Shown here piece after piece: positions 1 to 64,000 of a stretch of DNA of 64,000 nt (within the stretch, counting starts at the first letter, position 1; the number at the start of each line of letters is the position of its first letter). The DNA comes from a virus, in the IMG/VR virus record IMGVR_UViG_3300027743_000002, positions 1 to 64,000 of that record; one strand, 5' to 3'. A program made the translations under genes and the position numbers. The notes under the pieces are model-generated. The model was given only the letters and a program-made list of their open reading frames with translations, searched no databases and was not told the origin of the DNA.

Positions 1-1
1 G

Positions 2-91
2 AAAGGACTGCTGCTTAGAGTAAAATTGTACGGAAAAGTTGGAGATGAGGGCCGCTTTCGGGTGGCTCTCGTCGTCTATGGAGAGCACTAA
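2..91 (+). CDS. possible 3' end of an upstream gene (partial)
   Basis: An open frame enters from the left edge and stops with TAA at 89-91, giving 29 residues with no recognisable domain. It is too short to name. The 87 bases up to the next gene hold no clear promoter or terminator. Confidence 0.3.
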   Translation, partial: KGLLLRVKLYGKVGDEGRFRVALVVYGEH

Positions 92-178
92 AGCAAAACT
101 TGTTGATTTAATCTGGCACACGCATTACACTCCGCTCCGTGCAGCTAGCCACGCAACCAGCGTTTGCGGCTGTGATTA

Positions 179-1735
179 ATGAGTCAGTCAGAAAGTTCTA
201 TCGGGGCTAATACCAGCGCACCGTCCGACGCTGGAGTCGCATCGACCGTGGGAGCACCTGAAAGCTCAAGCCCCTCCACGCAGGACACATCTCTCGCTCC
301 ACAGAGCACGGCTAGCACTCCTACTGCTGAGAATGTTCAAGGTAGTCAACCTTCAAGCGATACTGAGACCGATTTTCTTGACCAGTTACCTTCTATTGAC
401 GAATTGAAGGCGCAGGCAGGACAAGGAATCAAGTACGCCGATGCGTTGGCAAGTCTGAAGGGGGCATTTGACCCGCTAAAGGCCAATTATAAAGAACTTC
501 AATCTAAATATCAGCCTTATCAAGACGTTTTATCGCGTTTTGAGCAGCCTGAACAACTGCAAGAAGTTCTAGGATTCCGAGACAGCATAATTGCGTGGGA
601 GAACGATCCCGTAACAGGGGAACCCGTTCCTGCGCCGAATGTGCAGTTTTTACAGGAAAAGTACCGCTCACACGCGGACTATCTCGTTGCTGATTTATTG
701 AATTTGCCCACGGTTGACCCCGAAACGGGTCGAGAAGTGCCGAGGGCGGATTTGATCCTTGAAGCGTGGCGGGATTCACCTGAAAGACGTGCTCATGTAG
801 CAAAAGTCTTGGGATTAGTTGAGCCATCGGCTATCGCCCCACAGTGGCAACCGACTGAAGAAGAATTAAGCCTCGTTCGTCCTGAATTGCAGGATGTTTA
901 TCGGAAATTACCTTACGAAGAACGTGAGGAATTGAAGCTGAACAGCCCTGAATTCATCAATCGAGCGTTGGAGAAAGAGCAATTCCAACAGCAGTTGATT
1001 GAGCGCGACAAGCAAACGCAAGAAGCGCAGAAACAACAGGCCCAACAGCGTGAACAATATCTCAATTCCCAAGCCCAACAAGCAGGAACTGAGTATGTAA
1101 ACACGCAACTTAATCAGGCGTTGACCACTTTCCACGAATCGGTTGTGCAACAGTGCAACTTCATCAAACCGCTTGATCCGGCAAACCTCCCACAAGGGGT
1201 TACACCGGAGCAGGCCGCGCAAATGAACCAGCAAATTGCTTCGTCGAACAAAGCTGAGGCTGCTCAGATAACAGGACTCGTGGTGAGTCTGTTTAACCCG
1301 CAGACACAGGCTTATGTACTGCCTCTCTTGAAAGAGATCGGGGCAGTGGACGACAAGATGTTGAGTCAGATGGAAAAGGCGGCAAGCGCGTTTGGGAACA
1401 ACGGCAGAAATTACGGGAATCTGAATTATCGTCAACAGTTACAGACGAACGGCAACGGTTATCAGCCGAGCGCGGACGTAACGGGGATGAATAATGAAGC
1501 CCAGAGAGCGTTGAAAACCATGATTGGCTACGCGAACCAGATTCGCGGGAAACTGATGGAGCAACGCAGTAATTTCTTCAGTTTGAAGGCCACTGAGCAT
1601 AATCAAACCTTGAACGGCGCAGGAACGGTGCGACCCCCCATCAACGGAACGGGCTACAATCCTACTACCGCGCCTCCGGTTCAATTACCCTCTGGAAAAC
1701 TAACCAGAGCGGATATTGACCGCCTCTACGGTTAA
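179..1735 (+). CDS. putative capsid scaffold protein
   Basis: The 518-residue protein has a Ser/Thr/Ala/Pro-rich, probably disordered N-terminus (about 1-65). A mostly helical charged middle follows, with a Gln/Glu-rich coiled-coil-like stretch around residues 265-310, then an Asn/Gly-rich tail ending in LTRADIDRLYG. It lies 13 bases upstream of the probable major capsid gene. That position, the helical composition and the lack of an enzymatic motif are typical of tailed-phage scaffolding proteins, which are needed for procapsid assembly and absent from mature heads. No convincing Shine-Dalgarno precedes the ATG. The assignment rests on context and composition; a minor head protein is the alternative. 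Confidence 0.6.
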   Translation: MSQSESSIGANTSAPSDAGVASTVGAPESSSPSTQDTSLAPQSTASTPTAENVQGSQPSSDTETDFLDQLPSIDELKAQAGQGIKYADALASLKGAFDPLKANYKELQSKYQPYQDVLSRFEQPEQLQEVLGFRDSIIAWENDPVTGEPVPAPNVQFLQEKYRSHADYLVADLLNLPTVDPETGREVPRADLILEAWRDSPERRAHVAKVLGLVEPSAIAPQWQPTEEELSLVRPELQDVYRKLPYEEREELKLNSPEFINRALEKEQFQQQLIERDKQTQEAQKQQAQQREQYLNSQAQQAGTEYVNTQLNQALTTFHESVVQQCNFIKPLDPANLPQGVTPEQAAQMNQQIASSNKAEAAQITGLVVSLFNPQTQAYVLPLLKEIGAVDDKMLSQMEKAASAFGNNGRNYGNLNYRQQLQTNGNGYQPSADVTGMNNEAQRALKTMIGYANQIRGKLMEQRSNFFSLKATEHNQTLNGAGTVRPPINGTGYNPTTAPPVQLPSGKLTRADIDRLYG

Positions 1736-1748
1736 ATAGGAGAGAATC

Positions 1749-3050
1749 ATGCCAGAAGTCGATACCGTATCTAATTGGGTGGATTTTTATTCCCAACAGC
1801 TAATCCGCGCCAAGGATTGGTCAATTTTAGCCGCCCCCTTTTGGAATTCCCTCGGTGAAGTAACGACCGCCGAAGAAGTTTCGCAACGTGGCGCACGTCT
1901 TTATTTCGTGAAAAACCAAGCAGGCGGCGATTCACTGCCGACTATTGCCAACCCCGACAACAACCGCGCTATTCCACCGCAGTCAGACAGCATGTGGGCA
2001 GTTCCACAGATGTCCACTACTACTGCTGTGCTTGATTATTCCCTGATGGTCGATGCAGGTGGCGCAAATGGCCCCAAGAAGGCCAACGCCATGTTCACAA
2101 TTCAGGAAATCATCTCACAGACCGTGGATGCCTTTGCCCAACGCCAAGAATACTATTCTATGGGTAACGGCAGTGCAGCAATGGCGTTTTCAGCGGGCAG
2201 TATTGCCGCTCCTGGCGCAGGTCAGACCTTGACTTGCACTACGTCTGCTGCCGCGACTCCAGGACAGACCAAGGGCGCAGTCAGGCTGAAGGCGAATCAG
2301 TATTATCAGTCCTACGACACGACCACTGGTTTGCCCGAAGGAACCTTCCTCGTTACGAGTTCCAACAACAAAACCACCGCAACTATCACCTTGTTGAGCG
2401 GTATCATCACTTCGGGAAACCCGATCACTATTGTTGGGGGCTACAATGGTGCTCCTATGGGAGTCTCAGGACTGATTGATGACAACAACCGCATCGTTCA
2501 GGGTCGAGATTCCAGCGTGGACACCATTCTTAACTGCCCCTCGGTTGACTTGAACGGAACAAAGTTCACGGTCAGCGACCGCGAGACAGTCAAGACCCAA
2601 CTCGTAGTTCGCAACTTGAGCAAGTCGGAGCGCGGTGGTCTAAACAACCTCGTCACTCCAGGCTTGATGAGCGACCTCCGCAAACAGGGTTACGGCTTCC
2701 ACCGCACCAACGGCGACGAACCCGTAGTTGACATCGCAGGCGGCTACAAAGATGCAGACGGTACACGCATCATGGAAATGTCGAATTGGGAAGAAGATCG
2801 CTCAACCTTCTGGAAGGGTGACGCACTTCAGAAGCACACTCAGTTTCCAATCGGTGATCTGATGCCCAACGGCAACAACCTCGATTGGTGGAATCTCCCA
2901 GGTGTCAACGGTACAGGTTCACGCTCGTACTACAGGCAATGGGGGACAAGCTACACCTGTGCCCTTGTTAATCCTAACTGTGTCACCACAGTTAAACGCA
3001 GTTCGTTGACAGGGATCGTCACCCAGGTATCAATCGGAGCCGGAAACTAA
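1749..3050 (+). CDS. probable major capsid protein
   Basis: A 433-residue protein with a good ribosome site (AGGAGAG) 5 bases before the ATG. It directly follows the scaffold-like gene. Length, mixed alpha/beta composition, a Gly/Ser/Thr/Asn-rich middle (about 145-240) and position fit an HK97-fold major capsid protein. The middle, where several TTT/TTS segments occur, may be an inserted surface domain. No signature proves the fold, so the call depends on gene order (scaffold, capsid, small connector genes) and size. A highly expressed tail sheath or tube protein is less likely because no contractile-tail genes are seen. Confidence 0.7.
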   Translation: MPEVDTVSNWVDFYSQQLIRAKDWSILAAPFWNSLGEVTTAEEVSQRGARLYFVKNQAGGDSLPTIANPDNNRAIPPQSDSMWAVPQMSTTTAVLDYSLMVDAGGANGPKKANAMFTIQEIISQTVDAFAQRQEYYSMGNGSAAMAFSAGSIAAPGAGQTLTCTTSAAATPGQTKGAVRLKANQYYQSYDTTTGLPEGTFLVTSSNNKTTATITLLSGIITSGNPITIVGGYNGAPMGVSGLIDDNNRIVQGRDSSVDTILNCPSVDLNGTKFTVSDRETVKTQLVVRNLSKSERGGLNNLVTPGLMSDLRKQGYGFHRTNGDEPVVDIAGGYKDADGTRIMEMSNWEEDRSTFWKGDALQKHTQFPIGDLMPNGNNLDWWNLPGVNGTGSRSYYRQWGTSYTCALVNPNCVTTVKRSSLTGIVTQVSIGAGN

Positions 3051-3061
3051 GGAGGAATCGC

Positions 3062-3313
3062 ATGGCTTATACAACAGCAGCCGCTCCTTATCAGATTGGC
3101 CCTGGATCGAATGATAATTCGTCGGGGATGATCTTTGAGGACATCACCGTAACCGGAGCCGGAGACACGACCGGAACGTACACAACCAAGTACGTCAAGC
3201 AACCCGTTTATGTCGTCGGCCCGTTTACTTACAGCATTTCGGGCCAAGTGGTCACGCTTGGCAGCGCGTCCTTAACGGGAGTTGAGGCAGCACGAATAGT
3301 CGGATTCGCATGA
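3062..3313 (+). CDS. small conserved-position virion protein
   Basis: An 83-residue protein with a good ribosome site (AAGGAGG) before its ATG, 11 bases after the capsid gene. It is rich in Gly, Thr and Val and probably a small beta protein. Its stop overlaps the next start (ATGA at 3310). A head-decoration or joining role is plausible from position only. Confidence 0.5.
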   Translation: MAYTTAAAPYQIGPGSNDNSSGMIFEDITVTGAGDTTGTYTTKYVKQPVYVVGPFTYSISGQVVTLGSASLTGVEAARIVGFA

Positions 3314-4050
3314 TCATCAAGCCACGCGACGGGGCGGAAAGTTGGCAACCCAACGAACCGCCCCCAAGCAACTTCGACCAAGCCGCGTATCAGCAGAAAA
3401 TCGACAAGATCGTCGGTACTAAAGATACGCGGCCCATCATTAAACTCGCGTGGGCACCAGAGGAATTTCGTTGGTGGCCCATTCGGGTAGATGAAGAAGA
3501 ACCCAAGGGTTATGTCTTTCCGATCTTTCACGCTTACACGACCGCTGAAGGGAAGTTGGTAGCTGCGCCTCGGTGGGTACTCTTAGAACGGATTGAGCCT
3601 GCGCAGTATGCCCCGACACCGCAGTTTTGGGAGAGCAAGCGGTATCAGTTTGACGACGGTTCATTGTGGGACTTGACGGGGCCAGTTCCCGACGAGAAGT
3701 ACATTGAATTACGTTGCCACTCGCACCATGACGGAATCTGTTGTGCGTGCATTGGAACGACATGTGAATGTGGAATTGAATATGCTCATTGTTGGGGTAG
3801 GTACGCAGAGCCGGATGAGCATCTGTTAAATTGGATACGGCAAAAGAATTGGGAAGCACAACATGATAATGACGTGCAACCCGACGCTGATGCGCGGTAC
3901 TTTTCGGCTCCGCAAAGTCAGGCTGATTACAAGTCGGAGATTGTAAATCGGCAGGAGCAGCAGAAAGAAGATCGGCGCAAGTACAACGATTACATGTTAG
4001 ACCATTGGGAACGTAAACCTGTTTCGACCGTAGGCCCAACTAGGGCATAA
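3310..4050 (+). CDS. unknown protein with a Cys/His cluster
   Basis: The 246-residue protein starts in an ATGA overlap with the preceding gene. Its N-terminal half is rich in Trp and Pro. Around residues 138-165 there is a dense Cys/His cluster (several CxxC and HxH spacings) that probably binds zinc. The C-terminus is charged and helical. No family is recognised. Its place between the capsid and connector genes suggests a virion or assembly protein. Confidence 0.5.
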   Translation: MIIKPRDGAESWQPNEPPPSNFDQAAYQQKIDKIVGTKDTRPIIKLAWAPEEFRWWPIRVDEEEPKGYVFPIFHAYTTAEGKLVAAPRWVLLERIEPAQYAPTPQFWESKRYQFDDGSLWDLTGPVPDEKYIELRCHSHHDGICCACIGTTCECGIEYAHCWGRYAEPDEHLLNWIRQKNWEAQHDNDVQPDADARYFSAPQSQADYKSEIVNRQEQQKEDRRKYNDYMLDHWERKPVSTVGPTRA

Positions 4051-4060
4051 AGGACATTTG

Positions 4061-5287
4061 ATGTCGCAAGTTTTAGAAGTCAGTCAAGGTTATCCGGTAG
4101 AAGGTCGGCCCTTTGAGCCACCACAACTCAGTCGGCAGAACGAGCAACCCCGTTACATCACCTTTGTTGGCAGTCTCGTTGAGGCAAGTGTTGCTCTCGA
4201 CCGCCCGTGGACAAAGGGCGGGGGCATTGAAATCGGCAATCCTTGTCTGCGGTACACAAAGAACTTTGTCCGCAAAGGTCGGATTACTCCGGTACTGAAA
4301 GACGTTCACGATTGGGTAACTCAAGACTATTGGGAGAAAGCGACGGGCAGGGACGCGAGTTATTTTCCGCGCCAAGTTCCCGCAGGCTATGTATCTCCAC
4401 TGAACGAGAGTGGACATCCTAGCCCTATCAGAGCCATGTACGGCAAGATCGCAGTACCTGGGGAGCAGATGGATTCGATTCTCAATGGTTCTGCCAACAT
4501 CCTTGACCGCACGCGACGAGGAGTGGTGGAACTGACCGAGTTAGCGGGGCACGAATACAATCCGCAAGACTTGGGTGACGGGATTGTTACCGACCCGACG
4601 ATTTGGAAGATTCAACGAACGATTCTGCCTGACTATCCATTCATTATGAAAGATGGTCAGCCAACGGTGTTGTTGGATGACATTGAAGAAGTCCTGCTTG
4701 ATGCACAGCGACATACATCGTTGCGGTCGATTGTGGACAAGTATCTGACTTCGCTGAATCAGTTCCGCGACTTCGCTAAAGGGTCAGTTGATCAGACTCA
4801 CTATCGGATGAAAGAGTCGGCGGTGAAGTCGGATTCCGGCTACATCTGGAAGTACACTGAACTTGATTTCGTGTTGATGGAGCAGTTGGGTGTTCAGCGT
4901 CAAGACAGAGAGATTCGCCAAGCGAACAAGGCCCAACCAAACGAGCGGTTGGAGAACATGTTCGAGCAGTGGTTAGCGATTCAGATTGAGGAGAAGCAGG
5001 CTAACCTTGAGCGACAGAAGCAGTTTGCAGTTGACCAGAACACGATGGCCGCAGCCCCGATTCAAGACAAAGGATTCGACGGGCAATCTGGTTATTCGGG
5101 CTATTCAGGGGAAGTGGTGACAAATGCCACAGCCCAAGGCCAAGAGGAAATCGCCGTAGCGATGGCTGATACGATGCACACATGCGAGTGTGGGAAAGAA
5201 TTCGACACCGCGCAGGGCATTTCAATGCACAAGGCTCGTTGGTGTGAACTGCTAAACAAGACAGAGACGGGAGAAGACAACGCCTAA
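4061..5287 (+). CDS. unknown structural-region protein with C-terminal zinc knuckle
   Basis: Starts at ATG 4061 with AAGGA 7 bases upstream; a TTG one codon earlier is less likely. The 408-residue protein has a long mixed N-terminal part, a Gln-rich helical region (about 290-325) and a short GYSGYSG run near residue 345. It ends in a Cys/His motif (CECGKEF, then H and C) that resembles half of a classical zinc finger. The GYSG run echoes the fibre proteins further downstream. No family is recognised; a role in head completion is inferred only from position. Confidence 0.5.
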   Translation: MSQVLEVSQGYPVEGRPFEPPQLSRQNEQPRYITFVGSLVEASVALDRPWTKGGGIEIGNPCLRYTKNFVRKGRITPVLKDVHDWVTQDYWEKATGRDASYFPRQVPAGYVSPLNESGHPSPIRAMYGKIAVPGEQMDSILNGSANILDRTRRGVVELTELAGHEYNPQDLGDGIVTDPTIWKIQRTILPDYPFIMKDGQPTVLLDDIEEVLLDAQRHTSLRSIVDKYLTSLNQFRDFAKGSVDQTHYRMKESAVKSDSGYIWKYTELDFVLMEQLGVQRQDREIRQANKAQPNERLENMFEQWLAIQIEEKQANLERQKQFAVDQNTMAAAPIQDKGFDGQSGYSGYSGEVVTNATAQGQEEIAVAMADTMHTCECGKEFDTAQGISMHKARWCELLNKTETGEDNA

Positions 5288-5327
5288 TCTCTACGACATC
5301 GGAACCAACACGCGAGTTCGACTCGGA

Positions 5328-6041
5328 ATGCCACGGTCAGAGGCTCCGACAGAACTCGCTGTGTTGAATCAGAACTGCTCGCAGATTAGAAATCTCAAGA
5401 AGTTCAAGCGAGCCACGGGCAATCCGTGGGACTTCAACGACCTTGTGTTGGAGACTTCGGCTGACGAATCCACCTACCAAATTAGTCAGACCGATTTTGG
5501 GCAACCTCTCGCGGTGCTAACGTGGGCACCCGAACTCTCCACTTGGACACCTCGTTTAATCAAAATCTTTGAACCGCAGAACTTGGTGCTAAACATTCCC
5601 ACAGTGGGGAATAATACCTTAGCGAGTTACGCTTATTTACCGTGGGACGGTTCTAACTGCACCGCTCAACGGTGTGCCTTCTATTGGCGCAACAACGTGC
5701 CTTTTATCGAGTTTTGGCCCGCACCGACAACTTCGATAGCGTCTTATAAAATTCGCTACCTTCAGAACAGTAACAACTTAAATACCATCTCTCTAAATGA
5801 AGCCCCTTTGCAGAATGACGATTGCGATCTTGTTGAAATCCGTTCTGCGCTTGCGTTGCTTCCGTTGACGCAATGGATGGCTGAAGAAGGGGACGGTTTG
5901 GCTTACAACGCGAACAAACGTAAGGAACTCGCGGCAAGTTTGGGCGCAGAAGAACAAGAAGCCACACGATTGTTTGAAGCAATGGCGCGACAAACTACGG
6001 GGCCAAGAATGTATCAACGATGGAATCCGACAGTGGGCTAA
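5328..6041 (+). CDS. putative head-tail adaptor protein
   Basis: A 237-residue protein with an acidic Trp/Pro-rich first half and a helical C-terminal third carrying many Glu and Arg residues. This profile and its place between head genes and terminase resemble head-tail connector or adaptor proteins. The open frame continues upstream from the ATG to a stop at 5253 without another ATG, GTG or TTG. The extra residues (NLYDIGTNTRVRLG) look like genuine protein, and GGGAGAA lies 4 bases before an in-frame ACG at 5280. A non-canonical start is therefore possible. Confidence 0.5.
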   Translation: MPRSEAPTELAVLNQNCSQIRNLKKFKRATGNPWDFNDLVLETSADESTYQISQTDFGQPLAVLTWAPELSTWTPRLIKIFEPQNLVLNIPTVGNNTLASYAYLPWDGSNCTAQRCAFYWRNNVPFIEFWPAPTTSIASYKIRYLQNSNNLNTISLNEAPLQNDDCDLVEIRSALALLPLTQWMAEEGDGLAYNANKRKELAASLGAEEQEATRLFEAMARQTTGPRMYQRWNPTVG

Positions 6042-6317
6042 ATGCAGACCTCACCGCTAAAAAACGGCGATAAACTTCCCGATCATCCTAGCGACACCAC
6101 CGCTTTACAAATAACCAAGTACGGACGAGTTTTTGACGCAACCGATGGGCTAGAGTTACTGCCTAATCTCCACCGAACTGAGATCGGAATGTTACGGGGT
6201 GGAGAAAGAGGCGGTCTATCTCATTTGTACAGATTTCACATCGAATCCGGCCACATTTTTCACACACGAGCGGCGGCTGTAGTTGAGGTAGAATGTGAAA
6301 GTATTGACTCTGAATAG
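6042..6317 (+). CDS. small hypothetical protein
   Basis: A 91-residue protein whose ATG directly follows the preceding stop (TAAATG), implying translational coupling. It is hydrophilic with no recognised domain. It is the last gene before the pentanucleotide-periodic cassette. Confidence 0.45.
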   Translation: MQTSPLKNGDKLPDHPSDTTALQITKYGRVFDATDGLELLPNLHRTEIGMLRGGERGGLSHLYRFHIESGHIFHTRAAAVVEVECESIDSE

Positions 6318-6338
6318 CGAATAGAGTAGATTGCTCCC

Positions 6339-6430
6339 GCCGACCAAGATTGAATGGCGTGGGCTTTGTTTTTAGCCTTAACAGATTCCAGATACTTAGA
6401 CCAAAATCGTCCGCGCTTGTCTTGGTCGGC
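6339..6430. repeat. 11-bp perfect inverted repeat
   Basis: GCCGACCAAGA at 6339-6349 is the exact reverse complement of TCTTGGTCGGC at 6420-6430, with 70 bases between. A shorter GGCT/AGCC pair lies inside. An 81-codon minus-strand frame (6260-6505) covers it, but its start lacks a good ribosome site. I treat the stretch as probably non-coding: a structured leader or the remnant of an insertion edge. Confidence 0.35.
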
Positions 6431-6471
6431 AGGCTCTAACGAAGGTCGGGTGTCTGGAATTTGTTTTTCAG

Positions 6472-6536
6472 GGAGTGGCGTGGTGCGCTGGTTTAGGGTT
6501 GGCATAGGTCAGTTCCGGCTTGGTATGGTGCGCTAT
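6472..6536 (+). repeat. upstream pentanucleotide-periodic array
   Basis: Starting at 6472, a G recurs every five bases through 6532: 12 of 13 positions in phase, the exception being 6492. Most units read NGGNN (for example TGGCG, TGGTG, AGGTC, TGGTA). The units are not identical, so this is a positional pattern rather than a simple tandem repeat. It ends about 10 bases before the AAGGAG ribosome site of the next gene, so it would lie in that gene's mRNA leader. Confidence 0.75.
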
Positions 6537-6556
6537 TCCTCTAAGGAGAATCTGTT

Positions 6557-7192
6557 ATGGCTACAGCAAAAGCAAAACTAGAAGCATTGAGTCCGGTGTC
6601 AAACGATGCCGCAGAAACGATTTCATTTGAGGAACCGTATATCGTGACGGTTCAGATTGAAGGCACTGCGCCGATTCTTTTCCATCGGTGGTCTTGTGAA
6701 GACGTGGAAGCCAAGGCCAACGCAAAGAAGAACTCCAAAGCTAAGAAAACCGACAATGTGGAGTCCTACATCTATCGCAATGAGTTGAATCAAATCTGTT
6801 TGCCAGGTGAGTACGTGCGGCAGACAATTATTCATGCCGCGAAGTTCAAGCAAGACCCGCGTTCACCTCGTAAATCGGCAATGGACTTGTTCAAGGCGTC
6901 GATTGTGGCGTTGACCGAACTCGCACCGTTGAATGGTGGTACAGAAACGTGGGATTACATTGACCAACGACGAGTAGTGATTCAGCGGGCAGCTATCACG
7001 CGAATGCGGCCCGCGTTTGCGAAAGGATGGACAGCAGAGATGGATTTCTCGATTCTCTGTCCTGAGTATGTTGATCCACATTTGTTTAATGAGGTGTTGG
7101 CTCTATCTGGAAAGTTGATCGGCACAGCAGATGGTCGCCCTAGTTATGGACGATTTCAAGTGAACAAGTGCTCTGTAGTTGGGCTTGCTTAG
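6557..7192 (+). CDS. conserved phage protein of unknown function, RAMP-like features
   Basis: A 211-residue protein with a strong ribosome site (AAGGAG). After a disordered N-terminus come a hydrophobic strand ending in GTAPILFHRW (about 36-45), a Lys/Ala-rich basic loop (51-65), LPGEYVRQTI (82-91), an Arg-rich segment near 138-151, and a glycine-containing C-terminal block RPSYGRFQV (194-202). From memory, proteins with this motif order recur as hypothetical genes in other phage genomes. The strand-PL-turn opening, the 'PGxxxR' helix and the final 'GRFxV' strand recall the RAMP (Cas5/Cas7) fold, but that comparison is by eye. The gene is flanked on both sides by DNA with a G every fifth base, suggesting a protein that acts on those sequences. 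Confidence 0.6.
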   Translation: MATAKAKLEALSPVSNDAAETISFEEPYIVTVQIEGTAPILFHRWSCEDVEAKANAKKNSKAKKTDNVESYIYRNELNQICLPGEYVRQTIIHAAKFKQDPRSPRKSAMDLFKASIVALTELAPLNGGTETWDYIDQRRVVIQRAAITRMRPAFAKGWTAEMDFSILCPEYVDPHLFNEVLALSGKLIGTADGRPSYGRFQVNKCSVVGLA

Positions 7193-7380
7193 GTTATGGC
7201 TAATTCAGCCACGGTCGGCTAGGTATCGTTGTGTTGTGGTATGCCGAGCAGTGGTGAGGGTGGCTGCGGAATGTTCCGCTTTGGTCTTGCAACGGTGAGG
7301 CGTGGCCTTATAAGGAGAGTTGCGGTGAGGTATGGAACGGCGAGCTGAGCATGGTCGTGTTGGGGTTCGGTTTGGTCAGG
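7193..7380 (+). repeat. downstream pentanucleotide-periodic array
   Basis: Beginning at the base after the stop codon, G occurs at 7193 and every fifth base to 7283 (18 of 19; miss at 7203). The phase then shifts by one and G recurs from 7284 to 7379 (19 of 20; miss at 7309). Many units of the second half end in GG (TGCGG, TGAGG, TATGG, AACGG). No open frame of useful length covers it. The array is G-rich on the same strand as the gene and so would be part of its transcript. Confidence 0.8.
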
Positions 7381-7382
7381 TA

Positions 7383-7422
7383 AGAAAGAGCTAAGATAAG
7401 ATTCATTATCTTGGCTCTTTCT
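7383..7422 (+). terminator. 17-bp hairpin closing the periodic cassette
   Basis: AGAAAGAGCTAAGATAA pairs with TTATCTTGGCTCTTTCT around the loop GATTCA. One pair is T-G, which is a wobble only if the plus strand is transcribed. The tail is only moderately T-rich (TATTGTATA). It could end the transcript of the upstream gene. The TATACT at 7427-7432 might be the -10 of a terminase promoter. Confidence 0.6.
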
Positions 7423-7439
7423 ATTGTATACTCAACGAA

Positions 7440-9488
7440 ATGCCTAAGTTGACGAGGGAAGAAACTCAAACACTCTTTAGAGCTTTAGAGATTTCTTCTT
7501 TGTCCGAGATCGATGATGATTGGGTAGGCCAGTTTCTCTCCAAACTCAACGACCCTGTAAAGAAAGCCGCGTGGAATCAACTTCTCGGAATCATCGAAGA
7601 ATTCCGTCCTGAAGAATACAAACGCCTCAACAACTTCGCCAAGAACAACAAGGGAATGCTGCTGGAGTTCCAAGGATGGGAACGCTGGTTAAAGACTCTG
7701 GGAGCGCAGACCTTTACCCGCGACTTTGCCCCGATTCAAAAGAGATTTTGGGATTGGAATTGGCGAGCGTTGCTGAAGATTCGCAAGAACGTCCCGCTTG
7801 ATCCGAAAGAGATGGTTGGCTTTTTACCATGGTCCAGGGAGACGGGGAAAAGTTCAGTAACCGAGTGGGCGTGCATTGCCGAAGGAGCCTTGCTCAGAGG
7901 CGGGTATGTCATCTTCTACTCAGGCAAGCAATCGCAAGCAGAGGAACACGTTACTTCAATCCGTGACCGCATTGAATCTGAGCATGTCAGTGACCTTTAT
8001 CCGTGGTTAGGGAAGCCCAAGGTCGGCGCACACGGAAACAAGTTTGGATGGGGTAAAGAGTTCCTGATGACGAGTGGTGGTTGGGCCATCCGACCTGTTG
8101 GAGCTGATGTAGCGATACGCGGCGGTAAGACACTCAACCTTAGACCAACGCTGATCGTGGTAGACGACCTTGATGAACTCGGTGAGTCACCCGTTGTGGT
8201 CGAACACAAGGAACAGATTCTCACTCGCTCAATTCTGCCGATGGGGAATGACAAAACTCGTGTACTTGTCCCGCAGAATCCCATTCACGCGAACTCAGTA
8301 GTCAATCGAATGCTGACGGGCGTGTCACTTGCGTTGGCGATTAGAACCGTGTTCGGGGAGTTGAATGATGACGGTTCAATGTCCACTCGTCCTGTACCTG
8401 CGGTGCGCGACTTTGCTTACGAAGTCCGCCAAACCGATGAAGGCCCATTCTCTAAAATCACTCAAGGCGAAACGAACTGGCCTGGGATTACGATAGAAGG
8501 TTGGGAGCGAACTCTTAATCGTGTTGGGCCACTAGCATTCGAGAGCGAATACCAACACCGACTCGACGTAATGTTAGAGGAAAGGGTTCTTCCCGAATAC
8601 GATGACAGGGTGCTACGGACGAATCTGATTTCGTGGAGTCAATATGAAACAATGTATGGGACTCGTCGGATTCCGAGTGATTGGATTTGTGATGTTGGTT
8701 GCGATATTGGATATTCGGTAGGCCATCGAACTGCGTTTACATTTCTCACGCGAGCACCGCACGGCGCACCTCTAGCGGGAAGTATTTTTCGTTATCGAGG
8801 ATGTGTATTCACGGCTACCACGATTGGAGAAATGAGCACATCAGTAAAAGCCCGTCTATGGCCTGATGAAAACCTTCAGCGGGAATGGTTGAGTCACGAG
8901 AAGTTAGGCGAGCGGCTAGTGCTTAATCGAGAGCATGGTTGGCACTTCCAGACGTGCGAAAGTGCAAAAACCGCAGGAATTCCGCAATGGAGGCACTTTC
9001 TCAAGTCTGATAAGACGCAGCCGCATCCATTTCACCGAGATGAAAAAAGTGTAGATGGCTTGTGGAAGATTGGTCGTCCAGCATGGTTTGATGTTGTGGA
9101 CGATGACCAGTTCTTTCAACCCTATGATGACCGTGGATTAAAGGTGCATCGTGACCAAGCATTTAATTGGCGACTAAAGCCTGAGAAGCTGACGGAAAGC
9201 GGGCTGACTATTCAGCAGCCTATGAAGGCAGACGAAGATTCCTGCGACGCTACGAGAATGTGTACAGCCGCTCCAAATTTTGGGCCAACTATGCGAGGAA
9301 TGACCCAATATGAAAAGGTGCAAGCCATTATCCCGCAGGGCTATCATGTTAATGAGTTAGTCAAACGTGTTGACTTAGACCCTAACCAACAACACATGAC
9401 TGGTCAGATGGCAACCTTTTTAGCGAGAAAAACATTAGGCTTGGATAAGCCTAAATTAGTTGATCCATGGGGCCAGCCGATAAGGTAA
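7440..9488 (+). CDS. terL: terminase large subunit
   Basis: The 682-residue DNA-packaging motor. It docks on the portal, hydrolyses ATP to translocate DNA and cuts concatemers. The ATPase domain shows a Walker A variant SRETGKSS (132-139) and a Walker B strand LIVVDD followed by LDE (238-246). The C-terminal nuclease domain has a CDIG strand near residues 421-424, followed by GHRTAF, consistent with the RNase H-like fold of terminases. An N-terminal extension of about 125 residues precedes the motor. No small terminase subunit was recognised nearby. The gene follows directly on the periodic cassette and its hairpin. Confidence 0.92.
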   Translation: MPKLTREETQTLFRALEISSLSEIDDDWVGQFLSKLNDPVKKAAWNQLLGIIEEFRPEEYKRLNNFAKNNKGMLLEFQGWERWLKTLGAQTFTRDFAPIQKRFWDWNWRALLKIRKNVPLDPKEMVGFLPWSRETGKSSVTEWACIAEGALLRGGYVIFYSGKQSQAEEHVTSIRDRIESEHVSDLYPWLGKPKVGAHGNKFGWGKEFLMTSGGWAIRPVGADVAIRGGKTLNLRPTLIVVDDLDELGESPVVVEHKEQILTRSILPMGNDKTRVLVPQNPIHANSVVNRMLTGVSLALAIRTVFGELNDDGSMSTRPVPAVRDFAYEVRQTDEGPFSKITQGETNWPGITIEGWERTLNRVGPLAFESEYQHRLDVMLEERVLPEYDDRVLRTNLISWSQYETMYGTRRIPSDWICDVGCDIGYSVGHRTAFTFLTRAPHGAPLAGSIFRYRGCVFTATTIGEMSTSVKARLWPDENLQREWLSHEKLGERLVLNREHGWHFQTCESAKTAGIPQWRHFLKSDKTQPHPFHRDEKSVDGLWKIGRPAWFDVVDDDQFFQPYDDRGLKVHRDQAFNWRLKPEKLTESGLTIQQPMKADEDSCDATRMCTAAPNFGPTMRGMTQYEKVQAIIPQGYHVNELVKRVDLDPNQQHMTGQMATFLARKTLGLDKPKLVDPWGQPIR

Positions 9489-9496
9489 AATAGAAC

Positions 9497-9530
9497 GGCT
9501 CAACCAAAGGCGTGAACCTTTGAGTGAGCC
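9497..9530 (+). other. two-part hairpin between terminase and HNH gene
   Basis: GGCTCA (9497-9502) pairs with TGAGCC (9525-9530). Inside it AAAGG pairs with CCTTT around the loop CGTGAA. No T-run follows, so it may be an RNA-processing or attenuator element at the edge of the inserted endonuclease gene. Confidence 0.45.
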
Positions 9531-9560
9531 TTGCCAACACTTCTTGATGGAGACAAGATC

Positions 9561-10226
9561 ATGCCAGCTAAATCTAAAATAACTCTTGGCGATCAATTTG
9601 GAAAGCTCACTGTGAGTATCTTTCTTGGTATTCGTAATAAAGAGCGATGGTGGGAGTGCATTTGCGAGTGCGGTAAAACCGTTGAGCGAACTACGGGACA
9701 GTTAAGACGACGACGTTCTTGTGGTTGCTTGCGTGGAAAGAACGGTATTAAGCATGGAATGTCTGAGAGTGATGAGTTTGTTATTTGGCACACAATGAAG
9801 GCACGTTGTTATAACCCGAAAGCCACTGGATATGAAAGATACGGAGGAGCGGGAATATCAATGTCTGATGAATGGCGCGATGATTTTATGGCATTTTATA
9901 ATCATATAGGGCCACGTCCATCAAAAAGACATTCCGTAGATCGTTGGCCGAATCCAAGTGGCAATTATGAACCGAATAATGTTCGGTGGGCCACCAAAGA
10001 GGAACAGGGACGTAATAAAAGAACGAATGTAATTTTCACTCTGAACGGGGAGTCTAAGACTTGTATTGAGTGGAGTGAGATTCTTGGAATTAAGCCAATG
10101 ACTTTGCAAGGGCGTAAATACCATGGGTGGTCGGATGAAGAAATACTCACGACACCGACACTTAAACAAGGAAGGAGAAAAAACAGTGTTGGAAGATATG
10201 AAATCCCTGACGGAAGCGGTAAATAG
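9561..10226 (+). CDS. HNH homing-type endonuclease
   Basis: Starts at ATG 9561 with GGAGA 7 bases upstream, in preference to an in-frame TTG at 9531. The 221-residue protein has an N-terminal zinc-binding part (CICECG, later CGCL). The HNH core follows: SVDRWPNPSGNYEPNNVRWA, typical of phage free-standing HNH/AP2-associated nucleases, with its Asn/His metal-binding region. A C-terminal helix-turn-helix-like segment (EWSEILGIKPMTLQGR) probably reads the target site. Such genes are selfish elements between essential genes, here between terminase and head genes. Confidence 0.8.
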   Translation: MPAKSKITLGDQFGKLTVSIFLGIRNKERWWECICECGKTVERTTGQLRRRRSCGCLRGKNGIKHGMSESDEFVIWHTMKARCYNPKATGYERYGGAGISMSDEWRDDFMAFYNHIGPRPSKRHSVDRWPNPSGNYEPNNVRWATKEEQGRNKRTNVIFTLNGESKTCIEWSEILGIKPMTLQGRKYHGWSDEEILTTPTLKQGRRKNSVGRYEIPDGSGK

Positions 10227-10746
10227 ATTTGCGTTTGATTGGTGCGGGCATCGCTCAACCTGTGTGTTGTCATCCGCAGCCCTTGTCCACGTCTTACGGG
10301 AATTGGGCTATGACGCGATGCCGTTGCGGGTTCGTTGCTCAGTACATTCTTCTGAGCCTAGACAAACAGGAACGGTGCTTGGGTCAGACGGAGATGGGTG
10401 CCGACAAGCCGCTGCGGGGCCGGATATGTGGCATGGACATCTAGTAGTAATTGCGGAGAACCGATTCTTGCTTGATCCGTCCATTGACCAAGTGAGTGAA
10501 GGAGAAGAATGTAATCGCTGGATGAACGTGCCGCCATTAGCAGTGGAAGTGAGTGAACGATTTATCCGTGGTGAAGAAGGGTTTTCATTTCAACATGGAA
10601 ATGCCAATCTTTACTATAACGCACGACGACGACAAGTAGGATTTCTATCTGCGCCTGACTGGAAACGTCCGTCACATTGGATGCCCGTGGCGCGTCAAGT
10701 GTTAAACGAGACTAAAATCGTTGCTAAACAGTCGCATGTGACATAA
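10186..10746 (+). CDS. transglutaminase/papain-fold-like protein
   Basis: Starts at GTG 10186 behind GGAAGGAG and overlaps the end of the HNH gene. The 186-residue protein has a Cys near the start of a helix (CVLSSAALVHVLRELGY). About 60 residues later comes WHGHLVVI, then FLLDPSIDQ, giving an ordered Cys-His-Asp set of the kind used by transglutaminase-like and arylamine-acetyltransferase-like folds. The substrate is unknown; protein cross-linking, deamidation or proteolysis during head assembly are possibilities. The fold call is by motif spacing only. Confidence 0.45.
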   Translation: MLEDMKSLTEAVNRFAFDWCGHRSTCVLSSAALVHVLRELGYDAMPLRVRCSVHSSEPRQTGTVLGSDGDGCRQAAAGPDMWHGHLVVIAENRFLLDPSIDQVSEGEECNRWMNVPPLAVEVSERFIRGEEGFSFQHGNANLYYNARRRQVGFLSAPDWKRPSHWMPVARQVLNETKIVAKQSHVT

Positions 10747-10757
10747 ACTGCGCGGTG

Positions 10758-10931
10758 ATGCCTTACCGGAGCGCAAGTCAAAGAAGATTTTTTCATTCTA
10801 GTGGAGCGGCAAAAGCAGGGATTACGCTCAAACAAGTGAAAGAATTTGACGCGGCAAGTAAGGACATGAAATTACCAGAAAAGAAGATTAAAAAGCGTGG
10901 CTTGAAGCACGTAAAAATTGGGGGAAAATAA
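10758..10931 (+). CDS. small conserved phage protein (57 aa)
   Basis: ATG 10758 to TAA 10931. The N-terminus MPYRSASQRRFF and a later KxKLPEKK-like segment match a recurrent tiny phage protein type of basic, helical polypeptides near head genes. It fits exactly between its neighbours, with the next ATG at 10934. Function is unknown. Confidence 0.6.
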   Translation: MPYRSASQRRFFHSSGAAKAGITLKQVKEFDAASKDMKLPEKKIKKRGLKHVKIGGK

Positions 10932-10933
10932 TT

Positions 10934-11296
10934 ATGCCAGGTCTCACGACGTACACCGCAGATAACAGGCAGACAAGCGCATTGGTCGGCTATGCGATTT
11001 TGCAGGCGTTTGTGCAGGGATACCTTACGAACAGCAATGTTACGGGAGCAGCGACCGCAGACGAGTTGATTGCCTTTGTGAACGCTGCCGTGGTTAGCCC
11101 TGGTGGGGAATCATTTTCACAGCGCAACGCAATTGCGCGAGCACTTGCCGTAGGAAAAGCACTAGGCGATCTCAGCGACGCACGAGTGGCTGCTGCAACG
11201 AGCGCAAATGACCTTGCTGTGACTTACACATGGGTTTCGTCAGACCCCGCAGCGAGTGTGACGGGTCACTTGGGGCCGAACCTCATAACTGGATAA
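10934..11296 (+). CDS. hypothetical protein
   Basis: A 120-residue Ala/Thr/Val-rich protein starting 2 bases after the preceding stop. It is predicted globular, with no recognised motif. It sits among the small genes upstream of the portal. Confidence 0.5.
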   Translation: MPGLTTYTADNRQTSALVGYAILQAFVQGYLTNSNVTGAATADELIAFVNAAVVSPGGESFSQRNAIARALAVGKALGDLSDARVAAATSANDLAVTYTWVSSDPAASVTGHLGPNLITG

Positions 11297-11301
11297 TCGC
11301 C

Positions 11302-11688
11302 ATGGGTGAAATAGATAGTCTAGCCCGCGCCGCGTGGGAAGGAACTCGTTCGGAACACGCTGTCCCTTACGACGAGTTGGAGCCTGCGTATCGAGACAAC
11401 TTACTTAGACGGGCAGAAGCAGTCTTAGGTGGTGCACCTCCTACAGGCCCGTGGGAAGTCTATGAGAAGCAAGTATGTCAACTGGCCTCAACGAATACGG
11501 AAGTTGGTGCAGAGATGGCGATGGCGGCAGAGATTCCTGAAGAAGTAAAAGAGGAATTGGTAGAAGAAGTTCAGGAAGAAGCCAAACCCAAGAAGGTGAC
11601 AAAGAAAGCCGCGCCAAAGAAAGTGGCTACCAAGAAACCCGTTAAGGTAGTCAAGGCTGTAGCCAAACCCGTAGCGAAGAAAAAGTGA
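11302..11688 (+). CDS. small protein with histone H1-like basic tail
   Basis: Starts at ATG 11302, choosing the start inside the longer frame because it follows the preceding stop. The first 50 residues (LARAAWEGTRSEHAVPYDEL) resemble a short helical domain often seen in phage RyR-like proteins. After an acidic hinge comes a Lys/Ala/Pro/Val-rich tail of about 45 residues (repeats of KKxAPKK and KPVKxV) like histone H1 or AlgP tails. The tail should bind DNA or polyanions; a DNA-condensing or packaging role is possible. Confidence 0.5.
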   Translation: MGEIDSLARAAWEGTRSEHAVPYDELEPAYRDNLLRRAEAVLGGAPPTGPWEVYEKQVCQLASTNTEVGAEMAMAAEIPEEVKEELVEEVQEEAKPKKVTKKAAPKKVATKKPVKVVKAVAKPVAKKK

Positions 11689-12104
11689 AACGACTATTTC
11701 GCATCCTACATTGGCAAGCCCGCTGTCGTTTTTGGCGCAAGCAAGCCGAAGCAGCCAAGCGAGAAGTAGCACGCTTACAATTATCTCTCTTAGCTGAAAG
11801 ATATCGAAATCTCACTAGGGAAGATATGTTTGTAAGTGCGAGCGTGATGGGAGCGAGAGGGATGTATGGGGTTGCCCCGCGTGGTGGGCCTGCATTGGCG
11901 GAACCGACTCAACCCAAAGTTCCCGCAGTTGATCCGTATCAGTTAAGTGGAGCGGACTTGATGGAGTTTGAGACGTTCTGGAAACCGGACGCAGAAGCAG
12001 CAGGGATTTCGCTGATTACAGCCAAGCAAAAGTTTATTCATGAAGTAGTGATACCTCGTCGGGCACCATTACAAGACGATCCTTTCAATAGTAGGGCTAA
12101 CTAA
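11685..12104 (+). CDS. hypothetical protein with basic N-terminal helix
   Basis: Starts at GTG 11685, overlapping the preceding TGA. The 139 residues begin with a strongly basic amphipathic helix (about 1-40) and continue with a Pro-rich middle. It is the last small gene before the portal. No family is recognised. Confidence 0.45.
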   Translation: MKRLFRILHWQARCRFWRKQAEAAKREVARLQLSLLAERYRNLTREDMFVSASVMGARGMYGVAPRGGPALAEPTQPKVPAVDPYQLSGADLMEFETFWKPDAEAAGISLITAKQKFIHEVVIPRRAPLQDDPFNSRAN

Positions 12105-12123
12105 GCCAACAAGTGAGCAGTGA

Positions 12124-14742
12124 TTGAACGATTCCCGTGAGTCCCCTAACTTTACCCCGCTCTCGGTCGCCACGGCTCGTGGTGCTCAGAATTTCGCGCC
12201 TGCCAAACCCATCCATGATGTTCTTCAATCTCGTCAGCTAAGTGAAAAGCGCACACCCTCAAAACTTGAAGCAGGCATTAAAGAACTTTACTCCCACTAT
12301 CTGAATCAAGAAAACGCTGCATGGAACTCAATGATTGGGATGGCCCAATTAGTTTCCTTGTTCAGAAAAGGCCAACAATTACTACAACGCCGACCCTTTG
12401 GTGCCCCAGGATACTACGTTAGACCACTCACCGACAACGATGACACGGTAATGAAGCAGACAGCGATGAACCTGATGGGGTTCTTTTCGCAAGCATGTGA
12501 ATCGAAAGTCATTGCTTCTAATCCGAACGTGAACATGCGCCCTGGGGATGATACACCGGAAGCCATTGCTGCCGCGCAAGCGTGTCGTCCCGTCGTGGAT
12601 TACTACGAAACTGAGTGGTACACCGTCCCTTTTGTGCGCCGTGAAGCAATTCGCTTTTTGACTGATGGAGTAGTGATTCATCAGGTGCGGTGGAATCCGT
12701 TTCTTGGGGGCTACGAAGTCAATGAGCGAGAAGTTACGCATGAAGATGTGACGATTGACGAAGGTGGTGGTCAATGTCTTGATTGCCAATTTGAAGGCTC
12801 GCACGAAGCGTTTCAAGGCGAGTATTCAGCGCAATGTCCTGAGTGTGAAAGTCCGGCGGTAGATGTAAGAGACCCGATAAAGCAGAAGTTGGCAAGGATC
12901 GGGATGGGCCAATCGAAGCCCGTAGGTGAGCCGGAAATCGTTTCATCTGCTTTCGCGTCGTGGCGTTGGGACTTGACGAAGGATTTGGAGTTATCGACGT
13001 GGGCGATTAAGCGGCAGTACATCGGACAAGGCGCAATCAAGTTGATGCTTGGGGATGTGACTATCCCTGATTCACAGAGTTCCGAATCTCACGGTCTGGA
13101 CGTGATGTACGCCCTCGCTTATTCAGGTCAGGCGTTCGCTGGAACTAGTAGTTCTCAGTACACAAACACATCGTTAGTTGATAAGAAGCCGACGTTAGCA
13201 GAGTTTTGGTTAAGCCCTGAAGACCAAGCCATGATTGAGACTGAAGGGGGCGAGACAATCTGCGGGCAGACGCTTCCCAAAGGTCGCTTAAGTGAATTCT
13301 TTGGTGGCAAACCAATCTGTGTAGTGGGCTTGAACGATATGTCCCTGATTGTCGGGATGTATGCGAACGAGTCTCAGCAAAAGGAAGTAGTCACCGCTCA
13401 GTGGTTCATGGATGCGGATTCAGGTGCAGGGCGCGGCATGGAAGATACCGCAGCCGTACAGCGCAGATTCAACGCAGTCGATGGTCAGATTTATCAAGGG
13501 CTTGCAACTACAGCAACTCCCGCTGTGTTTACGGATATGTCGTTGATTAAGGAAGATCAGGGAAGATACTTGTTTGCCCCAGGTCATAACATTGATATTT
13601 CACTGGCGTTGCTACCGCCGAACATGAAGTTGCAGGATGCGATTTATGTTGGAAATCCTGGGGCGGTGAGTCAACAGTTTGTTCAGTACGGCTCTCAGTT
13701 CTTGCGCGAGATGGCGCAGATTTCCAGTCTTGTCACAGAGTTCACGAATGGCTTGATTGGAGTGGATAACCGCACTGCAACAGGTGCACAGATTACGGCA
13801 CAGTTAGCGAACTCGTTGTATGGCCCAATGCTGGCAAGTAAAGGTCAGATGAGAGTTGATATTGCGAAGAAGATCGTTCGGTTGGTGGCGGAACATGACT
13901 TCTCAGGCAGGTACTATCCAGGCAAAGGCGCAGCCAAGGGCAGAATGGTTAGTGGGCAGGATTTGAAGTCGAAAGTGGTCTTTGAGTTAGTGCCTAACAG
14001 CGAGTTGCCTGTAAGTCCCTTTACTGAGCAGACAGACATTAGAGTGTTTGGAGAGTCTTTTGGGGGACTTTTAGGTGCAGCTCAGTTACAAGCACAGTTT
14101 CCACGCTTCTTTAAGGCGGTAGCAAAGCCGTTTAACATTCAATTTGATGATGAGAGTGATGACGATGTGAGCACGTTGTGTCTCAAGCGACTTGAAAGTA
14201 TGAGAATGAACCTTGAGTCAGGTGTGACTGACCCTGCGGTGTTAGTGCAGATGGTCAAGCCTCCCGTGAGTAAGGTAGAGCCGAAACATGCTGAGAAAGC
14301 GGAATGGTACAGCGACTATTTAGACTTGGAGAGAGGTCAAACTGCCCCGTTGGAATTACGTGAAGCGATTGAGCAAATGTATTGGTCTCATCTAAATCTC
14401 CAAGTTGAGAAGTCAATGCCTCAATCCTTTAATCAAGGTTTAATCGGTGCGGCGGGTGCTGCGCCTGCTGCGATTGGTTCAGCCTTACTGCAAGGTCAAG
14501 AGCAGCAAGCAGAACCAGCGGTTGAGGACAAGAGTGAAGAATTGGAAGCGAAAGTTGCGATTGAGGAAATGAAGACAAAGAAAGACCTCGAACTCAAGCA
14601 GATGGAGACGGAGACGCAAAAACAAGTCGCGTTAATTCAGGGACAGAGTGCCCTTGCTAACACAAAACTTGCGGGTGAGAATCAGTTGAAGGTGGCTAAA
14701 GCCAAGCCAAAGGTAAAACCCGCAGCAAGGAAGTCGGCATAG
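12124..14742 (+). CDS. portal protein with inserted zinc ribbon
   Basis: An 872-residue protein starting at TTG 12124; a stop lies immediately upstream in frame, so no earlier start exists. Portal proteins form the dodecameric ring at one capsid vertex, the docking site for terminase and tail. Evidence is size, the place after terminase, the long helical core and a charged coiled-coil C-terminus (about 800-872) rich in Glu, Gln and Lys. Two CxxC pairs at 218-221 and 238-241 form a probable zinc ribbon inserted in the first half. A DUF-type structural protein is the alternative, but no better portal candidate exists in the window. Confidence 0.75.
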   Translation: MNDSRESPNFTPLSVATARGAQNFAPAKPIHDVLQSRQLSEKRTPSKLEAGIKELYSHYLNQENAAWNSMIGMAQLVSLFRKGQQLLQRRPFGAPGYYVRPLTDNDDTVMKQTAMNLMGFFSQACESKVIASNPNVNMRPGDDTPEAIAAAQACRPVVDYYETEWYTVPFVRREAIRFLTDGVVIHQVRWNPFLGGYEVNEREVTHEDVTIDEGGGQCLDCQFEGSHEAFQGEYSAQCPECESPAVDVRDPIKQKLARIGMGQSKPVGEPEIVSSAFASWRWDLTKDLELSTWAIKRQYIGQGAIKLMLGDVTIPDSQSSESHGLDVMYALAYSGQAFAGTSSSQYTNTSLVDKKPTLAEFWLSPEDQAMIETEGGETICGQTLPKGRLSEFFGGKPICVVGLNDMSLIVGMYANESQQKEVVTAQWFMDADSGAGRGMEDTAAVQRRFNAVDGQIYQGLATTATPAVFTDMSLIKEDQGRYLFAPGHNIDISLALLPPNMKLQDAIYVGNPGAVSQQFVQYGSQFLREMAQISSLVTEFTNGLIGVDNRTATGAQITAQLANSLYGPMLASKGQMRVDIAKKIVRLVAEHDFSGRYYPGKGAAKGRMVSGQDLKSKVVFELVPNSELPVSPFTEQTDIRVFGESFGGLLGAAQLQAQFPRFFKAVAKPFNIQFDDESDDDVSTLCLKRLESMRMNLESGVTDPAVLVQMVKPPVSKVEPKHAEKAEWYSDYLDLERGQTAPLELREAIEQMYWSHLNLQVEKSMPQSFNQGLIGAAGAAPAAIGSALLQGQEQQAEPAVEDKSEELEAKVAIEEMKTKKDLELKQMETETQKQVALIQGQSALANTKLAGENQLKVAKAKPKVKPAARKSA

Positions 14743-14744
14743 TC

Positions 14745-16106
14745 ATGGCCTTTACTGACAGACTACGGAAACGAATCAGCAGCCCCGTTGGATTTGCGGG
14801 CGGCACGTTGGAAGAACAACTTCTGCGAGCCGCGCAAGGGGATCAAGCCACAGCCCCACAACCTGAACGCGGTGGGTTTATTCGTGAACCACAGCCAACG
14901 ATGGCTGAGTCTGCAATGGCTCGTGTTGTTGAACCACAACCTGCTCCCGCGTTAGCGCAGCCGATGGCGCGTTCGCGTTCGTTCAAGGATGCATTATCAC
15001 GACCAACGCAAGCCCCAACGGGCAGTTTTGAGCCACCACAGCCCACTCAAACAACGGACTTAGGACAAGGAAGGACGTTTACCGAAGGCGGTACGGACGA
15101 TGTACGTGGCCGACGCGCTGAACCACGAGACTTCATTGCTGATGATGAAGCGTATTTGCGCGATTTGAGAAACAAACCCCGCACTTGGCGAGACAAGTTA
15201 GTAGACGTGACAGACGCTCTCAATGTGGTAGCAGGGGGACAGAAAAGAATTCTCCCAACCAAGCGAGAGCGAGAAATTGGAGAGGTAGAGAACAGAATTG
15301 GACAAGGGTTGGCGATAGACAGATCACGACTTCCCAAAGCAAGTGAGCGGGGGCAAATATCCACACGGGTTGTGAATGAAGGTGAGTATCCCGATGTGGA
15401 AGCAGGAACAGAGATTCGGGTACGAATTGATCCGCGCACGGGTGAACCTACAGACATGATAGGGGCGAATAAACGCCCTGTGGTAGCGGGTCTCCCGAAA
15501 AAGGGAGCAGAGCGAGCACCCCACTACGATAAGGACGCAGAGGGCTACTTAATCACCGTACAAGATGGTAAGTCGAAGCGGGTCGTGAATGAAAAGGGTG
15601 AACCCGTCCAAGTGAAAAAGAGTGGTGACGAAGAATTCGTGGAAGTGGAAGTCAATGGACGGAAACTGAAGGTCACTCCTGCACAAGCATTGAACTACTA
15701 CGGGCAAACGGGAGAGCAGGAAATCAAACGCACGGCAGCACAGCGAGAGGCGTTAGCCAAGCGAACAGCAAAGTTGAATGAGTCATCGACACTCTACAAG
15801 AAGGCTGACAACTTAGCGGAAGAAGCAAAGAAGTTACATGGACAACCCGATCCCTACGGTGACGTTGCGAAGCGCATCATGGAGTACGAGAAGGAAGCGC
15901 GAGACTTGCGCGTTAAGGGTGATGCGGCGCGGGCTGACGGAGAAGCGATTCCGGTTGCCACAGAGCAACCACCAGCAGCGACGGGTGGCAAGTACGCAGG
16001 ACAGAGAATCGCCACCACGAAACTCGCAGACGCAGCCAAGCGGTTGAACATGACCATCGAGAAGGTCAAAGAATATCTTCAAAGTGAAGGTGCTGAGATA
16101 TATTGA
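14745..16106 (+). CDS. putative internal virion protein, low-complexity
   Basis: A 453-residue protein 2 bases after the portal stop. It is highly charged, rich in Arg, Glu, Pro and Gln, and probably disordered in its first 140 residues. A helical region (about 325-400) follows. The last 45 residues (TTKLADAAKRLNMTIEKVKEYL) look like a helix-turn-helix or LysM-size module. Immediately upstream of the transglycosylase-bearing ejection protein, it may be a partner injected with DNA. No family is recognised. Confidence 0.5.
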   Translation: MAFTDRLRKRISSPVGFAGGTLEEQLLRAAQGDQATAPQPERGGFIREPQPTMAESAMARVVEPQPAPALAQPMARSRSFKDALSRPTQAPTGSFEPPQPTQTTDLGQGRTFTEGGTDDVRGRRAEPRDFIADDEAYLRDLRNKPRTWRDKLVDVTDALNVVAGGQKRILPTKREREIGEVENRIGQGLAIDRSRLPKASERGQISTRVVNEGEYPDVEAGTEIRVRIDPRTGEPTDMIGANKRPVVAGLPKKGAERAPHYDKDAEGYLITVQDGKSKRVVNEKGEPVQVKKSGDEEFVEVEVNGRKLKVTPAQALNYYGQTGEQEIKRTAAQREALAKRTAKLNESSTLYKKADNLAEEAKKLHGQPDPYGDVAKRIMEYEKEARDLRVKGDAARADGEAIPVATEQPPAATGGKYAGQRIATTKLADAAKRLNMTIEKVKEYLQSEGAEIY

Positions 16107-16109
16107 GCA

Positions 16110-19100
16110 ATGCCGAACACTCCTGATCTCACCGATCTGTTCGACAAGCCCAACCCACGCACGCGGGTTCATTCCATAGCGTCTAAAGCAGGACTTCCCC
16201 CCGACATTGCCGACGATTACCTACGACTCACCAAGATTGAATCGGGACATAACACTAACGTCCGCGATTCCAGCAAAGGAGCGCAGGGCTTTGGTCAGGT
16301 AATGCCTGACGTGAAGGGCGGCACGACGCGCACGGTTGGCGGGAAACGCTATAACTTGCGGAATGCAGATGAAAACATCGAAGCAGGAATTCGCTATTTC
16401 GCAGAAGGGGGCAATGACCCCGTAGCGCGACGATTACATTACTTCGGTGGCCCAAAAGCGAAACAGCGTTACGAGCGCACGGGCAAGATGCCTAACATCT
16501 CTGATGGCAATATGACCGCCGCACAGTATGTGAAAGCAACGGGCGGAAATCAGAAACCGCAGTCGGCATCTCCTGATTTATCGGACTTGTTCGACAAACC
16601 TTCGGGACAGACCCAACCTGCCACGTCAAAGCAAAACCGTGTCAACAACCTACCCCCAACTCCAGCTACAACCCCCGTTAGTTCACGGCAACAGTCTGTC
16701 CCTAAGCAACCAATTCAGCGACGTGGGCCAACGAATCCGTTTGACTTCCAACGTCCCGCGCCAAGATTGGAAGTCGGAGCAAAAGTAGGCGGCCCACAAG
16801 CGTCTCAGGGTGTAGGTGATCTACGCCGCCAAGATGAGCGAGACTTAGCCCGTATGAGCCGTATTCGAGGCCAAGTGACTTCAGAGCAGACGGACGCGGA
16901 GCAACAGATGGGTCGTGCTCCAAACACTGCTCAAGCGCGTCTATTTGACCCGAAACTGAATGTTGATGAAGAAGTGCTGAAACGCATCAGTCAAGAGCAA
17001 GACACTGAGAAGGCCCAAGCAGACGCGCAAGCCGAACAGCAAAGACTCATTGGACAGTTCACCGATGCAGATCGCGCAGAAATAGCCGACTTCACGAATC
17101 ACCTTCAAGGCAAAGGGGGAGTCTATTCAGGAATCCGTGCAGGTATTCGACGTGGTGGTTCATCTGCTCTCTACAAACTCGCTGGACTTGCGGAAATTGG
17201 GAATCAAGTAGCCAAGAGAACAGTTGGAGAGTCGTGGATACCTGACTATTTGCGGAAGAAGGCTCTCGCGGGAGAGTTGTCAGTCAACGACATTCCTGAA
17301 GACAAACGGAATCAGCTCGCGGAGTTTCTAGCGCAATCAGGAGTGGGGTTAGCCGAACTCGCAGCAGCTCCAGGTTCGATTACCACGAAGTTTGCAGGTA
17401 TGGCGGGAAGCGAAGCGTTGGGTCGAAATCTTCCTGCTAAAGAAGTCGCCCGTGAGACCGCTAAAGGCGCGGCGATGGGGGCGGTACAGAAGTACGGCGA
17501 AGGACTCGCGCCTGCAAGCGCAGGACGATTCAAACGTGCAGCGGTGAGTGCTCCTGCGGTTGGGATCGGAAGTGGTGCAGTTGAGTTAGCAACGGGAGCT
17601 ACGCCACGAGAAGCAGCTTTGAGCGCGGTGACGAACGCGGCCTTTCAAGGGGGTGGTGAGATGTTACGCCGAACCCCGCAAAGGAGATTAAGTGAAGCAG
17701 AAGCAGCACCCAAGCAAGAGGTTAATGTCCCTGAGCGTCCAGAAACGATTGCGGCGCAACTAGCAGCCGTACAGCAAGGCACTAGACCCGCAGTCTTGGT
17801 GACGAGAGGTGAGAAACAACCCAACACTCCTAGGGGAATGAGCGCGGTCAGAACAAGTGAAGGAACCTTCTATTACGATCCGAAGCAGGTTAGTCGGGAA
17901 ACCTTACTTGCCAAAGTGAAGGATGGGACTTACGGCGAAGTTCTCGGACACATAGAACCTAAATCAGCAGCGACTACAGAAGCAGTTGTAGCGCGTGCTG
18001 CTGATGGAACTGAAGTACAAGCCTCAGCGGTGTCACCTGAGAACGTAGCGAAGCAAGCTGAAGTGTTACAAGCGCAGCATCCTGAAGCCACGATTGAAAC
18101 GGGTGGTAATGAATTAGCGCAGAAGGTCATTCAGGATCGGGTTGCACCTGAAGTAAGAGGCTTTGATGATGTTCCTTTAACTGAGCGAGAAAGAGCGGAA
18201 CTCGACACTTATTTTGATGTGGAATCGAGAATTCCTGAAAGTGAGAGAGTACCACCTAAGCCCGCAAAGATAGACATTCTGGGAGAGACTGAAGTAGCCC
18301 CGAAACCTCTTGCGCGCCGAGAATTATTGGAACTTACGGACGCAGAGTTGGATGTTCGTGAGTCGCCTGTGCCGAAAGGAATGACACGTTTGTATCGTGG
18401 CGGCGTAGAAGGGAATTGGTTTTCGTCGGAGCGTGATACGGCGCGATTTCACTTGGATAATGCGACGGGGCGCAAACCAACGCTGCGTTATGTGGATGTA
18501 CCAACTGCTGATTTAGCGAAATACGACGCCTTTGAACATCCCCGCGTAGTATCGGGCCGCGAACAAGCGGAAGCGGGTGATTACATTTTACCAAAAGAAC
18601 TAACCGCGCAAGCACGAGACTTGGCGACTGAGACAGCACCTACAGAAGTAGCACCTATTGAGCCAGTAGTAGCTAAACCTAAAACTCCAGTTACGGAAAC
18701 ACCTGTTACACCAGAGACACCAAGAGCAGCAACGGAACCACGAGAACCATCCACAACTTCTGCTCGTAAAGCGCAGATGGCCCAAGATCGCGCCGAATTA
18801 GATTTGCCCGAACTTGACCCAACAGAACGAAAGACTTGGCGCACAACGCTCGACAACGCAAAAGAGCGTGGACTAGATAAGCGCGGCGACATGCTGGCCG
18901 ATGAGGTCTTAAAGAAGCGTCGTGCCCTTGACGATGAAGAAACCGCAGGCGTGGTACTCCGCACGCAAGAACTCAAGAACCAACACAACCAACTCCTCAA
19001 AGAGATAGCCGAAAGCAAGGATGAAGTAGACATACTTCGTAAAGGCGCAGAGTTGAAACTAATTGAAGATCGCTTTGACCTTAACAGCGAAGCATTGAAG

Positions 19101-21806
19101 GAATCGGGAGGGCATAAGGGGCGGGCACTTGCTGCGCAAAAACTCACCATCAACCAAGACTACGACTTGATTAGTTTGGTGAACCGCGCCAAGGCCGCTA
19201 AAGGGAGGGATATTACCCCCGCAGAGCGTGAGCGGTACGAAAAGCAGGACGCCGAGATTAAACGACTTACTGAGGAATTATCTAAAGCCGAAGAACGAGC
19301 CTCAGTTGCTAACTTGCAAAAGCAAGTAGAGCGGGTAGCGCGACGACGCACACGAACTGAGACAAAGGCGACCTTAGATGATGAGTTCGTGCTGCTCACC
19401 CAAGAGTTTCGCGCCAAGATGCAGGGCGTACAGCCGCTAGGAATTGACCCAACCGCAATTCCTGTGATTGCAAAGATGGCCCACAACCGCGTGAAGGCGG
19501 GAGTTACGGATGTTGCGCAGTTAGTTGACGACATTCACGGAGCAGTGAGCGAGCACTTGCCCGATATAACCAAGCGCGATATTCGGGATGCTATCAGCGG
19601 TTACGGTATCACCGCTGAACTCAGTCAAGATCAAGTCAAGAAATCGCTGCGTGAGATGAAGTCAATCATGCGGTTAGCGTCTGCGCTTGAAGATGCGGAA
19701 GCAAAACAAAAACCGCTACGGAGTGGCCTGCAACGAGAAGCAGACACGCCGCAAGTTAAGGAACTCCGCCGCCAGTTAAACGAGAAGTTAAAAGAAGCGG
19801 GATTACTTGAACCGCGTGAGCCGTTGCCACCAAAACAAGGGCCAAAACTTTCAGAGGGAACAGGCCCGCGTCAAGGGCCAACACTCAGAGAAGGAGTTGG
19901 GAGAAAACAAGGCCCGCGTGTTACAGACGCACCGCTTCAAGGGCCAAAGGAATCAGATGCACGTCGCTTACCGATGGAAGGGCCAAAGATTACCGATGCC
20001 CCCAAGGTTGGGCCAAAAGAAACGCTTGAGGCAATTAAGAAGCGCGTGAACGTTCAGATTGATGAATACCAACGCCGTCTTGATGAAGGGGACTTTAGCC
20101 CGCGCTCCAAGCAGCCACGACAAGTAATTGACACCCCTGAAACCCGACGACTTAAAGACCAACTCGCAAAGATTAAAAACGAGTATGAGCGCGAATTGGA
20201 GCGTGATCGGGGGATGTTCTGGCACAACATGTCGGGTATTCGTAAGTCATGGATGCTGAGTGGTATTCGTACTCAAGCGCGCAATATTGCAGGTACGGCA
20301 GGCTATCAAGTGTTTGATGAGATAGCCCGAATGCCCGCAGTGATTGCCGATGCTGCCGTTGCTCCAATCACAGGTCAGCGTTCGATTGCAATGAGCAATC
20401 CGATTGCCATGTTGGACTCGGTAGTAAAGGGAGCGAAGGCGGGAGCAAGAGAATTTAAGGAGACGATGCAATTTGGTGGAACCCGCGAACAAATGGAGCG
20501 GATGCAAATCAAAGAAATTAACACAGGGAGTCAGGCCTTTGACTTGGCTCACAACGTAGTTTTCCGCTTGATGTCGGGTTCTGACCGCGTGTTCTACAAC
20601 ATTGCTTATGAACGCGCTTTGTTGGATCGCGCCACGGTGCAAGCTAAGAATGAGAAGGCGAGCAACGTACGGGCACGGGCGAAAGAGATTATGGATACCG
20701 CGTCACCGCATGGTGACTTGGTGATGTCGGCAAAGCACGACGCGCTAATCAATACCTTCAACAATAACAACAAGCTGAGTGACGCTATCAAGCGGGCACG
20801 CGGAACTCTTGGCCCCAAGGCGAATTTCGCTATTGATTTGGTGCTTCCCTTTGACCGCACGCCAACAAACGTAGTTACGCGCATTCTTGAGGCGGCTCCG
20901 GTGAGTGGGCAAGTGATGACTGCGGTACGAGCAGGACAAATGGCGAAAGGGATTATCAATAAATCTCTGACCTTAGAGCAGCAACGACAGTTTGCGCAAA
21001 CCTTTGGACGCTCGACAGCGGGCACTGCGTTGGCAGGACTGGGTTGGGCCTTGATGCCAAGCGGAATCATTACCACTGACGATTATGGGAACGCTTTCTT
21101 GAATGTCGCGGGTAAGCAAATCAATCTGTCTACTATCTCTCCCGCAGGCAATATTATTGCGATGGGCGCAAACATGTGGAAGGCGGCACACTCGGAAAAA
21201 GATCAAGTGCGCAAAGGAATAGGGGCAGTAGCGAAACCTCTCTCTGATATTCCTCTCGTCCGTAGCACAACCGGAATAACCGAAGCAGTCAAGAATCCAG
21301 CCCGTTCAGGAACTCAATTCGCTGGACATTTAGCAAGTTCTTTTGTTCCCTTTGGCGGACTGCAACGAGACGCGGCATTGGTGCTTGACCCTGAAGAATC
21401 GCGTAAACCTAAAACCATTGGAGAGACGGTGAAGGCGGGTATCCCGATTCTACGAAACACTCTTGATGTAGATCGTTCACCTTTATTTGCGGGGGAAAAG
21501 AAAACCACCCCTGCTATTAAAGAGGTACAGCGACTAGGAATGCGGCTTTCGGGGGTGAACCAAAGTCCGAAGGAAAGACCGGAACAGTTTGCAGAACGAC
21601 GTGCTAAGGTTATTCCGGTGATGCAGAAAGAACTCAACACGCTAGTTGAGACTGACGCCTACAAAGCCTTGAACGACAGAGAAAAGAGAGAAGCCCTACA
21701 GAAGAAGTTGGATGATATTCGCAATGACTATGAAAGTCAGCAACCGCGTGGCCCAAGAGAAGCACGCAAACCACGCGAACAGAGGGTGCAGAGACAATTC
21801 CAATGA
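16110..21806 (+). CDS. giant internal virion / ejection protein with lytic transglycosylase
   Basis: An 1898-residue multidomain protein. Residues about 15-145 form a soluble-lytic-transglycosylase domain: catalytic Glu44 in IESGHN, then GAQGFGQVMP and AGIRYFAEGG. It should cleave peptidoglycan during DNA entry. A region near 760-835 (RLYRGG, then NWFSSERDTARFHLD) resembles an ADP-ribosyltransferase-like module, a weaker call. Long coiled coils follow (about 880-1090). A run of eight or so 'GPKxxD/E' elements lies near 1243-1310. A conserved Ala/Gly-rich C-terminal half (about 1370-1790) has hydrophobic segments. The order resembles phage polyvalent ejection proteins. Its stop overlaps a downstream ATG. 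Confidence 0.8.
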   Translation: MPNTPDLTDLFDKPNPRTRVHSIASKAGLPPDIADDYLRLTKIESGHNTNVRDSSKGAQGFGQVMPDVKGGTTRTVGGKRYNLRNADENIEAGIRYFAEGGNDPVARRLHYFGGPKAKQRYERTGKMPNISDGNMTAAQYVKATGGNQKPQSASPDLSDLFDKPSGQTQPATSKQNRVNNLPPTPATTPVSSRQQSVPKQPIQRRGPTNPFDFQRPAPRLEVGAKVGGPQASQGVGDLRRQDERDLARMSRIRGQVTSEQTDAEQQMGRAPNTAQARLFDPKLNVDEEVLKRISQEQDTEKAQADAQAEQQRLIGQFTDADRAEIADFTNHLQGKGGVYSGIRAGIRRGGSSALYKLAGLAEIGNQVAKRTVGESWIPDYLRKKALAGELSVNDIPEDKRNQLAEFLAQSGVGLAELAAAPGSITTKFAGMAGSEALGRNLPAKEVARETAKGAAMGAVQKYGEGLAPASAGRFKRAAVSAPAVGIGSGAVELATGATPREAALSAVTNAAFQGGGEMLRRTPQRRLSEAEAAPKQEVNVPERPETIAAQLAAVQQGTRPAVLVTRGEKQPNTPRGMSAVRTSEGTFYYDPKQVSRETLLAKVKDGTYGEVLGHIEPKSAATTEAVVARAADGTEVQASAVSPENVAKQAEVLQAQHPEATIETGGNELAQKVIQDRVAPEVRGFDDVPLTERERAELDTYFDVESRIPESERVPPKPAKIDILGETEVAPKPLARRELLELTDAELDVRESPVPKGMTRLYRGGVEGNWFSSERDTARFHLDNATGRKPTLRYVDVPTADLAKYDAFEHPRVVSGREQAEAGDYILPKELTAQARDLATETAPTEVAPIEPVVAKPKTPVTETPVTPETPRAATEPREPSTTSARKAQMAQDRAELDLPELDPTERKTWRTTLDNAKERGLDKRGDMLADEVLKKRRALDDEETAGVVLRTQELKNQHNQLLKEIAESKDEVDILRKGAELKLIEDRFDLNSEALKESGGHKGRALAAQKLTINQDYDLISLVNRAKAAKGRDITPAERERYEKQDAEIKRLTEELSKAEERASVANLQKQVERVARRRTRTETKATLDDEFVLLTQEFRAKMQGVQPLGIDPTAIPVIAKMAHNRVKAGVTDVAQLVDDIHGAVSEHLPDITKRDIRDAISGYGITAELSQDQVKKSLREMKSIMRLASALEDAEAKQKPLRSGLQREADTPQVKELRRQLNEKLKEAGLLEPREPLPPKQGPKLSEGTGPRQGPTLREGVGRKQGPRVTDAPLQGPKESDARRLPMEGPKITDAPKVGPKETLEAIKKRVNVQIDEYQRRLDEGDFSPRSKQPRQVIDTPETRRLKDQLAKIKNEYERELERDRGMFWHNMSGIRKSWMLSGIRTQARNIAGTAGYQVFDEIARMPAVIADAAVAPITGQRSIAMSNPIAMLDSVVKGAKAGAREFKETMQFGGTREQMERMQIKEINTGSQAFDLAHNVVFRLMSGSDRVFYNIAYERALLDRATVQAKNEKASNVRARAKEIMDTASPHGDLVMSAKHDALINTFNNNNKLSDAIKRARGTLGPKANFAIDLVLPFDRTPTNVVTRILEAAPVSGQVMTAVRAGQMAKGIINKSLTLEQQRQFAQTFGRSTAGTALAGLGWALMPSGIITTDDYGNAFLNVAGKQINLSTISPAGNIIAMGANMWKAAHSEKDQVRKGIGAVAKPLSDIPLVRSTTGITEAVKNPARSGTQFAGHLASSFVPFGGLQRDAALVLDPEESRKPKTIGETVKAGIPILRNTLDVDRSPLFAGEKKTTPAIKEVQRLGMRLSGVNQSPKERPEQFAERRAKVIPVMQKELNTLVETDAYKALNDREKREALQKKLDDIRNDYESQQPRGPREARKPREQRVQRQFQ

Positions 21807-21931
21807 TGAGGAATTCTGACACAGAAAGTGCGTTCGTTGGTACAATCCGAATGAAATGGCTCACCCGCATCGTTTTGTCGCTACGCCGTTATACATGGGA
21901 ATGGGGTGTTCGTAAGGGTCTAGGAGAATAA
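21803..21931 (+). CDS. small basic protein (42 aa)
   Basis: Starts in an ATGATGA overlap with the ejection-protein stop and ends in TAA directly followed by the next ATG, so it is coupled on both sides. The sequence is Arg/Trp-rich with one amphipathic helix. Function is unknown. Confidence 0.5.
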   Translation: MMRNSDTESAFVGTIRMKWLTRIVLSLRRYTWEWGVRKGLGE

Positions 21932-22171
21932 ATGCCGAACAATTACTTTCGTGATCCACAGTCGCCCTTTAGCGCACCACAAATGGAGATGCCTGAATGG
22001 GTACAGATGCCAGAGTCCGAAACGCCCGACATGAGCGGGGTATTTCAAGGGCTGAAGGAGCGAATGCAAGGTGGCGGTAAGGCTAATTCCGCGCCTATGA
22101 CAGTTTCGGGTAAAGCGATGCCTTCAATGTCGGGTAAAGCGGGCGGAAGTGGAGGGGGCGCGTCACTTTGA
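21932..22171 (+). CDS. small Met/Gly/Pro-rich protein
   Basis: A 79-residue protein with many Met, Pro, Gly and Ser residues, probably disordered. Its ATG directly follows the preceding stop and its own stop overlaps the next TTG. No domain is recognised. Confidence 0.45.
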   Translation: MPNNYFRDPQSPFSAPQMEMPEWVQMPESETPDMSGVFQGLKERMQGGGKANSAPMTVSGKAMPSMSGKAGGSGGGASL

Positions 22172-22860
22172 GCCTCACAAGCAATATCATTGTTCGCCAA
22201 GCCTATGTCCGCATCGGGGCGTTTGAAGGGAACGCGTCTCAAATTGCCACAGACTACGCTAGTGATGCCGCGCTTGCCGATGCGAACACAGAATCCTTTC
22301 CACTTCAATCCATGTACGACATCTTGGTTGGAGTAGAGAATGAAATGGCTACGGCGGTAGCAATGAATGTCAATAACACCTTGAGAAACGTGCTTGGCGA
22401 CATAGTTACAGTAACTTCGGGTAGTTTAATTCCCGCAATCAGTGATGCAGACTTGCCGATTATCGGAGAGTGGGGCCAAGTAAGAACCGCCGCAGGAATC
22501 GAACTCACTCCCGCCTTGCATGAGGATGAGATTAGAGCCATTGTCAATGGCCCATCAGGATTATTCAAGACGAATTATTACAGTTACGCACTTAGACCAC
22601 CACGCATTTACGCGACTCAAACAACCCTTGAAATTGATGTTTGTGTGTTTGACATCGACGCGAGACAAACTGCCATTAACGCGAACGAAGATTTACTATT
22701 CCAGCAGATGCAGAACGCTTATTTCAGTGGAGTGATGGCGAACCTGAAGAATGAAGACCCTGCGTATACGTCATTAAGCAACGAATATGCGCCTGCTTAT
22801 CAGGCATGGTTGGTGGCCCAACAGCCACCTCGTGATGTTGTTGGTCAAGCTGCCGCATGA
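22168..22860 (+). CDS. putative tail or adaptor structural protein
   Basis: Starts at TTG 22168 with GGAGGGGG about 10 bases upstream. The 230-residue protein is mostly alpha/beta without motifs. Tight overlaps on both sides place it in the ejection-tail operon. Virion role is inferred from position. Confidence 0.45.
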   Translation: MSLTSNIIVRQAYVRIGAFEGNASQIATDYASDAALADANTESFPLQSMYDILVGVENEMATAVAMNVNNTLRNVLGDIVTVTSGSLIPAISDADLPIIGEWGQVRTAAGIELTPALHEDEIRAIVNGPSGLFKTNYYSYALRPPRIYATQTTLEIDVCVFDIDARQTAINANEDLLFQQMQNAYFSGVMANLKNEDPAYTSLSNEYAPAYQAWLVAQQPPRDVVGQAAA

Positions 22861-23411
22861 GCCAAACTTATTCATACATCCGTGAACAAGTAGTGCAGGG
22901 AGTCATTCGTGGCTCGCTTGCTAACCCGATTTCTCTAGATCGCATTCGCGCCCAATTTGACGCTGCTTTCTTTTCCATCAACTCGACTGTGGCTCAGACT
23001 TATGCAGCCCAAGAGAGCCGCCGCGAACTCTTACGTGTCGCTACGACTCTGACTTTCACGGCGGGAGATGCAGACCTTCCCGAAGCAGTGCTTAAGGGCT
23101 ACATCGAAGATGCAACCTTCACAGTGACGGGAAAGAAGTATTCATATCGCAGGTATCCCGATTGGTTACGTGGTGGCGATCCGCGCTTGGGAATGTGGAC
23201 GCAAATAGGGGAAACACTCAAAGCCAAGACCCCAACTCCGGTGATTGCTTTAACGGGGGACGTGGAATTTAGTTCGATTTGCTCTCCTGCAATTCCTTCG
23301 ACTGAATCGGCTACTTACGTTGCGCCGGATGACTTTTACCCTGATTTTGTGAACGCAATGGTGCAGTACATCATTGGTCAAACGATGGAAACAGCGGCAC
23401 AGACCGCGTAG
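22857..23411 (+). CDS. putative tail or adaptor structural protein
   Basis: A 184-residue protein with ATGA overlap to its predecessor. A helical N-terminus is followed by a Tyr/Arg/Trp-rich region (KYSYRRYPDWLRGGD). No family is recognised. It lies just upstream of the large beta-rich protein, consistent with a tail-assembly component. Confidence 0.45.
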   Translation: MSQTYSYIREQVVQGVIRGSLANPISLDRIRAQFDAAFFSINSTVAQTYAAQESRRELLRVATTLTFTAGDADLPEAVLKGYIEDATFTVTGKKYSYRRYPDWLRGGDPRLGMWTQIGETLKAKTPTPVIALTGDVEFSSICSPAIPSTESATYVAPDDFYPDFVNAMVQYIIGQTMETAAQTA

Positions 23412-23418
23412 AAAATGA

Positions 23419-25491
23419 ATGAGCCTAGACCCCATAATTCTCGGCGCGGCACCCTACCATCCAACAAGTCCGCGCAGTGGTGTGTCAGGACGAACGCTGC
23501 TCAGGATGCAAAATCTCATTCTCAGTGGCGCAGACGAGAATATCTACCTGCAAGTCTATAAAGGCTCCCTCGACTTAGAAGAAACAATCCCAGGTTTAGA
23601 CATCACAGGCACCGTCAGTGCTGCTGCGGGTGAGACCACCATTGAAGGTGTAGGGACTCTTTTCACTACCGAACTCCAAACCGGACAAGGTTTTTGGGCT
23701 GGTGATAGTCCCTTAGTAGTCAATCGAGTGATTGACGATACTCACCTGACAGTGTGGGTTGGGCCACTAACAACTCTGGCAGGCGCGACTGCTACCCGAA
23801 TGCCCGTGCTGTTCACGGTGAACACGCAGCGGGGCACTCTCAGTGCTCGTGGTAACGCCTTAGAATCCGACTCAGGAACTATCTTCGCAACGGGTGTGGG
23901 AACGCTTTTAATTGACGGACAGCCCTTACAAGGCTCGTCAATGGTGCTCACAGGGAGTCCCGCAGTAGCAATCTTCGACCCCACCACAGGAAACTATGCA
24001 GTCTATCCGGTAGGCTTTGATGTGCCAACTCCCGCTCCTGTTTTGGGTGATGTGATTGGCGGCGAGCAAGGCATGGTAGCGGGTGATTACAGCGTTCGCT
24101 TGACTGCGGCAAGTTCAATCACTGAAGGAGAAAGTAATCCTGGGGTGAGGGCGAATGTCAGTCTCTCATCGGATGGCGATCAAATTGAGGTAGACATTTC
24201 GGGAGTTACCTTCGACACGGCAGCAGGGGTAGATCAAGTTAATGCCTACGCGACTCAGTTGAATGTCGTGAACGTCAATCAAGGCCCGTGGAACTTTGTG
24301 CTGAGTCACTTATTAGCCGATGGTAATACCTTTAACCTTGATTACTTGAACGCCGCTATTGCCCGACAGGGAGAACTTGAGTTTGATAACGACGCGCCTC
24401 CTGATGCGGGCTTTGTGGCTACACTTCAGAGTTACATCCAATGGGTAAGTTGCTATGGCAAGTGGGGTGGGCCTCCTGGCCCCGTATTAGTTCCTGCGAA
24501 GCCAAACAACATCGAAGCGGCTCCTGCTAATTGGGTAGTTACCTCATCGCCTCCCGATACAATTCTTGATGTAGTGACTTCTCAAGCAAGACTCTATTTC
24601 CCTTGCCACAATTCTCTACAACAAGGTGTGTACGCGCCAACAGGTGATCCATTAGTTCCGCCAACTCAGATTCGCGCCTTCTGGAGTTTAGGGTTCTCTA
24701 GTTTTCAGCAGTTGGTATTTGCCCAAGATTTGTTAGTGGGTTATTCGCATGGTGGGCCAACTCGTTCATCGGCCAATGTGGAGATTGTCAACACTCAGTT
24801 TCTTGGTGCCCAAGTCGCGGAAATTATTCAGAATTGGGAGAGTGCATACGTTAAGGTGGGTTGGGACTCTGACCCGATGGTCAATGCCATTTGTTTCTTC
24901 CAACCTGCCATTAGACAGAACGACGATGGTTGGTGGGAAACGGATGTTTTGATATGGGGGCTAAATTCTGTGGATTGGATTGGGGCTGTAACTCTTACCG
25001 ATCCAGATCGGGACATGGTTGTTTGCAGCGTGTCTAACGTGAATAACGTGCTCACGTTTCTAGCAGGCGGTAGAGTTGATGATGTTGGAACCCTTCGGTT
25101 TGATACCTTTGAGTGGAATAAGATTTCAGGAGAAGAAGTGCCATATTATGCCGCTTGGCAACTCAATGCTTGCGGATTATTAGATCAAAATAAAACCATT
25201 CGAGCAGCGAGGGCGAGCGGCAAGTTTACGAATGGATCGTTAGACCTATACGGTTTTGATAGTGAAACTCCCGTGGATTTAAGCATTATAGAGGACGGAA
25301 CTAATGCTCAAGTATCCATCAATTTAGGAACCACTACCGACGTAGAAACTACGATACGCGCCCGCGTGAATGCGCCTAGTAACTTCATGGTGACAGCTAG
25401 GATTTCCGGAACTTACAACGGTACGGATGAAATAGTTGACCGCATCGGGGGTTGTGTATTAGAGGTCATGCCCCAAGGCCCGCGCCGTTAA
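23419..25491 (+). CDS. large beta-rich tail structural protein
   Basis: A 690-residue protein dominated by Gly, Thr, Val and Asp with alternating hydrophobic residues, typical of beta-propeller or beta-sandwich tail-tube/nozzle proteins. There is no signal peptide and no catalytic motif. It is the last gene before the minus-strand HNH insertion, whose 3' end overlaps it by 33 bases. A tail-nozzle role (like gp12/gp10 classes of short-tailed phages) is plausible but not shown. Confidence 0.5.
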   Translation: MSLDPIILGAAPYHPTSPRSGVSGRTLLRMQNLILSGADENIYLQVYKGSLDLEETIPGLDITGTVSAAAGETTIEGVGTLFTTELQTGQGFWAGDSPLVVNRVIDDTHLTVWVGPLTTLAGATATRMPVLFTVNTQRGTLSARGNALESDSGTIFATGVGTLLIDGQPLQGSSMVLTGSPAVAIFDPTTGNYAVYPVGFDVPTPAPVLGDVIGGEQGMVAGDYSVRLTAASSITEGESNPGVRANVSLSSDGDQIEVDISGVTFDTAAGVDQVNAYATQLNVVNVNQGPWNFVLSHLLADGNTFNLDYLNAAIARQGELEFDNDAPPDAGFVATLQSYIQWVSCYGKWGGPPGPVLVPAKPNNIEAAPANWVVTSSPPDTILDVVTSQARLYFPCHNSLQQGVYAPTGDPLVPPTQIRAFWSLGFSSFQQLVFAQDLLVGYSHGGPTRSSANVEIVNTQFLGAQVAEIIQNWESAYVKVGWDSDPMVNAICFFQPAIRQNDDGWWETDVLIWGLNSVDWIGAVTLTDPDRDMVVCSVSNVNNVLTFLAGGRVDDVGTLRFDTFEWNKISGEEVPYYAAWQLNACGLLDQNKTIRAARASGKFTNGSLDLYGFDSETPVDLSIIEDGTNAQVSINLGTTTDVETTIRARVNAPSNFMVTARISGTYNGTDEIVDRIGGCVLEVMPQGPRR

Positions 25492-26001
25492 TTTTCTTTG
25501 ATGGTATGCACGTCGAGCATTAGCGTTGATTATTTCACGACGTTCAGTTTCACTTTGTTTAATACAGATGAGACATTGGCGCATTCCGCGTCGCACTTGT
25601 AGATTTCTGCCGCTTAAAGGATGTCCCCTTTTGCAGTGAGTTTTACGAGCATTTTTCGCAGCCGCACCACTACCACGCAATACATTGATGCGCGTTGACG
25701 TAAATTCTAAATGGAGAGGATTGCAGCACGCTCGGCGGCGACACAGATGATCTATTCCATTTGTATTGGCAGGTTGTCCTTTAGGAATTGCGTGTACAAG
25801 CCATGCGAACATAAGTCGATGTACACGTTGTTGATAGCCGTACCATCCCGTAACTCCGTATCCATCGGGGTCACGAGCCGCGCACCAAATCCAACATGGG
25901 GTGTCATCCCAAAGCAAGTCTGGATGGATTGTAATTTTAGAAAAGAGCCGAATTAACTCTTTGGTGGAAAGATGATTAACAGTAAGATACTCGACAGGCA
26001 T
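25459..26001 (-). CDS. HNH homing-type endonuclease (opposite strand)
   Basis: A 180-residue HNH nuclease. After an N-terminal Trp/Cys segment (CWIWCAARDPDGYG) comes VHRLMFAWL, then IDHLCRRRACCNPLHLE, the classic His-Asn-His core with Cys pairs that bind a structural zinc. The C-terminus is basic with CxxG and CLIC pairs. It lies antisense within the late operon and overlaps the end of the tail gene by 33 bases. It has its own upstream control region (extended -10 promoter and a hairpin around its ribosome site). Confidence 0.85.
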   Translation of the reverse strand: MPVEYLTVNHLSTKELIRLFSKITIHPDLLWDDTPCWIWCAARDPDGYGVTGWYGYQQRVHRLMFAWLVHAIPKGQPANTNGIDHLCRRRACCNPLHLEFTSTRINVLRGSGAAAKNARKTHCKRGHPLSGRNLQVRRGMRQCLICIKQSETERREIINANARRAYHQRKLTARALGHDL

Positions 26002-26075
26002 GGTCTGAACGTCCTTTCAGATTATTGGGTTGGATAGGTGCGACAAACATCTATCCAATTCGCCTAATTATAGCA
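25999..26075 (-). promoter_or_regulatory. promoter and RBS hairpin of the antisense HNH gene
   Basis: On the minus strand TGCTATAAT (26067-26075) is an exact extended -10. Downstream, an 8-bp hairpin TTGGATAG/CTATCCAA (26030-26058) is followed by TCTGAA-AGGACG-TTCAGA (26004-26021), whose six-base loop is the ribosome site. The start codon is at 26001. Sequestration of the RBS suggests translational control. Confidence 0.55.
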
Positions 26076-26090
26076 TGAGAGATTGATATT

Positions 26091-26528
26091 ATGGCGACTT
26101 TATCAGAAGGCATTGATAGTCCCGCGATAGAGCAAGACCCTAGTATCGCGCAAATACAGGCAGCGCAATATGGTGCTCAGTTAGCGCAGACGCAAGTGAG
26201 TTTGCCCGCTACAGGTTTCGTAGCGGAGATCAACGGTGAAGATGGGGCAGTCACGATCCAGCCTGGGACGAGTTCGATCACCACAGGTGCTCCTGATGTA
26301 GATGTAGCAGTTACGAATGGACTCGGAACTATCTCAATCGGGGTGGACGTGAAGTTGTATGCAGCCGCGCTTGCCAAGAGCAATACTGCGATAATTGCGC
26401 CGACCGTGAACGACGATTCAGGAGACGGTTTCAGCCTTTTCAGCACTTGGATAGACACAGTGTTAGGGGATGTTTATATGGCAGTAGATGTTACCGTAGG
26501 CGCAGCCGTGTGGAGAAAACTGAACTGA
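26091..26528 (+). CDS. small structural protein
   Basis: A 145-residue protein, Thr/Val/Ala/Asp-rich and predicted beta, first gene after the HNH insertion. No family is recognised. It precedes the fibre genes, so a fibre-attachment role is possible. Confidence 0.45.
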   Translation: MATLSEGIDSPAIEQDPSIAQIQAAQYGAQLAQTQVSLPATGFVAEINGEDGAVTIQPGTSSITTGAPDVDVAVTNGLGTISIGVDVKLYAAALAKSNTAIIAPTVNDDSGDGFSLFSTWIDTVLGDVYMAVDVTVGAAVWRKLN

Positions 26529-26537
26529 GGTGAACTT

Positions 26538-26867
26538 ATGGTAGGTAACTGGAATCCTTCAATAACTAGGGGCGGTGGTTGGACGCGCACACTGACGTTC
26601 ACTCAATCAGGAGCCGTTTTTAGTCTCGTGGACTACGAAGCTGAGATGACCCTAACCCCTGGGACGGGCACGACAGTTACGCTCTCGACCGACAACGGGA
26701 AACTCACGATTAACGGAGCAGCGGGAACCTTAACGACTGAACTCACTGCTGCTGAAGTTGCTGCTATTGATTGGTCGCAGGGCGTAGTGCAATCAGTCTT
26801 GACCGTCATTTCCCCTGAAGATACAGGTGAAGCAATCGAACTAACTGGAATCGCCAACCTTGTCTGA
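26538..26867 (+). CDS. small beta protein, fibre-associated
   Basis: A 109-residue beta-rich protein with GAGGTG before its ATG. Alternating hydrophobic and Thr/Ser residues (TLTFTQSGAVFSLVDYEAEM) resemble small baseplate or fibre-adaptor domains. Its stop overlaps the next TTG start. Confidence 0.45.
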   Translation: MVGNWNPSITRGGGWTRTLTFTQSGAVFSLVDYEAEMTLTPGTGTTVTLSTDNGKLTINGAAGTLTTELTAAEVAAIDWSQGVVQSVLTVISPEDTGEAIELTGIANLV

Positions 26868-27387
26868 ACTTCGCGTCACCGTCAACGAGCCTATCGTCAA
26901 AGTTACCACTACTGGTGACGAAGTAAATGTACGCATTAACGAAGAACCCATTCGAGTTTTTGAAGGCGTAGTTGGACTCTCCGGTTACTCCGGTTACTCT
27001 GGCGCATCTCCTGGGGTCAGCGGGTTTAGTGGTTATTCCGGCAAGTCGGGATTCTCTGCTTATTCAGGCTACAGTGGAACGTCGGGGGCACCTGGGGGTG
27101 ATTCAGGTTATTCAGGCTATTCGGGCAGGTCGGGGTTTTCAGGTAGGTCAGGCTTCTCAGGTGAAGGGTTTTCTGGTTATAGTGGCAAGTCGGGTTTTAC
27201 AGGCATTTCCGGTTTCTCTGGATACAGTGGGCGCAGTGCATTTTCAGGCTACTCAGGAGCCAACCCTGGAGCGTCAGGTTTCAGCGGTTATTCCGGTACA
27301 ACTGCTGGTTTTACTGGCACATTCACGGTAAATGGTGGGGCAAATACCGCCAACGTCACCAATGGTTTAATCACAAGTGTTACTTAA
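26860..27387 (+). CDS. collagen-like fibre protein with Gly-aromatic-Ser triplets
   Basis: Starts at TTG 26860, overlapping the preceding stop. About 40 N-terminal beta-type residues are followed by roughly 100 residues of Gly-Xaa-Ser triplets, most often GFS or GYS with GKS, GRS and GTS. A short Gly/Thr tail closes the protein. Gly in every third place is the collagen-like pattern, but with aromatic residues at X, Ser at Y and almost no Pro. Likely a trimeric fibre shaft or linker. Synonymous codons vary, which would limit recombination. Confidence 0.6.
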   Translation: MSELRVTVNEPIVKVTTTGDEVNVRINEEPIRVFEGVVGLSGYSGYSGASPGVSGFSGYSGKSGFSAYSGYSGTSGAPGGDSGYSGYSGRSGFSGRSGFSGEGFSGYSGKSGFTGISGFSGYSGRSAFSGYSGANPGASGFSGYSGTTAGFTGTFTVNGGANTANVTNGLITSVT

Positions 27388-27423
27388 GGGATTTTGAGAG
27401 AGATGAGTATGTCAATTTAATCT

Positions 27424-28794
27424 ATGCCGATTTCTTCTCGCTCCCCCAATCGCGTTACCGTCACCGAAGACTATGCCGTTAAATACACGGATGATTACGT
27501 CACTTTTCAGATAGCCGCCGATAAAACGGCTTCTTTACCTCACGCCTCACAATGTCAGTTAGGTTACTTCCAGAAAATCATTATCAATCAATTTGGGCTG
27601 AGTAGTTCAGTCGCCATAGTTCCGCAAGATGGTGACACGTTTGAAGGGGTGAGTTCACTCACTTCTGGTCAATGCGTGACCTTAACTAGCGATGGTATAT
27701 CGAAGTGGTCAAGCGTGTTGGGTCTTTATATCGGAACGACGATGGTGGGCATTTCTGGCTTCTCTGGCCCACAAGGAATGAGTGGTTGGAGTGGTTATTC
27801 CGGCGCGTCAGGCGCAGGCGGTACGGGGCCAGCGGGCGTCTCAGGCTACTCCGGTTTTAGTGGTGGAGGGGTCAGCGGCTTTAGTGGATTCTCTGGCGCG
27901 GGAAGCAGTGGGTTTTCAGGCTACAGCGGCACATCGGGGTTCTCTGGATATTCTGGAAGGTCAGGATTTAGTGGTACGAATGGTTCCAATGGAGTGAGTG
28001 GTTTCAGCGGCTATTCAGCAGTTGGTACATCGGGATTTTCGGGCTTCTCAGGTAGTGCAGGTAGCACGGGGAACACGGGGACTTCTGGATTCAGTGGATA
28101 CTCAGGATATTCTGGCTTCTCTGGCTTGAACGGTTCAACGGGACAAACTGGATCGGCAGGCACGAGCGGTTTCAGCGGGTATAGTGGCAATAACGGCGCA
28201 GCAGGAGCAGGAGGCGCATCGGGCTTCAGTGGTTACAGCGCAGTCGGTTCATCTGGTTTTAGCGGTTATAGCGGACTACCAAGCGCAAGTGGCTTTAGCG
28301 GTTATTCGGGGGTGAGCGGATTTTCCGGTTACAGCGGAATCAGCGGAGTCAATGGCACATCGCCTGCTTATGCTCGCGTGACGGTGGCAGATGCAACCAC
28401 AACGGGCCAAGCGTTAGTAGACATTGCGGGGCTTTCCATTGCGTTGTCTGCGAATGCGGTTTATGAGTATCAAGCCGTGCTTTCAGTGCTCACATCTGCT
28501 GTTACTACGGGTGTGCAATATGGAGTAAACTACAGTGTCGCAGGTGGCGCGGTTGAAGGACAACTTATTGGATCATCGACTGCCACAGCGACTAAATCAG
28601 AGCGAGTGAGCGCGTTGAATACCGCATCAGGGACTTATCTAACGACTTCGGGGCAAAATGGTCAAGTGTTGATGAAAGGGATCGTGACCACGGGAGTCAA
28701 TGCGGGGAATTTGACCATCAAGCATTTGAAAGTTTCGAGCGGAACCGCAACTTGTAGAATCAATTCATTCTTAAAGGTGACAAGAATCAGTTAA
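27424..28794 (+). CDS. collagen-like fibre protein with C-terminal beta domain
   Basis: The 456-residue protein has three parts. The N-terminal ~100 residues match the start of the proteins at 36444 and 36984 (a YAxKxTDDYxTF-type opening and a GDTxEG segment). Then come about 210 residues of Gly-Xaa-Ser triplets with occasional two-residue interruptions. A C-terminal beta domain (about 315-456) could be a trimerisation or receptor-binding head. It lies immediately upstream of the giant glycosyltransferase. Confidence 0.6.
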   Translation: MPISSRSPNRVTVTEDYAVKYTDDYVTFQIAADKTASLPHASQCQLGYFQKIIINQFGLSSSVAIVPQDGDTFEGVSSLTSGQCVTLTSDGISKWSSVLGLYIGTTMVGISGFSGPQGMSGWSGYSGASGAGGTGPAGVSGYSGFSGGGVSGFSGFSGAGSSGFSGYSGTSGFSGYSGRSGFSGTNGSNGVSGFSGYSAVGTSGFSGFSGSAGSTGNTGTSGFSGYSGYSGFSGLNGSTGQTGSAGTSGFSGYSGNNGAAGAGGASGFSGYSAVGSSGFSGYSGLPSASGFSGYSGVSGFSGYSGISGVNGTSPAYARVTVADATTTGQALVDIAGLSIALSANAVYEYQAVLSVLTSAVTTGVQYGVNYSVAGGAVEGQLIGSSTATATKSERVSALNTASGTYLTTSGQNGQVLMKGIVTTGVNAGNLTIKHLKVSSGTATCRINSFLKVTRIS

Positions 28795-28797
28795 TTT

Positions 28798-31700
28798 ATG
28801 AAGCCACGTTACAGTATTGTTATTCCGACGCACAAACACCTCACCGACGCGCTTATTCCCTGCCTCCAAAGTATCCAAAAATACACTGACCTTTCTGACT
28901 GTGAAATTCTTGTCGTGGCAAATGGTTGTGGCAACGACTTCACGCGAGAGTACGTGCAGACGCTAGGCGCACCCTTCAAACTCATCTGGATAGATGAACA
29001 AGCAGGCTATACAAAATCCGTGAATGCGGGCATCAGAGCCGCGCAAGGCGAGTTCGTCTTACTGCTCAACAATGACTGTCAGATACTTGAAAGTCCTCGC
29101 GGTGAGTGGTTGGAAACTTTGGTTGCTCCGATGGCTGACCCGCAAATAGGGATGGTCGGGATTCACGAACTTTGGAGCGCAGAAATCAACAGCAACTTCA
29201 TCGTGTTTTATTGTGCGCTCATTCGTCGCTCAGTGTTTGATGTTGTCGGTTTACCTGATGAACTGTTCAGCCCTGGTTTCGGTGAGGACATAGACTTCTG
29301 TGCGCGGCTGATGAGAGCAGGATACAAATACGCTAATGTTGATCCAACTGCTAACCAAGCAGGAGAGTTGTGTATCGGTACTTTTCCTTTGTATCACGCG
29401 GGCGGCAAGACCTTTCACGACTCAGCGCATGACGCGGGTTACAAAATAATAGTGGAGCGCAACTTGAAGATTCTGCGCAATCGGTATCAGCCCGTGAAGT
29501 TGTTGGCTGTCTTAGTCAACTTTGGAGTTGAAGGTTTATCGCACTTATATCAGACCATCGACAGTCTCAAGAGTTTCGATTCTCGTTATACAGTGGACAT
29601 TGTTGTCCATTCCAACGTGGCTGTTGGCAGAGACGACATCCGAGAGATTATTCACGCGGAAGCCCCGTGGGGTGATTGGCTCAACTTGCCGTGGAAGTGT
29701 CGGGAAACACTTCACCAAGAACGCGAGAACTACGACCTCTATCTTTATGCCGAACATGACCATCTTTTCACGCAAAGAAACATAGATGCGTTTCTGGAAA
29801 TAACACCCTTTCTGTCGGATGCTGAGATTGCGGGATTTATCGAGTGGGAACATTCCCCTCAAGGGCGATTTTACCCCGCATGGCACGCTGATTATGGATG
29901 GGGTGAATCATTCACGAACGATGCAGGGACATTCGCCAAGTTCACTAATCTACATCAAGGCAGTTTCTTAGCTACCCGTAGGCAATTAGCACGGGCTATC
30001 GCGGTTGGTAAAGAAGCGTTTCTTGACCCACAGCGACGTTTGTTTTCGAGTCCGTATGGCATTCGTGAACGGTGTAACACCGACTTTTACGATACAGGCT
30101 TCAAGAAGGTTATTCCGGTTTCGCGGTTTGAGGACTTTCTGATTCACCATCTGAGCGATCATTACTACGGTGTGTACGGTACGAAGTGCGATTCAGAGAT
30201 GAACAAGGCGTTGGCGGAACTAATTGAGCGTCCCGAAGTCTCCATCATCATTCCTACCTACAATCATTGTGACGATCTACTCCGTCCGTGTCTGGAAAGT
30301 CTGCGGGTTAATACTGACTTGACGCAGACAGAAATCTTAGTGATTTCAAATGGCTGTACCGATGGAACGGATGCTTACGTTAAATCGCTGGGCCATCCCT
30401 TTAAACTGATTAGCCACAGAGCACAACTCGGATTTACGAAAGCAACGAACATCGGGTTACGCGCAGCTCGTGGAAAGTATCTTGTCTTACTCAACAACGA
30501 CACCATCATTCAAGGAAGTGATTGGATTGACTTGATGAAGGCTCCATTCCTTGATCGGAAAGGCGTCGGCATGAGCGGGCCTATGCGCTTCGTGGGAGAA
30601 CCTGACAAGTCCAACGACTTCGTAATGATGTTCTGTTGTTGCACGACAAGGGCAGTTGTGGATGACATTGGCCTCCTTGATGAGCGATTCGCCCCTGGTG
30701 GTGTCGAAGACGTTGACTACGGACTCCGGCTCTTATTAGCCGGATATGAGTTAGTACAAGTACCGGAAAATCACGCAGTCGCATTTGAGCCTGATTTGTC
30801 TACGGGAGCCTTCCCAATCTTCCACAGTGGCAATGCTACTTATCGAGATGAAGCGGGTTGGCACGCGAACTTGATTCGCAACAATGGCCGACTCAAAGCT
30901 AAGTTCCCTGAATACTTCAAGGGCTTAACGTGGATTGAAGAAATGGCCGTGAGTGAACCGCAGCCACTTGATTTTGCGGCTCTCCATGAGCAAATGAAAG
31001 AAGCAGACAGTTGGCTGCATTGGGAAATGTTTGACGTAGACGTGAATCAGGCCAAGCGAGAAGAATTAGCAGGCAAGACCGTCATCGACATTGGGGCCAA
31101 CAAGGGCTTCTTTGCTATTCACGCGTTGGAGTTGGGAGCCAAAGAAGTTTATTGCTTTGAGCCAGTCCATGAAATCTACGAACAGCAGCTTCAACTCGTG
31201 GGTGATATTCCGCAAGTTCATTCCTTTAATTTGGCCGTGTTAGATGGTTCGGTGTCAGAAGTCCACATGCACGAAGCAGGTGTGGTATCGAACATTTGGG
31301 GCGACCCAACTACTTCTCCAACTCCGTGCGTTTCGTTGGTCACAGCGTTGAGTCATGTGCCTGACCATTCCAACATGGTCTTGAAGATTGACTGTGAAGG
31401 CTCAGAGTTTGAAATCCTGTTTCATACGCCTGCCAACGTGATTCGGCAATTCTCAACCATCTACGTTGAGATGCACGACGAAATGAATCCCAACTTTCAA
31501 CACAAGACTCCTGAGTTGTTGAGTTATCTACACTCATTGGGATTCACGAGCGAGCAAGGGCCACAAGCATCAACTTGGTTGGAAGATGGTTCATCCGAAG
31601 AATCTCCCGTGCGTATTTACAAGATGAGACGAAGTGAACAACCGCGTGTGACGGTAATCATTCCTACTTATCAACGCTATGGACTGTTGCGGGAAGCGTT

Positions 31701-34167
31701 GAACTCCGTGCAGGCGCAGACTTATCGAAACATCTGTGCGCTCGTAATAGCTGATGGCCCCGATGCGGAAGTAGAACAAATCGTGGCTGAGTATCAAGCA
31801 CAGAGTTCAGATATTACCTACGCCTACGCAGACGTGCCCCACGAAGGATTTATCAGTGCGCGTTCCAAGATGCGCGGGATTGACTTGCTACCTCTACATG
31901 GTTACGTGTGCTTTCTCGATGATGACAATGTTCTCTTGCCTCAGTATGTCGAGAAGATGGTTGGAGTGCTTGCTGAAGGGAAAGAAGTGGCGATTGGGCA
32001 GATTCTACTCCAGCGCGTCATCGACGGAGAGAATATGGTTAAGACTGCCCCGCCCGATGCAAACTCGTTGGGGTTCTCAGATATTGATGCGCTGAACATT
32101 TTAGTGCAGAACGACATTGCTCGATTGTGTCGGGACGAATGGCACCAAGACAGAGATAAGCCCATCGACCACGACTACCGCTTTATTCAGAAGTGCTTGA
32201 CGCATACGGGCTATGGTTTTGTACCCGAAGTGGTTGCTTTCCATCGGGACATGACTCGCGAGACAGCCAAAGTATTTGATTGTTTCCCCTTCTTTAATGA
32301 GTTGGACTTGTTGGAAATGAGGCTGAGTGAACTCGACAGCGTAGTGGATTACTTCGTGATTGTAGAAGCAAACCAGACCCACAGTGGACAGCCGAAACCG
32401 TTGTACTTAGCAGAGAACATGGAGCGGTTCAAGAAGTGGGAAAAGAAGATTGTGATTCAGGTAGTTGACCTGAGCACGATAGAGTTTGCCAACTTTGACT
32501 TCGACCCTTGTTGGGTGCGTGAACATCTACAGCGAGATTCAGGGCGTGACGTTGTTAATCGAATGGCTAAAAAGGGAGACTTCTGCATCGTCTCGGATGT
32601 AGATGAGATTCCCCGCGCTTCAGCGATACAAGAGTACATCGTGAGTGGACAGTACGAAGTTGGAGTGTTAGCCCTTGAGAGATTTATGTACTTTTTGAAC
32701 TATCGGAATGTGACCACCGATGAGCCACAGTTGAATGCCAAGATTACTCCTTGCGATAAGTTGCAAACTTACAATCTGAATGACATTCGCTTTGCCGATA
32801 AAGAGAACGTGTTACCAACTCGTCGCATTGAATCGGCGGGATGGCATTTTACAATGATGGGCGGATTAGAGAAGGTCATTGAAAAGGTGAAAGCGTTCGC
32901 ACATCAGGAATATGCTGCGCCCGACAAGATAGACCACGAGCGCATGGAGAAGTTGTTTCGTGAAGGCAAGGATGTGTACTCAGCGAACACGACTTGGGAG
33001 ACAGTTGAGATTGACGAAACATTTCCGCAGTACGTGAGAGAACACGAAGATGAGTTGCGGGCAAAGGGTTGGATTAAACCGCAGGAGACGGGAACGGTCA
33101 TCAAGTTACAGGATTGGAAGCAATCTCGGTTGACCGTTACCGCCGAAATCTCTACCAAAGACCGTTATCAAACCACTTTGCCACTAACTATTAGCGCGAT
33201 AATCAATCAGACTCACAAGCCTGAGAAACTAAAAATCTACGATGATGGTGAACAAGCGAATCTCTTTGAACTTGCACCCTTCAGTGGTTTATTGCAGATG
33301 GCAATGGACAAGGGCATTGAAGTAGAAGTGCTGACCACGCCGCGCAAGGGCCAAGTCACTAATCATCAACATTGCCTTGAAAGCGCGACTACAGATGTGA
33401 TTTGGCGTTGCGACGATGACAATATTCCTGAACCTGATTGCCTACACAATCTGCTTGCGGAAATGAAAGAGGGGGTAGGAGCTGTAGGAGGATTGGTTCA
33501 TCATCCAGGCGGTATTAGCCCATTACCCAAAGGCGTTGATGGCTCGTTAAATGATTTAGCGATGGGATTAAATATTGCGTGGTTTGATTGGAACAGCGGC
33601 CCCAAAGAGTGCGAACACTTGTACTCGACTTTCGTGTACAGAGTTTCGTCAGCACGAGAGGTTGGTGGCTATCCTCTTGATTTAAGCCCTTGCGGACACC
33701 GTGAGGAAAGCTGGCTCACCCATAAAATCCATCGAGCAGGGTACAAGGTAATTTGTACGCCCTACGCTCGTACCGCTCACTTGAGAGAAGCAACGGGCGG
33801 CATCCGTACTTATACTGACCCTGCTATGTGGGAGCATGATGAGGGCTTGTTTCAAGCGTATCTACGAGCGATTGGGAAGGTAAGTCCGAAATCCAAAATG
33901 ATGATTCTGGACATGGGCTTAGGTGATCATCTTGTGGCAAAGGCCGTGTTATCAGAGATTCGGAAACGCAACAACAATCAGCATCTCGTCATGGCGGTTT
34001 GTTTCCCAAGTGTGTTTGAAGAAGAACCCAACGTGACGTTGATTTCCATTGCGGACGCTAAGGCAATCGTGGGCCATGGCTACCAACAACATAGTCTGTA
34101 TGCTTGGATGTGGGATAATAATTGGGATGCACCGTTGGCTGACGCCATGATAAAATTCTGGGGATGA
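28798..34167 (+). CDS. giant fused glycosyltransferase / methyltransferase
   Basis: A 1789-residue fusion. Residues 1-235 form a GT2 domain (YSIVIPTHKH, LLNNDC). Residues 240-475 are a glycosyltransferase-like domain with YAEHDH. About 479-720 is a second GT2 (VSIIIPTYNH, LLNNDT). About 740-930 is an FkbM-type SAM methyltransferase (VIDIGANKG, LKIDCEGSEFE). About 949-1155 is a third GT2 (VTVIIPTYQR, FLDDDN). About 1158-1440 is GT17-like, beta-1,4-GlcNAc-transferase type (VFDCFPFFNELDLLEMRL, SDVDEIPR). About 1444-1690 is GT2-like (WRCDDDN). Residues 1697-1789 form the N-terminal half of a GT9 domain (MILDMGLGDH). It probably builds and caps a glycan on virion fibres or the host surface. The target is unknown. 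Confidence 0.85.
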   Translation: MKPRYSIVIPTHKHLTDALIPCLQSIQKYTDLSDCEILVVANGCGNDFTREYVQTLGAPFKLIWIDEQAGYTKSVNAGIRAAQGEFVLLLNNDCQILESPRGEWLETLVAPMADPQIGMVGIHELWSAEINSNFIVFYCALIRRSVFDVVGLPDELFSPGFGEDIDFCARLMRAGYKYANVDPTANQAGELCIGTFPLYHAGGKTFHDSAHDAGYKIIVERNLKILRNRYQPVKLLAVLVNFGVEGLSHLYQTIDSLKSFDSRYTVDIVVHSNVAVGRDDIREIIHAEAPWGDWLNLPWKCRETLHQERENYDLYLYAEHDHLFTQRNIDAFLEITPFLSDAEIAGFIEWEHSPQGRFYPAWHADYGWGESFTNDAGTFAKFTNLHQGSFLATRRQLARAIAVGKEAFLDPQRRLFSSPYGIRERCNTDFYDTGFKKVIPVSRFEDFLIHHLSDHYYGVYGTKCDSEMNKALAELIERPEVSIIIPTYNHCDDLLRPCLESLRVNTDLTQTEILVISNGCTDGTDAYVKSLGHPFKLISHRAQLGFTKATNIGLRAARGKYLVLLNNDTIIQGSDWIDLMKAPFLDRKGVGMSGPMRFVGEPDKSNDFVMMFCCCTTRAVVDDIGLLDERFAPGGVEDVDYGLRLLLAGYELVQVPENHAVAFEPDLSTGAFPIFHSGNATYRDEAGWHANLIRNNGRLKAKFPEYFKGLTWIEEMAVSEPQPLDFAALHEQMKEADSWLHWEMFDVDVNQAKREELAGKTVIDIGANKGFFAIHALELGAKEVYCFEPVHEIYEQQLQLVGDIPQVHSFNLAVLDGSVSEVHMHEAGVVSNIWGDPTTSPTPCVSLVTALSHVPDHSNMVLKIDCEGSEFEILFHTPANVIRQFSTIYVEMHDEMNPNFQHKTPELLSYLHSLGFTSEQGPQASTWLEDGSSEESPVRIYKMRRSEQPRVTVIIPTYQRYGLLREALNSVQAQTYRNICALVIADGPDAEVEQIVAEYQAQSSDITYAYADVPHEGFISARSKMRGIDLLPLHGYVCFLDDDNVLLPQYVEKMVGVLAEGKEVAIGQILLQRVIDGENMVKTAPPDANSLGFSDIDALNILVQNDIARLCRDEWHQDRDKPIDHDYRFIQKCLTHTGYGFVPEVVAFHRDMTRETAKVFDCFPFFNELDLLEMRLSELDSVVDYFVIVEANQTHSGQPKPLYLAENMERFKKWEKKIVIQVVDLSTIEFANFDFDPCWVREHLQRDSGRDVVNRMAKKGDFCIVSDVDEIPRASAIQEYIVSGQYEVGVLALERFMYFLNYRNVTTDEPQLNAKITPCDKLQTYNLNDIRFADKENVLPTRRIESAGWHFTMMGGLEKVIEKVKAFAHQEYAAPDKIDHERMEKLFREGKDVYSANTTWETVEIDETFPQYVREHEDELRAKGWIKPQETGTVIKLQDWKQSRLTVTAEISTKDRYQTTLPLTISAIINQTHKPEKLKIYDDGEQANLFELAPFSGLLQMAMDKGIEVEVLTTPRKGQVTNHQHCLESATTDVIWRCDDDNIPEPDCLHNLLAEMKEGVGAVGGLVHHPGGISPLPKGVDGSLNDLAMGLNIAWFDWNSGPKECEHLYSTFVYRVSSAREVGGYPLDLSPCGHREESWLTHKIHRAGYKVICTPYARTAHLREATGGIRTYTDPAMWEHDEGLFQAYLRAIGKVSPKSKMMILDMGLGDHLVAKAVLSEIRKRNNNQHLVMAVCFPSVFEEEPNVTLISIADAKAIVGHGYQQHSLYAWMWDNNWDAPLADAMIKFWG

Positions 34168-34973
34168 AAGTCGCCAAATTGATAGGAATTTACTGTTTCC
34201 GCAATAACGTAACAAATAAAGTTTATGTGGGAAGCTCTATAGATATTTCCTACCGCAAGCGCAAGCATCTAGAAACACTTCGCGCTAATCGACACCGTAA
34301 TCAATTTTTCCAACGTGCATTTATTAAGTATGGGGAAATTGCGTTTTCATTCTCAGTCCTTGAGACGTGTTTACGGGAAGAATTGCAATTGCGGGAAGAT
34401 TATTGGATCGTCACGCTGAACTCTCTAAATAAAAAATATGGCTACAACTTGGTTAGTGCAGATCGCAGGGAAATATCACCGTCTACCAAAAGAAAAATCA
34501 GTGCAGGGCAAAAACGGAGTTATGAGAATGGGCGTATCCCGTTCAACAAAGGCAGACTGTTTTCTGAAGAACATAAAGCCAATATTAAGCGCGGAATAAG
34601 ACGAACATTTGAAGGTGGTCGTATTTCTGCATTTAAGGGGAAACACGTAGCAGAAGCTACGAAGGTAAAGTTCGCATGGGCATATACGGGACAAAAGGTA
34701 TCTCTAGAAACCCGTCTCAAGATGTCAGAGTCGTCCAAGGGAAACAAGGCATCCTTGGGCCATAAGCAGAGCGCAGCCAGAGTTGAGCATCGTGCGTGGT
34801 TGAACCAAAAGCCTGTTGTGCAATTTCGTAAAGACGGAGTGCTATTGGGTTATTACTGCTCTATTCAACATGCTGCCAAAATGCATGGTATGTCTCCAAC
34901 AACGGTATCTAAGCGTGTACATGGTCATCGAGCAACGGCAGGTGGCTTTGTGTGGAGATTTAGCGGTCAATGA
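34164..34973 (+). CDS. GIY-YIG homing endonuclease
   Basis: A 269-residue protein with GIY at 8-10 and YVG at 21-23, the paired motifs of the GIY-YIG nuclease core. Basic NUMOD3-type modules follow (FSEEHKANI, SLETRLKMSESSKGN). A C-terminal NUMOD1/helix-turn-helix segment (SIQHAAKMHGMSPTTVSKRV) completes a modular DNA-binding region. Both ends lie in ATGA overlaps, so removing the gene would rejoin its neighbours at a single ATGA. It sits between the two halves of a GT9 glycosyltransferase. Confidence 0.9.
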   Translation: MKVAKLIGIYCFRNNVTNKVYVGSSIDISYRKRKHLETLRANRHRNQFFQRAFIKYGEIAFSFSVLETCLREELQLREDYWIVTLNSLNKKYGYNLVSADRREISPSTKRKISAGQKRSYENGRIPFNKGRLFSEEHKANIKRGIRRTFEGGRISAFKGKHVAEATKVKFAWAYTGQKVSLETRLKMSESSKGNKASLGHKQSAARVEHRAWLNQKPVVQFRKDGVLLGYYCSIQHAAKMHGMSPTTVSKRVHGHRATAGGFVWRFSGQ

Positions 34974-35455
34974 GAATTTTAATTTCGCCGTACGCCGCAA
35001 GGCTTCCAAGCGGCAATCGCAATCCAAAGAATTTTCCGTATTGGGCTGAGTTGGTCAAGATGCTCAACGCCAATGGTCATCACGTTATTCAAATCGGCGT
35101 CAAAGGGGAAGCCCGCATAGACGGGGTAGCAGAATTTCTTCAAGACATACCGTTAAAGGATTTGGTGAATGTTATTAACGGTATTGATGTGTGGTGTTCT
35201 GTAGACAGTTTCCTTCCCCATTTCTGCGCGACTAATCATCTCAAATCAGGCGTCGTAATTTGGTCGCAGGCTTCGCCCAAAATATGGGGCTACCCACACA
35301 ATACAAATCTCTTAAAGGATGAGAAATTTTTGCGAGAGTTTCAGTACGCACCGTGGTGGGACGCGGAATACAACGAAGATGCTTTTGTTGAACCTCAAGT
35401 AGTAATGGATGCACTGCATGGCCGACTCTTTAATAATGCGCCCGCTAAATCCTGA
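34970..35455 (+). CDS. GT9-family glycosyltransferase C-terminal domain
   Basis: A 161-residue protein matching the nucleotide-sugar-binding half of GT9 (heptosyltransferase-type) enzymes: LISPYAARLPSGNRNPKN, HHVIQIGVKGE, then CSVDSFLPHFC and a WGYPHN segment. The first half of GT9 is fused to the end of the 1789-residue protein before the endonuclease gene. The two probably assemble in trans. Start is ATG 34970 in an ATGA overlap. Confidence 0.75.
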   Translation: MRILISPYAARLPSGNRNPKNFPYWAELVKMLNANGHHVIQIGVKGEARIDGVAEFLQDIPLKDLVNVINGIDVWCSVDSFLPHFCATNHLKSGVVIWSQASPKIWGYPHNTNLLKDEKFLREFQYAPWWDAEYNEDAFVEPQVVMDALHGRLFNNAPAKS

Positions 35456-35900
35456 AACCGAACAAGACCTATTTCGGCTTTCATATTCGTGGCGGATGAA
35501 ACAGAAGCGACACACTCAAGGTGAGCGCATGGCCTTTGAGGAGTTTTCCGCCAACGATCCGACACAGATAGTGCTTGGACTGTTCAACGGTGAACTACAA
35601 GCGGTCTACTTGATTAAGGAGTGGGCACCTGCGCACTATGAAACTCATTTTACCTCAAGCAAAAATGCGCCACGAGAGAACGTGGTAGCGGGAGCAAGGA
35701 AGATTTTGACGTGGTTAATGGAGAATGGGGCAGAGGAAGTAAGTGCTTTTGTTAGGCCAAGAAATAAGCCAGTGTGTCGTTTCGTCGAGGAAGTGGGTTT
35801 TAAGCGTGAGAGTTTGTGTCTTTTTGGTAGACAAGAAGATTTAGATACATGTAGTATGCCCAACAAGTTTGTGAAGTATGTTTGTCAAAGAGGCAACTAG
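35436..35900 (+). CDS. GNAT-family acetyltransferase-like protein
   Basis: Starts at ATG 35436, chosen because RPLNPETEQDLFRL is a typical GNAT opening; an ATG at 35409 would prepend nine residues. The 154-residue protein has a central VVAGARKILTWLMENGAEEV segment and RPRNKPVCRFVEEVGFKRE, matching the acetyl-CoA-binding and terminal parts of GNAT proteins as they occur in phages. It overlaps the GT9 gene and may modify sugars or proteins. Confidence 0.6.
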   Translation: MRPLNPETEQDLFRLSYSWRMKQKRHTQGERMAFEEFSANDPTQIVLGLFNGELQAVYLIKEWAPAHYETHFTSSKNAPRENVVAGARKILTWLMENGAEEVSAFVRPRNKPVCRFVEEVGFKRESLCLFGRQEDLDTCSMPNKFVKYVCQRGN

Positions 35901-35941
35901 CCACTCATGGAGTTATCCACATTCGCTCTGTCTGACATAAG

Positions 35942-36433
35942 GTGTGTGCAATCATTGGGTTGAGCGATCAAAAACAGAAGTCGAACCAGACACAACAAAG
36001 CCAATCCACCGCGCAATACGGTTGGCAAGCACCTCCGACGACAGCCTCATTAGATAAACTCCGCAACGAAAAGTTTGAAATTGATCCAGGTCTTGCGGCT
36101 CAATACGGTCAGCAACGCCAAGCATTAGAATCTAGTTTTAACCAACCCACACGGGCATACCTGCCCAAGCAAGTAGAACAACAGCAACTACAATCCGGTC
36201 GAGAGCGATTAGGTCGTGACGAAGCCCAAGCCATGCGCGAGGGTCAGCATGACGTTAATCGACTTAATTACGGGCGTGATCTAGCTGTGGCGGGAATGGA
36301 AGCTCCAACCCTTACCCAAACAGGCAGTACCGGAAGTGGAACATCATCAGGCACTACAGTTCAAAGTGAGTCGCCGTGGAAGATAGGCGCACAAATCGCA
36401 GGACAAGCAGCACCAGCAATGGCTAGTCTTTAG
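35942..36433 (+). CDS. Gln-rich virion protein
   Basis: A 163-residue protein, rich in Gln, Ser, Thr and Gly with a helical middle, ending in a Gly/Ala hydrophobic segment. The start is uncertain: GTG 35942 or TTG 35960. No family is recognised. It lies between the sugar-modification genes and a second set of fibre genes. Confidence 0.4.
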   Translation: MCAIIGLSDQKQKSNQTQQSQSTAQYGWQAPPTTASLDKLRNEKFEIDPGLAAQYGQQRQALESSFNQPTRAYLPKQVEQQQLQSGRERLGRDEAQAMREGQHDVNRLNYGRDLAVAGMEAPTLTQTGSTGSGTSSGTTVQSESPWKIGAQIAGQAAPAMASL

Positions 36434-36443
36434 GAGACTCTTA

Positions 36444-36965
36444 ATGTCACCACCAATTAACAGCGCATACGCCAAGCAGCAATTCAAGACTGATAGCTAC
36501 ACGATCACCGTATCCGACGATATTATACGGTTCACACTTGCGGCTCCTGGTACTGCTACGTTGCCCTTTTCTCGCAACTGCTCGATAGTATCAGGGCAGA
36601 ACCAAAAGATTATTGCTAACGGTGATTCAGGTGGTAATGACCTGACAATCGCTGTGGGCGCAGGCGACACGCTCGTTGGGGAAACAACCTTGAGCGCGGG
36701 TGAGACAGCCTTTATTACTGGCGATGGAGTCTTGATCTGGAATTCCATTGGCGCATCGGGCGTCACGGGCAATTCTGGTTTCTCAGGGTACTCGGCGTTT
36801 TCGGGGTACTCAGGTAAGAGTGGATTTAGTGGTATCTCTGGATTCTCTGGCTTCAGCGGCATCAGTGGCGCGAGCGGCAAGAGCGGATTCAGCGGTTACA
36901 CCGGAATCTCTGGATTCAGCGGTTACTCAGGCACTAGCGGTAGGTCAGGCTATTCCAAAGCCTAA
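36444..36965 (+). CDS. collagen-like fibre protein, paralogue
   Basis: A 173-residue protein behind TAGGAGA. The N-terminal ~105 residues (INSAYAKQQFKTDSYT, SGQNQKII, GDTLVGE) are clearly paralogous to the genes at 27424 and 36984. The rest is Gly-Xaa-Ser triplets. There is no C-terminal head domain, so it may be a shaft segment or adaptor. Confidence 0.6.
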   Translation: MSPPINSAYAKQQFKTDSYTITVSDDIIRFTLAAPGTATLPFSRNCSIVSGQNQKIIANGDSGGNDLTIAVGAGDTLVGETTLSAGETAFITGDGVLIWNSIGASGVTGNSGFSGYSAFSGYSGKSGFSGISGFSGFSGISGASGKSGFSGYTGISGFSGYSGTSGRSGYSKA

Positions 36966-36983
36966 CTAGGAGAGATTAAAACA

Positions 36984-37502
36984 ATGGCTCCACCAATTAA
37001 TTCGATATACGCAAAGTATGTCACCAAGACAGATAACTATACGCTCACCTTCTCGGATGATGTGGCGACTTTTACCATTGCGACCGCAAAGACCGCCACG
37101 TTGCCGAAAGCGGGAACGTGTACGGTGATGTCGGGGCAGAACCAGAAGCAGATTATTAACTCTGCAAACTCCAGCGACACGCTCACGATAGCAGTGCAGA
37201 GCGGGGATACGTTGGTGGGTATCGGCTCACTGGCGGTAGGTCAGGAAACCATTGTTACGTCCAACGGCACGACTACATGGACAGGCTTTGGCGGCGGTGG
37301 TGCAGCAGGCACATCGGGCTATTCAGGGCCAAGTGGATTCAGCGGCTACAGTGGGCCTTCTGGTTACAGTGGCTACACAGGAGTCAGCGGCTTCTCCGGT
37401 TACACGGGAGTCAGCGGATTCTCTGGCTACAGTGGAGCGAGCGGATTTAGTGGCTACTCTGGATACTCTGGCAAGTCTGGATTCTCTGGATTCAGTGCGT
37501 AG
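36984..37502 (+). CDS. collagen-like fibre protein, paralogue
   Basis: A 172-residue protein behind AGGAGAG, a tandem paralogue of the preceding gene: same SxYAK opening, SGQNQKQI and GDTLVG segments, then about 60 residues of Gly-aromatic-Ser triplets. Adjacent duplication is evident. It is followed by a strong hairpin. Confidence 0.6.
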   Translation: MAPPINSIYAKYVTKTDNYTLTFSDDVATFTIATAKTATLPKAGTCTVMSGQNQKQIINSANSSDTLTIAVQSGDTLVGIGSLAVGQETIVTSNGTTTWTGFGGGGAAGTSGYSGPSGFSGYSGPSGYSGYTGVSGFSGYTGVSGFSGYSGASGFSGYSGYSGKSGFSGFSA

Positions 37503-37512
37503 AGCGGTGAAC

Positions 37513-37542
37513 GCGGGGTGGTTTCACACACTGCCACCCCGC
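37513..37542 (+). other. 9-bp intergenic hairpin
   Basis: GCGGGGTGG (37513-37521) pairs perfectly with CCACCCCGC (37534-37542). No T-run follows, so it may protect or process the fibre mRNA rather than end it. Confidence 0.5.
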
Positions 37543-37565
37543 ACTAATACTCGGAGGTCACTCCT

Positions 37566-37883
37566 ATGGCGACAAGCGCAGCTCCATTTGGTACAGCACT
37601 AGAGATAATTCGTTCCGTTACAACCACCACTATCATTACTGATGGGGCAACTAACCTTGTGACATCTCCGTCAGGCGGAGCGAAGACCGTCACGCTCCCA
37701 TCTATTGCCAACATGATTGCCAGTCAAAACCTGCTAATTTTTATTAACAACGCATCGGGTGGAGGCGGCAACATTACCGTGGCGGCAGCAGGGAGTGATG
37801 TCATCATCGGGCAAACAGCCGTAGCGGTAGCAACGGGCGTAACCTACAGACATGATGGCCGTTCGACTTGGTATTCCACATAA
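37566..37883 (+). CDS. small fibre-module protein without triplets
   Basis: A 105-residue protein behind GGAGG. It keeps a TVTLPSIANMIASQNLLIF, GSDVIIGQ-type layout similar to the N-terminal modules of the three collagen-like proteins but lacks the triplet repeat. Probably a related bead-like fibre module. Confidence 0.5.
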   Translation: MATSAAPFGTALEIIRSVTTTTIITDGATNLVTSPSGGAKTVTLPSIANMIASQNLLIFINNASGGGGNITVAAAGSDVIIGQTAVAVATGVTYRHDGRSTWYST

Positions 37884-37892
37884 GGCAACGAT

Positions 37893-38279
37893 ATGACCTC
37901 GACATCGCAGAAGTTTTTCAGCGAAGTTTGTTCATTAACAGAGCGCACGCCGACAAGCGTAGCGTCGTTGATGATTGCCGCAGGCTATGGCAGGGAGAAA
38001 GATGCAAACAACGACATCACGACCCAACCGTCATTAGATGGATTCATTGGTTCACAGTGTTTCATTATCCCGCAGACTGCAGGCATTTATATAGGCCACG
38101 ATCAGTATGTCTCGAACACGGCGTTGAGTGGGCCACCAAGAATGTATAAAGGGGTTCCCGTAGCAAGTGGCGATTCCTACAACGTGGTGAATCCTATGCG
38201 TGGGATAGTGGATGCGAATGCTATTTGGTTATTCTCGACCACGACGCAGGAAATTGGGATCGTCTTTGTGGCAACGTAA
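37893..38279 (+). CDS. small structural protein
   Basis: A 128-residue protein, Thr/Ala/Ile-rich, predicted beta. No family is recognised. It is the last gene before a clear intrinsic terminator, closing the second fibre block. Confidence 0.45.
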   Translation: MTSTSQKFFSEVCSLTERTPTSVASLMIAAGYGREKDANNDITTQPSLDGFIGSQCFIIPQTAGIYIGHDQYVSNTALSGPPRMYKGVPVASGDSYNVVNPMRGIVDANAIWLFSTTTQEIGIVFVAT

Positions 38280-38308
38280 TTTTCAAGGGCGCACAACAGC
38301 CCCATGAT

Positions 38309-38352
38309 GGCGCGGTATGCGGTCTTTCGTTCCGTGACCGCGCCTTTTAGTT
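38309..38352 (+). terminator. intrinsic terminator
   Basis: GGCGCGGT (38309-38316) pairs with ACCGCGCC (38337-38344), with further pairing inside. TTTT and a second T-rich run follow directly. It separates the fibre block from the spike gene at 38363. Confidence 0.75.
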
Positions 38353-38362
38353 TAATTAGCTC

Positions 38363-40729
38363 ATGTCACAGCAAATAATTGAAGCAATAAATACACCGAG
38401 TGTCTTTCAGTTTGAAGGCGACACTGCGGAGTTGCGGCTATATCCCACGCAGTCCTTCCTTACTTCAACAGGGCAAATGATGGGGCAAGGCTCTCCTTGG
38501 AATACCGAGAGTTGGTATCTACCTGTTACTTGTGATGTTCAACCTACGGGCATCCTCTACGTTCCTTCGTTTGAGATTCCCTCAACCACTGACGGACAAC
38601 CACGAACTTCTAAGTATGTCGCGGCGTTGTTTGATGAAGGCGGGGCGTACGTCGGGCCGTTCCCGTTGATGAACCCGAATGGGTTTGCCGTTCCCCCAAC
38701 GAGTCTGATGCCTTCCCCGACTTGGGGACAGTTACAGATTTACAACCGACTCCCGACCCTACTTTATCCACCACAGACATTTCCTACACGAGATGAGATG
38801 TACGCGGCGATTGCAGAAGCAATTAGCGATGAGTGGGTGCGTTCATCTGCAACAGTAGTCGGAGCAACGGCTTTAAGTGTCGATCCTACGTCTCCTGTCT
38901 TTCCCATTGCGTTAGGGATTAACGATCCGAGCTGGTTGGAGCTGTTAGCGACAATTCTCGGTGGCAGGGGGTTCTATTTTCTATCAAACTATGCGAGTCT
39001 AGCAGCGGCGGTGACAGACATTGGGGTAACGCGGGCCACCCTTCTTATTGACTCAGTGGCGGCAGTTGCTTTAAATCTCACTATCCCCGCAAACATTACA
39101 TTGTTCTTTACTAACGCGGGAGGAATACAACCTGCTAACAGCGTTACTGTAACGGTTCTTGGGTCAGTTACCGCGCCACCCTTCAAGATTTTCTATAATG
39201 CTCTCAGCGGGCAAGGCACAATCGCCTTTACCGCCAACAAGGTTTTGACTGATTTCTACCCTGAGTGGTGGGGAGCAGGGATTGGACTCGTGGCGGCGAC
39301 CAACGCAACAGCGATGAACGCCTGCCTAACCGCCATTGCTACTGGAATTAGTGGCACGATGCACCTTGCTACAGGCACTTACTCCTTTGACGCTACTCTG
39401 GTAGTTGGGTCAACCACGGGTGGAGGCGATGGTTTAGGCAGCTTTACCACCATAAATATAGCGGGTACGAGTGGGCTTGTTGGTACTAGCTTGTCGTGGG
39501 CAGGCGCAACCAATCTTCCGGTTATTAAGATAACGCGAGGACGTTTCAATCACTTCACTGATTTCCGTTTGACCAATGCTGGAGTAAGAGGTACGACAGT
39601 TGGTGTTCTGGAAACTGGCCCCGCTGTTTCGATGCAGACTCACGGCACTCATTATGAGCGAGTATCTATCAATGGATTTGGGAAGGGTATCGAATCGGGT
39701 GACGCGAGTTTCCCTGGGGGAACAGCCAGTGAGATGATGCTCGCGGAACGGGTTGAATTTGTTGATTGTACCTATGGTTGGTATGCAAGTTCAAACTTCA
39801 ATTCGCTTGGTTTTACTTTCATTAGTTGTGTTTTCCAAGGTTCTGATTACGGTATTTATACAACTACGGGCTACCAAGTCACGCTAACCAGTTGTGGGGG
39901 TGGACAAAACGACGTTGATATTCATGTTAGCGGCAATGGCAATGTCCTTAACGTGAATGGGTGGGATTCAGAGCAAAGTGTAGTGTTTCTAGAACTCGCT
40001 AACGACGCTACGGCTAGGATTAGTTCTGTAACATTGCGGAGCTACACGCAGACAACCGCTAACAGCACCGGCATTATCTACCCAGGGACAAGTTTTCTAT
40101 CTATTGATGGACTGTATCAAGGGCCGAACGGTACGAGTTCGGGATCGACCGGCCCACACTTAATCATTCTGCAAAACGCGCCTCCTAAATTAGTTCTAAA
40201 AGATATTTACACGACAGATGCTTATCCGTTCTTTCTAAACCCTGGAGACAGCGGTGGGGATGGAACCTATTACAGCGTAGAAAATTGTCGGGTAATAGAT
40301 AACACCAGCGCAGCGGTACTAAACACCATTAACTATGAACGTGGGCGCGTAGTTTGGCCTGGTAAGTTATCAAATGAAATATTGTTGCAATCCACAAAAA
40401 CGGTGGACATGAATACCGCAACGGCGACGACGCTATTCACTAATTCCACGGGCCGAACTTGCGTAATCACCAAAGTAATTGTTCGCAATGCTTCCACGTC
40501 ACTGACGACTGCGAGTTATTCCTTTGGTTGGAACTCGGCGGCGTTTGACGATGTGATTGCTAACGCTACTCACACCGAATTAACAGGTAGTACGCTACAA
40601 ACAATCTTGCTTCCCAAAGCTGGACAGAAGCTAGGGGCATCGGCGGGAACTTTCAAGGTGCTAATGAATACACTTCAGGGCGGAGCAGCAACCGCCACAA
40701 TGGATGTCTATGGATACTTCGCTTCATAG
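38363..40729 (+). CDS. beta-helix tail spike
   Basis: A 788-residue protein. About 150 N-terminal residues form a virion-attachment region. A pectate-lyase/Pgu1-type opening follows (FYPEWWGAG), and then repeated short strands with Asn, Gly and Thr, the pattern of a right-handed beta-helix. Such spikes bind and often depolymerise capsular or O-polysaccharide. The last ~110 residues (from about 675; RTCVITKVIVRNAS, THTELTG) form a distinct module shared with the protein at 43054. No signal peptide. Confidence 0.7.
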   Translation: MSQQIIEAINTPSVFQFEGDTAELRLYPTQSFLTSTGQMMGQGSPWNTESWYLPVTCDVQPTGILYVPSFEIPSTTDGQPRTSKYVAALFDEGGAYVGPFPLMNPNGFAVPPTSLMPSPTWGQLQIYNRLPTLLYPPQTFPTRDEMYAAIAEAISDEWVRSSATVVGATALSVDPTSPVFPIALGINDPSWLELLATILGGRGFYFLSNYASLAAAVTDIGVTRATLLIDSVAAVALNLTIPANITLFFTNAGGIQPANSVTVTVLGSVTAPPFKIFYNALSGQGTIAFTANKVLTDFYPEWWGAGIGLVAATNATAMNACLTAIATGISGTMHLATGTYSFDATLVVGSTTGGGDGLGSFTTINIAGTSGLVGTSLSWAGATNLPVIKITRGRFNHFTDFRLTNAGVRGTTVGVLETGPAVSMQTHGTHYERVSINGFGKGIESGDASFPGGTASEMMLAERVEFVDCTYGWYASSNFNSLGFTFISCVFQGSDYGIYTTTGYQVTLTSCGGGQNDVDIHVSGNGNVLNVNGWDSEQSVVFLELANDATARISSVTLRSYTQTTANSTGIIYPGTSFLSIDGLYQGPNGTSSGSTGPHLIILQNAPPKLVLKDIYTTDAYPFFLNPGDSGGDGTYYSVENCRVIDNTSAAVLNTINYERGRVVWPGKLSNEILLQSTKTVDMNTATATTLFTNSTGRTCVITKVIVRNASTSLTTASYSFGWNSAAFDDVIANATHTELTGSTLQTILLPKAGQKLGASAGTFKVLMNTLQGGAATATMDVYGYFAS

Positions 40730-40752
40730 GAATGACTCGGAGAATAACTGAA

Positions 40753-41853
40753 ATGAAAAAGTTCTTAGTGTTACTATTTGCGATCCTTACGAGCGTTTCC
40801 GCAAGTGCCCAAACGTCTGGTATCAACGCTAAACGTATTTTCTCCGGTACAGCAGTGCCAACGATGAACTGCTCACCTGGGCCGTCCTATCGAGATGTGT
40901 ATATTCGTACCACCACAAATGTTGTGTATCAATGTACGGCCGCACCTGCTACGTGGACTGCGGTAACAACAGGTGGCTCTCCAGGTACAGTCACGAGTGT
41001 TACAGGTACGGCGAATCAGATTGACGTGGCTACCGGAACGACCACGCCTGTCTTGTCGCTGCCTTCTGCGGTAACGATGCCTGGCACGCTGACGATGACA
41101 GGTCAGATTTTTAGCGGAGACGGAACTAATACTGCCCCTACTTTTGCCAATTCAGTACGAACAAATTCAGGTCTTAGAATTTCCACTTACTATCCGGTGC
41201 TCACCGTCAATGGCACGGACATAATGGGTATTTCCAACTCAGCCGGAGCAATTCTAAAAAGCGACCAACCGTTTGGGTGGTCAGACGTTGGTGGCGCATT
41301 AGCAGGGGGCGCAGCGGACACTAGAATAAGTAGAAACGCCGCAGGCATCGTGCAAGTTGGCACGACTGCCAACAACGCTTCTGGTTCTCTACTAGCTACT
41401 AACGCAACCTTTAGTGGGACGCTTACTAACTCAGGAATTGCGTCTGACGCGGCAACTACTAACAACACAGTCTGCACGACCACAACCACGAATGTCTTTA
41501 CGAAGGGCAGTGGAACTGCGGGTATTTGCCTCGGCACGTCAGGAGCTAAATTCAAGCAGAACATGTTGCCACTGAACATGGGACTGAATCAGGTCATGGA
41601 CTTACGCCCGATTAGCTACAACTACAAGTCGGGGTACGGTTACGATCCGAATAAGACCTACTATGGCTTCACTGCTGAATCAGTTGCTCCCGTGATTCCC
41701 AACCTTGCCCCTAAAGACGTGAATGGCGCACCGCAGAGCGTTGACCTTGTGGGCATGATTCCCGTTTTGGTTCACGCAATTCAAGAACAACAAGCACAGA
41801 TTACAGTCTTAAAACAGCAAGTAGAAACCTTAAAGCACAAACGTAAGCATTGA
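40753..41853 (+). CDS. secreted-type fibre protein with S74 chaperone domain
   Basis: Starts at ATG 40753 with GGAG 10 bases upstream; an upstream ATG at 40732 would bury the leader. The 366-residue protein has a Sec signal peptide (KKFLVLLFAILTSVSASAQ), a low-complexity beta fibre region, and a C-terminal peptidase S74/intramolecular-chaperone domain (KFKQNMLPLN, LDLRPISYNYK-like, YGFTAESV) with a final coiled coil. S74 domains trimerise and cleave themselves from phage fibres. A cleavable export signal on such a protein is unusual. Confidence 0.65.
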   Translation: MKKFLVLLFAILTSVSASAQTSGINAKRIFSGTAVPTMNCSPGPSYRDVYIRTTTNVVYQCTAAPATWTAVTTGGSPGTVTSVTGTANQIDVATGTTTPVLSLPSAVTMPGTLTMTGQIFSGDGTNTAPTFANSVRTNSGLRISTYYPVLTVNGTDIMGISNSAGAILKSDQPFGWSDVGGALAGGAADTRISRNAAGIVQVGTTANNASGSLLATNATFSGTLTNSGIASDAATTNNTVCTTTTTNVFTKGSGTAGICLGTSGAKFKQNMLPLNMGLNQVMDLRPISYNYKSGYGYDPNKTYYGFTAESVAPVIPNLAPKDVNGAPQSVDLVGMIPVLVHAIQEQQAQITVLKQQVETLKHKRKH

Positions 41854-41878
41854 CACCCTATAGGCGTAGGCGTAGCAT
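41850..41878 (+). promoter_or_regulatory. sigma70-type promoter with tandem operator-like repeat
   Basis: TTGACA (41850-41855), a 17-base spacer and TAGCAT (41873-41878). The spacer contains the tandem repeat AGGCGTAGGCGT. The predicted start is about 5 bases before the ATG of the ribbon-helix-helix gene, whose product class binds short tandem repeats. Confidence 0.55.
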
Positions 41879-41889
41879 GGTTGGCGAAA

Positions 41890-42060
41890 ATGTCCTATTC
41901 AAGTAAAACCATCTCGCTTCACGACGACACTTGGGCGGCTCTAGAGCGTCTTAAAAAAGAGTTCGGTTCGTATAACAAGGTTTTGAAGGTAGTGTTAGTG
42001 CTCTTTGAGACAGGTTCAAAGGTTAGCAAGCGAGACAAAAAGAAAGAGGAATTAAAATGA
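41890..42060 (+). CDS. ribbon-helix-helix DNA-binding protein (56 aa)
   Basis: ATG 41890 to TGA 42060, overlapping the next ATG. KTISLHDDTWAALERLKKEF followed by GSYNKVLKVVL matches the strand-helix-helix plan of MetJ/Arc/CopG repressors. The basic C-terminal tail adds DNA contacts. It heads the secreted-protein cassette directly under its own promoter, so autoregulation through the tandem repeat is likely. Confidence 0.65.
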   Translation: MSYSSKTISLHDDTWAALERLKKEFGSYNKVLKVVLVLFETGSKVSKRDKKKEELK

Positions 42061-42656
42061 AGGCTCTTTTGCTCGTACTCGCACTTGCTACTCCAATCTT
42101 TGCGCAAGAATCCAACGTCCACGTATCCGGCGTTATCGGAACGAACGCCAATCTTGGCTTTGCTAATCCGATGTATGGAGTCTCAGGTGGCGGAGACTTC
42201 CGCGTTAGTAATAAAGTAGTTCTCTCTGCTGATGGTTCTGTCCTACGGTTAAAGAAGAACGTAGGAGGCTCAGGCTACCAAGTTACCGCTAAGGAGACAG
42301 TAAGAGTCTACCTGACGAGAAAAGCCTTTGTGCAAGCCGCTACGCGTCAATGGAAGTATGACGTGCGAGACTTTGGCAAGTCAGGGATTGAGATAGGTGG
42401 CGGTGGTGGGTTCATGTGGGAAGGTGAGGATCAGGCGGGAGTCTTTGCAGTAAACTATCTTCACAATGTTTATGAGGTACAGCGACCGAGCGGGGTAGAT
42501 TCCAAGCAGCAGATTGTGGATGGAGAGTTGAGGTTCTATTTTAAGAAGCACATCTTTCTCTCTCCGCGAGTGGCGGTCTCAAGGTTCAAGTCGGGGGGCA
42601 CGAGCATGACGGGAGCAAGTTTTACGTTGCAGATTGGACTGTGGAAGAAGCTGTGA
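42057..42656 (+). CDS. outer-membrane beta-barrel-like protein
   Basis: A 199-residue protein with a clean Sec signal peptide (LLLVLALATPIFAQ). Alternating short amphipathic strands follow, including GGGFMWEGE and LRFYFKKHIFLSP, with a strand-like hydrophobic C-terminus (SFTLQIGLW). This is the layout of small outer-membrane barrels (OmpA/Lom class). Phages use such proteins for superinfection exclusion or lysogenic conversion. It follows the ribbon-helix-helix gene with an ATGA overlap. The barrel call is by pattern only. Confidence 0.5.
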   Translation: MKALLLVLALATPIFAQESNVHVSGVIGTNANLGFANPMYGVSGGGDFRVSNKVVLSADGSVLRLKKNVGGSGYQVTAKETVRVYLTRKAFVQAATRQWKYDVRDFGKSGIEIGGGGGFMWEGEDQAGVFAVNYLHNVYEVQRPSGVDSKQQIVDGELRFYFKKHIFLSPRVAVSRFKSGGTSMTGASFTLQIGLWKKL

Positions 42657-43054
42657 GAACACTTTTAATCTTCATCAGCATCATCCTCTTGTTAGGGGTT
42701 GGAGTTTATGCCCAACAACAAGGAACGCTCGTTTGGGACTCAAAAGGGGCGAACACCACGATTGCTGCCCCTGCAACGGGAACCTTTACGTTTCAGCTAC
42801 CTGCTAAGTCAGGGACGTTTGCGTTAGTATCAGATATTCCCGCCCCGCAGCCTCCGACTACACCTGCTCAGACGCAATACTTCGGCACCGTAACGCTGGT
42901 GAATGGCTCAGGGTCGGTAACTTTCGCCACGGCGATAAGTGGTTGTCGGGTTTCAGACCGTAGTGGAAACTCGGTGAAGTACGGGCCTACCGCTAATGCA
43001 ACCATTTGGCAATTCTCTGGTGTAGGGCCAACTATTGATTACGAATGTCGGTGA
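42653..43054 (+). CDS. secreted small beta protein
   Basis: Starts at GTG 42653, overlapping the preceding stop; 133 residues. A signal peptide (LLIFISIILLLGVGVYAQ) is followed by a WDSKGANTTIAAPATGTFTF-type beta region like small fibre modules. Function is unknown. Confidence 0.5.
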   Translation: MRTLLIFISIILLLGVGVYAQQQGTLVWDSKGANTTIAAPATGTFTFQLPAKSGTFALVSDIPAPQPPTTPAQTQYFGTVTLVNGSGSVTFATAISGCRVSDRSGNSVKYGPTANATIWQFSGVGPTIDYECR

Positions 43055-44160
43055 TGCAAATGAAGAAGCTAATTCTAGTTCTCGTACTTCTGTGTGCTTG
43101 CGTAGGGAGTGCTTATTCTCAGGCCAGAACTGCTAGTAATTATCAAACCGCCCCGTTTTCGCAACTAACATCTGACCTTCCTTCCGCCACCGTTCGTGTC
43201 TGTATTAACTGCCAAGCAAATGCGGCTACGGGTGTGTGTGAAAGTGGCGTGTACCAGATGGTTGCCACAAGACTAGATAACGCGTGGAAGTGTACGAAGT
43301 ACGATCCGAACGAGAACGGCGGTGGTATTTGGGGTTCAATTACGGGAACGCTCTCTAATCAAACCGACCTGCAAACCGCCTTAGACCTGAAGACGCCTAC
43401 ATCGCGCACTGTTTCCACGTCTAGTCCACTTGGGGGCGGTGGGGCTTTATCGGGCAATCTTACGCTAACTTGTGCTACGTGCGTCACCAGTGCTGCTAGC
43501 TTGACCTCTACGGCGTTAGTAACGGGAGCAGGAAGTCAGGGGTCACAGACTCCTGCGGCGACCACCACGCTCGATTCTAGTGGGAATATTTCAACGGCAG
43601 GTACGTTAGCGACGGGCGTTGGCGGGGCAGTGGCAGGAAATATCGGATTAGGCGAAGGTACGTCCACCTCAGTAGCGGCTGACACTGTGCAGTTACAGGG
43701 TGCGGCAGCAATTACGGGCTACAACGTAGTGCTCCCTGCCGCTGCGGGTGACGGACTAACTTTCAATACTAATTCATCCAATGTTGTCACACAGACCTTT
43801 GTAACCGCAGAAACAGTCTTAGCATCGGCGGCTAGTGTTGACCTGAATACCGCAACCGCTCAAACCTTATATACGTGCCCAACGGGTAAGACGTGTGTGA
43901 TTACTCGTGTTGTTGTTCGGGGTGCTTCTGCTTCCCTGTCCACGGTTAGTTTTTCGATTGGGTGGAATAGTGCGTCGTTCAATAACGTGGTGGCGGACGC
44001 TACTCATACGGAACTAACGGGTAACACCCTTTACACGATTCTTCCGGCCAAAGCGGGAGCAACTTTGGGCACTTCGACGGGCATCCTCAAGCTCTTGAAT
44101 AACGTCCAGCAAGGCGGGGCGGCGACCTGTACCGTGGACGTAATTGGTTGGTGGTTCTAA
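43054..44160 (+). CDS. secreted-type fibre protein sharing the spike C-module
   Basis: Starts at ATG 43054 in a TGATG overlap (or ATG 43060); 368 residues. It has a Sec signal peptide (KKLILVLVLLCACVGSAYSQ), a Thr/Ser/Gly/Ala-rich fibre region with SSPLGGGGALSG, and a ~110-residue C-terminal module (TCVITRVVVRGAS, THTELTG). This module is homologous to the end of the tail spike at 38363. The export signal conflicts with a cytoplasmically assembled tail fibre. Confidence 0.55.
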   Translation: MQMKKLILVLVLLCACVGSAYSQARTASNYQTAPFSQLTSDLPSATVRVCINCQANAATGVCESGVYQMVATRLDNAWKCTKYDPNENGGGIWGSITGTLSNQTDLQTALDLKTPTSRTVSTSSPLGGGGALSGNLTLTCATCVTSAASLTSTALVTGAGSQGSQTPAATTTLDSSGNISTAGTLATGVGGAVAGNIGLGEGTSTSVAADTVQLQGAAAITGYNVVLPAAAGDGLTFNTNSSNVVTQTFVTAETVLASAASVDLNTATAQTLYTCPTGKTCVITRVVVRGASASLSTVSFSIGWNSASFNNVVADATHTELTGNTLYTILPAKAGATLGTSTGILKLLNNVQQGGAATCTVDVIGWWF

Positions 44161-44167
44161 TTCCCCT

Positions 44168-46342
44168 ATGACAACTCGCATCGCGCTACTGACACTCTCG
44201 TTGCTCATTGTGGTGGGAGCTATCGGCAATGGTCGGTATCTCTACGCGAAGGCTTATTATGCCGTGTTTGTACCTCAAACTTATTATGTACGGCCCGCAG
44301 GGGGAACTTCAGTACAGTGCACTGGAAAAACTGACGTGGACTATGACGGTTCAGGAACCGGAGAAGCGTGCGCTTACGCTGCTCTCAGTACCGCAGTCTC
44401 AGCCATGACCTTTGGCGACATCACCAAGATGCAAAAGGGAGTGACGCATCAAGGTACGGTGGGACACTTTGGGGAACTCAGTCTCTCGGATAAAGGCACT
44501 CCACCCACGGGGACAGATGCGGATTACATGACCATCACTACCAATGATGAGTCAGGAACACCCGCAGCCCTATCTACCTATCCAGCAGCCAGAACCAGAA
44601 TCACTACCGCAATGGCAGCAGACATGCCCAAGGTTATCTGTAACGGCAGCACTCCTTTATTTCGGGTCGCCAACGGTAGTGAATACTGGAAGGTTGAACG
44701 GCTTAATATCACTAATGATGCAGCTAACGGCTGGCAAACGATTGTTTTTGTCAACAATGATGACCCTGGGCCAGCGACTTTAGCTGCGGTTCCCGATCAT
44801 ATTATCTTTCAATACAACTGGATTCATCCGGCAGAAGAAACAGGAACGGATTTAGATATATCAAACGATGATCGTAGTGCTGAGAACGCTCTCTATCTGA
44901 TAGCAGAAGACCTGACTATTCAGTACAACGCAATTCAGGGATTTGTCGGTAAGGTTCGGTATGGTGGAGATGCTGGAACGCGCATGACCTCGGCAGGCTT
45001 ATTGATTACTGCCTACGCCGCGAATGTGTTGATGCAGTATAACCTCGTGGAAGCGTGGACGTATGCCTTCTTTGCGGGTGGCTCCAGTATGCCTAGTTGG
45101 GCAGTCACAGAGAGCAGTACTATCTCATCTTGCGCTTCCCAAACAGTCTGCACCTTTAACAGTGTAACTGGTCTTAATGTGGGCGATCCCGTAGCTGTGC
45201 GAGTGAATAGTGTAAGCACTTGGGGTGCAGCTTATGTGAAGACTATCGTGGGTAACATAGTTACTTTTGAGGGTGATGGACTTTGCCACTCTTATGACGG
45301 CAATAATACCTGCGTGCAGATAACAACGAATCCAATTCCGGCCAGTGGAGACTTAATTTGGTGGAACGGAACACAGCCACACGACATACTTGTTCGGCGC
45401 AACGTCTTTGCTCATTACCCTTCGTGGACAACGATAATGACTGACTGTGGAGGTAAGGGGTACATGGAAGTCAAAGCCTGCGTGGACTGTGTGTTTGATG
45501 GCAACATCTTCACGGGCTGCACGGGGCCAACCGTGACCGTCAGAAACCAAGGAGGAGATTTTGTTTGGGCGAGTCTGGATGGCCTGACCTTCAGCAATAA
45601 CATCTGGGAAGACACAAACCGAGTTTTTACTACCTTTCTCCGAGATACTTCTCCGACTCCTAAATCTCAAGACGTGACCTTTACGAACAACTTGTACTTG
45701 GGAGTTGTCGGCAATACTGACTTCTTTCCAGGGGGTGAGTTGTCAGGGAACACGGGTGGAGGTATCAACACTATCTTCACTCATAACACGGTCGCTTGGA
45801 ATAAAGACCATCAACCAGGGATGGGTTTGAGTGCGTGGCACGACTACATTAACTTCAAGCAGGGAACGGTGAATGGGTATGTTTACTCAAACACGATGGA
45901 TGGGTTGATTATTCGAGACAACATCATTCCTATCGGGCAGAATTCTTGCTTCATAGATGGGGGTGGTATCGGGACTACAATTACTCAGTGTTGGCCGGAC
46001 GCGACGGTCACGAATAATGTCTTTCTGAATGTCGATGGGTGGTCAACGGAGAATGTCAATTCGTTTTGGGCAACCTTCTACCCCTCAAATACCTACATTA
46101 CTTCGTATAGCACGGTGAGCTTTATCAATCCTTCTTCGACTTTGGATTCTACAGGAAACTACAAGCTGTCGAATTCGAGTCCTTACAAGAACGCGGCAAG
46201 TGACGGAACGGATATCGGAGTGAACTGTGGGCCACTAGCTAGTGCTTTGGGCTTCACTCCCACTCAATGTACGGGGACTGACAGCCGTACTGCTATCGTC
46301 AGTGGGAAGGTCACGGTCGGGGGAAAAGTAATTCTTCATTGA
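44168..46342 (+). CDS. secreted right-handed beta-helix protein
   Basis: Starts at ATG 44168, dropping eight upstream codons; 724 residues. An N-terminal signal or anchor (LLTLSLLIVVGAIGNG) is followed by TYYVRPAGG, the standard opening of bacterial parallel beta-helix proteins (pectate-lyase/Pel9/NosD type). Repeats of IQYNxI, VRRNVF and FSNNIW mark the coils. It probably binds or processes polysaccharide outside the cytoplasm. It is the last late-strand gene. Confidence 0.6.
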   Translation: MTTRIALLTLSLLIVVGAIGNGRYLYAKAYYAVFVPQTYYVRPAGGTSVQCTGKTDVDYDGSGTGEACAYAALSTAVSAMTFGDITKMQKGVTHQGTVGHFGELSLSDKGTPPTGTDADYMTITTNDESGTPAALSTYPAARTRITTAMAADMPKVICNGSTPLFRVANGSEYWKVERLNITNDAANGWQTIVFVNNDDPGPATLAAVPDHIIFQYNWIHPAEETGTDLDISNDDRSAENALYLIAEDLTIQYNAIQGFVGKVRYGGDAGTRMTSAGLLITAYAANVLMQYNLVEAWTYAFFAGGSSMPSWAVTESSTISSCASQTVCTFNSVTGLNVGDPVAVRVNSVSTWGAAYVKTIVGNIVTFEGDGLCHSYDGNNTCVQITTNPIPASGDLIWWNGTQPHDILVRRNVFAHYPSWTTIMTDCGGKGYMEVKACVDCVFDGNIFTGCTGPTVTVRNQGGDFVWASLDGLTFSNNIWEDTNRVFTTFLRDTSPTPKSQDVTFTNNLYLGVVGNTDFFPGGELSGNTGGGINTIFTHNTVAWNKDHQPGMGLSAWHDYINFKQGTVNGYVYSNTMDGLIIRDNIIPIGQNSCFIDGGGIGTTITQCWPDATVTNNVFLNVDGWSTENVNSFWATFYPSNTYITSYSTVSFINPSSTLDSTGNYKLSNSSPYKNAASDGTDIGVNCGPLASALGFTPTQCTGTDSRTAIVSGKVTVGGKVILH

Positions 46343-46343
46343 G

Positions 46344-46428
46344 TGTTATAATTCATTTAGGGCTGTGTGATTCGGGGGAGACCTTGTAGTGCTAGAGGTA
46401 ACACTACGGGGCTTGGAGAGCGCGGCCC
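46344..46428 (+). ncRNA. candidate small structured RNA between convergent blocks
   Basis: TGTTATAAT (46344-46352) is an exact extended -10. It is followed seven bases later by a region with an 8-bp closing stem (46360-46367 with 46421-46428: GGGCTGTG/CGCGGCCC) and an internal 10-bp hairpin (46382-46391 with 46402-46411). All four wobble pairs are G-U only if the plus strand is transcribed. TTTT lies shortly downstream. It does not fold as a tRNA. It could also be a terminator for the late operon. Confidence 0.45.
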
Positions 46429-46433
46429 TACTT

Positions 46434-46787
46434 TTACGTTTCTTTGATGGTTATATCGTGTAAGGCTCGCATGAGTTTCGCTTTCAGTTTGTACGCGGGA
46501 GTTTTCACGCCTTTGCAGTCCTCAACCACAACCACGTCGTTCTCCCAATACATGAAGTCGGCAAAATAGTTGCAGATGTGGTAGCCGTTAATGTCGAGTG
46601 AAAACTTGACTTGGGTTTGCAGACCCTTGATTGCTTTGCCGCGCTCAAGGAGTTTGAGTTCTGAGTAACGCCGCGCTTCCTTGCGAGAAGCAAAGATAAT
46701 TCCATCAACTTCCGTCTTGATTGCGCTGTATTTGTTGAAGGACGAGGGGCGGGACGAGAAGCCCGCGCTTTTCGATGATGTTTTCAA
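46434..46787 (-). CDS. DUF1064 resolvase-like nuclease
   Basis: A 117-residue protein. NKYSAIKTEVDGIIFASRKE, then LQTQVKF, YFADFMYWE, VVVEDCKGV and a final YKLKAKLM are the successive motifs of DUF1064, a small PD-(D/E)XK family related to Holliday-junction resolvases. Start TTG 46787 is uncertain because it lies 83 bases inside the preceding gene without a good ribosome site. It probably acts in phage recombination and is the last gene of the early operon. Confidence 0.7.
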   Translation of the reverse strand: MKTSSKSAGFSSRPSSFNKYSAIKTEVDGIIFASRKEARRYSELKLLERGKAIKGLQTQVKFSLDINGYHICNYFADFMYWENDVVVVEDCKGVKTPAYKLKAKLMRALHDITIKET

Positions 46788-47157
46788 CCGTTTGCTCCAT
46801 TTCTTCGTGGCTCATTTTTTCATCTAAAATTCCGTGACAATGAAGACAACCAAGACAGACGCGCCAAATGTCTAAGTCTTGCATCTTGCGACGTTTCTTG
46901 GAGTGACAGAACGAGAGTCCATCATTGAACCAACAGCCGCGCATCTTGAGTTCGCAGGTCGTGATTCCCGCCCACTCGAAACGCTTCTTTAACTCCTTAC
47001 GAACCTTAATCCACGCACTGCCCTTCTTACCTATCGCCCGCAAGGTCGATTTCGGGCGTTCAGCGGCGGCTACAGACGTTTTCAGCACAGATCGTGAGCG
47101 CAAGGGCGTGTTTCGGCTCAAAGGCGTTTGAGAGCGTTTAATGGGGCTGCGTTTCAA
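46705..47157 (-). CDS. HNH/NinG-like recombination nuclease
   Basis: A 150-residue protein starting at TTG 47157 behind GGAAGGAG. The N-terminus KRSPIKRSQTPLSRNTPL and a Cys/His core (CELKMRGC, then CHSKKRR, CLGCLHCH) match the HNH-type family around NinG. These act on branched DNA. It neighbours DUF1064, consistent with a recombination pair. Confidence 0.6.
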   Translation of the reverse strand: MKRSPIKRSQTPLSRNTPLRSRSVLKTSVAAAERPKSTLRAIGKKGSAWIKVRKELKKRFEWAGITTCELKMRGCWFNDGLSFCHSKKRRKMQDLDIWRVCLGCLHCHGILDEKMSHEEMEQTVENIIEKRGLLVPPLVLQQIQRNQDGS

Positions 47158-47184
47158 ATCTAAACTCTCCTTCCATTAGGTAAG

Positions 47185-47343
47185 CTAACTCTGTGTCTCC
47201 CGTATCAACTCAATAGCGGCTACTGCCCCTGCATACGACCATGAGTAGCAAAGAAATTCGTGGTGGAAGTACACCGCCCACGATAATACTGAAGTTCCAT
47301 CGTGGTAAGGGTAGTTCTGAGGTCTGATGGTGAAGTAGTTCAT
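47185..47343 (-). CDS. small hypothetical protein (52 aa)
   Basis: ATG 47343 overlaps the preceding stop (ATGA). The sequence is rich in Tyr, Trp and His. There is no recognised family. The overlap supports it as a real member of the operon. Confidence 0.45.
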   Translation of the reverse strand: MNYFTIRPQNYPYHDGTSVLSWAVYFHHEFLCYSWSYAGAVAAIELIRETQS

Positions 47344-47552
47344 GCGGTTTTAGGGATGTAGTATTCAGCGTAGCGTTCGCCGCGCTTCTCAATCATTTCG
47401 GTTTTGATCGTCCAACCCGCTTTCCGCAATTCAAAAACTGCGCCCCCAACATTCCAAAGCCGAAATCTACGGAGAGCACACTGTTTACTCAAGCGGTCGC
47501 CCGCAAGTAGCGCGGCGAGAAACTTTTGTCTCTTAGCTTTCTTATCACTCAT
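47340..47552 (-). CDS. winged-helix DNA-binding protein
   Basis: A 70-residue protein. QKFLAALLAGDRLSKQCALR followed by WNVGGAVFELRKAGW and YAEYYIP match a small phage helix-turn-helix family (HTH_39-like). It overlaps both neighbours by ATGA. Probably a transcription or replication regulator. Confidence 0.6.
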   Translation of the reverse strand: MSDKKAKRQKFLAALLAGDRLSKQCALRRFRLWNVGGAVFELRKAGWTIKTEMIEKRGERYAEYYIPKTA

Positions 47553-47800
47553 TCCCCAATCTCCTTTGCATCTAAAATGCTGTCTTCTACTTCACAAGGT
47601 TCTATCTCGCACTGTAGGTCTAACCATGACTCCGCGATATGCCCCAAATCACTCAACTCAAGTCCGAGATAGCCCATTAAACAAGCCACCATGTACCACC
47701 GATTAGAAATACACGAACCTTCGTGAGCGTCGGTACACGTCTCATCGTGTCGGTCAGCGTCCTCCGCGAGCGCGGTCATGTGGTCTATGATTGGTTTCAT
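47549..47800 (-). CDS. hypothetical protein
   Basis: Starts at ATG 47800 because GAGG lies 6 bases upstream; two earlier in-frame ATGs lack a site. The 83-residue acidic helical protein has several Cys residues. No family is recognised. Confidence 0.45.
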   Translation of the reverse strand: MKPIIDHMTALAEDADRHDETCTDAHEGSCISNRWYMVACLMGYLGLELSDLGHIAESWLDLQCEIEPCEVEDSILDAKEIGE

Positions 47801-47819
47801 TGGCATCCTCATTCAAAGA

Positions 47820-47877
47820 TTTAACGGAAGGGGCGATCAATCGGCCTTGTCAAGAGAGCCTTGGGATACCCCTTCCG
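47820..47877 (-). promoter_or_regulatory. structured intergenic element A
   Basis: CGGAAGGGG (47825-47833) pairs with CCCCTTCCG (47869-47877), closing a 35-base loop. On the minus strand the stem is followed by TTAAATCTTT. The sequence TCCGTTAAAYCTTT recurs in element B at 55847-55860. It could end the upstream transcript or be a leader element for the gene at 47800. Confidence 0.45.
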
Positions 47878-47904
47878 CTCAGACCGTCTTTTCACGGTCA
47901 GAGT

Positions 47905-48105
47905 TCATTTCTTTCCTAATCCCGCGCCTTCGCTCTTTCTCAAAATATCATCGACTCTCAACGCGGGGCGAATAACTTCAAGATGTTGATTGACTAGCGG
48001 CTGAGATATGCCCTTTGCGAGCGCGGATTTGACCGCTGAACGCGCTATGTCTCGTGGATGGGGCTTCTCACTATCAACGACTCTTAATCTTGGTTTAGCG
48101 GGCAT
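47905..48105 (-). CDS. small basic hypothetical protein
   Basis: A 66-residue protein with GGAG upstream of its ATG. Helical and basic, with SAVKSALAKGISQPLVNQHLEV resembling a single helix-turn-helix. Function is unknown. Confidence 0.45.
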   Translation of the reverse strand: MPAKPRLRVVDSEKPHPRDIARSAVKSALAKGISQPLVNQHLEVIRPALRVDDILRKSEGAGLGKK

Positions 48106-48108
48106 CTG

Positions 48109-48921
48109 TTACTCCTTCTCTGCTGAACGAGCAGCGGCCAACTTACAAACACAGCAAACGGTTGATCCGAGACATAGGCCACAAGGAATGTGCAATAGCA
48201 TTTCGCACTTCACACACTTGCTGCTGGCTGAGTCAGGCTGAGACGCTGCTGGTAGTAATGCCATAGCACGAACGAGTCGAAAGGCATCCATGATAATGTC
48301 CGCACTTGGACAATCGCCGCCCTTAGCTGTTTCGGTGCAAATGGCATCCCACGTTGCTTGAGCCAAACGAAAATCTCCACGCTCACTAACTAAACAGTTT
48401 TGATGCACCCCAAAGATTCCGCTGGTTATTGATTCTGGTAATGGCTTACCACAAATTGAACAGTCGTCCGCTACTTCAGTTAGTGGCACTTGGTGTTCAT
48501 CAATGGCCCTTTCAGCGACTTGGGCTATATCATCACAAAGCATAACTAACTGTGGGCCAGTCAACGGCTGTAATCCATCAATGATGCCAATTCTAATTGC
48601 AGCATTCGCTATCGCCTCACCGAGTTTGGCTGAGTCAGCGGGAGCGGGTGTATTAGCGACAACGACTGGAGCGGTTCCGCCTAGAAGGTTCCGAAGCGCA
48701 TCAATCTCATCCCACGGGATGCTAATTGCTTTTCGCGCATCGTCCCGATTGATTAGCCGGATGCTGTGACCTTCGTTCCGGAGCATCACGAAAGAGCGCG
48801 TCAAGAACTTGGATGGGTCGTTGGCGTCAATGGTGTTAATTGCGTTCATCACCTGTCGGCCTTTATCAGCGTCGGTGGTGGCGTCGTCGTCGTTCATTGG
48901 TGGCAGTTGTTCACTCGGCAT
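48109..48921 (-). CDS. unknown protein with two zinc-binding clusters
   Basis: A 270-residue protein. CSICGKPLPES near residue 153 and a C-terminal CVKCEMLLHIPCGLC and CCVC cluster suggest two zinc sites. The middle is helical. The ATG follows the previous stop (TAAATG) with AAGGAG upstream. No family is recognised. Confidence 0.5.
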   Translation of the reverse strand: MPSEQLPPMNDDDATTDADKGRQVMNAINTIDANDPSKFLTRSFVMLRNEGHSIRLINRDDARKAISIPWDEIDALRNLLGGTAPVVVANTPAPADSAKLGEAIANAAIRIGIIDGLQPLTGPQLVMLCDDIAQVAERAIDEHQVPLTEVADDCSICGKPLPESITSGIFGVHQNCLVSERGDFRLAQATWDAICTETAKGGDCPSADIIMDAFRLVRAMALLPAASQPDSASSKCVKCEMLLHIPCGLCLGSTVCCVCKLAAARSAEKE

Positions 48922-49788
48922 TTACTTCTCCTTTTCGGCTGCAAGGGTAATGGACTCAAGGTTCTTTCCACAGAAGGGGCAGAATGAGCTACCCGCATAG
49001 GGCGGGTTTAGATTATTTCTTCCGCACTCAGTCGCCCAAAACTCCAACACTCGGTTGCGTGGCCCACAGTCACCGTCACATTCATGTTCACCAAGCTGAG
49101 TCCAGGTACACCGCTTCATTGCTTCTCCTGCACCAGCGGGAGCGGCTGCTAGGTGGCGGGAGAGAATCGCTTCTGCGTTACGCGCTAAGTTTCCAATCTT
49201 CAACAACGCTTCATACCGCACCTGCGGGTCGGGGTTTTCCTCGCACGAATAGCAGGCAAAGTCATTGATACGCTGTAAGGCTTTCAGTACCTCTGCGGGA
49301 GCGTCTACTGTAGTTGCTGGTACAGGGGGAAGGGTGGCGAGTGCGCGCTGAGTGTTATCGAGTTTTTGCCGAGCTTCCCATTCAGGGATTTCAACGTAGC
49401 TATAACCATCCGTGTAAGTTGGCCCAATGGTTCCGGCCTTAGTTTTAATGGCATTGGCGAGCCGAAAGGAAAGCCACGCCTCGAAATCCCGTAAAGTCGA
49501 TAACGGCGAGTCTTCTCTACTAATCACGTCTCCTGCTACTGGGGAGCGGGCGAGAAACGATTGCTCTAACTCCCACGCGACACAGGCGGCGCGGCGCAAG
49601 ATGTTTAGCAAGTGCGTGTCGCAGCGGAAGCCTCTCGATTCTTCGTCCATGAAGTACCTCAGACCGCGAAGAAACTCGACAAGTGAACAATCAAGGCGTC
49701 CTATCGCGCACGTTCCTGCCATAACCGACTCGACTGTTTCCCGCTCCGGTGCTGGTTGGTTATCTGTATGAGATTCTTTGGCTTTCAT
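48922..49788 (-). CDS. unknown protein with C-terminal zinc ribbon
   Basis: A 288-residue protein, helical for most of its length, ending in CTWTQLGEHECDGDCG and FCPFCGKNLESI, a Lar-like zinc ribbon. Similar modular proteins of variable helical N-terminus plus zinc ribbon are common in phage early regions. It lies 12 bases downstream of the TnpB-like gene. Confidence 0.5.
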   Translation of the reverse strand: MKAKESHTDNQPAPERETVESVMAGTCAIGRLDCSLVEFLRGLRYFMDEESRGFRCDTHLLNILRRAACVAWELEQSFLARSPVAGDVISREDSPLSTLRDFEAWLSFRLANAIKTKAGTIGPTYTDGYSYVEIPEWEARQKLDNTQRALATLPPVPATTVDAPAEVLKALQRINDFACYSCEENPDPQVRYEALLKIGNLARNAEAILSRHLAAAPAGAGEAMKRCTWTQLGEHECDGDCGPRNRVLEFWATECGRNNLNPPYAGSSFCPFCGKNLESITLAAEKEK

Positions 49789-49800
49789 AAATTAAAGATT

Positions 49801-50859
49801 TCAGATGGCAATCGCTTGCCTCTCGTGGCTTCCTCCAAGCCCGACAATGAGCGTGTTAATCGCGGCATTGATGTCGCGGTCGTGCTCAGTTCCACATTGA
49901 GCGCACTCCCACTCTCTTACCTTCAAGCCTGCCAGTCCGGTAGGCCCAGATAAGCACCCACAAGCCGAACAAGTCTTGGTGGAATTTCTGGAATCAACTT
50001 CGACGTAAACCCCAAGGCCGTCTGTACGACGCTTGCTCTTGTAGGAAAGCATTTGTCGAAGTTGAGCGTGTCCTGAACTAGCTACACTCTTACCGAAGCG
50101 TTTTGCTATTGATTTGTGTCTGTCTGCGCTAAAGGCAATGAGCTGATTCTCGGCAATCAATCTGCGCGACAGTTTGTGATTACGATCTTTACGTTGGTTC
50201 GCTATGCGCTCTTGAAGTCGAGATGTGAACTTCCTGTTACGCCCACGCTGCGACTGAGACAAACGCTTAGCGGACGCTTCCAGTTCTCGCGGATGCTCTA
50301 CGACCTCACCGTCTGACAGCGTGAGCAGCGAACTAAAGCCTGGATCAATTCCAACGCAGCCATCGGCGGTTGCAAAAATAGCGTCACCGTCTGCCTTGAT
50401 GAATAAACAGGCGTACCACCCCGATGCCCTTTTCACCAAACGAAATTGACTAATCTGCCCTTCGGGTATCTCTTGCTTGTGAAAGCGAATCCGGCCTAAC
50501 CGGACAACGCTCAATCGGCCATCTATAACCTTCACCCCGTGAGCAAACGGAATCGAGTTAAACCTATTCCGTCGCCCCTTCAGTCGGGGCTTACGTGAAA
50601 CCTTCTTGAAGCAACGCCGCCAAGATGTGTGGGCAGACCAGAGAGTTCCGCAGATCGCGTCTTGCGCTACGTCCATCTTTGGCCCATGACTGTTTAGCAG
50701 GTTTCTAAAGTCCAGCGACGAGTAGTAAATACAGTCCCGCGAATCGTGCTCAATCTTCTTGATGGCCCAGTTCCAGACCGAACCCAAGTGACGTAGCCAA
50801 TGGCCTAGTCGTCGCTCTTGGCGTGGGGTGGGTCTAAGCTTTAACTGAATCTGAATCAT
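49801..50859 (-). CDS. tnpB: TnpB-family RNA-guided nuclease homologue
   Basis: A 352-residue IS200/IS605 OrfB-type protein. RuvC motif I is GIDPGF (Asp172). The zinc finger is CSAC (297-300) and CAQC (319-322). RuvC motif III is HDRDINAA (Asp329). At the usual motif II Glu the sequence is IAFSADRH (Ser244), so the canonical catalytic Glu is absent. A Glu occurs 43 residues later in VYVEVDS (287), matching my recollection of rearranged sites described for Fanzor and some TnpB proteins. No TnpA or clear IS ends are present, so it is probably domesticated or a solo element. Confidence 0.8.
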   Translation of the reverse strand: MIQIQLKLRPTPRQERRLGHWLRHLGSVWNWAIKKIEHDSRDCIYYSSLDFRNLLNSHGPKMDVAQDAICGTLWSAHTSWRRCFKKVSRKPRLKGRRNRFNSIPFAHGVKVIDGRLSVVRLGRIRFHKQEIPEGQISQFRLVKRASGWYACLFIKADGDAIFATADGCVGIDPGFSSLLTLSDGEVVEHPRELEASAKRLSQSQRGRNRKFTSRLQERIANQRKDRNHKLSRRLIAENQLIAFSADRHKSIAKRFGKSVASSGHAQLRQMLSYKSKRRTDGLGVYVEVDSRNSTKTCSACGCLSGPTGLAGLKVREWECAQCGTEHDRDINAAINTLIVGLGGSHERQAIAI

Positions 50860-50908
50860 GGTGCGTGATTATCTCAAAAAGATTTTCGTTCCTGATGGTT
50901 ATCTGTAG

Positions 50909-51082
50909 TCATTTAGTAGGTGTCCTTTCACCGACTGGCAACTTAGGACGCGAATCAACGCGTTTGTACGGCTTTCGTCTGCGATTTTGGCGACAAAAGT
51001 CTTGGGTGTGCCGAATTACCATCAAGCGATTATCGCTATCGTAAACCTCTCCACATTTCCAACACTTCACCTGTTCACTCAT
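50909..51082 (-). CDS. small zinc-ribbon protein (57 aa)
   Basis: ATG 51082 to stop 50909, starting one base after the preceding stop. VKCWKCGEVYDSDNR is a CxxC knuckle, with a later Cys and a basic Arg-rich tail. It resembles small phage Com-like zinc proteins. The upstream flank of TnpB begins just after it. Confidence 0.5.
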   Translation of the reverse strand: MSEQVKCWKCGEVYDSDNRLMVIRHTQDFCRQNRRRKPYKRVDSRPKLPVGERTPTK

Positions 51083-51379
51083 CTACTTTTCCTTTCCTGC
51101 TGCTGCGGTTTCAAGTTCAGCTAACACCCTGTTAATTACTTCAGTTGCGTTTGGCCCCCATGCTCGGTCATGTATCTGCTTTTTGAACTTCAACGCGAAG
51201 GCTTGCAACCGCTTCTGTTCCTTTGCTCGCTCTGCTGCTAGAGCGGCTGAGATAGCGTCGATTAAGTCGGTCGCGCACTGACCGTTCGGATTTAACCGTG
51301 CGAGATAACGATAGCCCTCGTGCCAGTTCTCCACTATTGCTTTCGCTGTTGCTCTATCTTCATCGTTAGGTGTAGCCAT
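51083..51379 (-). CDS. helical hypothetical protein
   Basis: Starts at ATG 51379 in a TAATG overlap with the tiny gene upstream, in preference to ATG 51397. The 98 residues (TPNDEDRATAKAIVENWHEG) form a helical protein seen in similar form in other phage early operons. Function is unknown. Confidence 0.5.
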   Translation of the reverse strand: MATPNDEDRATAKAIVENWHEGYRYLARLNPNGQCATDLIDAISAALAAERAKEQKRLQAFALKFKKQIHDRAWGPNATEVINRVLAELETAAAGKEK

Positions 51380-51471
51380 TAGCGTCTTGCCTCCCATTCT
51401 TCTTTCGGATTGTCGTAATTGACACCGTGTCGACTAGCTGTCTCTCTGCGCTTGCCGTCCAACTCTCTCAT
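51379..51471 (-). CDS. tiny coupled gene (30 aa)
   Basis: ATG 51471 starts in a TGATG overlap and TAA overlaps the next ATG by one base. The peptide is basic and acidic (RELDGKRRETASRHG). The two exact couplings are the evidence for coding. Confidence 0.4.
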   Translation of the reverse strand: MRELDGKRRETASRHGVNYDNPKEEWEARR

Positions 51472-51584
51472 CAATAATTGAGTCGCTTTCCAAGTCGGAG
51501 CATTTGAATCAATGGTGCGTACTCACTGAGCAACGATTTGGTCAGACGCGCATAAGTCCCCGCTTTTAACTCGGATGGTTTCAA
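51471..51584 (-). CDS. tiny coupled gene (37 aa)
   Basis: Starts at TTG 51584, overlapping the stop of the upstream gene, with GGGAGG 8 bases upstream. One helical segment (RLTKSLLSEYAPLIQMLRLG) is visible. Function is unknown. Confidence 0.45.
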   Translation of the reverse strand: MKPSELKAGTYARLTKSLLSEYAPLIQMLRLGKRLNY

Positions 51585-51937
51585 TTCTCAATCCTCCCTG
51601 TAATCTGTTCCACCAAGCGGATGTTCTTATTCCCTATGTACTCTTGAGCCTGGACAAGTAGCTCGCGGAGTTCGTCATTTTCCTTCGCTACTTCTGCCAG
51701 CATTTCCTTTTCTCGCTCCGCACGAGTTTCTAAAGTTCTCACTAGGTCGTCACGCTGCTTGCGGAGTTCGGCGTTCTCAGCACGTTGGCGGCGTATCTCT
51801 GCTATGAGAGCGGGAACGTCAGATTCGATTAAGGTTCGAGCCGCAAGTTCCGGCAAGTCCATTTCCACCTTTGATTGCCGCCCTTCAATAGCATCTAGGT
51901 CTAGTGCTGCTATAGACTCTGCATTGATGGTGGTCAC
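51581..51937 (-). CDS. coiled-coil protein
   Basis: A 118-residue protein with a long heptad-like coiled coil (about 45-100) rich in Glu, Arg and Leu. It overlaps the upstream gene by ATGA. Similar early coiled-coil proteins occur in many phages, with no known function. Confidence 0.5.
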   Translation of the reverse strand: MTTINAESIAALDLDAIEGRQSKVEMDLPELAARTLIESDVPALIAEIRRQRAENAELRKQRDDLVRTLETRAEREKEMLAEVAKENDELRELLVQAQEYIGNKNIRLVEQITGRIEN

Positions 51938-52236
51938 GATTGAGACTCCTTCACGAGTTCGAGAATGTGTTTGGGCTTATCGTGCATATCGAGGTTGAAA
52001 CAAAGCCCTTGCGTGGCAAACTTATTTCTCAGCATGAACCGATAAAGTTCGTCTTGGGTTATGTCTGCGACCGTCACGCCAAATCGGTATTCGTGAATCT
52101 CATCTGAGCCATCTTCAAATACAGCATTGGGCCACTGACTACGCAAGCGGGCGATCAGATCGTCGTAGTCGGCCTTGTCTTCGCAGTAAATAAGATCGTG
52201 CGCCCGCGCTTCTTCCACTGTTACCTGCTCGCTCAT
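51934..52236 (-). CDS. acidic hypothetical protein
   Basis: A 100-residue alpha/beta acidic protein. No motif is recognised. It overlaps its downstream neighbour by ATGA. Confidence 0.45.
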   Translation of the reverse strand: MSEQVTVEEARAHDLIYCEDKADYDDLIARLRSQWPNAVFEDGSDEIHEYRFGVTVADITQDELYRFMLRNKFATQGLCFNLDMHDKPKHILELVKESQS

Positions 52237-52260
52237 TCCCTCTCCTTCGGCTTGTAGAGT

Positions 52261-52476
52261 TCAGCCTAAGTCCTTTAACGCGGACTGAAATTTATCCACA
52301 AGGGTTGCGTTCCAATCCCATCGTCCGGTTTCCAGCGATGAGAGCCGTGCCTTGCTGATGCCCATGCGGGCGGCAACCTCAGTCAGCGTTTTCTTGGCCC
52401 GCTCCCGCTTGGCCCTGAGTTCTTGTGGACAAGGAAGCGAGCCTTTGCCCCCGCAGTATTTACAAGTAATTCTCAT
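52261..52476 (-). CDS. XRE-type helix-turn-helix protein with zinc knuckle
   Basis: A 71-residue protein. N-terminal CKYCGGKGSLPC is a zinc knuckle. The rest (TLTEVAARMGISKARLSSLE) is a Cro/C1-type helix-turn-helix. It overlaps the peptidase gene by ATGA. Likely an early regulator. Confidence 0.65.
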   Translation of the reverse strand: MRITCKYCGGKGSLPCPQELRAKRERAKKTLTEVAARMGISKARLSSLETGRWDWNATLVDKFQSALKDLG

Positions 52477-52883
52477 TTTGCTTTTGGCCCCGCAGCGGCG
52501 ACGGTTTTGTACTCAAGTCCCCATCCGTACTTAGCCGCGTCTCCGTGCCATGCTTCCGCAACCTCATACAAAGTTTCGATGAACAGTGGCCCATGCGGAC
52601 GACGCGCACCGCTCCGCGTGCGTCCGTAACCATTGCGTTTGAAGTTCAGCAAGTGAGCGAACTCATGCAAGAGCAAGTTAGTTGTGCCAATCCACGAACG
52701 CGCACCCGCAAAGATTGTCCATTGTTCTAACTTCGCGTGTCCCCGAACTCCGTCGATAGACCATGCCAAGTTGGGCATTGGGACATTGAAGTGAACCGCG
52801 AGTATCGCTAACAACTCTAAGGCCTCCGTCTTGAGTAAGCGGTCTCCCGTGCGCTTGAATTCCCGTTCTTGTTGTCGTGTCAT
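52473..52883 (-). CDS. SprT-like HExxH metallopeptidase
   Basis: A 136-residue protein with LLLHEFAHLLN: zinc ligands His73 and His77 and catalytic Glu74. RRPHG at residue 97 is a candidate third ligand. The layout fits SprT/WLM-type minimal metallopeptidases that phages encode. An extended -10 promoter lies 43 bases upstream. The substrate is unknown; DNA-protein crosslink processing is known for SprT relatives. Confidence 0.65.
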   Translation of the reverse strand: MTRQQEREFKRTGDRLLKTEALELLAILAVHFNVPMPNLAWSIDGVRGHAKLEQWTIFAGARSWIGTTNLLLHEFAHLLNFKRNGYGRTRSGARRPHGPLFIETLYEVAEAWHGDAAKYGWGLEYKTVAAAGPKAK

Positions 52884-52925
52884 TTATCTTTCCTTCTCTG
52901 AAAGATTGTTTCAATGTTCACAGAT

Positions 52926-52934
52926 AGTATAACA
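52926..52934 (-). promoter_or_regulatory. extended -10 promoter
   Basis: On the minus strand TGTTATACT lies 43-51 bases before the peptidase start. A TTGACA just upstream is too close (7 bases) to be its -35. The surrounding ~90 bases are AT-rich and hold no gene. Confidence 0.5.
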
Positions 52935-53024
52935 CGGCTGTCAATACCCCTTGCGCTGAAAGTGGCTGAATTAAGAGTGGAAAGTGTAAATTCATTGAGC
53001 AAAGTTGCATTGAAAATAAATTTC

Positions 53025-53318
53025 TCACCAACATTTCCAAGCGAACGTGCGCTCTGCTTTTTTCCAGTATGGAAGTATCAACAGCGGGAGTTCCTTGAAT
53101 TCAACTTGCTGCTCTCGTTCTGCTTCACGGTCATACACGTCTTGTTTGGCTCGTAGCAGAGAGAGTTGATAGTCATGCTCATAGCGGGCTAAGAGGCTGT
53201 GACTTTGTAGATCGTCTGTGCCCCTGGGAGTGGCGCGTTTATTTAGTGGCTCACCACACTCACGGCAGTTGGCTTCATTGGGGGTGGGGACGTGACAGTC
53301 CTTGCATAGCACTAGCAT
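53025..53318 (-). CDS. zinc-ribbon hypothetical protein
   Basis: Starts at ATG 53318 with AAGGAG 9-10 bases upstream. The 97 residues open with LCKDCHVPTPNEANCRECG, a zinc ribbon, followed by a charged helix. Function is unknown. Confidence 0.5.
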   Translation of the reverse strand: MLVLCKDCHVPTPNEANCRECGEPLNKRATPRGTDDLQSHSLLARYEHDYQLSLLRAKQDVYDREAEREQQVEFKELPLLILPYWKKAERTFAWKCW

Positions 53319-53569
53319 CGGGTTTCTTCTCCTTTGTTGCGGCATCTTTCTTCCAAGCGAGCGCGTAGTACATCTCCGTAGCGTCTTTGGCCGACGACCT
53401 TGTTCTCGCCCAATTCATGCTCATGCAAGGCGATTAGCTGAGTCGTGGCGCGACGGACGTTGGTAGGGGAGCCAAAACAGACTCGCGGGCCTACGTCGAT
53501 GCGGGCTAAGTAGATACTCTGACCACAGACGCGACAGATGTAGGGGTAGTGTGATTTACGGTGTGTCAT
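53312..53569 (-). CDS. hypothetical protein with CxxC knuckle
   Basis: Starts at ATG 53569 in an ATGA overlap. The 85-residue basic protein has YICRVCGQSIYL near its start. No family is recognised. Confidence 0.5.
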   Translation of the reverse strand: MTHRKSHYPYICRVCGQSIYLARIDVGPRVCFGSPTNVRRATTQLIALHEHELGENKVVGQRRYGDVLRARLEERCRNKGEETRC

Positions 53570-53772
53570 AGAGGTCTCACTTCCGCAGGGAGTCCACAAC
53601 ATTTCGGCCACTTGAGCGCGTACTTGCTCATCTGCTCCGGTGTCTTAGTGCTGGTACGGAAACAGATCGGGCAACTAAGAACTGCGCCTTTGGGCCACGC
53701 TAGTTTCTCAATGTTCTTGAGAGCCTTAGCAGATAAAGCAATGGTCTTTAATGATTCAGGGTTGTTGTTCAT
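53566..53772 (-). CDS. hypothetical protein with Cys pairs
   Basis: Starts at ATG 53772, just after the preceding stop. The 68-residue protein has LSCPICFR and KCCG, a likely zinc site. Function is unknown. Confidence 0.45.
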   Translation of the reverse strand: MNNNPESLKTIALSAKALKNIEKLAWPKGAVLSCPICFRTSTKTPEQMSKYALKWPKCCGLPAEVRPL

Positions 53773-53776
53773 ATCT

Positions 53777-54082
53777 TTAGTCAACACGTAACTGTCCGGT
53801 TGCCCGTGCGTAATCATCAATCAGCCTAAGAGTGCTTGTCACAGCAAACGTAACCGCTGCGTGAAAAGTTGGATCGTATTCCCACAACCAATGAAATCGG
53901 TTTTGTTGGCCGTCTGGTGCTTGTGGCCCACTTGGGTAACACGCTGCGATTCCTAACCCTATGGCGTAAATCAAATAGCCTTCTAACTCGCGGCGGTTGG
54001 TCGGTGCTTCCGCTCGTTGCTTATCTCGTGCTGCGTTTACTAAGGCTTGCGCGGCTTTTAGATCAAATGGCTCATTGCTCAT
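53777..54082 (-). CDS. hypothetical protein
   Basis: A 101-residue alpha-rich protein, Ala- and aromatic-rich (FHWLWEYDPTFHAAV). It overlaps the next upstream gene by ATGA. No family is recognised. Confidence 0.45.
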   Translation of the reverse strand: MSNEPFDLKAAQALVNAARDKQRAEAPTNRRELEGYLIYAIGLGIAACYPSGPQAPDGQQNRFHWLWEYDPTFHAAVTFAVTSTLRLIDDYARATGQLRVD

Positions 54083-54417
54083 CTTCCATACCCCGCTATC
54101 TCTCGCGCTTCAGCACTCTCAGCGAGCCTTTGATACTCCGCAAGTTGATGGTCTACTTTCAAGGGGTTGAATGGTTTCCATTTCCCCGACCGCTGCCGAT
54201 AGCCCCAATGCTTCAACACGAAGGCCCAAAGAGTTAAGTCCTTCACGGTCATGTTAATGTCGTAGCGTCTGCCCGCGTTCAAATTTAAGCGGAAGGTGTC
54301 CCGCCAGATTTCCACAGCCTCACTTGAACCGCAGAGGTCGTTAAGGATTTCTTGTTCTTCGTTACGTTGTTCTTGGAGTAGTGATGTTTGCATTTCGTCG
54401 CTGCCTTTCTGCTTCAT
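54079..54417 (-). CDS. hypothetical protein
   Basis: A 112-residue charged helical protein overlapping both neighbours by four bases. A second in-frame ATG at codon 9 is an alternative start. No domain is recognised. Confidence 0.45.
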   Translation of the reverse strand: MKQKGSDEMQTSLLQEQRNEEQEILNDLCGSSEAVEIWRDTFRLNLNAGRRYDINMTVKDLTLWAFVLKHWGYRQRSGKWKPFNPLKVDHQLAEYQRLAESAEAREIAGYGR

Positions 54418-54617
54418 CGTTTACGTGGTTTCGGCCCCGTTTTTGTATTGCGGTCTTTCATCTTCTGAAACTGCATTGGGGTGAACGTCATGGCTCGCCC
54501 AATCCAGCTTGGCTTAATTCGCAACTGCTTGGCGATTTCTCTTACGCGCTTCTGCGTTAGCCCAAGACTGTGAGCAATCATCTGCGTGGTTAAAGACACT
54601 TCGGTATTATAGGACAT
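54414..54617 (-). CDS. helix-turn-helix protein
   Basis: A 67-residue basic protein. TTQMIAHSLGLTQKRVREIA is a clear helix-turn-helix and the C-terminus is basic (KTGPKPRKR). It is the first gene left of the non-coding structured region and may regulate it. Confidence 0.6.
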   Translation of the reverse strand: MSYNTEVSLTTQMIAHSLGLTQKRVREIAKQLRIKPSWIGRAMTFTPMQFQKMKDRNTKTGPKPRKR

Positions 54618-54683
54618 TGGCGCACCTAATCCAAGAGGTTATTTAGAATTACCTTGCGTTGAGTTCGAGAAACTTTGTAAAAT

Positions 54684-55263
54684 GCGGGGATTGAAAAGCA
54701 GTAGGGCCGAAATGTAGGTTTATTTACACTCGGCCCCAAGATACCGCCAACGGCAGCGACGCTGTAGCGATGTCCCAATCCTAGCACGACACGGGCATCG
54801 CTACAAGGTTCTTTTAAGTCCCGTGAGCACCTAATATGGCAATGACTAAAATTGCCAGCGTAAAAATCACGGACAAAGTTGAAGGCGGCAACTGATTCAC
54901 TAGCTGAAAAGCAAGCGAGAAACAAAGCGTCTCGCAGAAGGGCAGCGCAGTCAGAACAACCACTTCCTATGCTGATTAAATTCTTCATAGTCTTGCTAGG
55001 CAATCGCCGACGAACCGTGAACCTAGTCCCAAACGTGCAGAGACGCGAGCAATCGTGTCTCTATGGTAAAGAAGGTGGTGTACTCGCACGGTGCATCTTC
55101 AGGGTAAATTCTGACGACGTGAATCGCAAAGAATAAGGCTCCCGTTAAGCAACTACAGTTACCTCTCCTAACTAATCCCGCGCACAAGGGATAAGGGTTC
55201 GGTGCGCTCTCTTGAACTGACTGCCCGCCCTTCTTAACGGAGGAGCGGGTAGTCTTGTTTTAT
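54684..55263 (+). ncRNA. candidate large structured non-coding RNA
   Basis: About 580 bases without a credible gene. Hairpins include 54704-54736 (GGGCCGA/TCGGCCC plus TGTA/TACA), 54763-54805 (13 bp with one bulge) and 54818-54874 (8 bp with a bulge around an inner 7-bp TGGCAAT/ATTGCCA stem). Others are AGTTG/CAACT at 54877-54893, GCGAGA/TCTCGC near 54917, and 55039-55062 (10 bp with GCAA tetraloop). GCGCAC/GTGCGC spans 55180-55207. GGGATT (54687-54692) can pair with AATCCC (55174-55179). Wobble pairs are G-U only on the plus strand. TTGCGT-18-TAAAAT (54654-54683) is a weak plus-strand promoter. Size and style recall ornate RNAs such as ROOL or GOLLD. Confidence 0.55.
55220..55263 (+). terminator. 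intrinsic terminator of the structured RNA
   Basis: ACTGCCCGC (55220-55228) pairs with GCGGGTAGT (55245-55253). Four further pairs lie inside, around the loop TTAACG, and CTTGTTTTAT follows. Its two wobble pairs (G-T and T-G) are allowed only on the plus strand. No plus-strand protein gene ends here. Confidence 0.7.
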
Positions 55264-55266
55264 GCG

Positions 55267-55821
55267 TTAGGTAAATTGCCCATCTCGCGGCATTTTAACT
55301 TCTAAGCCTTCGGACGTTAGTTGAGTAACCATTGACATAGCAAATTCGGTTTCAACAAATCGCTCGGCGTTTTCACGGTTCCAGCCACCGTCCCCGCGAT
55401 ATTGATCCCAAAAGTCTCCATTGGTCACGAGGTAGTCAACTATCTCGGCTTTTGTGGCAAAGGCTGGTGTAACAGGCGTACCCTCAGAAACCGTTTCGTA
55501 CATCTGAAACCAAGTGGCTTCTTCTTCAGTCCACTTTGGACGGTAACCATCTCGCTCTGGTGGTGAGCCGTTCCATTCCCAATAGTAGCGGGTTTCACCG
55601 TCGCCGTATTCAGCGCGATCCGGATCGTCTCCGGCCTCCCATGCTACAAGCCCCGCGATCCATTCTTCTGCGGTTGACTCATAATCTCGGTCATAGAGCG
55701 GGCGAAGACACATACCTCCATTTTTCTTAGCGTCGTCACATCCTCCAGTCCACGGAGAATGTTCGCACTGTTGGCGGGGATGTTCCCAATTCGGTATAAC
55801 CTTGCGGATTTCTCGTCCCAT
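55267..55821 (-). CDS. conserved phage protein of unknown function
   Basis: A 184-residue protein behind AGGAGG. The opening REIRKVIPNWEHPR, the Tyr/Trp-rich RYYWEWNGSPPERDGYRP and the segment MYETVSEGTPVTPAF belong to a protein type I recognise as widespread in phage genomes but uncharacterised. Acidic and probably cytoplasmic. It ends four bases from the structured RNA terminator. Confidence 0.6.
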   Translation of the reverse strand: MGREIRKVIPNWEHPRQQCEHSPWTGGCDDAKKNGGMCLRPLYDRDYESTAEEWIAGLVAWEAGDDPDRAEYGDGETRYYWEWNGSPPERDGYRPKWTEEEATWFQMYETVSEGTPVTPAFATKAEIVDYLVTNGDFWDQYRGDGGWNRENAERFVETEFAMSMVTQLTSEGLEVKMPRDGQFT

Positions 55822-55851
55822 AACTACCTCCTAATTTGTGATACATAAAGG

Positions 55852-55951
55852 TTTAACGGAGAGCGGGCTGTCGAGTCTCTAGGGGATTGCGCGGGGTTGA
55901 GTTCTCACCCCAACTAGCGACCGCGAGGTCATTAACGAGACAGTCTCCCGC
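55852..55951 (-). promoter_or_regulatory. structured intergenic element B
   Basis: GCGGG-CTGTC (55863-55872) pairs with GACAG-TCT-CCCGC (55939-55951, three-base bulge). Inside is a GGGGT/ACCCC hairpin (55893-55911). On the minus strand it is followed by TCCGTTAAACCTTT, shared with element A. It lies between two minus-strand genes, so it is either a terminator-like structure or a leader element for the gene at 55821. Confidence 0.5.
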
Positions 55952-55960
55952 GCAAACTTG

Positions 55961-56662
55961 TCAAAACGGAGCATCCTCCAAATCATCAGGTGGCTCACTT
56001 AAAGCCGGATCGGGAGCGTCACGATATGGATCATTATCTTCTAAGCCTTTATTTCCGCTAGGGTCGGTATCTACTTGCTGGTTTCTCAGCGGTCTCAGGG
56101 CTTGTGCCGCGTCGATAGTAGGAATGACGACATCTAGCATTCGCTGACACAGAAAGTCTTCCTGTGCCCCGTAATCCCACTTGCCGCTTGCCCGCTGAAT
56201 TGGTTCCGGCAAGTCGTGAGGGTTCTCACGGGTGTATTTCTGAGGAACCGAGACTCCATCCTGTTGCACGTTGAACGCGGTCGTGTCAGTCTTACGATCT
56301 GTCCAAGCAGAGAAACGAACAGGCTTACGGAAGTCCACATTTTCTGCCACCTTCATCCAGCGGGAGTTGATGCGTGAGTCAAACGCAATATCAAGAGAAC
56401 AGGGCGTACCGTCGGCATCAATGTGAATATTCCACCCCCTGAATTTCCGACCATTGTATTCACGGTCGTACCACTCCATTTTGGTGACGTAGCCGGAAAC
56501 GGCTTTGTAGGGCTTGATCCACTTGGTGTACTCCGTACCGTCACGGAGAGTCCCGTCAATCCGCTTGTATCCATCGCGTTCGGTCTTGCTGGTTTGGCAT
56601 ATTTGGCCGTGAGAAATCTTAAGAAAGATCGCTCCAGTATCGTCGTAAGTTTCGAGTCCCAT
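55961..56662 (-). CDS. single-stranded DNA-binding-like protein
   Basis: A 233-residue protein. The first ~145 residues are beta-rich with conserved aromatic positions (WIKPYKAVSGYV, FRGWNIHI), as in OB-fold SSBs. The C-terminus is disordered and acidic, ending DDLEDAPF, like the acidic tip by which SSBs recruit partners. It neighbours a Cas4-like exonuclease, a typical replication/recombination pairing. Gene order and tail support it; the OB fold is inferred. Confidence 0.55.
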   Translation of the reverse strand: MGLETYDDTGAIFLKISHGQICQTSKTERDGYKRIDGTLRDGTEYTKWIKPYKAVSGYVTKMEWYDREYNGRKFRGWNIHIDADGTPCSLDIAFDSRINSRWMKVAENVDFRKPVRFSAWTDRKTDTTAFNVQQDGVSVPQKYTRENPHDLPEPIQRASGKWDYGAQEDFLCQRMLDVVIPTIDAAQALRPLRNQQVDTDPSGNKGLEDNDPYRDAPDPALSEPPDDLEDAPF

Positions 56663-56695
56663 TTGAGTTCCTTTCGTTGGTTAAGGCGAGCAGTC

Positions 56696-57493
56696 TTACT
56701 TAGTCTCGCTTGGGTTAAAGGGAATAGTCTGAGCTGGTAGTTTTTGGCATTTATCCAAGAACCCGCAGTAAAGACACGGCCATTTCTTCGACTTCGGATC
56801 AAGGATAACCTCACCCTCAAATTCTCGTGCGGGTAATTGGTCGTTCTCCACGCTCCGAACTATCCATCTCAGACGTTCAATTTCAGCTTGTATTTTATCA
56901 TCTAAATCCTTGATTTTGAACCGGAATTCAGCGAAAATAGGCTCATCCTTTGCCGCTGTTTTACGAGCGTAAATGATGTGTAGATACGTGGCCCCAAGAG
57001 CCTTTGCGGAAATTCCAACTTGTAAAATATTTTCCGGCTTGGCTCCTTCAGCCACCATGTCTTTCTTGTTCCATTGACCGTTTGATTTCAACTTCTTTCC
57101 GGTGATTAGTTTGAACGCAAAGTCAGAGACAGACTTGATTTCGCCGCAGACCAATTCACCGTCTTCGGCGTGGTAGAGCAAGTCGGCGCGAACGGTAATG
57201 AAGTCTTCGTACGCGCCACTGATTTCTTTCTCGCCGTGGGTGGCCGCGAGCATAGTGGCTTGGATAATGTCGTGAACATGATCACCAAGCGAGAAGTTAA
57301 AGAGCGCGTCTCCGGTAATTGGGTTGGACGCTTCGACGCCCATAACTCGAAAGGCAATCTGTCGAGCGCACGCTCCTGCTGATGATGCGTTGGCATGGAG
57401 TTTATCAGCGAGCAAAGAGGGCGCACGTTCTTCTGCGGCTTTCTTGGCTTCCAGATGTTTGAAAACTAAATCTTCAATTTTCGGTAGGGTCAT
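56696..57493 (-). CDS. Cas4/RecB-like PD-(D/E)XK exonuclease
   Basis: A 265-residue protein. Cys42 (GACARQIA) plus Cys240, Cys243 and Cys249 (WPCLYCGFLDKC) are arranged like the 4Fe-4S ligands of Cas4. The nuclease core has Asp104 (VRADLLY), Glu118 and Lys120 (CGEIKSV), with GDHVHDI upstream. It probably resects DNA ends for phage recombination. No CRISPR genes are nearby, so this is a stand-alone phage type. Confidence 0.8.
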   Translation of the reverse strand: MTLPKIEDLVFKHLEAKKAAEERAPSLLADKLHANASSAGACARQIAFRVMGVEASNPITGDALFNFSLGDHVHDIIQATMLAATHGEKEISGAYEDFITVRADLLYHAEDGELVCGEIKSVSDFAFKLITGKKLKSNGQWNKKDMVAEGAKPENILQVGISAKALGATYLHIIYARKTAAKDEPIFAEFRFKIKDLDDKIQAEIERLRWIVRSVENDQLPAREFEGEVILDPKSKKWPCLYCGFLDKCQKLPAQTIPFNPSETK

Positions 57494-57502
57494 TTGATTC
57501 CT

Positions 57503-57844
57503 TTAGAAGTTACTAGGTAGAGTTTCCTCAAGGTGGCGCAACATACTCTGTTGCACGCTAATGGTTGTTTGAATCGCCCGTAAACGCTCTCTATAGGCAT
57601 CCCGCGTTGCTTCTGCGATACGAGCCTCACGCATGAATTGAGCGACGATTAACACGGCTTCTGATTCACGCTGCTTCTGAGTTCCTTCACCGACCGAGAG
57701 AAAGGCTTTAGCCCACTCTACATCGTAGGTGCTACGCTTCTCAGCGGCATCTTTAATGGCTGATTCATAGCCGACGATAGCGGCACGAAGCGCGGAGATA
57801 AGGCGCGTTAGTTCGTTGTTGATAGTGATTAACTCGTTAGCCAT
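57503..57844 (-). CDS. coiled-coil hypothetical protein
   Basis: A 113-residue protein, almost entirely helical with heptads. The ATG follows the preceding stop (TAAATG). Function is unknown. Confidence 0.5.
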   Translation of the reverse strand: MANELITINNELTRLISALRAAIVGYESAIKDAAEKRSTYDVEWAKAFLSVGEGTQKQRESEAVLIVAQFMREARIAEATRDAYRERLRAIQTTISVQQSMLRHLEETLPSNF

Positions 57845-58030
57845 TTAATCCTCGTCAGCGGCGGCACACTCAGCACAAGGTTCTAGTGCGGAACAAAGTC
57901 CATTAGGCCACACACCGAGCGCAAACACGTCTTCATAGACTCGATACGCTTCATCCACATCACCGTATTGAGAGGTTTCAACCTCACGGCGGGATAGATC
58001 GTCAACAAGGGATTTAGTTGATTGGTACAT
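57845..58030 (-). CDS. hypothetical protein
   Basis: Starts at ATG 58030 in a TAATG overlap, in preference to an upstream in-frame start at 58060. The 61-residue acidic protein ends with paired Cys residues (CAECAAADED). Confidence 0.45.
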   Translation of the reverse strand: MYQSTKSLVDDLSRREVETSQYGDVDEAYRVYEDVFALGVWPNGLCSALEPCAECAAADED

Positions 58031-58296
58031 TATTCGGCGTCTCCTTTTACCTCGATACATTTCCTCCCCTCACACCCCTCAAGCGCGTCGAACATCTCTT
58101 GAATCTTGATAACTCGCCGCTGGCCGTTCCACTCTACGGTTATCGTCTCAGCCACGTTAAGCACCAAGAGAAAGTCCGATTGTGGCGCAGGGGGAGCAGT
58201 GATCGTAATGGTGTCAGCCTTTAGTTTCTGCGCTTGAACGGCCATGCTTCCGACCATCACGGCAAATAACGCTTGTACTGCGGTTCTTCGATTCAT
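58030..58296 (-). CDS. small exported protein with twin-arginine-like leader
   Basis: An 88-residue protein. NRRTAVQALFAVMVGSMAVQA is... a leader with two Arg before a hydrophobic core and an AxA-type end, read here in two parts (NRRTAVQAL, FAVMVGSMAVQA). The mature part is small and beta-like (ETITVEWNGQRRVIKI). Possibly a periplasmic phage factor. It overlaps both neighbours. Confidence 0.5.
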   Translation of the reverse strand: MNRRTAVQALFAVMVGSMAVQAQKLKADTITITAPPAPQSDFLLVLNVAETITVEWNGQRRVIKIQEMFDALEGCEGRKCIEVKGDAE

Positions 58297-58499
58297 CGGT
58301 AATACTCCTCCAGACTAATTCCCAACCCTTGCGCATCCGCTACTCCAAAGCAATCCTGGCACACGAGCTTTCCACCTTCCATTACTCCACAGTAAACATC
58401 TGTACATCTGAACCATCCTTCATGCTCAGGACAGAAATGACGTTGAGTTGGAAAGATTGCTGAATGTAGGACAGCAGCGCGTGTTTGTTCTGAGGGCAT
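58293..58499 (-). CDS. zinc-binding hypothetical protein
   Basis: A 68-residue protein with FCPEHEGWFRC and VCQDCFG, a probable zinc site. Its end overlaps the exported-protein gene by four bases. Function is unknown. Confidence 0.45.
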   Translation of the reverse strand: MPSEQTRAAVLHSAIFPTQRHFCPEHEGWFRCTDVYCGVMEGGKLVCQDCFGVADAQGLGISLEEYYR

Positions 58500-58508
58500 T
58501 TCAATCTC

Positions 58509-58655
58509 CTACTTGAGTCTATGGGTTAGGGGATCGTCCAACATCGCGGATACTTCTCTGACAGCTTCGTTAAAGCCCGCTCGATAGCCTGAGACATCCC
58601 CGATAACGAAGCCTACAAGCCCTGCGGCGATAGTAATCAAGATGTAGGTTGTCAT
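58509..58655 (-). CDS. small single-pass membrane protein (48 aa)
   Basis: ATG 58655 lies in a TAATG overlap. An N-terminal hydrophobic helix (TYILITIAAGLVGFVIG) is followed by a charged helix. It could be a membrane-associated early effector or a spanin/holin-like factor, with nothing decisive. Confidence 0.5.
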   Translation of the reverse strand: MTTYILITIAAGLVGFVIGDVSGYRAGFNEAVREVSAMLDDPLTHRLK

Positions 58656-58924
58656 TAGATTCTCTCAAATACGTGAAAGACTAAACCTTCAAATGTTAGT
58701 TGATAAGTACCGATGTATTTGCGACTTGTGAGCGGGCGCATTTCGTGACCCGTTCCGTAGATTTCGATATGCCGATCTTCCTTCGGGCGGGCATCATCAA
58801 CAACGGCCCACAAGCAAGGAATGTCATATTGGATTTGCACCGTCAGAATCTCTGCGCCTATCGGCATTGACAAGTCTTGCCCGTCAATGGTTCGCAGCGG
58901 GTACTTCCAAATCGTTTTAGCCAT
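58655..58924 (-). CDS. conserved phage protein (DUF7352-like)
   Basis: An 89-residue protein. IWKYPLRTIDGQDLSMPIGA, then PCLWAVVD, a GTGHEM segment and FHVFERI form a motif set I recognise from many small phage proteins of unknown role. Globular beta-rich. Ribosome site GGAGAAGG. Confidence 0.6.
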   Translation of the reverse strand: MAKTIWKYPLRTIDGQDLSMPIGAEILTVQIQYDIPCLWAVVDDARPKEDRHIEIYGTGHEMRPLTSRKYIGTYQLTFEGLVFHVFERI

Positions 58925-58933
58925 ACCTTCTCC

Positions 58934-59029
58934 TTATGAAACCGCCCACAGTAAAGCCGCATAAGCGACTACAATTAAAATCACTACTGCTAGCCCAAAG
59001 CAGTCTTGTTGAAAGTTACTTTTGTCCAT
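58934..59029 (-). CDS. very small membrane protein (31 aa)
   Basis: ATG 59029 with AAGGGGG upstream. One transmembrane helix (FGLAVVILIVVAYAALLWAV) makes up most of the peptide. It lies in an otherwise unfilled gap. Function is unknown. Confidence 0.45.
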   Translation of the reverse strand: MDKSNFQQDCFGLAVVILIVVAYAALLWAVS

Positions 59030-59038
59030 TTTGCCCCC

Positions 59039-59608
59039 TTAGTATCGTCGTTCCCGCGTGTTGCGCTCACACCACGCAGACGTTCGACCGCCGACAGCCA
59101 ATGACTTGCGGTATCGCTTCTTTAGCGCGGCTATCTCAGCCGCTTGGTCGCTATTCGGCACGTCCGGCCAAATGTCGAAGTAAACAAAGTGATACTTCTT
59201 GGCGGGCGGTTCCCATGTATGTACGTCAGCCTCAACAATGGTCAGTTTGGGATTGTCGTATAATGGCCCAATGAGCGCGATAACGTCAGCAGAACGCTCC
59301 AGCACTGTAACGCTGGCAACGTCAGACTGTTTCAGCAAAGGTTCAATGATTAACCCAAGACCTAAACCCGCAATCAAGACGTGTCCGAAGGCTCTGTTCA
59401 CAAAGTCTTGGTTGGTGTAGATTTCAAACTCCGCGTCAGTCATCCACAAACGCCCGTCGATGAACAAGCGCGTGTAAGTCTTGGCGGTGAGCGGTTGACC
59501 GTCTCTCGCCGCCCTCATGCGGGTTAGCATGTCGGGGGAATCGTGAACTACCTTTGCCGCGCCAAATGACGCCGCAGGGACTCGCTTATGTAAAGTTCCA
59601 GCTCTCAT
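59039..59608 (-). CDS. SAM-dependent methyltransferase-like protein
   Basis: Starts at ATG 59608 with GGAG 7 bases upstream; the longer TTG start would place the ribosome site inside the gene. The 189 residues have a Rossmann motif I (VLIAGLGLGLIIEPLL), VTVLERSADVIALI, and VEADVHTW then FVYFDIW, as in spermidine-synthase-fold methyltransferases. No DNA-methylase NPPY or catalytic Cys motif is seen. The substrate is unknown. Confidence 0.65.
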   Translation of the reverse strand: MRAGTLHKRVPAASFGAAKVVHDSPDMLTRMRAARDGQPLTAKTYTRLFIDGRLWMTDAEFEIYTNQDFVNRAFGHVLIAGLGLGLIIEPLLKQSDVASVTVLERSADVIALIGPLYDNPKLTIVEADVHTWEPPAKKYHFVYFDIWPDVPNSDQAAEIAALKKRYRKSLAVGGRTSAWCERNTRERRY

Positions 59609-59631
59609 TGTTTTCTCCAATCAAAGGTGAT

Positions 59632-59748
59632 TTACCAAACCTCCCGCAGGATATTAAACCCCACCACCATGAACCAGAGGATGACTAGCACGATGCCCAC
59701 GCGGGCAACGGTAGGTAAGTTGAAGAAGCTATCTAGTAAGCGGTTCAT
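59632..59748 (-). CDS. small membrane protein (38 aa)
   Basis: ATG 59748 overlaps the preceding stop (ATGA). A single transmembrane helix (RVGIVLVILWFMVVGFNI) is present. It fills the gap between two named genes. Function is unknown. Confidence 0.5.
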   Translation of the reverse strand: MNRLLDSFFNLPTVARVGIVLVILWFMVVGFNILREVW

Positions 59749-59984
59749 TCTTCGTAATCTCCTCTCACTATTCTTGGTTCATCATCTACCTCAGTAGCCC
59801 GCTGCTTCCACTTATCTATGGCTTTGTCTCGGTTGTAGTCCGTAGGGCCAGCAGCTTCACAGCGGTCACAAGTGACGTAGAAGAACTCGCGGCCAGAAAA
59901 AGTAGCTATCCCCCGCTCACGCTCTCGTGCTACATCTAGGTCAGGTGAGCCGCAAAAGGCGCAGAATCCTAGTTCATTAGGCAT
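59745..59984 (-). CDS. Lar-like zinc-ribbon protein
   Basis: A 79-residue protein. FCAFCGSPDLDV, CDRCEAAGP and a final KAIDKWKQR match the restriction-alleviation (Lar) protein pattern of phages. The function of most relatives is untested. Confidence 0.6.
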   Translation of the reverse strand: MPNELGFCAFCGSPDLDVARERERGIATFSGREFFYVTCDRCEAAGPTDYNRDKAIDKWKQRATEVDDEPRIVRGDYEE

Positions 59985-59986
59985 CC

Positions 59987-60157
59987 CTATTCTCCTTCAT
60001 CTTCCAAGTCGTCAGCTCCATAAACTCGATTACATAACTCACAGTAGTAGCCCGATTCCCAATAGGATTCGCGTCCACCATCAGGAGCCACAACCCCCGT
60101 GTCATACTGCCCGCTGACGGGTTCCAAGTCGGCGTGACCTTTGGGACATTTACTCAT
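59987..60157 (-). CDS. small zinc-ribbon protein (56 aa)
   Basis: ATG 60157 lies inside the end of the upstream gene (8-base overlap). SKCPKGH and YCELCNRVYG suggest one zinc site. The tail is acidic. Function is unknown. Confidence 0.5.
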   Translation of the reverse strand: MSKCPKGHADLEPVSGQYDTGVVAPDGGRESYWESGYYCELCNRVYGADDLEDEGE

Positions 60158-60380
60158 TGCTCACATCCTTTGGTTCCCACAAAGCCCCTTCTAGGCCGCA
60201 AGGGTAGACCGCCGAAGAATTACTTCCTTGCCGCATACTTGAGCAGTAGGGCATCGTGGACACTCCGCTGACTAGATCAACAGCGGCAACGGTCGGCTGC
60301 GAGCATTGCGGCGCGTCATAAAAAGCCGCCGCACTTGGCACGCACCACTTACAGTCTTTACAGAATTTAAGTTCAGCCAT
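60150..60380 (-). CDS. first gene of the minus-strand early operon
   Basis: Starts at ATG 60380 with AAAGGA upstream; longer in-frame starts lie upstream of the promoter and are rejected. The 76-residue protein opens FCKDCKWCVPS and contains more Cys, a likely zinc binder. It is read from the left-facing promoter of the divergent pair. Confidence 0.55.
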   Translation of the reverse strand: MAELKFCKDCKWCVPSAAAFYDAPQCSQPTVAAVDLVSGVSTMPYCSSMRQGSNSSAVYPCGLEGALWEPKDVSNE

Positions 60381-60410
60381 GTTTGTTTTCCTTTCAATCG
60401 AAGCAAGCGA

Positions 60411-60500
60411 ACAGTAGCACGGATAGGAAAGACATGTCAAGCATCGTTTACAAGAAATAGTAATCTTGCGTTGACAAGACAGGACGTGACGTGCTAGGGT
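60411..60500. promoter_or_regulatory. divergent promoter pair / regulatory switch
   Basis: Left-facing: TTGACA (60440-60435), an 18-base spacer and TGC-TACTGT (-10 at 60416-60411). Right-facing: TTGACA (60471-60476), an 18-base spacer and TGC-TAGGGT (-10 at 60495-60500). Both share the TTGACA-N15-TGC layout. GACATGTC (60431-60438) is a palindrome overlapping the left -35, and TTGACAAGAC overlaps the right. These are candidate operators for the adjacent repressor. The right-facing start falls at or next to the ATG at 60508. Confidence 0.65.
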
Positions 60501-60507
60501 TGGGCCT

Positions 60508-60723
60508 ATGTTCATCAGCGAAATCAAGATAGACGCAGGGAAGCTGAAGGGGGCACGCGGTTTACGCAAGCCTTCTGAGGTGGCGCGGGAGATCGGGATT
60601 ACCCGTCAGCACTTGTGGCAAATAGAATCTGGACGGGCGAAACCTTCGGGAGAGATTCTAGCCAAGCTCTGCTGGCTCTACGGAAAGCCCATTCAGGAGT
60701 TCACTTCTAACGAGTCTAAGTGA
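60508..60723 (+). CDS. XRE-family repressor-like protein
   Basis: A 71-residue protein. KLKGARGLRKPSEVAREIG followed by ITRQHLWQIESGRAKPS is a textbook Cro/C1-type helix-turn-helix. It is the first rightward gene and its promoter start nearly coincides with its ATG, so the mRNA may be leaderless, as for lambda cI. It probably controls both promoters. Whether the phage is temperate is unknown, since no integrase is seen. Confidence 0.75.
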   Translation: MFISEIKIDAGKLKGARGLRKPSEVAREIGITRQHLWQIESGRAKPSGEILAKLCWLYGKPIQEFTSNESK

Positions 60724-60753
60724 AGGTTAGCGAGACTAAGAAAGGTGGCGTAG

Positions 60754-61044
60754 ATGGATAAGACAGAGTTGTTGCGATACGAACTTGCGGGGAGTGATTG
60801 GTGGGTGTCGCTGATTTCGTGGGGTTGGGCGCAGACGCTCGTTGCTCGTTATTTCGCGTGGAAGATAAACCGAAAGTTCGCGGCATTGGAGAGAGTGCGG
60901 CAGCGATCCATCTTGGTCGGCGCGGCTATCCGGCGGGGAGTGGTAGTTCGCGGCATGAGCGATTCAGACATGGACTATCTCAACTCAGCCATCCGGCGCG
61001 AGTGGAATACGCCAGAAGAAGACAAGGCGTGGAAACATCTATGA
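60754..61044 (+). CDS. hypothetical protein
   Basis: A 96-residue protein with AAAGGTGG upstream. Trp-rich and basic (SDWWVSLISWGWAQTL), with a possible membrane-interfacial helix. Its stop overlaps the next ATG. No family is recognised. Confidence 0.5.
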   Translation: MDKTELLRYELAGSDWWVSLISWGWAQTLVARYFAWKINRKFAALERVRQRSILVGAAIRRGVVVRGMSDSDMDYLNSAIRREWNTPEEDKAWKHL

Positions 61045-61130
61045 AACATCTACTAACACTAACTTCTATTCCTCTGTTGGTACTTTTAGTTTCGGTGGTG
61101 AATCTGATTACCCCAAAGGAGTGGGAATGA
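61041..61130 (+). CDS. tiny membrane or leader peptide (29 aa)
   Basis: ATGA overlaps on both sides (61041 and 61127). The peptide is mostly one hydrophobic helix (LLTLTSIPLLVLLVSVVNLI). It may be a membrane peptide or serve translational coupling. Confidence 0.45.
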   Translation: MKHLLTLTSIPLLVLLVSVVNLITPKEWE

Positions 61131-61369
61131 AGGCATTTGCTGACTTAGCCGATCTTCCAGAAGATGATCGAATTGCGATCATTGGTAAAACCGCAGAGGG
61201 CGGGCAGCGAGTCGCATTTGTGGTTGAGGATCACGCTAAAGCTGATCGCTATGTTGAGAAGCTAACAAAACGATTTCGGGTGTCAGTCGCCAAGCGATTA
61301 AATGGGCCAGTTAAGAACACAATTAGCGTGATTGTTACGAGACGATCTGAAGCGAAGGAGAACCTATGA
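61127..61369 (+). CDS. hypothetical protein
   Basis: Starts at ATG 61127 in an ATGA overlap (a GTG two codons upstream is an alternative). The 80-residue alpha/beta protein has KTAEGGQRVAFVVEDHAKAD. Basic C-terminus. Function is unknown. Confidence 0.5.
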   Translation: MKAFADLADLPEDDRIAIIGKTAEGGQRVAFVVEDHAKADRYVEKLTKRFRVSVAKRLNGPVKNTISVIVTRRSEAKENL

Positions 61370-61848
61370 GCGGGAACGTAAAGGTCTGCACAACAAGTGG
61401 CGAGCCTGTCGATAAGGTGCGCGCCGAACAGACAGAAACCGAGGGTCAGCACAAAGCCTACTTAGTGCTCTGCGCCGAAGAACGGGAGAAAGGGTTTGTT
61501 CGGCCCTACCGTGATAGGTACAGACATGTGGGCCGTTCTATCTGTGGAAAGATGGCCGATAGTTCCCCGTTGCTTGGCGGGCCGCGTTCTATTTGTAGCG
61601 ATGACTTCGAGCACGATGGCGAGCACGGCATACAAACCCGAACAGTTACCCAACCAGAGCACGCGCAAATAGAGAACACTCACAGACTGGGCGGTTGCGG
61701 TTCTGTTACCACAATGGGTCGCGCCCTAAGTGAAACTTATGCACGTGACCCGAAGTTCTACGGCGCAACCTTTTGCTGTCACTGCAATCAGCATTTACCT
61801 GTGGCTGAATTTGTTTGGGACGTTGACGGCGAAGTGGTTGGTTCTTAG
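61366..61848 (+). CDS. conserved phage protein with Cys/His sites
   Basis: A 160-residue protein with an ATGA start overlap. KGFVRPYRDRYRHVG, GCGSVTTMGRALSETYARDP and FCCHCNQHLPVAEFVW form a pattern I recognise from many phage genomes as an uncharacterised conserved protein with a zinc-like C-terminal site. Confidence 0.6.
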   Translation: MSGNVKVCTTSGEPVDKVRAEQTETEGQHKAYLVLCAEEREKGFVRPYRDRYRHVGRSICGKMADSSPLLGGPRSICSDDFEHDGEHGIQTRTVTQPEHAQIENTHRLGGCGSVTTMGRALSETYARDPKFYGATFCCHCNQHLPVAEFVWDVDGEVVGS

Positions 61849-61888
61849 TTTCTCTGGTGGCCTTAAACCAGCAGAGACGGAGATAGAA

Positions 61889-62065
61889 ATGGGTGAGTCG
61901 GAACACTATAAGGAGATTCTGAAAGCCGCTAAGAGTGGCCGGATCGCCGCTTGGCTGGTCTACATGGTGATGTTGCTGCTTTTTATTGTTACGTGGGTTG
62001 GAATATCCACGATGGAGCAGCGAATAGTTGATCGACTAGACCGCATTGAAAGGAAACTGCCGTGA
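61889..62065 (+). CDS. small membrane protein (58 aa)
   Basis: Starts at ATG 61889 with GGAGA upstream; the longer frame overlaps the preceding gene and is rejected. One transmembrane helix (AAWLVYMVMLLLFIVTWVG) is flanked by charged helices. A holin or other membrane role cannot be decided. Confidence 0.55.
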   Translation: MGESEHYKEILKAAKSGRIAAWLVYMVMLLLFIVTWVGISTMEQRIVDRLDRIERKLP

Positions 62066-62292
62066 CTAATCCAGAGGGGGAGCGGGAGAAACTGTTGAAC
62101 TGCCCGTTTTGCGGATCGGCAGCGGGTAAGGCTTTTGTGCCGTCAAGTGATCCGCGAACAAACGGGCGCGGCGATCTGTGGATCATCGGTTGTCAAGATG
62201 CGGAGTGCGCCACTGGTTTCGTGTCGTCCAATATCGATGATTCAATCAAGCGTTGGAATGCACGATCAGACATGCAGGAGCAGCAGAAGTAA
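62062..62292 (+). CDS. Lar-like restriction-alleviation zinc protein
   Basis: Starts at GTG 62062, overlapping the preceding stop. The 76 residues NCPFCGSAAGK, WIIGCQDAEC and DDSIKRWNAR match the Lar family, small phage/plasmid proteins that modulate type I restriction-modification. Activity here is untested. Confidence 0.65.
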   Translation: MTNPEGEREKLLNCPFCGSAAGKAFVPSSDPRTNGRGDLWIIGCQDAECATGFVSSNIDDSIKRWNARSDMQEQQK

Positions 62293-62601
62293 ATGGAAAC
62301 CAAACCAAAAACTGAGAGCGCAACGACTGTTCAATTCGTTGGGGGCTACGCAGATGGGCGTATCGTTGAGTTATTCGGGCCATTGCCTGACATGTATAGA
62401 TGTCCCGTTCCTGACCGCACCAGAGGGTTCACGGCTCCCTTAGTTTTCGATCCAGCACGACTGCCGCAAGAGGATGATTATGTACTTATTCCGCTATTTG
62501 GCAAGAAGTTCTACGTCGAAAGACGTTTACTGCAAATGGCGAACGACACAGCACGAACAACCGATAATCCCTTGATAGGACACTTGGCAGAACTAAAATG
62601 A
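62293..62601 (+). CDS. conserved small phage protein
   Basis: A 102-residue protein whose ATG directly follows the preceding stop. VQFVGGYADGRIVEL and the CPVPDRT segment occur in similar form in other phages, from memory. It may bind a small ligand; no catalytic motif. Confidence 0.5.
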   Translation: METKPKTESATTVQFVGGYADGRIVELFGPLPDMYRCPVPDRTRGFTAPLVFDPARLPQEDDYVLIPLFGKKFYVERRLLQMANDTARTTDNPLIGHLAELK

Positions 62602-62602
62602 A

Positions 62603-62797
62603 ATGAAACGCAATCCCAATAACTCTCAACGCCTGGAAGAATCTCTCACAGTTGCTTGTCCGTACTGTCGCGCTAGGATTGGAGAGTCATGTTGGGGAAT
62701 CAGCAGTTTCAGCGGCAAGCCCGTAAAGAAACCACACGTGCCCCACAAGGGGAGGGTATTGGCTTTAGTAGCACAGAGGTTGAAGGAGAAGGAATGA
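62603..62797 (+). CDS. zinc-finger protein
   Basis: A 64-residue protein. ACPYCRARIGESC then KPHVPHKGRV forms a Cys-His zinc finger type common in actinophage and environmental phage genes. Its stop overlaps the next ATG. Confidence 0.55.
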   Translation: MKRNPNNSQRLEESLTVACPYCRARIGESCWGISSFSGKPVKKPHVPHKGRVLALVAQRLKEKE

Positions 62798-62961
62798 CAT
62801 TGACGTTGTGGGTAATTTGGGTAGCTACGGCGATGGTGGCTGCAATTATGAATGTTTCCATTTGGGAGCGATATGGAATGCGGATAGCCGCCCGTTCAGT
62901 CCTAGCAACCCTCTGTGGCCTCATTGCGGGTATTATCTGCATGACGTTGGAGGCGAAATGA
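62794..62961 (+). CDS. small two-helix membrane protein (55 aa)
   Basis: ATG 62794 in an ATGA overlap. Two hydrophobic helices (LWVIWVATAMVAAIM, VLATLCGLIAGIICM) are separated by a basic turn, a holin-like layout. There is no endolysin neighbour to support lysis. Confidence 0.5.
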   Translation: MTLTLWVIWVATAMVAAIMNVSIWERYGMRIAARSVLATLCGLIAGIICMTLEAK

Positions 62962-63146
62962 GCAAGGAGCTAATTTCTCACACGCGCATCGTGAACGATT
63001 TAGAAATCTACGTTGATGATGAAGTTGCAGATGACGAGGTTGAGGTTGATTTCTTTCTTCCGCGCCATAAGCATCGAGTGACAGTTAAACTAAAAACCAA
63101 AGACGTACTACCTGAACTATGGGCGCGACTTCAGGAACAACCATGA
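62958..63146 (+). CDS. small acidic protein
   Basis: ATG 62958 in an ATGA overlap. The 62-residue protein has a very acidic middle (YVDDEVADDEVEVDF) and a beta-like end. Function is unknown. Confidence 0.5.
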   Translation: MSKELISHTRIVNDLEIYVDDEVADDEVEVDFFLPRHKHRVTVKLKTKDVLPELWARLQEQP

Positions 63147-63202
63147 ACAGAAGAAGGTTTCTTGAACTACTAGCCTTAGCAAGTGCGGGGAGTGTGGAAT
63201 GA
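63143..63202 (+). CDS. orphan twin-arginine leader peptide (19 aa)
   Basis: ATGA overlaps on both sides. The whole peptide, NRRRFLELLALASAG plus a few residues, looks like a twin-arginine signal peptide without a mature protein. It may be a decayed gene or a coupling ORF. Confidence 0.4.
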   Translation: MNRRRFLELLALASAGSVE

Positions 63203-63381
63203 CTGACGTTAAGGAGCCACTTAAACAAGTTTGCCCGCGCTGTGAAACAACCTTCTGGAGTTATCGCCCGTGGCCGAGCTGCGGAGCGTGTCTGACTGAG
63301 AAAGAACACGATCATCTTATCGCTACTGCTCCGTTTCAACCCGTCCCTCTGCTTATCTGGCTACAACAACATCAGAACTAA
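63199..63381 (+). CDS. zinc-ribbon hypothetical protein
   Basis: A 60-residue protein with an ATGA start overlap. VCPRCETTFWSYRPWPSCGAC contains two Cys pairs, read as CPRC and CGAC, for a zinc ribbon. Function is unknown. Confidence 0.5.
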   Translation: MTDVKEPLKQVCPRCETTFWSYRPWPSCGACLTEKEHDHLIATAPFQPVPLLIWLQQHQN

Positions 63382-63412
63382 ATCCCTTCGTTTGAAGGGC
63401 TTCAATGGTAAA

Positions 63413-63871
63413 ATGCAGGCAATGAAAAAGCTCGCTAGCCACGTTCTTATTGACCGTCGCAAGACGCTAAACCTCAAAACCACCTTAGCTGAAAAGCAGT
63501 TTCAGTCGCGCTTGCGGAGACATGGCATCAGGCATTACGCGCAGGTTGTAATCGGGCCGTTCATCGCTGACTTTGTAATACCAGACCGTTTGCTGGTCAT
63601 CGAGATCGATGGCGGGATTCATTCGAGCGTGGCGGCGAGAGCGTATGACGCGCAGCGTACCGAATACCTCAGAGATAAAGGATTCTCGGTCGTTCGTGTG
63701 GTCAACGAGAATGTCAAGACTTGGCCGCTACAGACCATTGATCAATACCCCGTCATCATGGGCAAACGATTGAAAGAGTACAAGCGTATCATTGGCGAGT
63801 TAAGCAACGAGCGGCAAGAGCCAAGCGTTGCGATGTCGGCCAATCCAACACTCATAGACTGTCCGTTCTAG
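63413..63871 (+). CDS. DUF559 / Vsr-like endonuclease
   Basis: Starts at ATG 63413 (ATG 63422 also possible); about 150 residues. LAEKQFQSRLRRHG, then FIADFVIPDRLLVIEIDGG with H following, and GFSVVRVVNENV are the motifs of DUF559, a PD-(D/E)XK family related to very-short-patch repair nucleases. The catalytic Asp and Glu lie in ADF and EID. Could be a free-standing homing nuclease. Good recognisable family. Confidence 0.75.
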   Translation: MQAMKKLASHVLIDRRKTLNLKTTLAEKQFQSRLRRHGIRHYAQVVIGPFIADFVIPDRLLVIEIDGGIHSSVAARAYDAQRTEYLRDKGFSVVRVVNENVKTWPLQTIDQYPVIMGKRLKEYKRIIGELSNERQEPSVAMSANPTLIDCPF

Positions 63872-64000
63872 ATCGGTTAGCCGCTTGGCGGTCTCCCGTG
63901 TGTTTGGCGGTAATGTCACAAAACCATTGCCAATTAGACCACCTACGGTCATAATGCGCGGCGAAACGTAGGACTCAGCCCTCAAGGAGACTAACGACTT
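63872..64000. other. right edge without a convincing gene
   Basis: A minus-strand frame (63800-63985) overlaps the DUF559 gene and lacks a ribosome site. GGAG near 63976 might precede a start beyond the window. Nothing firm is seen. Confidence 0.3.

Follow-up and report, generated by a model that had tools for sequence, protein, structure and literature searches.

What does a viral gene do that is flanked on both sides by DNA in which a G recurs at every fifth base? Such a gene lies in the 64,000-nucleotide stretch of DNA analysed here (“the window”), which belongs to a virus record of 74.7 kb. A preliminary description of the locus had known of no described system with this layout, a statement now overtaken by a preprint of April 2026 on VIPR, for Viral Interference Programmable Repeat (bioRxiv 2026.04.26.720920; PMC13142463). 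In phages, VIPR consists of a RAMP protein, Vipr, and of vrRNAs built from 9-16 YNNGG repeats with a structured tail. Vipr multimerises on the vrRNAs, the NN dinucleotides pair with double-stranded DNA with one target base skipped per unit, and the system represses competing phages, prophages and satellites (PMC13142463). The experiments of the preprint concern mainly two systems, that of SUSP1 and that of P. fulva, and a literature search found no further paper that treats VIPR, vrRNA and phage together.

We are highly confident that the locus in the window is a VIPR cassette, carried as accessory cargo in the phage head module, and that its arrays are guide-RNA genes. This reading rests on the RAMP fold of the gene product, its homology to SUSP1 Vipr, the reciprocal association of gene and arrays, the agreement of their strands, the hairpin that follows the right array and the fact that a relative has no such cassette. 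Counting against it are the search for targets, in which none was convincing, the missing vap neighbour, a second anchor G at only 57%, the want of a clear tail behind the left and middle arrays, and an NN composition that bears no signature of codon positions 1-2.

The five-base period and its arrays

Three runs carry the period: G is in phase at 12 of 13 five-base steps in positions 6472-6532, at 18 of 19 in 7193-7283 and at 19 of 20 in 7284-7379. These counts and coordinates reproduce exactly those of the preliminary description. The two right runs are the best 19-step and 20-step in-phase G runs of the 64 kb window; in 20 simulations of the window under a first-order Markov null, the maxima were 12-15 for 19 steps (18 observed) and 13-16 for 20 steps (19 observed). 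Corrected for local G content, P is 2.5e-7 and 1.1e-6 for the right runs. The left run is weak when taken alone (P = 6.6e-4, and 12/13 was also attained in one of the 20 simulations) and is established through homologues. A Fourier comparison with shuffled sequence, which the preliminary description had suggested as a check, gave period-5 spectral power of 3.15-3.9 for the three runs (shuffled mean 0.7, shuffled maxima 3.0-3.5). Among all 100-base windows, the highest and the second-highest period-5 power belong to the two on the right, and the signal around the enclosed gene is the top one in the whole window. The right array does begin directly behind the stop codon, as described; its phase can also be traced about 15 bases back into the 3' end of vipr.

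A period-5 Viterbi fit gives the repeat unit in the window as G-(G/C/T)-Y-N-N, in which position 1 is G in 94% of units, position 2 is G in 57%, position 3 is a pyrimidine in 82% and positions 4-5 are free. The earlier view that the period and not the sequence is conserved is supported. A GG-rich strand with short, even spacing could also point to G-quadruplex or other DNA-structure elements, the GG at each five bases forming two-tetrad quadruplexes. However, arrays of the window's clade often lack the second G (57%) and yet keep the exact five-base step and the pyrimidine, quadruplexes do not require a fixed loop length, and it would not be explained why the arrays accompany a RAMP gene, which makes this account of the arrays hardly credible.

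The features of the locus are collected in Table 1. If each guide holds 9-16 units, the left array and the last right array, with 12 and 13, fall in that range; the middle array, with about 22, contains the slip and has an uncertain boundary. Strong hairpins also follow the right array in two relatives (−18.3 kcal/mol in L002 and −19.3 kcal/mol in L003), with different stem sequences, and the left and middle arrays have a weak structured tail or none. Across all loci, strong folding (z < −2) was found in 27% of 50-nt post-array stretches, 19% of pre-array stretches and 5% of random ones; the excess of post-array over pre-array folding is not significant. Rfam searches returned nothing above the gathering score at 14 array-rich loci, and in the region of the window a lone weak match to mir-345, far under its gathering score.

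Table 1. Features of the putative VIPR cassette and of its borders, in window coordinates
Feature	Position	Strand	Remarks
Conserved phage ORF, left border	6042..6317	+	outside the cassette
VIPR cassette (vipr and flanking arrays)	6294..7439	+	edges approximate; missing as a block from a closely related phage
Left pentamer array, predicted vrRNA 1	6472..6532	+	12 units; L002 and L003 have arrays in this place too
NN series of predicted vrRNA 1	6472..6532	+	GT GT GC GG AG TG TA CA CC TT AT GC
Possible short 3' tail of vrRNA 1	6533..6552	+	TTCCTctaAGGAGAA; overlaps the vipr ribosome-binding region; weak, −2.4 kcal/mol
vipr	6557..7192	+	predicted 211-aa single-domain RAMP (Cas7-like) RNA-binding protein, from model and sequence; PHROG 4652
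Glycine-rich loop motif of Vipr	7121..7156	+	residues 189-200, GTADGRPSYGRF; variant of the family norm GVGDFRPTYGRF; from alignment columns
Right array part 1, predicted vrRNA 2	7193..7305	+	~22 units; phase slips by one base at 7283/7284; possibly two or more guides
Palindrome CCTTATAAGG within the right array	7306..7315	+	tentative guide boundary, from sequence; no strong fold
Right array part 2, predicted vrRNA 3	7316..7382	+	13 units
NN series of predicted vrRNA 3	7316..7382	+	GC GA AT AC GA GA TG GT GG TC TT CA AA
3' tail hairpin of the right array	7383..7422	+	17 bp, 6-nt loop, −24.4 kcal/mol
Terminase large subunit, right border	7440..9488	+	outside the cassette; PHROG 38, E 4.5e-16

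The enclosed gene and its neighbours

The AlphaFold2 model of the window's Vipr (pLDDT 91, pTM 0.83) was compared with the PDB by Foldseek, and the best 50 matches were all RAMP/Cas7-type CRISPR effector subunits (best E 4.8e-7), among them type VII Cas7, Csm (Csm3-type), Cmr and gRAMP/Cas7-11. A match among the viral structures of BFVD bears the title “Cas system-associated RAMP superfamily protein”. When the window protein alone was searched against PDB sequences, a single entry was returned, 36pp, “SUSP1 Vipr protein” (E 8.1e-6, residues 30-204), which the family profile matched at E 1.1e-40. PHROG 4652, annotated as of unknown function, contains SUSP1 Vipr (E 1.4e-96) as well as the window protein, and judging by these sequence matches it appears to be the Vipr family. 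The window protein matched no family in Pfam, NCBIfam or PADLOC. Homologues were found at 28 IMG/VR loci, on two GTDB contigs, in phage DSL-LC04 and in Pseudomonas phage Medea1. In a 98-sequence alignment of Vipr homologues, W158, G189 and G198 are invariant and the C-terminal motif reads GxGDFRPxxGRF; this glycine-rich loop is present in the window protein in variant form (Table 1).

The trp RNA-binding attenuation protein, TRAP, is a multimer that reads a short motif every five nucleotides. A protein ring or filament might act in the same way on its own mRNA, one subunit per five nucleotides, and so control its own expression. The arrays of the window do lie on the coding strand within the 5' and 3' untranslated regions of vipr, and TRAP sites have a similar 5-nt spacing. 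However, the fold is RAMP and not TRAP, the TRAP beta-ring being absent among the best 50 PDB fold matches; the free NN bases are hypervariable among near relatives; and in many loci (L008, L020, L043) there are several arrays, their tails repeated, that reach as far as hundreds of bases past the gene. In SUSP1, moreover, the arrays are separate guide RNAs of about 100 nt that target DNA and send the protein to DNA other than its own (PMC13142463). We consider autoregulation a very improbable explanation of the arrays; the main role of Vipr is unlikely to be self-regulation, which may be a side role. The preliminary description was thus partly right. A protein multimer or filament with one nucleic-acid contact per five nucleotides is still the best reading, with the product of the enclosed gene as the partner, and the period stands; action on its own mRNA or DNA is probably wrong, and this, with the supposed lack of a described system, is the part that did not hold.

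With respect to its neighbours, the cassette lacks the hallmarks of Class 1 CRISPR-Cas that were looked for, as there are no cas neighbours and no CRISPR repeats in it. An accessory gene, vap, is typical beside vipr and is not universal (PMC13142463). In the window, vipr has no vap beside it, its neighbours being array and terminase, and a search of the window for SUSP1 vap or for the Lys-rich candidate vap of L005 and L013 found no similarity.

Elsewhere in the family, a Lys/Ala/Pro-rich basic protein starts at or just past the vipr stop (L005, L013, L016, L021, L023, L027, L151). This protein, for example L013 2468-2902, has a conserved C-terminal domain and no match in PHROGs or NCBIfam, and is a candidate DNA-binding vap. 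In Pseudomonas phage Medea1 (L152 6557-7015), the neighbour of Vipr is 28% identical to SUSP1 vap1, so that Medea1 has the appearance of a type II VIPR phage, with a single array.

Association of gene and arrays, and the cassette as cargo

By the preliminary description, homologues that mostly lack periodic flanks would have spoken against its idea. The opposite was found: arrays of at least 40 nt (consensus GGYNN) are present at 30 of 30 homologous loci selected by the gene. The reverse scan of IMG/VR was blind to the gene and looked for ten consecutive GGYNN units, which yielded at least 120 stretches; a Vipr homologue was counted if E < 1e-5. Among the matches listed, 86 of 120 array-first loci hold a Vipr homologue, with a median gene-array distance of 21 nt. 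Array segments lie on the strand of the gene in 199 cases versus 7 on the opposite strand, and 3 of these 7 overlie arrays already found on the gene's strand. The loci without the gene (34/120 among the matches listed) comprise several microsatellites (L124, L131, L138 and L139 are plain cases), contig ends and some orphan arrays.

Lone short GGYNN arrays of about 65-80 nt, mid-contig and with no Vipr gene detected nearby, were seen in L042, L046, L050, L053, L070, L091 and L092; possibly these orphans are guides that borrow Vipr in trans. In L008 (3588-4169) and downstream in L009, multiple arrays are parted by a near-invariant tail of about 50 nt (GGGCCTTATTGCAAGGAATAGGGCGGCTAAGAACCGCCTTATGACGTGCAAT), and their guide units vary from copy to copy. 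Vipr and arrays also occur in contigs binned as bacterial, a Patescibacteria MAG contig (L029) and a Chlamydiia MAG contig (L030), where the copies are either proviruses or host-borne.

Gene and arrays are also absent together. In the window the cassette adjoins the terminase gene. A 72.5 kb relative, L282, has the gene order of the window, a terminase 78% identical and many neighbouring segments more than 90% identical in translation; there, window position ~6293 joins 7439/7440 directly (L282 3993 to 4001), so that the border ORF abuts the terminase and a block of about 1.15 kb (~6294-7439) is missing. Two further genomes, L284 and L286, are likewise without the cassette. Because the whole block is absent from L282, gene and arrays travel as one cassette, and from sequence comparison they behave as a single accessory cassette in the phage head module. 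Among the nearest Vipr relatives, L002 has vipr next to a terminase gene, L003 between tail genes and L004 near tail genes. The reciprocal association in more than 100 viral loci is thus joined by a clean empty site, which shows that gene and guides travel together.

Guides, anchor code and relation to known systems

If the cassette works as described in the preprint for SUSP1 and P. fulva, the flanking arrays would be transcribed as about three vrRNAs. Copies of Vipr would align on each guide at a spacing of five nucleotides and grip the anchor bases G-x-Y, while both free bases of a unit would face outward and pair with the DNA target, one base being skipped between dinucleotides; the ratio of one copy per unit and the skip rule are both taken over from the preprint. 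The complex would block transcription of its target, which in the known cases is a rival phage, a prophage or a satellite.

Exact 8-unit cores of the window guides, compared with IMG/VR under the 1-nt skip rule, gave 0, 1, 2 and 1 matches. None extends past its core, and so we attribute them to chance. The best self-target within the window pairs at 8 of 13 units, which is not convincing. Across all loci compared, skip 1 gave about 11 non-trivial matches of 8 units and other skips gave 3-5, which favours skip 1 too weakly to count and is confounded by codon structure; a single match of 10 units at a 6-base step (L002 guide, L084) is consistent with chance in view of how many comparisons were made. 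The NN composition fits codon positions 1-2 no better than it fits a uniform model. Since no target was found for the window guides, an action against rivals is carried over from SUSP1 and P. fulva.

The window belongs to a clade with L001, which is identical to it in sequence, L002, L003 and L004 (support 100/100). In this clade, position 2 of the unit is G in only 53-65% of units, versus 98% in SUSP1, while position 1 is G in 94-96%, versus 84%. Among 133 loci, fewer than 70% G at position 2 is found only in this clade (L001 included) and in one doubtful exception, L130. The relaxed base is G, C or T and rarely A. The same clade has a changed glycine loop, GTAD[G/N/W]RP versus GVGDFRP in the family. 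Thr190 is exclusive to the clade; two proteins with Ala191 and no Thr190 (L125, L080) have ordinary arrays, with position 2 G at.86 and.92.

There are at least two possibilities for the relaxed anchor. The locus may be decaying, its arrays losing anchors and no longer functional, and the relaxed second G, the lack of vap beside vipr and the empty target search would agree with this. Yet position 1 is kept above the level of SUSP1, the pattern is common to four distinct loci with intact proteins (79-88% identical), and the relaxed position avoids A and is therefore not in random decay; we regard loss of function as improbable. Alternatively, the clade may use a variant VIPR code, with one strict G per five bases, a second base that can be G, C or T, and a glycine loop changed to match. 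We put this forward tentatively: loop and code changed in a single evolutionary event, so the link between them is hypothetical.

A GGRNN scan, intended as a negative control, failed as such. Among the matches listed, 93 of 120 were low-complexity runs and 15 hold a Vipr homologue with GGA-anchored arrays; in the Vipr tree, these 15 loci are found on several branches. GGANN-flanked homologues were seen in L220, L175, L188, L192, L253, L191, L249, L169, L223, L264, L261 and L266, and successive guides in L169, L223 and L264 seem to be separated by the four bases GGCA. The arrays of the window are likewise of a related type and not strict GGY. Because the preprint allows “GGY/NN or a related consensus” (PMC13142463), we do not claim the variant or GGA types as new. 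If the variant code is real, the GGA arrays elsewhere would mean that the VIPR anchor code was rewritten several times alongside its reader protein. The loosened anchor and changed loop offer a testable link between protein motif and guide code, one that bears on the origin of guide-RNA reading by Cas7-type proteins.

Three known systems can be set beside the locus. Class 1 CRISPR Cas7 RAMPs (type VII Cas7, Csm3) have a fold in common with the window's Vipr (Foldseek E 4.8e-7, TM ~0.55), and their filament on a guide RNA is probably its mode as well; unlike them, the locus has a single small protein, lacks both cas genes and a CRISPR array, and shows a 5-nt instead of a 6-nt period and a gapped guide code. 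TRAP is comparable by analogy, as a multimer that reads at 5-nt steps, but its fold is unrelated to Vipr, it regulates its own operon and it has no variable guide bases. The closest system is VIPR of Escherichia phage SUSP1 (Vipr ALH47069, PDB 36pp), whose public record holds vipr, vap and four arrays in the layout of the window. Both are phage-borne and have a homologous single-domain RAMP protein of PHROG 4652, whose gene is flanked to the left and right by pentamer arrays with anchors and free NN, and a 3' tail structure, in the window behind the right array. They differ in that the Vipr sequences are only distantly similar (phmmer E 8e-6), SUSP1 has vap1 next to vipr and the window does not, the tail sequences are different, and the strictness of the two anchor positions is reversed (position 1 over position 2 in the window, 94% and 57%; position 2 over position 1 in SUSP1). 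The locus thus gives independent support for VIPR from a distant branch, beyond SUSP1 and P. fulva: the system itself is already described, and the window adds a genuine further member, possibly with a variant code.
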